A stretch of 26,348 bases of DNA, from positions 1 to 26,348 of the IMG/VR virus record IMGVR_UViG_3300036444_000016; one strand, given 5' to 3'. The position numbers and the translations under genes were made by a program. The stretch comes from a virus. Below, piece after piece: positions 1 through 26,348 of the stretch (its first letter is position 1; each line of letters begins with the position of its first letter). The notes beneath the pieces are model-generated. The model saw only the letters and a program-made list of their open reading frames with translations, made no database searches and was not told the origin of the DNA.

Positions 1-267
1 ATGCGCGAACAGGCTGCCGGTGGCAACTGGGATGCCGCAGCATCGCTTGCCAAGGATGTTGCACCTTATGTGCACCCCAAGTTGGCATCGCTGCGGCCCT
101 CAGAAGCCGGTGACGAGCCGATCCAAACTCTGGATTTGAGCCATGCGACGGAGGAACAGTTCGCGGCGCTCGAGCAGCTCTTTGGGTCGCTCGTCCAGGG
201 CTCTGAAGATGGCGTTACCCTCCTCGACGGTTTTGATGACCGCGGTGAAAGCGGAGAGGGCGCGTAG
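1..267 (+). CDS. Terminase small subunit-like protein (short or 5'-truncated)
   Basis: An 88-residue reading frame begins with ATG at the first base of the window. Its N-terminal half (residues 5-31) has the alanine-rich helix followed by the PYVHPKLASL motif, which is typical of the C-terminal part of small proteins encoded just upstream of phage large terminases. Such proteins normally recognise the packaging site and load the large subunit onto DNA. Family members are usually longer and carry a helix-turn-helix before this motif. The gene is therefore either cut by the window edge or genuinely short. It ends 32 bases inside the large terminase, which suggests translational coupling. The family assignment rests on one motif and on gene position. 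Confidence 0.6.
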   Translation: MREQAAGGNWDAAASLAKDVAPYVHPKLASLRPSEAGDEPIQTLDLSHATEEQFAALEQLFGSLVQGSEDGVTLLDGFDDRGESGEGA

Positions 268-1783
268 ACTAACCGAGAAGCAGCGGAATGGTTGGCAGAC
301 AGAGATAGATATTTGTCGAACCAATATTCTGCATTGGTTCGATCATTGGATTTGGACCTACGATCCTCGATTAATTGGGAGTCGTGACGGCGCCTATGTG
401 CGCCTAAAACTCTGGCCAAAGCAACGCGAAATTGTTGTCTGGATGCTAGCGCGCATCCAGATGGGAGAGGAAGGCCTTGTTGAGAAGAGCCGCGATGTCG
501 GTGCGACTTATCTATGCGCCGGCGTCGCCTTGCATCAATGGCTATTCGAACCCGGCTTCAAGGCAACATTTGGATCACGCAAGGTCGATTATGTCGACCG
601 GCGGGACAATCCAGATAGCATTTTCGCCAAGATACGCCTGATGCTGCGCCGCTTACCGCGCGCCATGCTGCCAGAGGGTTTCAACTATGTTCGGCATGAT
701 ACATTCATGCGGTTGGTCAATCCGGCCAATGGCGCTTTGATCTGTGGCGAGGGTGGAGAAGACATGGGGCGCGGTGGAAGCTCCTCAGTCTATTTTCTCG
801 ATGAGGCGGCCTTTGTCCCTCACGCCGATGCGGTCGAGCGAGCGCTATCCGGCAATAGCGATTGTGTGATCTGGGTTTCGTCGGTTAATGGCATGGGCAA
901 TCTATTTGCCCGCAAGCGCCATTCGATCTTGAAACAACATCAGATTGCACGCCTGCATTGGCGCGACGATCCTCGCAAGTCAGAGAGTTGGGCGCAGGCA
1001 AAGCAAGCAAGTTTTGCCGATCCCGCCGCGTGGGCTAGCGAATACGACATCGATTATGCGGCCTCATTGGAGGGGGCGTGCATTCCCGCGGCTTGGGTCG
1101 AGAGCGCCAAGCAGCTCCTGCGAATGGAGCCAAGATTGGCCGGGGCAGAAGCCGTCGTAGGGCTCGATGTTGGGGCAGGCAAAGCGAAGTCGGTGGCGGT
1201 GACACGGCGTGGATCATTCGTCGATCCACCTGTTTCGCGAAGTCAGCCGGATACGACTGACACGGCCTTATGGGCACTCGATATCGCTCGGCAAGCCGAT
1301 GCACGTTGTTTGGCTTTCGACGCTCCTGGCGTCGGGGCGGGCGTCGCATCGACTTTGATGAAACAAGACGTTTGGAGCCGGCTTACCGTCTCCCCCATCA
1401 ATACGGGCGCTAGCCCTTCGAGCCGACGTTGGCCGGATGGGCGCATGTCGAGCGATATATTCGGCAATCTGAAGGCCGAAATCTGGTGGCTGTGTCGTAC
1501 CGCTTTGCAGCGCACCCATGAACATGTGATGTTTCTTCGGAATGGAAAAGGCAGAGCGCACGCGCTTGCCGATCTCTTGGCTCTGCCAAGTGGCGATGTG
1601 GAATCAGATGCCCTTTGTCTGCAACTCTCTCTGGTGAAGTGGGAGCGTAACGACAGGGGACGCATTGTAATCGAAGGCAAGCCGGCGCTCCGCCAAAGGG
1701 GCATTGCAAGCCCCGATCACGCGGATGCGTTGATGTTGACGTTTGTGGAGCCGGATTTTTACGGCATGCTGGAGGTGGTCTGA
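236..1783 (+). CDS. terL: Terminase large subunit (packaging ATPase and nuclease)
   Basis: This is the motor that pumps phage DNA into the procapsid and cuts it. From ATG 236 it is 515 residues long. The ATPase domain carries the deviant P-loop KSRDVGAT at residues 84-91, a form common in phage terminases. It also has a Walker B segment, VYFLDEAA, with Asp189 and Glu190. The C-terminal RNase H-like nuclease shows VGLDVGAG (Asp311), AFDAPG (Asp362) and DHADALML (Asp494 and Asp497), the expected acidic metal ligands. The frame stays open upstream to 143 and also has an ATG at 209. I chose 236 because it overlaps the upstream gene least, but no start has a strong ribosome site. The portal gene follows after 3 bases. 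Confidence 0.93.
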   Translation: MTAVKAERARRLTEKQRNGWQTEIDICRTNILHWFDHWIWTYDPRLIGSRDGAYVRLKLWPKQREIVVWMLARIQMGEEGLVEKSRDVGATYLCAGVALHQWLFEPGFKATFGSRKVDYVDRRDNPDSIFAKIRLMLRRLPRAMLPEGFNYVRHDTFMRLVNPANGALICGEGGEDMGRGGSSSVYFLDEAAFVPHADAVERALSGNSDCVIWVSSVNGMGNLFARKRHSILKQHQIARLHWRDDPRKSESWAQAKQASFADPAAWASEYDIDYAASLEGACIPAAWVESAKQLLRMEPRLAGAEAVVGLDVGAGKAKSVAVTRRGSFVDPPVSRSQPDTTDTALWALDIARQADARCLAFDAPGVGAGVASTLMKQDVWSRLTVSPINTGASPSSRRWPDGRMSSDIFGNLKAEIWWLCRTALQRTHEHVMFLRNGKGRAHALADLLALPSGDVESDALCLQLSLVKWERNDRGRIVIEGKPALRQRGIASPDHADALMLTFVEPDFYGMLEVV

Positions 1784-1786
1784 TCG

Positions 1787-3088
1787 ATGTTTCTCTTTGA
1801 TCGTCTCAGCAATCTGGTCACCGGGCTCGGCACGGGTAAGGATAAATCGGCTGCGCAGGCGTTTGGTCTCAAGCTATTGGGCCGCGACGAACTCGACGCC
1901 ATGTATCGCTGCGATTGGTTGTCGCGTAAAATCGTCGATGTCGTTGCCTTTGATGCGACGCGGGAATGGCGATTGTGGCAAGCCGCGCAAAGTGAGATCG
2001 ATCGGATCGAGCGGGAGGAGCAGCGGCTCAATCTGCGCGAAAAATGCACCCGCGCTCTGCAATTGGCAAGACTTTATGGAGGTTCCGCCATCTATCTCGG
2101 CACGCGCAATAGCGATGTCGGTCAGCCACTCGATGTTGAACGTTTGAGCGTGGGCGGGCTTACTTATCTACATGTGCTGACGCCGTTTCAAACGCGTTCT
2201 GGAGAGATCGATCGGGACCCGCTGTCGAGCCATCTTGGCGAGCCTTTATATTATGAATTGTTTGATGGCCGTGGTCAGGCCGTGCGCGTCCACCCTTCGC
2301 GTATGGTACGTTTCGTCGGATCGCCACTTCCGGATCCTCTTTTCATAACTGAAACGATAGGGTCGCAAGGCTGGGGCGATCCGATACTGCAGATCGTTTA
2401 TGATGCCGTGGCCAATGCCGCCTCATCGCAGCAACATGTGGCAGCGCTCCTGCCGGAATTGAAGATCGATATCGTCAGCGTGCCGAACCTGCAGAACACC
2501 TTGGCGACGGAGGACGGCACGAACCGTTTGGGCGCGCGTTTTTTCAATGCCAATCTTCTGAAAAGCCTTCACAATGTTCTCTTGCTGCAAGGTGGCGACG
2601 AGGCGGTGGCCGAACAATGGCAACAGCGGCAGATCGATTTTACCCAGTTTCCGGAATTACTGCGCCAGTTTCTGCAAGTGGCCGCCGGAGCCGCCGATAT
2701 TCCTGTGACGCGTCTTGTTGGTCAGGCGCCCGCAGGCCTCAACGCGACCGGCGATGGTGATATCCGCAATTATTACGACCGTATTGCAGCTCATCAGCGG
2801 GTTGATTTGGCGCCGCGTCTTGAACGCATCGACCAGTGCCTCATTCGCTCAGCGCTCGGCTCGCGTCCCACCGATATCTATTATGAGTTTGCACCGCTCT
2901 GGCAGCTGAGCGCGATCGAGAAGGCGGATATCGCGTTGAAGTTGAGCGAGACCGTAACGAGATTGAAGGAAAGCGGACTCGTTCCATCTGACGTTTTGGC
3001 GCAGGGCTTACGCAATCGGTTGGTCGAAGACGGCATTTTTCCAGGCATCGAAGCTGCATTCGCCAATGCAGAGGCCATTGGAAGCTAG
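1787..3088 (+). CDS. Portal protein, DUF1073 family
   Basis: This 433-residue protein should form the dodecameric portal ring at the capsid vertex, through which the terminase packages DNA and to which the neck attaches. The N-terminus resembles the DUF1073 portal family: an ARG-LGRDEL-like segment near residue 30, then YRCDWLSRKIVD. It also has the VHPSRMVRF segment found mid-protein in this family, and GLNATGDGDIRNYYD in the clip/stem region. The start is well supported: a strong GGAGGTGG lies at 1771-1778, inside the end of the terminase gene, 8 bases before ATG 1787. Length and position are normal for this family. Database entries for the family may carry an anti-CBASS Acb1 name, but no second catalytic domain is visible here. 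Confidence 0.9.
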   Translation: MFLFDRLSNLVTGLGTGKDKSAAQAFGLKLLGRDELDAMYRCDWLSRKIVDVVAFDATREWRLWQAAQSEIDRIEREEQRLNLREKCTRALQLARLYGGSAIYLGTRNSDVGQPLDVERLSVGGLTYLHVLTPFQTRSGEIDRDPLSSHLGEPLYYELFDGRGQAVRVHPSRMVRFVGSPLPDPLFITETIGSQGWGDPILQIVYDAVANAASSQQHVAALLPELKIDIVSVPNLQNTLATEDGTNRLGARFFNANLLKSLHNVLLLQGGDEAVAEQWQQRQIDFTQFPELLRQFLQVAAGAADIPVTRLVGQAPAGLNATGDGDIRNYYDRIAAHQRVDLAPRLERIDQCLIRSALGSRPTDIYYEFAPLWQLSAIEKADIALKLSETVTRLKESGLVPSDVLAQGLRNRLVEDGIFPGIEAAFANAEAIGS

Positions 3089-3107
3089 TTCGTAGGATTT
3101 TCGCATC

Positions 3108-4181
3108 ATGCATCTGACAGACAGAGTCCCGCTCGACGACGTGCGGGAGACGGCGGACGGCTATCTGGTCGGCGACGCCAGGATCGCGCGCGCCGGGATT
3201 CAGGTTTATGCCGGTCACGAGGTAGGGCGCCCGGCGCTCGAGCGGGTGCGTGTTTGGCGCCCAGAAGATGAAGTGTTTTCCGCCGCCGCCATGGCGTCTT
3301 TCGCGCATCGTCCGGTCACCGATGATCATCCGGTCGAGCCGGTGTCGGCATCGAATTGGAAGCGTCATGCGGTGGGGATGACCGGGGATCAGGTGGCGCG
3401 GGACGGTGGCTTCATCCGCGTGCCGATGATTCTCATGGATCAAGGGGCGATTGCTGCTGTGCGAGGCGGCAAGCGCGAGCTCTCCTGCGGTTATTCCTGC
3501 GATCTGAGGTTCGAAGCGGGTGCCACGCCTCAGGGCGAGGTTTACGACGCCATTCAAAGCAATATTCGCGGCAATCATCTCGCCATCGTTGCTGCGGGCA
3601 GAGCGGGTGCGATCTGCCGATTCGGCGACAGGGATGCAAGACAAGAGGATCAGATGAAATTGCAGAAGGTGGTTCTCGACGGTATCGTCTTCGATTTGCC
3701 TGAGGTGGCAGCTGTTGCCGTGACGGCTCTCCAGGAGGAACTCATGGAGGCACGAAGCGCGTTGGGTCTGCAAAGGCGAGCGCATGACAAGGTTTTGGCG
3801 GCGCGCGATGCCGAACTTGAAAAGCTGCGAAACGTCGAATTCGATCCATTGCGTATGGATGAGCTTGTGGCCGAGCGGGCCGAACTGATCCATCGTGCCA
3901 AGTCCATTGTTACGGATCTCGATGTTCGCGGCCTCGATGCTCCCGGTATTCGCCGTGCCGTCGTGGCGCATGTGCTGGGCGATGGCGCGTTGGTCGATCG
4001 TTCCGACGACTATATCGAAGCGCGCTTCGATCTCATCAGCGAACGAACTGGTGATCCGGTGCGTCCCGTTATTTCCAATGGCATCCAGGGTGATGTCTCC
4101 ACTGTCGGCAAGGCCCATCGCGGCATGGTCGATTTTGTTCAGAGCGCCTGGAAGGCGCCGTCGCAGAAGGGAGCGGCTTGA
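3108..4181 (+). CDS. DUF2213 prohead protease with C-terminal scaffold-like region
   Basis: This 357-residue protein probably cleaves head proteins during capsid maturation. Residues 1-175 match the DUF2213 pattern: FAHRPVTDDHP near residue 65, ELSCGYSCDL near residue 125, and IRGNHLAIVAAGRAG near residue 150. By analogy with S78-type prohead proteases, the His before Pro and the Ser of LSCGYS are candidate catalytic residues; that is inference. Residues 183-357 are charged and predicted helical or coiled-coil, as expected of a scaffold. An internal in-frame ATG with its own ribosome site begins this half (see 3654-4181). A TAGGA at 3093-3097 precedes ATG 3108. The stop overlaps the next start. 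Confidence 0.85.
   Translation: MHLTDRVPLDDVRETADGYLVGDARIARAGIQVYAGHEVGRPALERVRVWRPEDEVFSAAAMASFAHRPVTDDHPVEPVSASNWKRHAVGMTGDQVARDGGFIRVPMILMDQGAIAAVRGGKRELSCGYSCDLRFEAGATPQGEVYDAIQSNIRGNHLAIVAAGRAGAICRFGDRDARQEDQMKLQKVVLDGIVFDLPEVAAVAVTALQEELMEARSALGLQRRAHDKVLAARDAELEKLRNVEFDPLRMDELVAERAELIHRAKSIVTDLDVRGLDAPGIRRAVVAHVLGDGALVDRSDDYIEARFDLISERTGDPVRPVISNGIQGDVSTVGKAHRGMVDFVQSAWKAPSQKGAA
3654..4181 (+). CDS. Predicted nested scaffolding protein (internal in-frame start of the protease gene)
   Basis: ATG 3654 is codon 183 of the DUF2213 gene and is preceded by AAGAGGA at 3643-3649, four bases upstream, which is a better ribosome site than the one for the full-length gene. Translation from here gives 175 residues that begin exactly where the protease domain ends. 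The product contains a helical stretch rich in Glu, Lys, Arg and Ala (about residues 20-70). This matches the known arrangement in lambda (C and Nu3) and Mu (I and Z), where the scaffold is made from an internal start in the protease gene. No other scaffold gene is seen between portal and capsid. Separate expression is inferred from sequence only. Confidence 0.55.
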   Translation: MKLQKVVLDGIVFDLPEVAAVAVTALQEELMEARSALGLQRRAHDKVLAARDAELEKLRNVEFDPLRMDELVAERAELIHRAKSIVTDLDVRGLDAPGIRRAVVAHVLGDGALVDRSDDYIEARFDLISERTGDPVRPVISNGIQGDVSTVGKAHRGMVDFVQSAWKAPSQKGAA

Positions 4182-4618
4182 TGCCCGCAGTTCAAACCAC
4201 CTATTCCGCCACTCACGCCGCTGCCGTCGAAGGCTTGATTGCCAACTCGGAGCCGACGGTGATTGTCTCGAAGATCGCCGAGGATGCGGAAGGCATTGGC
4301 TTCGGCAAGGTCTGCGTCCAGGGCGACCAAGACAATACGGTGACCGATGCCGAGGCGGCCAAGAAGTTCGTCGGCATTGCCGTGCTCGATCCGGCACAGC
4401 CGGGCGATTTTTACGCCCAGAATGCAACCGTCGCGGTTATGAAGAAGGGCGTCATCTGGGTGCAAGCCTCGGTCGCTGTGGCGGTGAACGATCCGGTCTA
4501 TTTCGTGCCGGCGACGGGCGTGCTCACCAATGTCGCTTCGTCCAATACGCAGATTGCCAATGCGAGCTGGGATTCATCGGTCGCTGGCGCCGGCCTGGCC
4601 AAGCTTCGCCTCGCCTAA
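4181..4618 (+). CDS. Capsid cement/decoration-like structural protein
   Basis: This 145-residue protein sits directly before the major capsid gene, where phages of this type encode a small capsid-stabilising protein. The composition is rich in Ala, Val and Thr with no charged helices, fitting a beta-rich shell protein. The pattern FYAQNATVAVMKKGVIWV followed by NDPVYFVPATGVL resembles the structural cement proteins and the DUF2190 group, in which a beta-barrel binds the outside of the capsid. ATG 4181 overlaps the upstream TGA by one base (TGATG), and AAGGGAG lies just upstream. A TTG three bases earlier is a poorer start. The role is assigned from position and resemblance. Confidence 0.7.
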   Translation: MPAVQTTYSATHAAAVEGLIANSEPTVIVSKIAEDAEGIGFGKVCVQGDQDNTVTDAEAAKKFVGIAVLDPAQPGDFYAQNATVAVMKKGVIWVQASVAVAVNDPVYFVPATGVLTNVASSNTQIANASWDSSVAGAGLAKLRLA

Positions 4619-4639
4619 GCCTCCTCGAAAGGACCATTC

Positions 4640-5590
4640 ATGACCATGCATATTCTCGATGCGCCGCAAAAGGCGCTGGCCTTTCTTGTGACGCAGGCCG
4701 CGCTGATCGAGCCGACCATCTATGAAACGCGTTATCAGGATATCCAATATCCGGCCTTGATCCCCGTCGACATCTCCGCGCCGGAGTGGATCAGTTCCGT
4801 CACCTATTTCTCCATGGACGGTGTCGGCAAGGCGGATTGGTTTTCCGGCAAGGCGCAGGACGTCGCGCATGTGGAACTGACGCGCGAGAAATTGGAGACC
4901 ACAGTGGCCATGGCCGCCATCGGCTATCGCTATGATCTCGACGAACTAGGCAAGGCGCAACTGCTGGGCATGAGCCTCTCCGCCGACAAGGCCAATCTCG
5001 CTCGTCGTGTCGCGGAGGAGAAGATCGAACAGGTGGCTTTCGCCGGCGATACGGCCAAGGGGTTCACCGGCCTCGTTAACGCGACGACACCGACGGCGAC
5101 CACGGCGCCGGCTGATGGTACGGGTTCGGCGACGACCTTTACATCCAAGGATCCGGATAAGATTCTGCGCGATATCAATGCCCAGCTTACGGGCATTGCC
5201 AGCGGCACGCTGGGCCGAGACATGGCTGATACGCTGCTTCTGCCCTATACAGTTCTGCTCGATCTTTCGACGCGCCGGCTTGACACGGTGAGTCCGACGA
5301 CCATTCTCGACTGGATCGAGCGCAATAATATCTATACGCGCTCGACCGGCCAACCGCTCACCGTGCGCGGCATGTTTAGTTTCCTCGATACGGCGGGTGC
5401 CGGCAGCACCAAGCGCATGGTCGCCTATCGCCGTTCACCCGAAGTGGTGAAGTTGCACATGCCCATGCCGTTCCGCTTTCTGCCAGCCTGGCAGGCGGGA
5501 CCGATGCTGTTCGAAGTGCCAGGCATTTTCCGCCTGGGCGGCGTCGATATTCGCCGGCCGAAATCTGTACGCTACCTCGACGGCATTTGA
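4640..5590 (+). CDS. Major capsid protein, DUF2184 family
   Basis: This 316-residue protein is the main shell subunit, with an HK97-type fold expected. It resembles the DUF2184 capsid family: the N-terminal segment TIYETRYQDIQYPALIPVD at about residues 25-45, the YRYDLDELGKAQLLGMSL segment near residue 97, and the RRVAEEKIEQVAFAGD helix near 125. Near the C-terminus are KLHMPMPFRFLPAWQ and a FRLGGVDIRRPKSVRYLDGI-like end. AAAGGA lies about six bases before ATG 4640; a second ATG two codons later is possible. The N-terminus is short compared with cleaved capsids, so the protease may act mainly on the scaffold. It is followed nine bases later by a small gene. Confidence 0.9.
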   Translation: MTMHILDAPQKALAFLVTQAALIEPTIYETRYQDIQYPALIPVDISAPEWISSVTYFSMDGVGKADWFSGKAQDVAHVELTREKLETTVAMAAIGYRYDLDELGKAQLLGMSLSADKANLARRVAEEKIEQVAFAGDTAKGFTGLVNATTPTATTAPADGTGSATTFTSKDPDKILRDINAQLTGIASGTLGRDMADTLLLPYTVLLDLSTRRLDTVSPTTILDWIERNNIYTRSTGQPLTVRGMFSFLDTAGAGSTKRMVAYRRSPEVVKLHMPMPFRFLPAWQAGPMLFEVPGIFRLGGVDIRRPKSVRYLDGI

Positions 5591-5599
5591 GGGCGTACC

Positions 5600-5815
5600 A
5601 TGCTTGTGACGAACCTGCAGAATGGCCCGCGCGGGTTTTACGCGCGGGATGAGTTGGTGTTGCTGGAGCCGGGCGAACGGCGAGAAATCGCGCTGTCGGC
5701 GGTGGAGCTCAAGGTTGCCAAGGCGACAGGCTGGTTTCAGTTTGAGACTCAGACATTGGGTGCCGTGACGAACGATAACCGTCCGCGGAGTCGCAGAGAT
5801 AGCCCCAGTTCTTAG
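5600..5815 (+). CDS. Small conserved phage protein of unknown function
   Basis: A 71-residue protein starts at ATG 5600 after a GAGGG just past the capsid stop. The first 50 residues look folded: an NLQNGPRGFYARDE beta region, then LVLLEPGERREIALS and a helix VELKVAKATGWFQFE. Short proteins of this pattern occur after the capsid gene in related phages, but I know of no assigned role. The last 20 residues are polar, with Arg and Ser, and look disordered. Its TAG stop overlaps the TAA stop of the convergent membrane gene (shared bases 5812-5815). A small head or neck accessory role is the simplest guess. Confidence 0.65.
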   Translation: MLVTNLQNGPRGFYARDELVLLEPGERREIALSAVELKVAKATGWFQFETQTLGAVTNDNRPRSRRDSPSS

Positions 5816-6153
5816 TAGGGTTTGCCGTCGGCGGCGCGTACCAATCCGCGGATGACGCGATACAAGTGCCAAAGCGCCAGCAGGAACAGGATGACATAGC
5901 CAATCAGAGCGAGTGCGGTGATGACGCCGACGATGGCAACGCCGAGGCTGATCCAAAATGTGCTGATTGCGGACCGCATGTGCGATTCAAACGGTGTGCC
6001 CGCCAAATCGCCGCGCTTCATATAGGCGATGACCAGTCCAACCAGATAGGTCAGAAAAAACGTTACATAAGAGGCGAGATACAGGCCCCAGACGATCAAA
6101 GCCCATGTTCTCGGCTTGACCGACGCGTCGGCCACTTCAGTGCTATCCGTCAC
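5812..6153 (-). CDS. DUF4870-like integral membrane protein (cargo gene on the opposite strand)
   Basis: This is the only convincing reverse-strand gene in the window. From GTG 6153 it encodes 113 residues with about three hydrophobic helices. The pattern matches the DUF4870 (Tic20-like) family: a first helix near LIVWGLYLASYV, then YMKRGDLAGTPFESHMR and a SAISTFWISLG segment, and the C-terminal signature LWHLYRVIRGL with DGKPY. GGGGGG at 6157-6162 provides a strong ribosome site four bases before GTG 6153. An upstream GTG at 6198 has none and is less likely. DUF4870 proteins are common host inner-membrane proteins of unknown function. Its orientation inside the head operon suggests independent transcription, as in a lysogenic cargo gene. 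No clear promoter was found. Confidence 0.8.
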   Translation of the reverse strand: MTDSTEVADASVKPRTWALIVWGLYLASYVTFFLTYLVGLVIAYMKRGDLAGTPFESHMRSAISTFWISLGVAIVGVITALALIGYVILFLLALWHLYRVIRGLVRAADGKPY

Positions 6154-6263
6154 CTTATCCCCCCAACAAGAAATTTCGTCCCCTTTCCACTCAAGCACAG
6201 GTGGCGAGGGCGTGACAATGCGAAACGCGGTCTTCCGGGTGGTATTATTGCAGGAGTCCCTTC

Positions 6264-6689
6264 ATGTCGTTGCCCACTGTGACCGCTGCTGATCTGGCGG
6301 TGCGTTATCCGGCTTTTGCTAGCGTCGACTTGGGTCTGGTTACGCTGGTGCTGGATGATGCTCGTTCGGCTGTAGACGATCGTTGGATTGTCGCTGATCA
6401 GAAGTCGGCACTGTTGGCCTATGCGGCGCATCGGTTGGCGCTGGAAGGGCATGATGGCGGCTTGGGAGAGAGCGGTCATACCGTTCCCATCGGCGATGAG
6501 ACGATGAACGTCTCGGGGCCAGTGGAGACGGTTGAAGTTGGCGACACCAAGGTGAAATTCGCCGATGCGCATGGCACCGCGACCCTGGGGTCCGCAGCCG
6601 TCGCCGGCAGCGGCTTCGAAGCGACCGTCTATGGCCGCTATTATCTCGAACTGCTGCGCCGCTCGCAGCCGGCGGTGCTGGTCGCATGA
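6264..6689 (+). CDS. Head-tail connector, DUF4054 family
   Basis: This 141-residue protein is a likely adaptor that docks under the portal. The N-terminus (PTVTAADLAVRYPAFASVD) and the helical segments after it, with DARSAVDDRW and ALLAYAAHRLALEG, match DUF4054, a family related to gp6-like connectors. The C-terminus, with FEATVYGRYYLELLRRS, is also typical. AGGAG at 6251-6255 lies upstream of ATG 6264. It is the first plus-strand gene after the reverse membrane gene and ends in an ATGA overlap with the next gene, placing it in the neck operon. Confidence 0.82.
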   Translation: MSLPTVTAADLAVRYPAFASVDLGLVTLVLDDARSAVDDRWIVADQKSALLAYAAHRLALEGHDGGLGESGHTVPIGDETMNVSGPVETVEVGDTKVKFADAHGTATLGSAAVAGSGFEATVYGRYYLELLRRSQPAVLVA

Positions 6690-7096
6690 TTTCGATCACC
6701 ACCAAGATTCAGCGCCGTGGCGATGCCGACAAGGCGCTGAAGCGGCTGCGAGCGGCGCTGGAAGGCTCTTTGACCGTCAAAGTGGGCCTCATCGATGCGC
6801 CGCCCGCAGTGATGGCGGCGGCTCAGCGCCTGCATGAGGGCACGGGCGCCGACAATCCGCCACGGCCTTTCATCAGCAAGGCGATGTTCGATGGCCGCCC
6901 GGCTCTGAAAGCGCGCATGCAGATGCAGGGCAGGGCCATCCTGGCGGGTGATACGACGCTGGCCGACGCGCTCCCCAAGCTGGGCGCCGCGGCGCAGCAG
7001 ATAATCCGGGATCAGATCACCGCCGAGAAGGTATCCGACGCTTCGGCCATCGCCGCGGCCGTCACTTGGCAGATCGAGCCGGGAGGAGAGCCATGA
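6686..7096 (+). CDS. Neck/tail-completion protein candidate
   Basis: This 136-residue protein overlaps the connector stop by four bases (ATGA). It contains a helical N-terminus (DADKALKRLRAALEG), a short beta segment LTVKVGLID, and a PPRPFISKAMF motif followed by a LADALPKLGAAAQQIIRDQI helix. The PPRPF motif followed by helices is common in phage neck or tail-completion proteins of the HK97 gp10 or Mu gpG type, but similarity to any named family is weak. Together with the two following genes it fills the slots for head completion, tail completion and tail terminator. I cannot say which of the first two roles is its own. Confidence 0.65.
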   Translation: MISITTKIQRRGDADKALKRLRAALEGSLTVKVGLIDAPPAVMAAAQRLHEGTGADNPPRPFISKAMFDGRPALKARMQMQGRAILAGDTTLADALPKLGAAAQQIIRDQITAEKVSDASAIAAAVTWQIEPGGEP

Positions 7097-7479
7097 GCGC
7101 CACCGCTCTCTCGGCCCTGGCGCTACGCTTCTATGCCCGGCCGGCGACGCGCGAGCGGATCGACGGCTCCTGGCAAGGGGGACGCTGGACCGAGGGCATC
7201 CCGCTGCGCGAGCCGATTCGGGCCGTCCTGCAAAGCACCAACGACAAAGACTTGTCGCAACTGCCGGAGGGCGAGCGCGCCGAAATCTACCGCGTCATCT
7301 GGAGCGAGGCCGAGTTGCGCACCAGCGACGACGGCAGCGCCCGCGCCGCCGACATCGTGATCACCGAACAGGGCGATCGCTACCGCATCATTCAGAGCCT
7401 GCCGCGCCACGAGGGCGGCTTCACCCGCGCCATCGGAGAAAAGATCGATGACCGAGGCCGACGTATCGGAAGCCGTTGA
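7093..7479 (+). CDS. Head-closure/collar protein candidate
   Basis: ATG 7093 overlaps the previous TGA (ATGA) and follows GGGAGGAGAG at 7081-7090, an excellent ribosome site, giving 128 residues. The protein has a beta-rich core: GIPLREPIRAVLQS, then EIYRVIWSEAELRT, ADIVITEQGDRYRIIQSL and a final GGFTRAIGEKID. This resembles small barrel-like stopper or head-closure proteins in overall pattern. The name is inferred from its place between the connector and the tail terminator. It overlaps the next gene by 32 bases, implying coupled translation. Confidence 0.62.
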   Translation: MSATALSALALRFYARPATRERIDGSWQGGRWTEGIPLREPIRAVLQSTNDKDLSQLPEGERAEIYRVIWSEAELRTSDDGSARAADIVITEQGDRYRIIQSLPRHEGGFTRAIGEKIDDRGRRIGSR

Positions 7480-8050
7480 AGCCTATCTGATCGCCATCAA
7501 TGACGAGCGCCGTTTCATCGATCCGCTCTATCAGCCGCTCGTCGGCATTGCTCTGGCCTATCAGAGTGCGCCACGCCCCGATGGTCCCTATGCGCTGGTG
7601 ACGTCGCTCGGCCTCATCGACAATAACGAGGCCGATCATGTCACTTATGGCGAGGCGGTGATCCTGTCCCGCTCGCGCGAGGCAACTGATCCGGCGTTGC
7701 AAGCGCAGTCGGTGGTCACCGAGCGGCGCATCCGATCGGTCTTGGCCAAGGTCAGGATCGATGTCTTTGCCGCCAAGGCCGTCGATTATGCGCAGGTTCT
7801 GCGCAGCGCGTTCCTCTCCTGCCGCGCCTCGACGGACCTTGGCGGCATCCTGCCGCGCACGGTTGGCAATATCGATTACCAGCCGCAGCTCATCGGCCAG
7901 GCGTGGGAAGGCCGGGCCCATTTCGAGGTCGAACTCGCCGGCCTCACCGGTGAGGCCAATGCCATCGACGTGATCGAAAGCGGCAATGTCGGCCTCGAAG
8001 CCGCCGGCTCTTCGCTGCGCACAGCACCATTCACCTACCAGAAGGATTAG
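7448..8050 (+). CDS. Neck/tail terminator protein, gp12-like
   Basis: This 200-residue protein is probably the tail terminator that caps the tube and sheath and joins the tail to the head. It resembles the phage neck terminator gp12-like group: an N-terminal helix, then YQSAPRPDGPYALVTSLGLI, and a duplicated beta pattern (VRIDVFAAKAVDYAQVLRS). Near residue 140 is IDYQPQLIGQAWEGRAHFEV, the last conserved strand. GGAGAA at 7435-7440 lies seven bases before ATG 7448. It is directly followed by the sheath gene, as expected for a contractile tail. Confidence 0.75.
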   Translation: MTEADVSEAVEAYLIAINDERRFIDPLYQPLVGIALAYQSAPRPDGPYALVTSLGLIDNNEADHVTYGEAVILSRSREATDPALQAQSVVTERRIRSVLAKVRIDVFAAKAVDYAQVLRSAFLSCRASTDLGGILPRTVGNIDYQPQLIGQAWEGRAHFEVELAGLTGEANAIDVIESGNVGLEAAGSSLRTAPFTYQKD

Positions 8051-8053
8051 CCT

Positions 8054-9490
8054 ATGGCTCGCATTCCCTATAGCCGCGTCGTCGATGTGACGGTGACGCG
8101 GGAAGATCGCTTTGCCTCGGCGCAGGGCTTTTCCACGGCGCTGCTGCTGACGCCGACCTCCATCTCCGGCCAGCTCGACGCCACCCGCCGCACCAAGCTC
8201 TATGCGGCGATCGAGGAGGTTGCCGTCGATTGGCTGGCGACCACCGAGGAATACAAGGCGGCGCAGCGCTTCTTCCAGGCGCGGGTGCGCCCGCCGGCGT
8301 TGAAATTCGGCTATTTCAATCCGGCTGGCACCTTCGCCATCGAGCTCGACACGCTCTACGCCGCCGATCCTGACTGGTACTGGGGCCTGCATTTGAAGGC
8401 GCTGAACGATACGGCGAACCAGCGCGCGCTCGCCGATTGGGCCGAGAGCCGCAATGTCATCTTCGGCCTCGATTCCAACGATCCCGACACCGAAACGCCG
8501 ACCGCCGTGGCGGATGCCAGCGCGACCGTGACGATAACCATTGCGTCGCCCGGCGTCGTCACCTGGAATGCTCACGGCCTTGCCGCCGGCGACCCGGTGC
8601 GCTTCACCACCACCGGCGCGCTGCCAACCGGCATCACCGCTGGCACCACCTATTATGTCGCCGCCACGCCGGCCCCGACCAGCAATAGCCTTTCCGTTGC
8701 GGCCACCGCCGGCGGCATCGCCATCGCCACCACGGGCACCCAGAGCGGCACCCACACGGCCACGGCGCCGAAATTCGGCGGCTCCATCGCCGAATATTGC
8801 GAGAGCAAGAGCTATGATCGCTCGCCGGTGTTCTACCACACCGATCCCGACAGCTATCTGGCCGCCGCCGCCTGGGGCTATGCCGCCGGGCGCAATCTCG
8901 GCCGCTCGAACTATGCGCTGGCGCGGCGCGGTCGCATCGATAGCGGCCAGGCCTATACGCTGAAGTTCAAGAACCTGCCCGGCGTCGTCGCGCTCAACAA
9001 ATCCTCCGCCGTGGTGCAGGCGATCACCGGCTTCGTGCCCTCGCTTGGCGTGCAGGGCGACGCGGGCCATGCCGCCAATTGCTATGTCAACATCGGCGGC
9101 CTCGACATGCTGCTCGAAGGCACGGTGCCAAGCCGCGCCTTCATCGACGAAATCCACGCCACCGACTGGATGCGGGCGCGCATGCAGGAGAGCGTTCTGT
9201 CGCTCCTCGCCAATGCGCCGCGCGTGCCGATGACCAATACGGGCGTCGGCTATCTGATCTCGGGGGGCGTGGAGCCGCCGCTGCGCCGCGCTTTCGCCGC
9301 CGGCATCATCGCCGACACGGTCGATCCCGTGTCGGGCGATCTGGTGCCGGCCTTCGAAACCGAAGTGGACGACGTTCTGTCGATCCCCGTGGCGCAGCGG
9401 CGCAATCGCATCGCACCCGACATCAAGGTGCGCTTCCGCTATGCCGGCGCGGTTCATTTCGCATCCGTCACCATGACCATGCAGTTCTAA
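8054..9490 (+). CDS. Tail sheath protein, DUF3383 family, with an inserted domain
   Basis: This 478-residue protein is the contractile sheath subunit. The start resembles DUF3383 (IPYSRVVDVTVTREDRFAS, then GFSTALLLTPT), and the core motifs DRSPVFYHTDPDSYLAAAAW, YTLKFKNLPGVVA and NCYVNIGG with MLLEGTVPSRAFIDEIHATDW are all present. The C-terminus carries IPVAQRRNRIAPDIKVRFRYAGAVHF, as in Bcep-type sheaths. Residues about 154-238 do not fit the sheath fold: they form a Thr- and Gly-rich beta repeat (VTWNAHGLAAGDPVRF, then LPTGITAGTTYYV and TGTQSGTHTAT), a module seen in other phage surface proteins. It lies between two sheath motifs and probably projects outward. A REP element follows the stop. 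Confidence 0.88.
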   Translation: MARIPYSRVVDVTVTREDRFASAQGFSTALLLTPTSISGQLDATRRTKLYAAIEEVAVDWLATTEEYKAAQRFFQARVRPPALKFGYFNPAGTFAIELDTLYAADPDWYWGLHLKALNDTANQRALADWAESRNVIFGLDSNDPDTETPTAVADASATVTITIASPGVVTWNAHGLAAGDPVRFTTTGALPTGITAGTTYYVAATPAPTSNSLSVAATAGGIAIATTGTQSGTHTATAPKFGGSIAEYCESKSYDRSPVFYHTDPDSYLAAAAWGYAAGRNLGRSNYALARRGRIDSGQAYTLKFKNLPGVVALNKSSAVVQAITGFVPSLGVQGDAGHAANCYVNIGGLDMLLEGTVPSRAFIDEIHATDWMRARMQESVLSLLANAPRVPMTNTGVGYLISGGVEPPLRRAFAAGIIADTVDPVSGDLVPAFETEVDDVLSIPVAQRRNRIAPDIKVRFRYAGAVHFASVTMTMQF

Positions 9491-9510
9491 CAGGCTGTCG
9501 AGAATTCTTG

Positions 9511-9662
9511 GTGTCATCCCCGACAGCCGCGGCGCGGCTGAGCGGGGATCCAGGAGCGAGCGGTTAAATGCCTATCGAAACTTTGGCTAGCCGTCGTTGC
9601 GTAAGATTTTACCGCTCGCTCCTGGATTCCCGCTCGCGCCTACGGCGCATCGGGAATGACAC
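9511..9662. repeat. REP/MITE-like palindromic element, copy 1
   Basis: A 152-base imperfect palindrome begins with GTGTCATCCC and ends with GGGAATGACAC. It contains a hairpin arm at 9516-9549 (centred on CAGCCGC and GCGGCTGAG) and another at 9626-9657. Between these lies a 15-base perfect inverted repeat, CCAGGAGCGAGCGGT at 9550-9564 and its complement at 9611-9625. It sits between the sheath stop and the tube start and encodes nothing. This form is typical of chromosomal intergenic repeats of alphaproteobacteria. It may act on RNA folding or termination, because it separates two highly expressed late genes. Confidence 0.8.
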
Positions 9663-9709
9663 GGAGGGTGACAAGCCCAAGTCCAATGAAAGTTTGAGGA
9701 GAAAAGGCC

Positions 9710-10165
9710 ATGGCCCAGGATAGCGCGCCGTTTGGCACGTATAGTATGGACAATGTGGCGCTGCATATCGATGGCGCGCGCGTCACCGGCTTTGGCGATG
9801 GCGACGATGTCATCAACATCGAGCGCAACACCGATCTCGGCACGCCGCAGATTGGCGCCGATGGCGCCTCGGTGCTGTCGATCTCGGCCGATCGCAGCGC
9901 CAAGCTCACCCTAAAGCTGCTGCAGACCAGCCCGATGAACCAGTTCCTGCAGAACAAAGTGGCACGCATGCGCGCTGGCGGCCTGACGGCTCTGACCTTT
10001 CCTGTCGGCTTCGTCGACATGTCGAACGGCGAAAGCGGCGGCTGCACCCAGGCCCTCGTCATGCAGGAAGGCATGCCGCAGAAGGGTAAGAACGCGAGCG
10101 AGCGCGAATGGGTGCTGTTCTGCCCCTGCTGGGAACCGGGCAGTGTTGACGTGGTGAGGGGCTGA
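9710..10165 (+). CDS. Tail tube protein, DUF3277 family
   Basis: This 151-residue protein is the probable inner tube subunit. It resembles DUF3277 structural proteins: an N-terminal SMDNVALHIDGARVTGFGDGD segment, an ERNTD region, SADRSAKLTLKLLQTSPMNQ near residue 70, and GGCTQALVMQEGMPQKGKNASERE with WVLFCPCW near the end. These are the beta strands expected of a tube fold. AGGAGAAAAGG lies just upstream of ATG 9710, a strong ribosome site as expected for an abundant protein. It follows the sheath after a 219-base gap occupied mainly by REP element 1. The stop overlaps the next ATG (TGATG). Confidence 0.82.
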   Translation: MAQDSAPFGTYSMDNVALHIDGARVTGFGDGDDVINIERNTDLGTPQIGADGASVLSISADRSAKLTLKLLQTSPMNQFLQNKVARMRAGGLTALTFPVGFVDMSNGESGGCTQALVMQEGMPQKGKNASEREWVLFCPCWEPGSVDVVRG

Positions 10166-10572
10166 TGGCTGAGAAGCGGATTGGGAAGCACGTCTACAAG
10201 TTCGACGAGATCTGCGGCTGGGATGCGTTCGATCTGGCCGATCTGGCCGTCGAAATTCTGGTGCCCTTCGCCGATATCATCGAATCTATGGTGAAGAACG
10301 ACAAGGCCTCCGCGCCGGAGGGAGAGGCGGCCTTCGTGCGCGCCTTCTCGCTGGCGATCCGCAATCGTAACACCCCGGCGATCCGGCAAATCATGGAGCG
10401 TCTGCTGGCCGATTGCCGGGTTGATGGCGAGCCGGTGGTGGTGGGCGTGAAGCCGGCGACCTTGGACGAGATCATCGCCGTGAGTGCTTTTGCGGCGGAG
10501 GTACAGTTCTCCCGTTTTTTCGCCGCCGGCGCGCTCAACAAAGTGCTTCAGCAGGTGGGGAAAGCCTCCTGA
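10165..10572 (+). CDS. Tail assembly chaperone (G-like)
   Basis: This 135-residue acidic helical protein lies between the tube and tape-measure genes, the invariable place for tail assembly chaperones. These coat the tape measure while the tube polymerises. The N-terminus has GKHVYKFDEICGWDAFDLAD, and the C-terminus is helical, ending in GALNKVLQQVGKAS. ATG 10165 overlaps the tube TGA, with GTGAGGGG upstream. The stop at 10570-10572 is directly preceded by GGGGAAAG, a possible slippery site, and the reading frame minus one continues downstream in a second coding segment (10560-10775). This is the classical G/GT organisation. Confidence 0.78.
   Translation: MAEKRIGKHVYKFDEICGWDAFDLADLAVEILVPFADIIESMVKNDKASAPEGEAAFVRAFSLAIRNRNTPAIRQIMERLLADCRVDGEPVVVGVKPATLDEIIAVSAFAAEVQFSRFFAAGALNKVLQQVGKAS
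10557..10563 (+). other. Candidate -1 ribosomal frameshift site (GGGGAAA)
   Basis: In the chaperone frame the codons read GTG GGG AAA GCC, then two codons to the stop. Slipping back one base lets the glycine tRNA re-pair perfectly on GGG at 10557-10559, though the lysine tRNA pairs imperfectly on GAA. The shifted frame is open to 10775. Lambda uses GGGAAAG for its G/GT shift. The exact heptamer here is not ideal, so the site is a candidate only. Confidence 0.4.
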
Positions 10573-10775
10573 CGGCCGATGAAGCGCGCCGGATCGCTCC
10601 CAACGCCGCCCATCGCATCATGGCCTGGCGGCCGATCATGGCCGATCCGCCGCTCTATAGCGTGGCGGACGTGCGGACATTGACGTTGAGCGAAATGCTC
10701 GACGCCAATGAAATCCTCGATCTCCGCAATGCCCTGTCCGCCCGAGCGATGGATCGGGCGCAGCGAAAGGGATGA
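10560..10775 (+). CDS. Tail assembly chaperone extension (T-like), probably made by -1 frameshift
   Basis: Frame minus one after the chaperone is open to TGA 10773-10775 and looks coding from about 10569: TADEARRIAPNAAHRIMAW, RPIMADPPLY, then TLSEMLDANEILDLRNALSA and an RAQRKG end. The pattern with MAWRP followed by a Leu- and Asp-rich helix resembles small proteins encoded between the chaperone and tape measure in other contractile phages. The first in-frame ATG (10620) would give only 51 residues and has no ribosome site, while coding character begins earlier. This favours frameshift expression as a GT fusion. An unusual CTG at 10569 overlapping the stop, with GGGGAAAG upstream, is an alternative start. 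The segment fills an otherwise unexplained 207-base gap. Confidence 0.65.
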   Translation, partial: ESLLTADEARRIAPNAAHRIMAWRPIMADPPLYSVADVRTLTLSEMLDANEILDLRNALSARAMDRAQRKG

Positions 10776-10779
10776 CTTG

Positions 10780-10962
10780 ATGACGTGCGAACCTTGCGCG
10801 CGCGCCCGTCGGGCTTTGGCGGAGGCCGGCCGCCACGCCAAGGCGGGGCAATTGGGGCAGGCCTTGCGGCAGGTGCCGGAGATTGCCGATGCCTTGGCGG
10901 AGAAGATCGAGGCTCAGCGCGTGCGAAGCCAGTTGCGGCAACTGCTCCGTGATAAGCGGTAA
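10780..10962 (+). CDS. Small CxxC helical protein, unknown function
   Basis: ATG 10780, seven bases after AAAGGGA (10766-10772), starts a 60-residue protein. It opens with MTCEPCARARRALAEAG and continues as one basic amphipathic helix (LRQVPEIADALAEKIEAQRV). The two cysteines could bind metal or form a disulfide, but two ligands alone are not a zinc site. Small CxxC proteins occur next to tail chaperones in other alphaproteobacterial phages, without assigned function. The frame is open upstream to an ATG at 10708, but that region overlaps the chaperone extension and lacks a ribosome site. It ends 17 bases before the tape measure. Confidence 0.6.
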   Translation: MTCEPCARARRALAEAGRHAKAGQLGQALRQVPEIADALAEKIEAQRVRSQLRQLLRDKR

Positions 10963-10979
10963 GGAAATAGGAGCGGCAG

Positions 10980-12539
10980 GTGGTCGTTGAAGAACTCGTC
11001 GCCAATGTCGGTTTCAAAGTTCAGGGCTTGGGCGAGCTCAGGCAATTTGAAGATGCGTTAAAGTCGGTTGCGAATCTTGCGAAGGGCCTTTCGGGGGCGT
11101 CGGGGTCAGGTGGATCGGATTCCGGCTTTGCCGGATTGAGCCAAAAACTTCAGAAAATTGGCTCGGCGCTAGACAAGTTTGATGTTTCGGCAATCACTGG
11201 CTTCGCCGGGCGCGTCCGAAACGATATTACTACGATCAAATCTGCATCCGCCTCTTGGGCTGGAATTGGCAATATTGCGGGGCAGATCGTCCAAAGATTT
11301 GGTCCTGGCGTTGCGGCGGTGACGCAACTCGTGACCGAGCTTACGCAAGCGGGAACCGAAGCGGCGACCCTGCGCAGTCGGTTGCAGATCAGCGCTCAAG
11401 GCAAGGGCACAAGCGCTGCCCAGCTCGATGCTCTGTCTCGCACGTATGAGTCGATGGGGCTGACGGCGGCCGATGCCGAGAAGCAGTTTGGGAGTTTCTC
11501 GAAGGAACTGAATGACAGCCTCGATAAAGGACAGACGCCTGATTTTCTCTTGAATTTGGGTATCAACCCACGGGAAGGAAATCGACGGCGAGATACTGCT
11601 GAGGTAATGACGGAGACGCTTTCTGCTCTGGCCGATCGTCTTGCCAAAAACCAAGAAGCTTCGCGGCAGACTCAATCAGGAGAGGAACGTCAGAAGCTCG
11701 CCGGTGAGCGAGATCAACTTTTAGGTCTTGTACGCACAAAGTTCGGCGATGAAACACTTGGAATTATGGAGAAGGGCGGAGGCGCTGCCGCTTGGGAGAA
11801 TGCGAAGAAAGAAGGTGTAGCTCGCCGTCAACTGCGGACCCCGGAGGATGAGGCGCAAGCAGAACGTGTTAGGCAGGCCGCAACACAGTTGCAGCAAAAA
11901 CTGGCTCTGTTCGCCGATACTTGGGAGCGATTGGAGATGACGGTCGCTGATACTCTACTGCCACCGCTCAACTTCGTTTTGGACAAGGTGACCGCTCTGG
12001 CCAAAACTCTCGGCCTAGTTCGAAAAACTCCTGAAGAGTTGCGGGCCGAGGAAGAAGTTCGCCGGAACAAGCAAAAGCGACTGGAGCAGGTCAATGAGCT
12101 CGGTTCAGACTATACCGCGACCGTCGAAGCGGCAAAGAAAATTGGTGATTCCGAAGTTGGAGCAGAACAGGCCAAATCAGTTGTTGGTTTGGCGGGATAT
12201 ATTGCGGAGCTGAAAAGAAACTATGCTTCACTTCGCAGTCCTGAATCGCGCGCGAATATTCAGAAAAAGATTGAAGAGGCTCTCCCGCGTCTGGCCACCG
12301 CCGCCGACAACTTGCAGAGCGTCAGGCCCGACATCAGGGGAGTTAGTCAGGATACGAGTGGCAAGAAGGCCGAAGTTACCAATAGCGATTTCGGAAATGA
12401 CCAGCGTACTTTTACGATCCCGATTCATGTGACCGGTTTTACGAAAGAAGACGTGGCCATCATGGTCAAGAAGGCGGTCTTGGAGGCGGTAGCCATGGGC
12501 AAAGGTTCAAATGGGCAGACTGCGTATGGGCCGGGATGA
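10980..12539 (+). CDS. Tail tape measure protein (short)
   Basis: This 519-residue protein starts at GTG 10980, seven bases after AGGAG. It follows the tail chaperones, as tape measures do. The N-terminus has LVANVGFKVQGLGELRQFED, a typical opening, followed by long helical stretches. A hydrophobic helical segment near residues 95-125 may span the membrane on ejection. Residues 285-320 and 350-440 are coiled-coil-like. The C-terminus ends with FTIPIHVTGFTKEDVAIMV, a motif seen near the end of related tape measures. The rule of about 1.5 angstrom per residue predicts a tail near 75-80 nm. Base composition is more AT-rich than the flanking structural genes. Confidence 0.82.
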   Translation: MVVEELVANVGFKVQGLGELRQFEDALKSVANLAKGLSGASGSGGSDSGFAGLSQKLQKIGSALDKFDVSAITGFAGRVRNDITTIKSASASWAGIGNIAGQIVQRFGPGVAAVTQLVTELTQAGTEAATLRSRLQISAQGKGTSAAQLDALSRTYESMGLTAADAEKQFGSFSKELNDSLDKGQTPDFLLNLGINPREGNRRRDTAEVMTETLSALADRLAKNQEASRQTQSGEERQKLAGERDQLLGLVRTKFGDETLGIMEKGGGAAAWENAKKEGVARRQLRTPEDEAQAERVRQAATQLQQKLALFADTWERLEMTVADTLLPPLNFVLDKVTALAKTLGLVRKTPEELRAEEEVRRNKQKRLEQVNELGSDYTATVEAAKKIGDSEVGAEQAKSVVGLAGYIAELKRNYASLRSPESRANIQKKIEEALPRLATAADNLQSVRPDIRGVSQDTSGKKAEVTNSDFGNDQRTFTIPIHVTGFTKEDVAIMVKKAVLEAVAMGKGSNGQTAYGPG

Positions 12540-12638
12540 ATTGTCTGAGCGATGATTGTCCCGATCCCGTTGCAGCGGAGAAAAAAACCTTTCGTTTTTA
12601 TTAGTTCGCGTTATGTTCTTTCTCGTAAGGGGGACGAC

Positions 12639-13187
12639 ATGCGAACAGTAATGGGGCTGGTGGTTGGAACAATTGTCACGTGCTGGATCGGCATGGCCGA
12701 AGCACGAGATGACTTTGGGTGGACGCTTGACCAAGCGAAAAGGATCGTCAAGGAACTAACTGACGATGAGCTGACGTTGAAGCGTTGTGAGCCAGGACTT
12801 GCCCATGCGGGGCAAGACTGCAAGTTCTCCGGGCTTGGGCCGGGTAAATATCTGATTTCTTGGGAATTTGAAGTGTCCCCGGAGGGAAAAGTTGCGGGGG
12901 CTATGATACAATTTTTCCATGATAAGGGAATGAGTTTAGGAAAGCCTGGGGATGCAAGATTTCCATTGAAAGCGATCATGGCATTGATTGGGGTGGCTGC
13001 GGGAGGGGGCGACGTTTCTCCACTTACAAACTATCTCTTGGCTATGTTCAATAAAGAGGTGCTACCGCCCAAGCCGTCTGGCCTGACGATTTCCACGTTC
13101 TTTCTGGATGATCGATTTCAAGTCGAAGTTAGGACACCCTACTTTGGTGTTTCATCGCGAGGATCGGGAGAGACAGGTCGTCGTTAG
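12639..13187 (+). CDS. Predicted exported protein of unknown function (cargo gene)
   Basis: From ATG 12639, seven bases after AAGGGGG, this encodes 182 residues. It opens with a signal peptide: MRT, then hydrophobic VMGLVVGTIVTCWIGM and an AEA cleavage site before RDDFGW. The mature part has a DQAKRIVKEL helix and two cysteines near residues 50-62 that could pair in the periplasm. I recognise no family. It lies between tape measure and hub genes, where no structural gene is expected, and non-coding stretches of 99 and 161 bases flank it. Composition is more AT-rich than its neighbours. These are hallmarks of an acquired cargo gene. The frame is open to ATG 12552, but the upstream residues are not signal-like. 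Confidence 0.65.
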   Translation: MRTVMGLVVGTIVTCWIGMAEARDDFGWTLDQAKRIVKELTDDELTLKRCEPGLAHAGQDCKFSGLGPGKYLISWEFEVSPEGKVAGAMIQFFHDKGMSLGKPGDARFPLKAIMALIGVAAGGGDVSPLTNYLLAMFNKEVLPPKPSGLTISTFFLDDRFQVEVRTPYFGVSSRGSGETGRR

Positions 13188-13348
13188 ATGTGATGTGTCG
13201 GCTTGTCGCGAACGCGATGTGCAGGGCAATACTTCCCCTCGCTCAACCGGCTATTGATATCTTGGACACTAAAGTTCAAGCGTTTCCGCATAGTTGTTTT
13301 TCTTCCCGCTACAGTCGAAACACCCGAACGGCTATCAAGAGGATTCCC
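13188..13348. other. Non-coding gap between exported protein and Dit-like gene
   Basis: This 161-base stretch carries no convincing gene. The downstream frame is open through it, but the translation is unlike protein and a good ribosome site lies at its end. A 5-base stem TCGCG/CGCGA occurs near 13207 and a T-rich run near 13300. Neither makes a clear terminator, and no promoter stands out. Confidence 0.5.
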
Positions 13349-13843
13349 ATGCCTTGCGTCATCTTGCGTGACATTGGCGGCGTCGTGGTCGATGTCGTGT
13401 TGAAGGAGAGCATCGAGGCGGCCATGGAAGTGCCGGAACATCCGGTCGAGAGTGGCGCCAAAATCGCCGATCATGCCTGGCGAACGCCGACTTCGGCGAG
13501 TCTGGAATGTGTCAGCCTCGACGTGATGGGCACCTATGAAGCTCTTTTCGCCGTGATGAAAGAGGCCGAGCCGTTTTCCGTCGTCACCGGCTTCACCGTT
13601 CTCGACAATATGCTGATCGAAAAGCTGGCGCCTGAGCGCGAGCCGACCACGGGGCAAGTGCTCAAGTTCACCTGTTCCCTGAAGGAAGTGATCCGCGTTT
13701 CCTCGCAACGGACACGAAGCAACGGTCCAGGGAGCGATCAGCGGGGCCAAGGTAAGACACAGCGTGGCCAGGTACAGGCCATGGAAGTTCCCTTGCCGCC
13801 GCAACGGCAGATTCAGCTCGCGACGGGAGGGACGCTAGTATGA
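13349..13843 (+). CDS. Dit-like baseplate/tail hub protein
   Basis: This 164-residue protein starts at ATG 13349, five bases after AAGAGGA. Residues 15-60 resemble the N-terminal domain of Dit-like tail proteins: VVVDVVLKESIEAAMEVPEH, then PVESGAKIADHAW and ASLECVSLDVMG. Such proteins form the first ring beneath the tube. The following segment has AMKEAEPFSVVTG-like helices and strands, and the C-terminal 35 residues are rich in Gln, Arg and Gly and look flexible. Position after the tape measure fits. It overlaps the next ATG by four bases. Confidence 0.72.
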   Translation: MPCVILRDIGGVVVDVVLKESIEAAMEVPEHPVESGAKIADHAWRTPTSASLECVSLDVMGTYEALFAVMKEAEPFSVVTGFTVLDNMLIEKLAPEREPTTGQVLKFTCSLKEVIRVSSQRTRSNGPGSDQRGQGKTQRGQVQAMEVPLPPQRQIQLATGGTLV

Positions 13844-14142
13844 AGATTTATGAGCTTCCCGTCATCGATGTTCCTTACCAACGTCTGAAAACCTTTCTCA
13901 ATGGCGTCGACGTGGCATTGTCGCTGAACTGGAATGACTGGCTCGGCCGCTGGTCACTCGATGTCGAGATCGACGATGAAACCCGCGTCGCTGGCCTGCG
14001 CCTGGTGCCGGGCACCGATCTGGTGGCCGGCTTCAATCTCGGCATCGGCCGGCTGGTGCTGGTCGAGTGGGCGGGCCGGGGCGGCAATCCCGGCCGGGCG
14101 GATCTGCCCTCGGGCACCTTCCGTTTAATTTCGATGGCGTAG
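13840..14142 (+). CDS. Baseplate plug-like protein (Pam3 gp18/DUF6983 type)
   Basis: This 100-residue protein follows the Dit-like gene through an ATGA overlap. It has the pattern PYQRLKTFLNGVDVALSLNW, a NDWLGRWSLDVEID strand pair, and LRLVPGTDLVAGF. This matches small proteins typified by the Pam3 baseplate plug gp18, a single beta domain expected at the inner baseplate. The last part (GRLVLVEWAGRG, then LPSGTFRLISMA) completes the family pattern. Its stop is followed 33 bases later by REP element 2, which separates it from the hub gene. Confidence 0.75.
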   Translation: MKIYELPVIDVPYQRLKTFLNGVDVALSLNWNDWLGRWSLDVEIDDETRVAGLRLVPGTDLVAGFNLGIGRLVLVEWAGRGGNPGRADLPSGTFRLISMA

Positions 14143-14174
14143 CGGTCGGCTGGCAGACTGTTGAACGGTCTTCC

Positions 14175-14337
14175 GTGTTATTCCCGACGCGCCGGAGGCG
14201 CGAGCGGGAACCCAGGGGCGAGTAGTAAAGCGTTGCGCTAGATGCTGCTGCGCATCGCCTTCCCATATTCCAAATGGCGTTCTACCGCTCGCCCCTGGAT
14301 CCCCGCTCAGCCGCTACGCGGCTGTCGGGGATGACAC
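14175..14337. repeat. REP/MITE-like palindromic element, copy 2 (inverted relative to copy 1)
   Basis: This 163-base imperfect palindrome begins with GTGTTATTCCCG and ends with GGGATGACAC. Its right hairpin (14299-14332) matches the left hairpin of copy 1 (9516-9549) at 32 of 34 bases when reverse-complemented. Its left hairpin (14180-14211) matches the right hairpin of copy 1 (9626-9657) at 29 of 32. The element is therefore inserted in the opposite orientation. It lies between the plug stop and the hub start and encodes nothing. A reading frame crosses its right half but does not look like protein. Confidence 0.8.
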
Positions 14338-14399
14338 CGAGGTCCTTGCAGCGATCTGCTAGGGAATCTTGCCCGCCTTTTCGACTCACGCGGGGTCTC

Positions 14400-15284
14400 A
14401 TGCTCAAATGGAAACGCAAGGTGCGCCTGACTATCTCAGGCGCCGGTGGCGGCGCCGTGTTCGAAGGTTCGCAGGCGCCGGAGGATGGTTTCAAGATCGA
14501 TTTCAGCGTCAAGAAAACCTTAGGCTCAAAGCAGAATAGCGGCACGGTGACGATCTGGAATCTGACCAAGTCGAACCGCGAGAAGCTGGGCGAGGAATTC
14601 AAGAAGCTGACCCTCGAAGTCGGCTATGAGGACGGCGGCATGGCCGTTCTGGTGGAGGCCGATATTCGCGATGTCGAGCACGACAAATCCTCGCCCGACA
14701 TTTCCTCGCAGATCTCTTTCGGCGACGGCGACAAGGGCGTCAACAAGGGCGCTGTGTCGAAGACCTTTCCCAAGGGTACCAAGCCCAAGGAGGTCATCCA
14801 GCACGTGGTCAAGCAGATGCCCGGCGTCGAACTGGGCAAGACCAAGGGGCTTGACGATCTGCCGGCCTATAAGCGGCCGGTCTCCGTCTATGGCTGGGCC
14901 TTCCGCGCGCTCGACGGCGTCGGCCGCGAGCAGAAGCTGTATTGGAACATCGACCGGGGCAAGCTGAACATCGTCAAGAACAACGAGCACCTTGGCCAAT
15001 GCGCCGTGATCTCGAAGGAGACCGGCATGATCGGCGTGCCGCAGGAGACCGATAAGGGCGTCAAGGTGAAAGCCTTGATCGAGCCCGACGTGGTGCCGGG
15101 TTTCATGATCAAGGTGGAAAGCAATTTCCTCGACCTGTCGTCTGGTCGAGACAAGCGCCAGTCCGATGCCGGCGGTGGCGAATTCCGCGTTAACGCGGTG
15201 ACTTTCACCGGCTCGACCCGGGGCGAGGAGTTTTACATGGAGATCGAGGGCAACCGGGTGCAAGGCGGCAAGGTGGTCAAGTAA
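14400..15284 (+). CDS. Baseplate hub protein (gp27/late control D-like)
   Basis: From ATG 14400 this is 294 residues. It begins with WKRKVRLTISG and a GFKIDFSVKKTLGSKQNSGT segment followed by VTIWNLTKSNREKL, the beta-strand signature of phage hub proteins. Further on come a VSKTFPKGTKPKEVIQHVV region and QKLYWNIDRGKLNIV. The C-terminal VKALIEPDVVPGFMIKVES and FRVNAVTFTGSTRGEEFYME complete the hub-like barrel. The frame extends upstream to 14274, but that part runs through REP element 2. A GGGG lies near 14391. The stop overlaps the next gene (TAATG). The hub holds the spike at the tube tip. Confidence 0.78.
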   Translation: MLKWKRKVRLTISGAGGGAVFEGSQAPEDGFKIDFSVKKTLGSKQNSGTVTIWNLTKSNREKLGEEFKKLTLEVGYEDGGMAVLVEADIRDVEHDKSSPDISSQISFGDGDKGVNKGAVSKTFPKGTKPKEVIQHVVKQMPGVELGKTKGLDDLPAYKRPVSVYGWAFRALDGVGREQKLYWNIDRGKLNIVKNNEHLGQCAVISKETGMIGVPQETDKGVKVKALIEPDVVPGFMIKVESNFLDLSSGRDKRQSDAGGGEFRVNAVTFTGSTRGEEFYMEIEGNRVQGGKVVK

Positions 15285-15928
15285 TGGCAGGCTATCAGGG
15301 AACCGGCACGCGCTTCGACGAGCATGAAAGCCTCGGCGCGATGATCGAAGCGGAGCGGCGCGAACACAATGGTCCGATGCTGGGCAAGGTCGTCGCTTAT
15401 GACGCCAAGCGGCAGAAGGCGACCATTCAGCCGTTGCTGACGCAAAGTTTTGACGGCGTAAAACTGCGGGCGCCGGAATTGCAGGAAGTGCCCGTGCAGG
15501 TGCCCCGCGCCGGCGGCCTTGTTCTGCATAAGCCGTTGAAGGCCGGCGACGAGGTGATGCTGCATTTCGCCGGCCGCTCCATGGATGCGGCCTGGGATGA
15601 TGGCAGCGATGTCGATCGTCATCCTGGCCGCATGTCCGATCTGTCCGATGCCTATGCGGTGCCGACCTCGACCACCAAGTCGAAAGAGATGGCGAACCTG
15701 CCCGGTGATCGCCTGCACATTGGTACCGACGACGGGCAATCGGGTTTCCAGATGAAGGATGATGGCTCGTTCGACATCAAGAAGGGGGGCGATACGTTCC
15801 TGTCAATCTTCGTCGATTTCCTAAAGGCCTATAAGGACCACAAGCACGGCGGCGTGCCGATGGATCCGCCCGATATCGAAAAGGCCAATCTGCTCCTCCA
15901 GCGGGCGCAAGCCATGAAAGCGTCGTGA
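15284..15928 (+). CDS. Membrane-puncturing spike protein, Gp138 family
   Basis: This 214-residue protein resembles the Gp138 N-terminal spike family. It has an OB-like start (GPMLGKVVAYDAKRQKATIQ, then VPVQVPRAGGLVLHKPLKAG), a DEVMLHFAGRSMDAAWDDG strand, and a Gly/Asp-rich beta-helical stretch (LHIGTDDGQSGFQMKDDG). Near the tip is DHKHGG with His186 and His188. In P2 gpV and phi92 gp138 such an HxH pair binds iron at the spike apex. The C-terminal 25 residues after it are helical. The start overlaps the hub stop by one base. It would trimerise below the hub and pierce the outer membrane on contraction. Confidence 0.85.
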   Translation: MAGYQGTGTRFDEHESLGAMIEAERREHNGPMLGKVVAYDAKRQKATIQPLLTQSFDGVKLRAPELQEVPVQVPRAGGLVLHKPLKAGDEVMLHFAGRSMDAAWDDGSDVDRHPGRMSDLSDAYAVPTSTTKSKEMANLPGDRLHIGTDDGQSGFQMKDDGSFDIKKGGDTFLSIFVDFLKAYKDHKHGGVPMDPPDIEKANLLLQRAQAMKAS

Positions 15929-15929
15929 C

Positions 15930-16292
15930 ATGCAACGCATCGGCATCGCCATGATCCCGCACAACGACATCGGCCTTGATGCTTCCGGCAATCTCGCCAT
16001 GGTGCATGATGCGCAAGCCGTGGCTCAGCACGCCCGCCAGCGGCTGATGTTCTACAAAGGCGAATATTTCCTTGACACCAATGTCGGTGTCGACTGGCTC
16101 GGCATGGTTTTGGGCCAGCAGCCCCGTGCTGTTGTCATCGCCGAGGCCATGGCCAAGAAAGCCCTTCTCGATACGCCCGGCGTGACCGGCATTCTCGAAC
16201 TGCAGGCCGATTTCGACCGGTTGAGACGTGGCGTCTTCCTGCGCCGCTGCCTGATCGAAACCGAATACGACGACACCTCCATTCCGCTCTGA
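15930..16292 (+). CDS. Baseplate wedge protein, gp25/GpW-like
   Basis: This 120-residue protein resembles the gp25 lysozyme-like wedge family that starts sheath assembly. The core is AVAQHARQRLMFYKGEYFLD followed by NVGVDWLGMVLGQ, the helix and turn with Glu-Tyr-Phe seen across the family. After it comes a long helix (IAEAMAKKALLDTPGVTGIL) with LPGV-like turn, and a final strand pair. It lies 1 base after the spike stop and six bases before gpJ, the usual order of wedge genes. Confidence 0.83.
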   Translation: MQRIGIAMIPHNDIGLDASGNLAMVHDAQAVAQHARQRLMFYKGEYFLDTNVGVDWLGMVLGQQPRAVVIAEAMAKKALLDTPGVTGILELQADFDRLRRGVFLRRCLIETEYDDTSIPL

Positions 16293-16298
16293 GGTTCC

Positions 16299-17204
16299 AT
16301 GACCACCTATGGTGTGACACCCGCCGGCTTCGTCAGGAAGCCCCTGGCGGCGATACTTGACGACCTCGAGGCACGTGCCGCCTCGCCCGATGTGTTTGGC
16401 GCTGGCTTGATCCAAACGCCGGAAAGCCCGCTGGGCCTGCTCAACGCCCATCTTGCCTCGGTCGCCGCGACGGCGTGGGAAATCGCAGAGGCGACCTATC
16501 AGAGCCTCGACCCGAACCAGGCCGAAGGTGCGCGGCTGGACATGCTGGCCAAGCTGCGCATCCTGGCGCGCGCCGACGATGAGGGCGACGAGACGCTGCG
16601 GGCTGACATGCTCAATGCCGGCCGAGCCAACATCGATATCTCCGACCTGGTGCGCGCCGTGCGCAATACCGCTGGAGTGATCTGGTCACAGGTATGGGTG
16701 AACGACACGGCCTATGTCGACGCCAACGGGCAAGATCCGCACTCGATCTGCATCGCCGCGCTTGGCGGGGATGACGACGCTCTGGCGGCGATCTTCCGCG
16801 CCTATGTGGCGCCGGGCATCAGCTCGCACGGCAACCATCCGGTACAAACCGTGGTCGACGGCTTCTGCCAGACCTTCCGGCTGATGCGGCCAACCGAATT
16901 GATGCTGGGCCTGAGCTTGGAAATCCGGGCCTATGTGGACCGTAACGGCTGTTCTCCTCCCTCCAACGGGCAGATCGCGCAGAGCCTGGCAGCATATTTC
17001 GCCAGCGCCGACCGGCCGGCCAATGGCGTCGATATCACCATTCCGCTGCTGAACCAGATCATCGCCAGACTGTTCACCAACGTCGAGCTGGTCGGGGCCG
17101 AGGTGATCGATGCGGTGGGCGATTCCCATGCGCTGCCCTATGCGGTCGGGTTCGATGAGATCGCGACCATCGGCGCCGATGGCATTGTCCTGTCTCGGGT
17201 CTGA
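16299..17204 (+). CDS. Baseplate J-like wedge protein
   Basis: This 301-residue protein matches the gpJ/gp6 wedge family. It has the N-terminal YGVTPAGFVRKPLAAILDDL, then SPLGLLNAHLASVAATAWEI and LDPNQAEGARLDMLAKLRIL, which are hallmark elements. A central block ICIAALGGDDDALAAIFRAY is followed by a G-H motif in ISSHGNHPVQTVVDG, matching the baseplate J pattern. The C-terminus contains the VDITIPLLNQIIARLF helix and ends with an EIATIGADGIVLSRV-like strand. It should connect the inner baseplate to the fibre-bearing protein encoded next. Confidence 0.85.
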   Translation: MTTYGVTPAGFVRKPLAAILDDLEARAASPDVFGAGLIQTPESPLGLLNAHLASVAATAWEIAEATYQSLDPNQAEGARLDMLAKLRILARADDEGDETLRADMLNAGRANIDISDLVRAVRNTAGVIWSQVWVNDTAYVDANGQDPHSICIAALGGDDDALAAIFRAYVAPGISSHGNHPVQTVVDGFCQTFRLMRPTELMLGLSLEIRAYVDRNGCSPPSNGQIAQSLAAYFASADRPANGVDITIPLLNQIIARLFTNVELVGAEVIDAVGDSHALPYAVGFDEIATIGADGIVLSRV

Positions 17205-17207
17205 CCG

Positions 17208-18341
17208 ATGATCCAGGCGCGATATGCCTATGGCGAGGACTTCCGGTTCTCGCGCAGCATCGATCTGCCCTATGGCTATCTCTGGCGTGCCGTCGCCACG
17301 CTGCGCGACGAGGCCGGCGCGGTCCTGGGGCCGCTCGACTGCGCCGTGATCGGCGTCGAACCGGCGGAGATCGTCGTATTGGCTGCGCCGGCGGCGGTTG
17401 GGACCTGGCCCCGACCGGCGCCCAGCGGCGAGCGGACATTCTATTTCGACTATCAGGTCTATGACGCCGGCGGCGACACGGTCATGTCATCGGAGACCGT
17501 CGAACTGACGGCGGAGTTCAACACCTCCTATGTCGGCGATGTCGTCTCGCGCGAGTTCCAGAACATGCCGACCGAATACCGCGAAGCGCGGATACTGCTC
17601 GGCTATATGCGGGTGGTGCTGGCGGAGGTCGAGGCAGCGGCGCAGGCAACCGCGCGCATTCCGACGTTCTTCGATCTGGATACGGCCGTCGGCGACCAAT
17701 TGACGATCATCGGCAAGTGGCTGGGTTTTCCGCGCTGCCACTGCATCTGCGTCCCGAATCCGGTGTTTGGCTTTGACTGCGGCGGCTCGGATGCCTTTCC
17801 CGGTTCCATCGTCGGCTTCTGTGAGGGGGGCAACTGGCTCGGCTGTGACGGCGGCAGCCTGAGCGAATATTGCATCAGCGATGAGGAGGTCTACCGGGGC
17901 TTCCTGAAAGCCCGCCGCTATCAGATGTTGGGCTTATTTGACCGCGATAGCCTGACGGCGGCGCTGCGCCATGTTTGGGGGCTGAGCGCCTTCATCATCA
18001 GCGCCGATCGTTGCCGCGTCGTGGTGGCGCCTGGGCGCCCGCTCGATACCGACGAGATCACCCGCAACCAGATCCTCGGCCGCGTCCTGCCGATCGCGCC
18101 AGGCCTCGCCCTGGGCCTGTGGACGGACCAACGGCCGGTCTTCGGGTTCGGCGCGGGCTGGGCTGGCATGTGCGATCCGCCCGACAGCCAGACCAAGGTC
18201 TTCGGCTTCGATTGCGGCGGTGACTACGCCTACGAAGTCACCGGCTTCTGCGAAAGCGGCAGCACCTGGGCCAACTGTGTTCCACCGGCCGCTGGCCGGG
18301 GTGTCTGGCTTTGCCCGGACGATGCCAAAGCAACCTGCTGA
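17208..18341 (+). CDS. gpI/DUF2612-like baseplate fibre-attachment protein with extra domains
   Basis: This 377-residue protein has three parts. Residues 1-105 form a beta-rich domain with TWPRPA at 66-71, FDYQVYD from 80 and GDTVMSSETV near 90; the same domain is encoded alone at 19177-19509. Residues about 110-180 contain the DUF2612/gpI-like core, FREFQNMP-like helix, ATARIPTFFDLDTAVG and IIGKWLGFPR, the part that links the baseplate to fibres. The rest contains a repeated Cys-bearing unit, VFGFDCGG with GFCE and W then C, at 186-214 and 331-358. A helical DUF2612 tail lies between them. Eight or more cysteines make this unusual for a phage baseplate protein. It starts three bases after the gpJ stop. 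Confidence 0.75.
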   Translation: MIQARYAYGEDFRFSRSIDLPYGYLWRAVATLRDEAGAVLGPLDCAVIGVEPAEIVVLAAPAAVGTWPRPAPSGERTFYFDYQVYDAGGDTVMSSETVELTAEFNTSYVGDVVSREFQNMPTEYREARILLGYMRVVLAEVEAAAQATARIPTFFDLDTAVGDQLTIIGKWLGFPRCHCICVPNPVFGFDCGGSDAFPGSIVGFCEGGNWLGCDGGSLSEYCISDEEVYRGFLKARRYQMLGLFDRDSLTAALRHVWGLSAFIISADRCRVVVAPGRPLDTDEITRNQILGRVLPIAPGLALGLWTDQRPVFGFGAGWAGMCDPPDSQTKVFGFDCGGDYAYEVTGFCESGSTWANCVPPAAGRGVWLCPDDAKATC

Positions 18342-18352
18342 AGGATATTAAG

Positions 18353-19177
18353 ATGAAAACACCCATCAATCCGTGGGCCTATGCACCGTCGACCCAGCGT
18401 CGAGAACCAACTAGCACGGAAATTGCCAACGGATTTCCCTGCGGTCCCGCGGATCAGCAGCTATTTAACGAGTTGATGTATCGCAGCTCTCTTTCGGCGA
18501 GGGAAATTGCGACGGTCATCACGGGCGAAGGCATCGCGCTTGACGAGACGAAGGTCAACCAGCTTCAGCAAGCGATTTTCAAGACCATTCAGCGATATAA
18601 CGGTTCTCTTGGCCTCTACGTCAACGTGTCAGGGAATGATGCAAATGACGGCCTCACCGCTGCAACACCGTTGAAAACGATCAATGAAGTCATCGTTCGT
18701 TCGTTGGGATACAAGCAAGTGGCTGTTGTGCTCGGATCTGATATCACGATTACCGAGGCGCCGGTTCCGATCAATGGCACGAAGATTTCCTTCAATGGCC
18801 CAGGCGTTCAGAGGAACATCACCATTGCCCCTGGGGCTTGGGTTACAGACCCCGACGGATCGAAGCGGACGTTTCGGTTCATCGGCGCTTATGATCTGAA
18901 CTTCGATCGCATCAACATCATCAACAATGTCACGGAGTCCACAATGGATGCCGTGGCCTTCGGCGCGGGCGGGTTCATCTCCTTCACGAACGTCAGTTAC
19001 TATGTGGCGTCAGCCAGCGTTCGTCCGATGTTCTGGGGTGGCAATCTTACAGGCATAACCTCCAACAATCTCAACTTTGGCAATACCGATGCCGCTGGTC
19101 GCTTCTTGGTCAATGTTCCGGCCGGCGGCGATCCGAACGCCTATTGGCCGTGGAAAAGCAACCGGACGTCGATGTAA
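18353..19177 (+). CDS. Tail fibre/spike protein with beta-helix-like region
   Basis: ATG 18353 with GAAGGAT upstream gives 274 residues. The first 70 residues (INPWAYAPSTQRREPTST, then NGFPCGPADQQLFNELMY) resemble the N-terminal attachment region of phage fibres. From about residue 85, LYVNVSGNDANDGLTAATPL followed by KTINEVI is the classic opening of right-handed parallel beta-helix proteins, common in tailspikes and depolymerases. A series of short strands follows (GTKISFNGPGVQRNITIA, then IGAYDLNFDRINIINN). The helix looks short and no catalytic residues can be assigned, so a binding role is as likely as an enzyme. The stop overlaps the next ATG (TAATG). Confidence 0.72.
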   Translation: MKTPINPWAYAPSTQRREPTSTEIANGFPCGPADQQLFNELMYRSSLSAREIATVITGEGIALDETKVNQLQQAIFKTIQRYNGSLGLYVNVSGNDANDGLTAATPLKTINEVIVRSLGYKQVAVVLGSDITITEAPVPINGTKISFNGPGVQRNITIAPGAWVTDPDGSKRTFRFIGAYDLNFDRINIINNVTESTMDAVAFGAGGFISFTNVSYYVASASVRPMFWGGNLTGITSNNLNFGNTDAAGRFLVNVPAGGDPNAYWPWKSNRTSM

Positions 19178-19509
19178 TGCAGAACGTCCGCTTCAAGGCT
19201 GGCGACACCCTCTCTTTCGTGGGGCAGGTGAATGTCGCCGATGGCATCCAATGGGCCGGGCGCGGCAAAATCAGACAGGCCGATGGCACTGAGGTCTCAG
19301 ACCTCGACGTGTATCTCACCGGCGACCTGCAAAAGTGGGTGGTGATCGAGAAGGCCGCCAGTATCACGGCGACCTGGCCCAATCCCGCCACGCCCGGCGC
19401 CACCGTCGAGCTGTTCTTTGACTACGAGCTGTACGATCCGCTCGGCGACACAGTGCTGTCGTCCGAAACCGTCCGAGTGATCGTCGAATATGACCCGACA
19501 AGAGGATAA
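19177..19509 (+). CDS. Free-standing beta domain protein, paralogue of the gpI-like N-domain
   Basis: ATG 19177 overlaps the upstream TAA (TAATG) and gives 110 residues. It opens with MQNVRFKAGDTLSFVGQVNV, a pattern found in small phage proteins near fibres. It matches the first 105 residues of the protein at 17208-18341: TWPNPA at 66-71, FDYELYD from 81, and GDTVLSSETV near 91. Landmark residues lie at nearly the same positions in both. A TTG 33 bases earlier would extend the frame into the upstream gene and lacks support. I infer a structural adaptor between baseplate and fibre, but no function is proven. Confidence 0.68.
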   Translation: MQNVRFKAGDTLSFVGQVNVADGIQWAGRGKIRQADGTEVSDLDVYLTGDLQKWVVIEKAASITATWPNPATPGATVELFFDYELYDPLGDTVLSSETVRVIVEYDPTRG

Positions 19510-19511
19510 CG

Positions 19512-22500
19512 ATGGCTGATCTTGCCCCGCAACTCATTGCTGCAATCAAAGGTGACAAGGGCCTCTATCCGGTCAACGGCGGATATGTTTCGTCCGTGGC
19601 GTATCGCAAGGACACCGTCTTGCGGGACAACGGCAGTCAGTGGCGTGCGCTCCAGCTCGTGCCACCCGCGACGCCGCCGGCGGAAGGCGCTTATTGGACC
19701 AAATTCATTGATGGGACGCCCGTAGCGGATGCGGCGCAGGTAGCGGCCGATCGTGTGCTGTCTCAGGCGGCGGCAGCAACCGCTTCTGCCGCGATGGACA
19801 GCGTGTCTGCCAACGCGCTACTGATCGGCGGCTATGCGACGGCGGCGCAGCTTTCCGCGCAATCCGCTGCCGCCGTTTCGGGCCTCGCCAATCTCTCGGC
19901 CGCTGCGCGCGCGATAACGCTCGATAGCGGCGTTACCGCTTCATACATTTACGACACGACCCTTGATGATGTTCCAGAGTGGACGGCGAGTGTCACCAGC
20001 TCCCTGACCTCGGAACCGCTAAATGGCACGACTCGAGGCTCGAAAGCGCGCCATCCCAAGGTAATGGGAATTGCGGCGCTGGGTGTGGCGCGCCAATTCG
20101 TGATATATGACCTCGACGATCCAGCAGCGCCGGTGTGGAAGGCATGGTCTGAGGTGACCGGGGGGCCTTTTAACCTTAACACGGTGCCGCAGATTACCGC
20201 CATCACCGCGAAAAATGGCATTATTGAAATTGCGATGAGTTCCGCCGGAAAATTCGCGATCGATCTGGTGCTCGATAAAGCCGTGTGGTTCCGAAATGCT
20301 GTGACGCCAAACTGTGGTGTCTATCAGGGTAATTTGGCGGAACAGGGTAAGGGGTTTCCTGGCACACTGCCGCCTTGGTTCGATAATCCTTCACTCGCTA
20401 TTTTGAATGGGACCATCAATCACGTAGCGATGACCATTTTCCCGCAGATGCGACCAAACCCCGATCGATTCGGCATGCGGAATCCAACCTGTGCCTATGC
20501 CACAGCAGGAGGAGTCGGCATAATTCGACCCGATGGCGTCGCGATCAATTCTGCCTCGATATCGGCATTTGGTAGGGTTGCCTTTGACCGCAATAGCAAC
20601 CTTTATGTCACCTCGACGATAGGCTCCTCGTTCTTGTGGTTCGTTGACTGCCCGACCTATATGAGCGCCGCGTTTCCGCTTCAAAATCTCACGAGTGCGA
20701 GCGTTCCGGCCACCATGAACGGTTCGCCCACTTCGCCGTCTGTTATTCGGGCGGTTGGCGATCGAATTGCTCTCGGGGCAGGGACGGTCGGTCTGACGCT
20801 GTTGTCTCGGCATCGTGGCATTCTTACCAACAGCGCCGTTGATTACGTTGACGAGTTTCGAAATACCGGACGGCAGTTCTCCGCAGCCAAATTAGCGTGC
20901 GCGGAATCGAGCCGCCTTGTGGCGACGCTTCAATCGAACGAGCTGCTGCAGAATGGAAAGTTCGATACTGATCTGTCTTCCTGGGTCTCTGACGATCAAG
21001 GAACTGGATTTGCGCCGTCGACTTGGGACCTGGGACGAGCGAAGCTGGAGCGGGTCAGCGGAACCAACCGCGCTGGCCGCGCGCAGACGCCGACGACTGT
21101 CCTCTTTCAGATGTATTGCGTCACGACCGTGGTCAGTACAGCAGTGGGCTTCGTGGCTGTTGGCGCCACCGGATTTGTAGCTGGCGTAGGAACAACGAAG
21201 TTCTATTTTCGAGCATCTTCAACATCTACGGTCATTGCGCTGCGGGCGCGGGATGACGGCACGACCACCTACTTCGACGAGATATCCGTCAAGGCGGTTG
21301 CTACCGACTATTCTGCTGGGGGCAACCATCTTGAAGCCGTCGGTACGGTAAATCGAACGGTTGTTGCCGTCGGCGCCGAGCTTGCGGGCTACAACATGAC
21401 GACCGTCGGAAGCTACTTGAAGGGGCAAGCCGGCCAACTGAATTTCGGCACATCCGATTTCTACATGTCCGTGTGGACGGTCGGAGCAAATGCCAATCAG
21501 GGCATATTCCATTTCACGGACTACGTAGGAGGCACTGCGGACGGATCGAACACGGGCACCTATCTGGTCATCAACGGCCCGGGGCAGATGACGTTCTTGG
21601 TTCGAGACCCAGTCAATGGCGTTGTTTCCGCCCAAACTCCGGTTTCGACTTTTAACCCGGCAGCACTGAATTATACTGTTGCATGCCGGCGCGGGAACCG
21701 TCTCGAATTGTGGGTTAACGGTGCCCTCGTGCAGAGCGTGCCTGTGACGGCAACCGTGACCAATCTGGCGGCTGAACTGCTTATTGGAGCCATGTACTAT
21801 GGTGGCACTATTCAATTGCGCTTCGGCACAGGCATCATTTCCCTGCCCAGATATGGTTTGGGTGCGCCATCGCCTGATCAGATCAGAGCGGCTTATCGTG
21901 CTGAATGGGACATGCATCAGCCCGGTGCAAAATGCCTTCTCCAAGGCGGGTCGAATGTTCAAGACATCGGCTATGATCCAGATACTGATCTGATCTATGT
22001 CGCCAAATCGGTCGGCGGTACGGACGTGTTTCAGGGACTTGTCAACAAAAGCACGATCCTGAGCACGACCAGCATCAACAAGTTTCCCAACTCAGGCTTC
22101 GCGGGCACGATTATTGGCGGCCCGGGCGTCGGCAAGTTTGATCGGTCTGTGGCACTGCCGGCTATAAAGGACGGTGTCTCCCTGTCGATTACGAGCGCCG
22201 GCCCCGGCATTTTTGCTCTGAGGATCAATGGAACGGCGACCGCGACCAGTGGCATAACGTGGGGCCTTCAAAGTGCCTCAACCGGCAGCGCGACGGCTAT
22301 CAATCCTGGCGAGACGTGGATAAGCAGTATCGAATTTCAGCTTGCTGCGGGTTCGTTGACGGGCATCACGCCCATCCTTCGGTTCGATCGGCTCAATGCG
22401 TCAAACACCACCATTGGGACGTCCGGAGCGACAAGCCTTTCCCCGACTGGCACCTTCACTCGCTGGGCAACGACCGTGACGGCGGAAGCAACTTCCGTCA

Positions 22501-23138
22501 ACGGTACCACCATGTTTGTGGTCAATTATATCAATGGAGCTACGATCGATGCAACGATTCTCTTCCGTCAGCCTCAGGTAGAGAAATCGAGCAACTTCTC
22601 GGCTTTCGTCAGCGGTTTGTCTGGCTCGGACAACCACAAAGGCGTTTCCACGCATGACGGCAACGTGTCGATTGTTACAGGCAACGGCGTCGACGTGATC
22701 ATGCCAGCGTTGGCGCTGCGGGAGCGGTTGCGGGCCCGGCGGTCGATGGCGGCCAGCGATTCGAACGTCAGCCGTTTCAATGGTCGGATCACTTCCGACG
22801 CTACGCCAACCTTTCTTGGTGATCCGATTTATGTGCCGGAAGGCGGCAAGGTGGACGCCATCGTGTCTGTCACGGCCGCGGTGCCGGGCGGGACGGCCAC
22901 GGAATTATTGACCACACTGCTGAAGGTGCGCGCGAACCGCGATATCGGTGTATCGGCGGCGACGGTGTTCTGTTCGGTGATTTCCGGTACGCCGCCACTG
23001 CCCGACAAGACCACTGGCACGATGGATATTACTGTCGCTTCTATGGGTGGCGGCTGGATTAACGTGCGCGCAACTGGCAAAGCGGCGACCACGATTGAGT
23101 GGTTCGGAGAGCAGCGGCTTGTCCGCTCGGCAGCTTAA
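19512..23138 (+). CDS. Large multidomain tail adhesin with lectin-like modules
   Basis: At 1208 residues this is the largest protein here and the likely receptor-binding fibre. Residues about 22-70 resemble a small carbohydrate-binding module (VAYRKDTVLRDNGSQWRAL, then PPAEGAYW). An Ala-rich helix at 72-140 may trimerise. Residues 145-470 contain repeated strands suggestive of a propeller-like fold. A CBM4/9-like beta sandwich at about 475-600 starts with LLQNGKFDTDLSSW. A LamG-like domain at about 640-800 includes YTVACRRGNRLELWVNGALV. A second CBM-like sandwich spans about 853-1035 (NKFPNSGFAG to QPQVEKSSNFSAF), and a beta-rich end lies after 1075. Domain names are by pattern only. It starts two bases after the adaptor gene. 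Confidence 0.75.
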   Translation: MADLAPQLIAAIKGDKGLYPVNGGYVSSVAYRKDTVLRDNGSQWRALQLVPPATPPAEGAYWTKFIDGTPVADAAQVAADRVLSQAAAATASAAMDSVSANALLIGGYATAAQLSAQSAAAVSGLANLSAAARAITLDSGVTASYIYDTTLDDVPEWTASVTSSLTSEPLNGTTRGSKARHPKVMGIAALGVARQFVIYDLDDPAAPVWKAWSEVTGGPFNLNTVPQITAITAKNGIIEIAMSSAGKFAIDLVLDKAVWFRNAVTPNCGVYQGNLAEQGKGFPGTLPPWFDNPSLAILNGTINHVAMTIFPQMRPNPDRFGMRNPTCAYATAGGVGIIRPDGVAINSASISAFGRVAFDRNSNLYVTSTIGSSFLWFVDCPTYMSAAFPLQNLTSASVPATMNGSPTSPSVIRAVGDRIALGAGTVGLTLLSRHRGILTNSAVDYVDEFRNTGRQFSAAKLACAESSRLVATLQSNELLQNGKFDTDLSSWVSDDQGTGFAPSTWDLGRAKLERVSGTNRAGRAQTPTTVLFQMYCVTTVVSTAVGFVAVGATGFVAGVGTTKFYFRASSTSTVIALRARDDGTTTYFDEISVKAVATDYSAGGNHLEAVGTVNRTVVAVGAELAGYNMTTVGSYLKGQAGQLNFGTSDFYMSVWTVGANANQGIFHFTDYVGGTADGSNTGTYLVINGPGQMTFLVRDPVNGVVSAQTPVSTFNPAALNYTVACRRGNRLELWVNGALVQSVPVTATVTNLAAELLIGAMYYGGTIQLRFGTGIISLPRYGLGAPSPDQIRAAYRAEWDMHQPGAKCLLQGGSNVQDIGYDPDTDLIYVAKSVGGTDVFQGLVNKSTILSTTSINKFPNSGFAGTIIGGPGVGKFDRSVALPAIKDGVSLSITSAGPGIFALRINGTATATSGITWGLQSASTGSATAINPGETWISSIEFQLAAGSLTGITPILRFDRLNASNTTIGTSGATSLSPTGTFTRWATTVTAEATSVNGTTMFVVNYINGATIDATILFRQPQVEKSSNFSAFVSGLSGSDNHKGVSTHDGNVSIVTGNGVDVIMPALALRERLRARRSMAASDSNVSRFNGRITSDATPTFLGDPIYVPEGGKVDAIVSVTAAVPGGTATELLTTLLKVRANRDIGVSAATVFCSVISGTPPLPDKTTGTMDITVASMGGGWINVRATGKAATTIEWFGEQRLVRSAA

Positions 23139-23147
23139 GGAGCGATT

Positions 23148-23957
23148 ATGGATATCATCGACTTCACCAGCGGTGGCTTTGTCCACCGCTGGACCCTGCT
23201 GGCTGGGCAGCCGCGTTGCGTCGAGGACGCCATTCTTAGCAGTTACGCCGGCGCGCTGTCGGCGCTCCGGCGCAATGCCGCGATCCGCGCGGCCTTGCCG
23301 CCGGTGGCCGAATATGAGGCTGCTCAAGGGCTCGTGGGACAAGGCGAGCCCGACAACGGGGAGCCCAGGCAGGTGCCGGAAGTCGACGAGGAAGGCCAGC
23401 CGGTTCTCGTCGACGCTAGCCGGCCGATAATGGTCGACAATCCGGCATGGGCGCTGCTGCCGCGCATGGTGATCGTCACCGACCCTGAAACCGGCGAAGA
23501 GACCGAGAAATCGGAACCGCGCTGGGTGGCTTATGATGCGGCTGTGGCGTTGATCGCCGACGCCTCGCCTGTCGTCAAGGCGTTCGCCCTGTGGCGTCGG
23601 CCGGAGCCAGTCGAAGGCGAGGAAGGCCGCCTGGAATGGCTGGCGGCCGGACAGCTCGTCGTGGCCGCGATCGACGATGCGGCCGAAACGCCGCTCGAGG
23701 CTGATCCCCGGCCGGTGCCACAAGTGGTTCTGCTTTGGCGTGTAAAGGCCGTACTGGCGAACATGGGCAAGCTGTCGGCCGTCGATACGTTGATCCGGGC
23801 ACAGCCGATGGCGCTGCAACTCTATTGGTCGAACGGCGCGGAATTGGAGCGGACGCATCCGCTGCTGTCTGCGCTGGCTGTGTCGCCCGGTTTCGAGGAC
23901 TTCACGCCGGTGGCTATTGACGAGATGTTTCGCGAAACCGAAGCGCTGGGTATCTGA
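23148..23957 (+). CDS. Phage protein after the adhesin, possible fibre assembly factor
   Basis: This 269-residue protein starts at ATG 23148 with an AAGGAG nine bases upstream. The N-terminal part has IDFTSGGFVHRWTLLAG and a helix. Residues 60-120 are acidic and Pro-rich, likely flexible. The C-terminal region, with LYWSNGAELERTHPLLSALA and GFEDFTPVAIDEMFRETEAL, shows a pattern of tryptophan, then hydrophobic helix, then FTPxxIDxxF. This pattern recurs in small proteins encoded behind fibres in other phages. Position directly after the adhesin suggests a chaperone or attachment role. I recognise no named family. Confidence 0.55.
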   Translation: MDIIDFTSGGFVHRWTLLAGQPRCVEDAILSSYAGALSALRRNAAIRAALPPVAEYEAAQGLVGQGEPDNGEPRQVPEVDEEGQPVLVDASRPIMVDNPAWALLPRMVIVTDPETGEETEKSEPRWVAYDAAVALIADASPVVKAFALWRRPEPVEGEEGRLEWLAAGQLVVAAIDDAAETPLEADPRPVPQVVLLWRVKAVLANMGKLSAVDTLIRAQPMALQLYWSNGAELERTHPLLSALAVSPGFEDFTPVAIDEMFRETEALGI

Positions 23958-23963
23958 GGGAAA

Positions 23964-24007
23964 AGGGCCGCCGCTTAAGGTTTCGGGGGATCTAGAGCGG
24001 CGGCCCT
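23964..24007 (+). terminator. Strong hairpin between fibre and lysis genes
   Basis: A perfect 12-base inverted repeat, AGGGCCGCCGCT at 23964-23975 and AGCGGCGGCCCT at 23996-24007, has a 20-base loop. It lies seven bases after the stop of the previous gene. No T-run follows, so it is not a textbook intrinsic terminator. It could attenuate transcription or protect the upstream mRNA end. Confidence 0.5.
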
Positions 24008-24110
24008 ACACGCCATCTTCATTGGCATTCGAATGCTAGCCGGCGGCTCCGGCGCCGGAAAGCGGTTCCGATTAGCACAGTTTCTCATCCGTAAATCGAA
24101 GCGACACATC

Positions 24111-24836
24111 ATGAACGTTGAAGTGATTCAGCGGGCGCTCATGCACGCCGGTTTTAATCCTGGCCCGATTGACGGGAAGCTTGGCCCCAGGACGCGGGCG
24201 GCCGTCAAGGCGTTTCAGAAGGCGCATGCGTTGCTGGTCGACGGCATCGCCGGCTCGATGACTCAGGCTGCCTTGCAAAGCTATGTCGAGCCGTCAGTGC
24301 CTGTCCCGTCGGTGCGGGCAGTGCCGGCCGCATGGATGCCCGATGCCATCATGAAGCGTGTCATCGTCCATTGGACCGCTGGGGCGCATAAGGCGTCGGC
24401 TCTCGACAAGTCGCACTATCACGTCCTGATCGAAGACGATGGCCAATTAGTGCGCGGCAAGCCGTCGATCGCGCTGAATGACGCTCGGGGCGCCAAGGCC
24501 AGCTACGCGGCGCACACGCTCAACTGCAATACCGGATCGATCGGTGTTTCGCTCTGCTGCATGGCTGGCGCCATCGAGAGCCCGTTCAAGGCCGGCACCG
24601 CGCCAATGACACGCACCCAATGGGATACGCTTCCCCGCGTCGTCGCGGATCTGTGCTGGCGCTATGGAATCGCGGTCACGCCGCAAACCGTACTTTCGCA
24701 TGCTGAAGTCCAGATAAATCTCGGCATCAAGCAACGGGGCAAGTGGGACATTGCACGCCTCGCCTTCGATCCTTCGATCATCGGCGCGAAAGCCTGCGGC
24801 GACGGGCTGCGCAAGGTCGTGGCCGCTCTTCTTTGA
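24111..24836 (+). CDS. Endolysin: N-acetylmuramoyl-L-alanine amidase with peptidoglycan-binding domain
   Basis: From ATG 24111 this 241-residue enzyme cuts the amide bond between muramic acid and the peptide of peptidoglycan. Residues 1-60 form a PG-binding domain (RALMHAGFNPGPIDGKLG, then RTRAAVKAFQKAH). The Amidase_2 domain shows VIVHWTAG with His87, SHAEVQ with His197, and KWDI with Lys211 and Asp213. These are the expected two zinc histidines, the catalytic lysine position and the third ligand as in AmiD-type enzymes. No signal peptide is present, so a holin is required. ATG 24033 is in frame upstream, but the added residues look unstructured. The ribosome site is weak (GAAGCGA). Confidence 0.85.
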   Translation: MNVEVIQRALMHAGFNPGPIDGKLGPRTRAAVKAFQKAHALLVDGIAGSMTQAALQSYVEPSVPVPSVRAVPAAWMPDAIMKRVIVHWTAGAHKASALDKSHYHVLIEDDGQLVRGKPSIALNDARGAKASYAAHTLNCNTGSIGVSLCCMAGAIESPFKAGTAPMTRTQWDTLPRVVADLCWRYGIAVTPQTVLSHAEVQINLGIKQRGKWDIARLAFDPSIIGAKACGDGLRKVVAALL

Positions 24837-24878
24837 CGAACCGCGCCGGCGGCTTCCGGCAGCCAAAGCAGGTGAAAG

Positions 24879-25145
24879 ATGACGCAGGATCAGATCCTGG
24901 CTGTTTTGCGACAGCTATTGAGTTTCTCCGGCGGGTTTGCAGTCGCGCGCGGTTGGCTCACCAACGAACAACTGACCGCACTCGCTGGCTTGATCCCGCC
25001 TTTGGTCGCTGTTTGGTGGGTGTGGCGGAAGTCTAGTCCAGGGGCTCAGATCGCGGCAGTTGCAGCTAATCCGGACGTCAAAAAGATAGTGACAGAACCG
25101 GACGTTGCGCGGGCTTCGCCATCAAACAAGGTAGTCAGCCAATGA
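24879..25145 (+). CDS. Holin-like membrane protein (Pam3 gp28 type)
   Basis: This 88-residue protein follows the endolysin after 42 bases and has AGGTGAAAG before ATG 24879. It contains two hydrophobic segments, a mixed helix LAVLRQLLSFSGGFAVARG and LAGLIPPLVAVWWVWRK, then a polar C-terminal tail of about 35 residues. The pattern and position resemble the Pam3-gp28 family of putative holins, which form membrane lesions to release the amidase. The short second half may be cytoplasmic. Topology cannot be proven from sequence. It overlaps the lipoprotein gene by four bases (ATGA). Confidence 0.7.
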   Translation: MTQDQILAVLRQLLSFSGGFAVARGWLTNEQLTALAGLIPPLVAVWWVWRKSSPGAQIAAVAANPDVKKIVTEPDVARASPSNKVVSQ

Positions 25146-25513
25146 AATCACTTCCGCTTTTCTTTGGGATAGGTGCAGTGCTTGCAGGTTGTGCTCAAGG
25201 GCCAACACTCGATCGCAATTTGGCCGCCGGTGTCGCCGAGGCGATTCAGATGACCGATATCGCAGTAGCGAAAGCGAATGCGACGCTGGACAAGGTGTGT
25301 GCTAGCTACAAGACTGCCGATGCAGCATTTGCTTTCGTTCGTCTTTTTGCAGGCCCGCGTATTCCGCAGACTTATGTCGATGCGCAGGCTCAAGCCGTTG
25401 TCTTTCTCGACGATCTTTGTACCCATCGGCCGAGCGATGCCGCCGGTGTCCTGGAAGCAGCGCAGAAAGCCTACGCGACTATTGTCAGTATTCGAGATCG
25501 CTTCCGGGCTTAA
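25142..25513 (+). CDS. Predicted outer-membrane lipoprotein, lysis cassette
   Basis: This 123-residue protein has a clear type II signal: MKS, then a hydrophobic stretch LPLFFGIGAVLAGC, with a lipobox LAGC at residues 14-17. The residue after Cys17 is Ala, so an outer-membrane location is expected. The mature part is largely helical and has two further cysteines (CAS near 54 and CTH near 92). Its place after the holin suggests an outer-membrane spanin (Rz1-like), but it is longer than most and lacks the Pro-rich region. It overlaps the holin gene (ATGA). The role is inferred from position. Confidence 0.65.
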   Translation: MKSLPLFFGIGAVLAGCAQGPTLDRNLAAGVAEAIQMTDIAVAKANATLDKVCASYKTADAAFAFVRLFAGPRIPQTYVDAQAQAVVFLDDLCTHRPSDAAGVLEAAQKAYATIVSIRDRFRA

Positions 25514-25531
25514 TGCATGATGGAGGCTGCC

Positions 25532-25996
25532 ATGGCCGGCCAACGTATATTACGTGGTATTCGCGATCATTTTGCAATGCGTCGCTCAGAATGGGTTTTA
25601 GCGATTATATTGGTTGGAATCGGTCTGGCGTTGGAACCTTTGCGTTTGCCGACGTCAGCGGTGTCGCGGCTCGGAATGTTTGAAGGATTTATAGCGGAGC
25701 GGATCTGGGCTTGGGGCTGTTTGAGTATCGGGCTACTGCGCCTGCTTGCTCTCGCCATAAACGGGACTTTCGCACAAACTTGGTACGGTCATTGGTCGCC
25801 GCATGTGCGAGGATCGCTTGCCTTCGTAAGCTGTTATATTTGGACTGCAATATCCATTGATATGTTTAGTCTTGAAATATCGACCCTCGGTCTTTTGGTC
25901 TATCCCGGCCTGCTCGTTCTTGAGATCACCAATGTAAAAGAGGCGTGGCGGGATGCTGGCGAAGTAGATCGGAGCACTGCGGATGCAGCCATTTGA
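25532..25996 (+). CDS. Multi-pass membrane protein of the phage lysis region
   Basis: ATG 25532 follows a strong GGAGG at 25522-25526 by five bases and gives 154 residues; ATGs at 25517 and 25520 lack such a site. It has about four membrane helices: LAIILVGIGLALE, then a GLLRLLALAIN helix, SLAFVSCYIWTAISIDMF and LGLLVYPGLLVLEI. The patterns RILRGIRDHFAMRRSEW at the start and GHWSPHVRGSL in the middle recur in proteins encoded near lysis genes of other alphaproteobacterial phages, with no known function. It overlaps the next gene by 14 bases, suggesting the two act together. Confidence 0.68.
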   Translation: MAGQRILRGIRDHFAMRRSEWVLAIILVGIGLALEPLRLPTSAVSRLGMFEGFIAERIWAWGCLSIGLLRLLALAINGTFAQTWYGHWSPHVRGSLAFVSCYIWTAISIDMFSLEISTLGLLVYPGLLVLEITNVKEAWRDAGEVDRSTADAAI

Positions 25997-26348
25997 TCCA
26001 ACTACCGTCGAGAAGTTGCCCTGGTTGATGCAGGTTGTCGTCTATGCGGCGATTTTCATCGCGACCTCGTTGGCTGTGTTCTTGGGATATCATAAGCAGC
26101 CGAGCGAGAGGAAAGAGAAGCAGGAGACCGTTTTTGGCTCCAACTTTTCAGAGATCGCTCTCATGCGTGAGGCGGTGCAAGCGCTGACCTGCATTGCCCA
26201 ACGGTCTGAGGACTTTGTTAAGTTGATCGATTTGCAGGCGCAGCGCGAGATCAGGATCGTGGAAGCTTTGGAGGGAGTTCTGGCGCATCTACGGGAGGAG
26301 GCGAGCTATGAGCATGGCTGGCGTGCTCGCGAACGCCGACGAGCGTAG
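25983..26348 (+). CDS. Single-pass membrane protein with a long charged tail
   Basis: This 121-residue protein ends at the last base of the window. Residues 15-36 are one membrane helix (QVVVYAAIFIATSLAVFLG). The remainder is charged and helical (SERKEKQETVF, then IALMREAVQALTCIAQ and LIDLQAQREIRIVEALEGVL), fit for a coiled coil. Topology is not certain. Single-pass proteins with coiled tails are typical of inner-membrane spanins (Rz-like), so it could pair with the lipoprotein at 25142-25513, but an antiholin or accessory role is possible. It is coupled to the upstream membrane gene by overlap. Confidence 0.6.
   Translation: MQPFDPTTVEKLPWLMQVVVYAAIFIATSLAVFLGYHKQPSERKEKQETVFGSNFSEIALMREAVQALTCIAQRSEDFVKLIDLQAQREIRIVEALEGVLAHLREEASYEHGWRARERRRA

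Follow-up and report, generated by a model that had tools for sequence, protein, structure and literature searches.

Simple phage baseplates, such as those of Pam3 and Mu, mount one fibre type on the wedge, and we found no account in the literature of how a second, larger adhesin is carried on the same minimal wedge in the phage group considered here. The question is raised by a 26,348-base IMG/VR virus record (the window, meaning the whole stretch of DNA analysed), which carries contractile-tail phage genes for head, tail, baseplate, fibre and lysis functions and contains two copies of one beta domain, the first joined to a baseplate wedge protein and the second encoded by a gene of its own directly ahead of a large adhesin. 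Here, we consider what each of these copies might do.

The genes concerned all lie on the plus strand. A gpJ-like baseplate wedge gene (BW2; 16299..17204), whose Pam3 counterpart is annotated as baseplate wedge and which precedes the DUF2612 gene as a conserved neighbour in nearly all loci, is followed by the gene for a 377-residue wedge protein (17208-18341), in which the fused copy of the beta domain (residues 1-105; 17208..17522) precedes the wedge core (17523..18341). There follow a short fibre (18353..19177), which combines a Pam3 gp24-like N-terminal docking module with a probable beta-helix C-terminal part and has a weak PHROG tail fibre match; the free copy (19177..19509), a 110-aa beta domain protein and probable adhesin adaptor; and a 1208-aa adhesin, or second fibre (19512..23138). 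The ATG of the free gene (19177) overlaps the stop codon of the fibre gene by one base; its position is backed by an M-Q-x-V-R-x-K-A-G-D-T start conserved in three relatives, and only 2 bases separate the end of this gene from the start of the adhesin. The gene order gpV-W-J-I-fibre is common to the window and to Pam3, Rhizobium and Aminobacter phages, and, as part of the whole explanation that we tentatively favour below, the window would hold the baseplate/fibre end of a Pam3-like contractile tail. Beyond the adhesin lies a gene for a 269-aa protein (23148-23957), conserved in the related locus L086 and with weak matches only elsewhere, which is possibly a fibre-related or assembly protein.

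The wedge protein matches PF11041 (DUF2612) at E=5e-12 (46.6 bits, cut-off 23.5), and its residues 115-323 match Pam3 gp23 (7yfz_C) at E=4e-60; by these sequence matches, residues 112-377 are a DUF2612 baseplate wedge of the BW3 or gpI-like type. Pam3 gp23 (PDB 7yfz), clearly homologous to the core, likewise lies between gpJ-like and fibre genes. Close phage homologues (from Pam3, Rhizobium and Aminobacter phages) all match from query residue 112 onward, so the beta domain is an N-terminal addition to the wedge, an addition that Pam3 gp23 and nearly all relatives lack. Pam3 also differs from the window in having one fibre and a chaperone, with no adaptor/adhesin pair. Within the core, a Cys-rich segment is repeated at residues ~185-212 and ~330-357 (VFGFDCGG...GFCE...W..C twice); the repeat is also found in L003, L009 and L087, and a clear second copy is absent from the Pam3 and Rhizobium relatives. 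A further variant of the core occurs in L154/L163 (genome G686), where a 715-residue DUF2612 frame has the domain interrupted by a ~280-residue insertion.

The homology of the two copies, proposed in a preliminary description made from the window's sequence, is borne out. Residues 1-105 of the wedge protein align with the free protein (19177-19506) at 32% identity and 49% positives over 106 columns with 1 gap (BLASTP, E = 6e-20), and their Smith-Waterman score of 156 lies 27 s.d. above the mean of 2000 shuffles (26.4, s.d. 4.7, maximum 56). The motifs noted in that description are where it placed them: TWPxPA at residues 66-71 of both copies, FDYxxYD at 80-86 in one and 81-87 in the other, and GDTVxSSETV at 89-98 and 90-99, respectively. 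From this similarity, both copies probably have the same fold. The duplication is old, the DNA identity of the copies being only ~52%, and both copies are under purifying selection when compared with L086 (dN/dS ~0.13 for the fused copy and ~0.20 for the free one). The beta domain matches no Pfam, PHROG or NCBIfam family, a PS-DH match having been rejected as under its cut-off, and the free protein used as a direct query found no matches in 50,697 phage records and none in IMG/VR.

To place the domain among relatives, ~100 loci were collected from IMG/VR and GTDB genomes with a wedge-core profile, some of them being the same prophage in both collections. The beta domain is present in five, namely the window, L086 (Rhizobiales bacterium 62-17), L003, L009 and L087 (Roseiarcaceae). 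Fused and free copies are both found in L086; L003 has the fused copy on a contig that stops before the free-gene position; and L009 and L087 have the free copy only, with a normal wedge N-terminus. The fused copy of the window is 91.5% identical to those of L086 and L003, and for its free copy the figure is 91% with L086 and 56-60% with L009 and L087, compared with 32-43% between fused and free copies across these relatives. These loci (group 1) are few and related, amounting to two pairs of close relatives, and the fused branch of their tree is long (1.64 changes per column), so that the tree cannot root the duplication. Long open reading frames in L009 and L087 that seemed to fuse the domain to a fibre were rejected, since the frame there merely reads through into a free gene whose start is the conserved MQSVR. 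A DUF2612 scan of 398 Pseudomonadota genomes gave 12 positives, and the frames inspected showed no additional N-terminal domain.

It is the free copy whose partner is most readily identified. A module formed by adhesin residues 1-72 is found, among the ~100 DUF2612 loci, only in the window, L086, L009 and L087, always directly downstream of the free gene (4/4 loci), and the free gene is likewise found only there. This adjacency and exclusive co-occurrence support the earlier suggestion that the 1208-residue adhesin is attached by way of the free copy. Beyond the N-terminal module, the adhesins of the window and L086 differ from those of L009 and L087, which argues that adaptor and adhesin N-terminal module travel together as distal parts change. 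As L009 and L087 have the free copy without a fused one, the latter is not essential to adaptor use. In the distal part of the window's adhesin, residues 641-762 show a weak concanavalin-A-like lectin (Laminin_G_3) match, under the Pfam cut-off.

A second case of the same arrangement was found among the collected wedges. N-terminal extensions were judged in the 89 wedge genes with a clear core start, and a real one, of ~105-120 residues, is present in seven: three from the window's lineage and four from L053, L057, L064 and L069, which are IMG/VR phages treated here as group 2 and hold the only other real extensions. Those of L044 and L074/L097 look like out-of-gene start choices and not domains. 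In sequence, the group 2 extension is unrelated to the window domain (hhalign, 0.1%), and its model, predicted with good confidence (pLDDT 87.7), has jelly-rolls such as STIV A223 and carbohydrate-binding modules as its closest solved structures, whereas the window's domain gives an Ig-like model. Yet, as in the window, a wedge N-terminal domain is accompanied by a free homologue ahead of a second fibre: each of the four loci encodes, as a free protein of 96-97 residues, a homologue of the extension (alignment; phmmer, 1e-7 to 1e-12 for most pairs). Its gene lies between the short fibre and a second fibre gene, immediately ahead of the latter, and the N-terminal module of this second fibre is confined to group 2 loci. 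Extended wedge and free homologue are thus paired in all six loci whose downstream sequence is present, from seven extended genes in total. The fused and free copies of group 2 form two separate tree clusters (94/96 support), so that the duplication happened once, before the four phages diverged, and these therefore count as loci sharing a single event. The two groups look like independent arrivals at one arrangement, and its recurrence with an unrelated domain suggests a solution for mounting an extra fibre that has been reached more than once. Another DUF2612 phage encodes, right after its short fibre (L078:8010-8333), a small free protein of a third type (108 aa, with no family match) that has no fused counterpart.

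Building on the observed homology, gene order, co-occurrence, selection and recurrence, we propose the following account, to which as a whole we give a little less than an even chance. The short fibre would dock on the DUF2612 wedge by the usual contact, as in Pam3, and the free 110-aa beta-sandwich protein would act as an adaptor joining the adhesin, through the N-terminal module of the latter, to the baseplate. A duplicate of the adaptor domain would have been added to the wedge N-terminus in the window's lineage, where it would most likely offer the free adaptor and its adhesin a place, integral to the wedge, to dock or pair through like-with-like contact, with six such places per baseplate, distinct from the one used by the short fibre. 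Binding of the free protein to the N-terminus of the adhesin, contact between the two copies of the domain and the geometry of the whole are inferred; a matched docking role for the fused copy is suggested mainly by the fused/free pairing in two unrelated groups. A broader reading, which we consider rather doubtful, is that the BW3 of simple contractile-tail baseplates has on two or more occasions gained a duplicated fibre-adaptor domain N-terminally, the beta folds being unrelated and a free second-fibre adaptor always present alongside, and that pairing of wedge adaptor with free adaptor would be a general second-fibre mechanism. No description of fused/free pairing was found in the open-licence literature on DUF2612 or wedge adaptors. 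If true, a matched pair of fused and free adaptors, built from either of two unrelated domains, would explain simply, and in a testable way, how the second fibre is mounted, and the pairing would provide a sequence rule for predicting fibre and adaptor partners in metagenomic phages.

The predicted fold of the free domain leaves room for other roles. Its model, of moderate confidence (pLDDT 71.9), is all-beta and resembles Ig-like beta-sandwiches such as those of PapD and FimC, as well as many small phage proteins. Both copies might then be accessory Ig-like decorations that take no part in fibre docking but bind the host, through cell-surface sugars, or make the baseplate stiffer; host-binding variants of the DUF2612 wedge are indeed known, as in GP075 of phage K8 (PMC9887876). 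Decorations of this kind would not be expected to show matched fused and free pairs, nor the exclusive coupling of free gene and second-fibre module seen in both groups, and we regard this explanation as unlikely. Among the Foldseek neighbours of the same moderately confident model is a BppU domain protein, at a TM of ~0.47. BppU is an adaptor between baseplate and receptor-binding protein. The adaptor idea is shared with the BppU N-terminal domain, although BppU is known from siphophages and the tail encoded in the window is contractile; a BppU_N-type sequence match to the window domain was looked for in Pfam, and none was found.

A role in assembly is, in our judgement, less probable still. 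The free protein might be a chaperone for the adhesin that is not part of the virion, the fused copy then being functionally unrelated. It is small, its gene is tightly coupled to a fibre gene, and the Pam3 chaperone gp25 has an N-terminal beta-sandwich (PMC9608196). However, the free protein matches no chaperone family of the Tfa or gp25 type, its gene lies upstream and not downstream of the adhesin, and the annotation of a distant relative, from Roseovarius phage RPP1, is that of a structural protein; a chaperone role would, in addition, leave the wedge-borne domain unexplained.

The preliminary description had gone further and assigned each copy its own fibre: the beta-helix fibre would be attached through the fused copy, the adhesin through the free one. 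The layout invites this reading, given that the copies flank the short-fibre gene, the fused gene being directly upstream of it and the free copy preceding the adhesin. The assignment stands for the free copy and the adhesin, but for the fused copy it is contradicted by comparison, and as a whole we consider it very improbable. Residues 15-82 of the short fibre match Pam3 gp24 (7ypx_A/7yfw_a; phmmer, E=4.5e-6), aligning with the N-terminal helical domain by which gp24 itself docks the fibre to the baseplate (PMC9608196); the probable beta-helix C-terminal part of the window fibre has no match. In most of the ~100 loci, this N-terminal module lies directly 3' of a DUF2612 wedge, nearly always one without the beta domain, and L009 and L087 share with the window both the short-fibre N-terminus and the free copy but have no fused copy; the short fibre can thus do without the beta domain. 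The fibre of phage Mu docks on a loop in the core of the wedge protein BW3, and the N-terminal parts of BW3 and BW2 come together in a helix bundle that tail-tube initiator subunits hold between them, its apex lying near BW1 (PMC11915804). Judging by homology with this layout, a domain added at the BW3 N-terminus would sit away from the short-fibre loop.

Least probable of all, we think, is that recombination with the adaptor gene left behind, in the wedge domain, a fusion that is selectively neutral or drifting, as might be suggested by the absence of the domain from L009 and L087, which manage without it, and by the long fused branch, since purifying selection on the fused copy, its conservation in three contigs of the lineage and the independent parallel case in group 2 all speak against it. 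The length of that branch also means that the fused domain may have acquired another role.

The window domain itself may belong to a wider set of small proteins. A protein in another Hyphomicrobiales genome, L109, matches both the window-domain profile (E = 1e-5) and phrog_1084 (3e-10), providing a distant sequence link. Profile comparison of the window domain with phrog_1084 by hhalign gave 80-97% when this bridging sequence was included in the window-side profile and 3-25% when it was left out, and gp36 of Rhodobacter phage RcZahn scored above shuffles without the bridge. A PHROG search returned no matches up to E=10 for close relatives, and for P0002 only E=0.13, to another family. Kinship with phrog_1084 is accordingly likely but not established, coming mostly through one bridging sequence. 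The PHROG 1084-type proteins are small beta proteins of ~110 aa with no assigned function, encoded, like the free copy, directly upstream of a fibre gene. They are common in Hyphomicrobiales genomes (27 of 297), and in 23 of 26 loci the next gene, often for a fibre with collagen-like repeats, begins within ~17 bases, making the type a candidate for a widespread, unnamed fibre adaptor; this layout also speaks for the adaptor reading of the free copy. In the Hyphomicrobiales loci L110-L139, these small beta genes mostly overlap or abut the downstream gene, which often encodes a collagen-like fibre.
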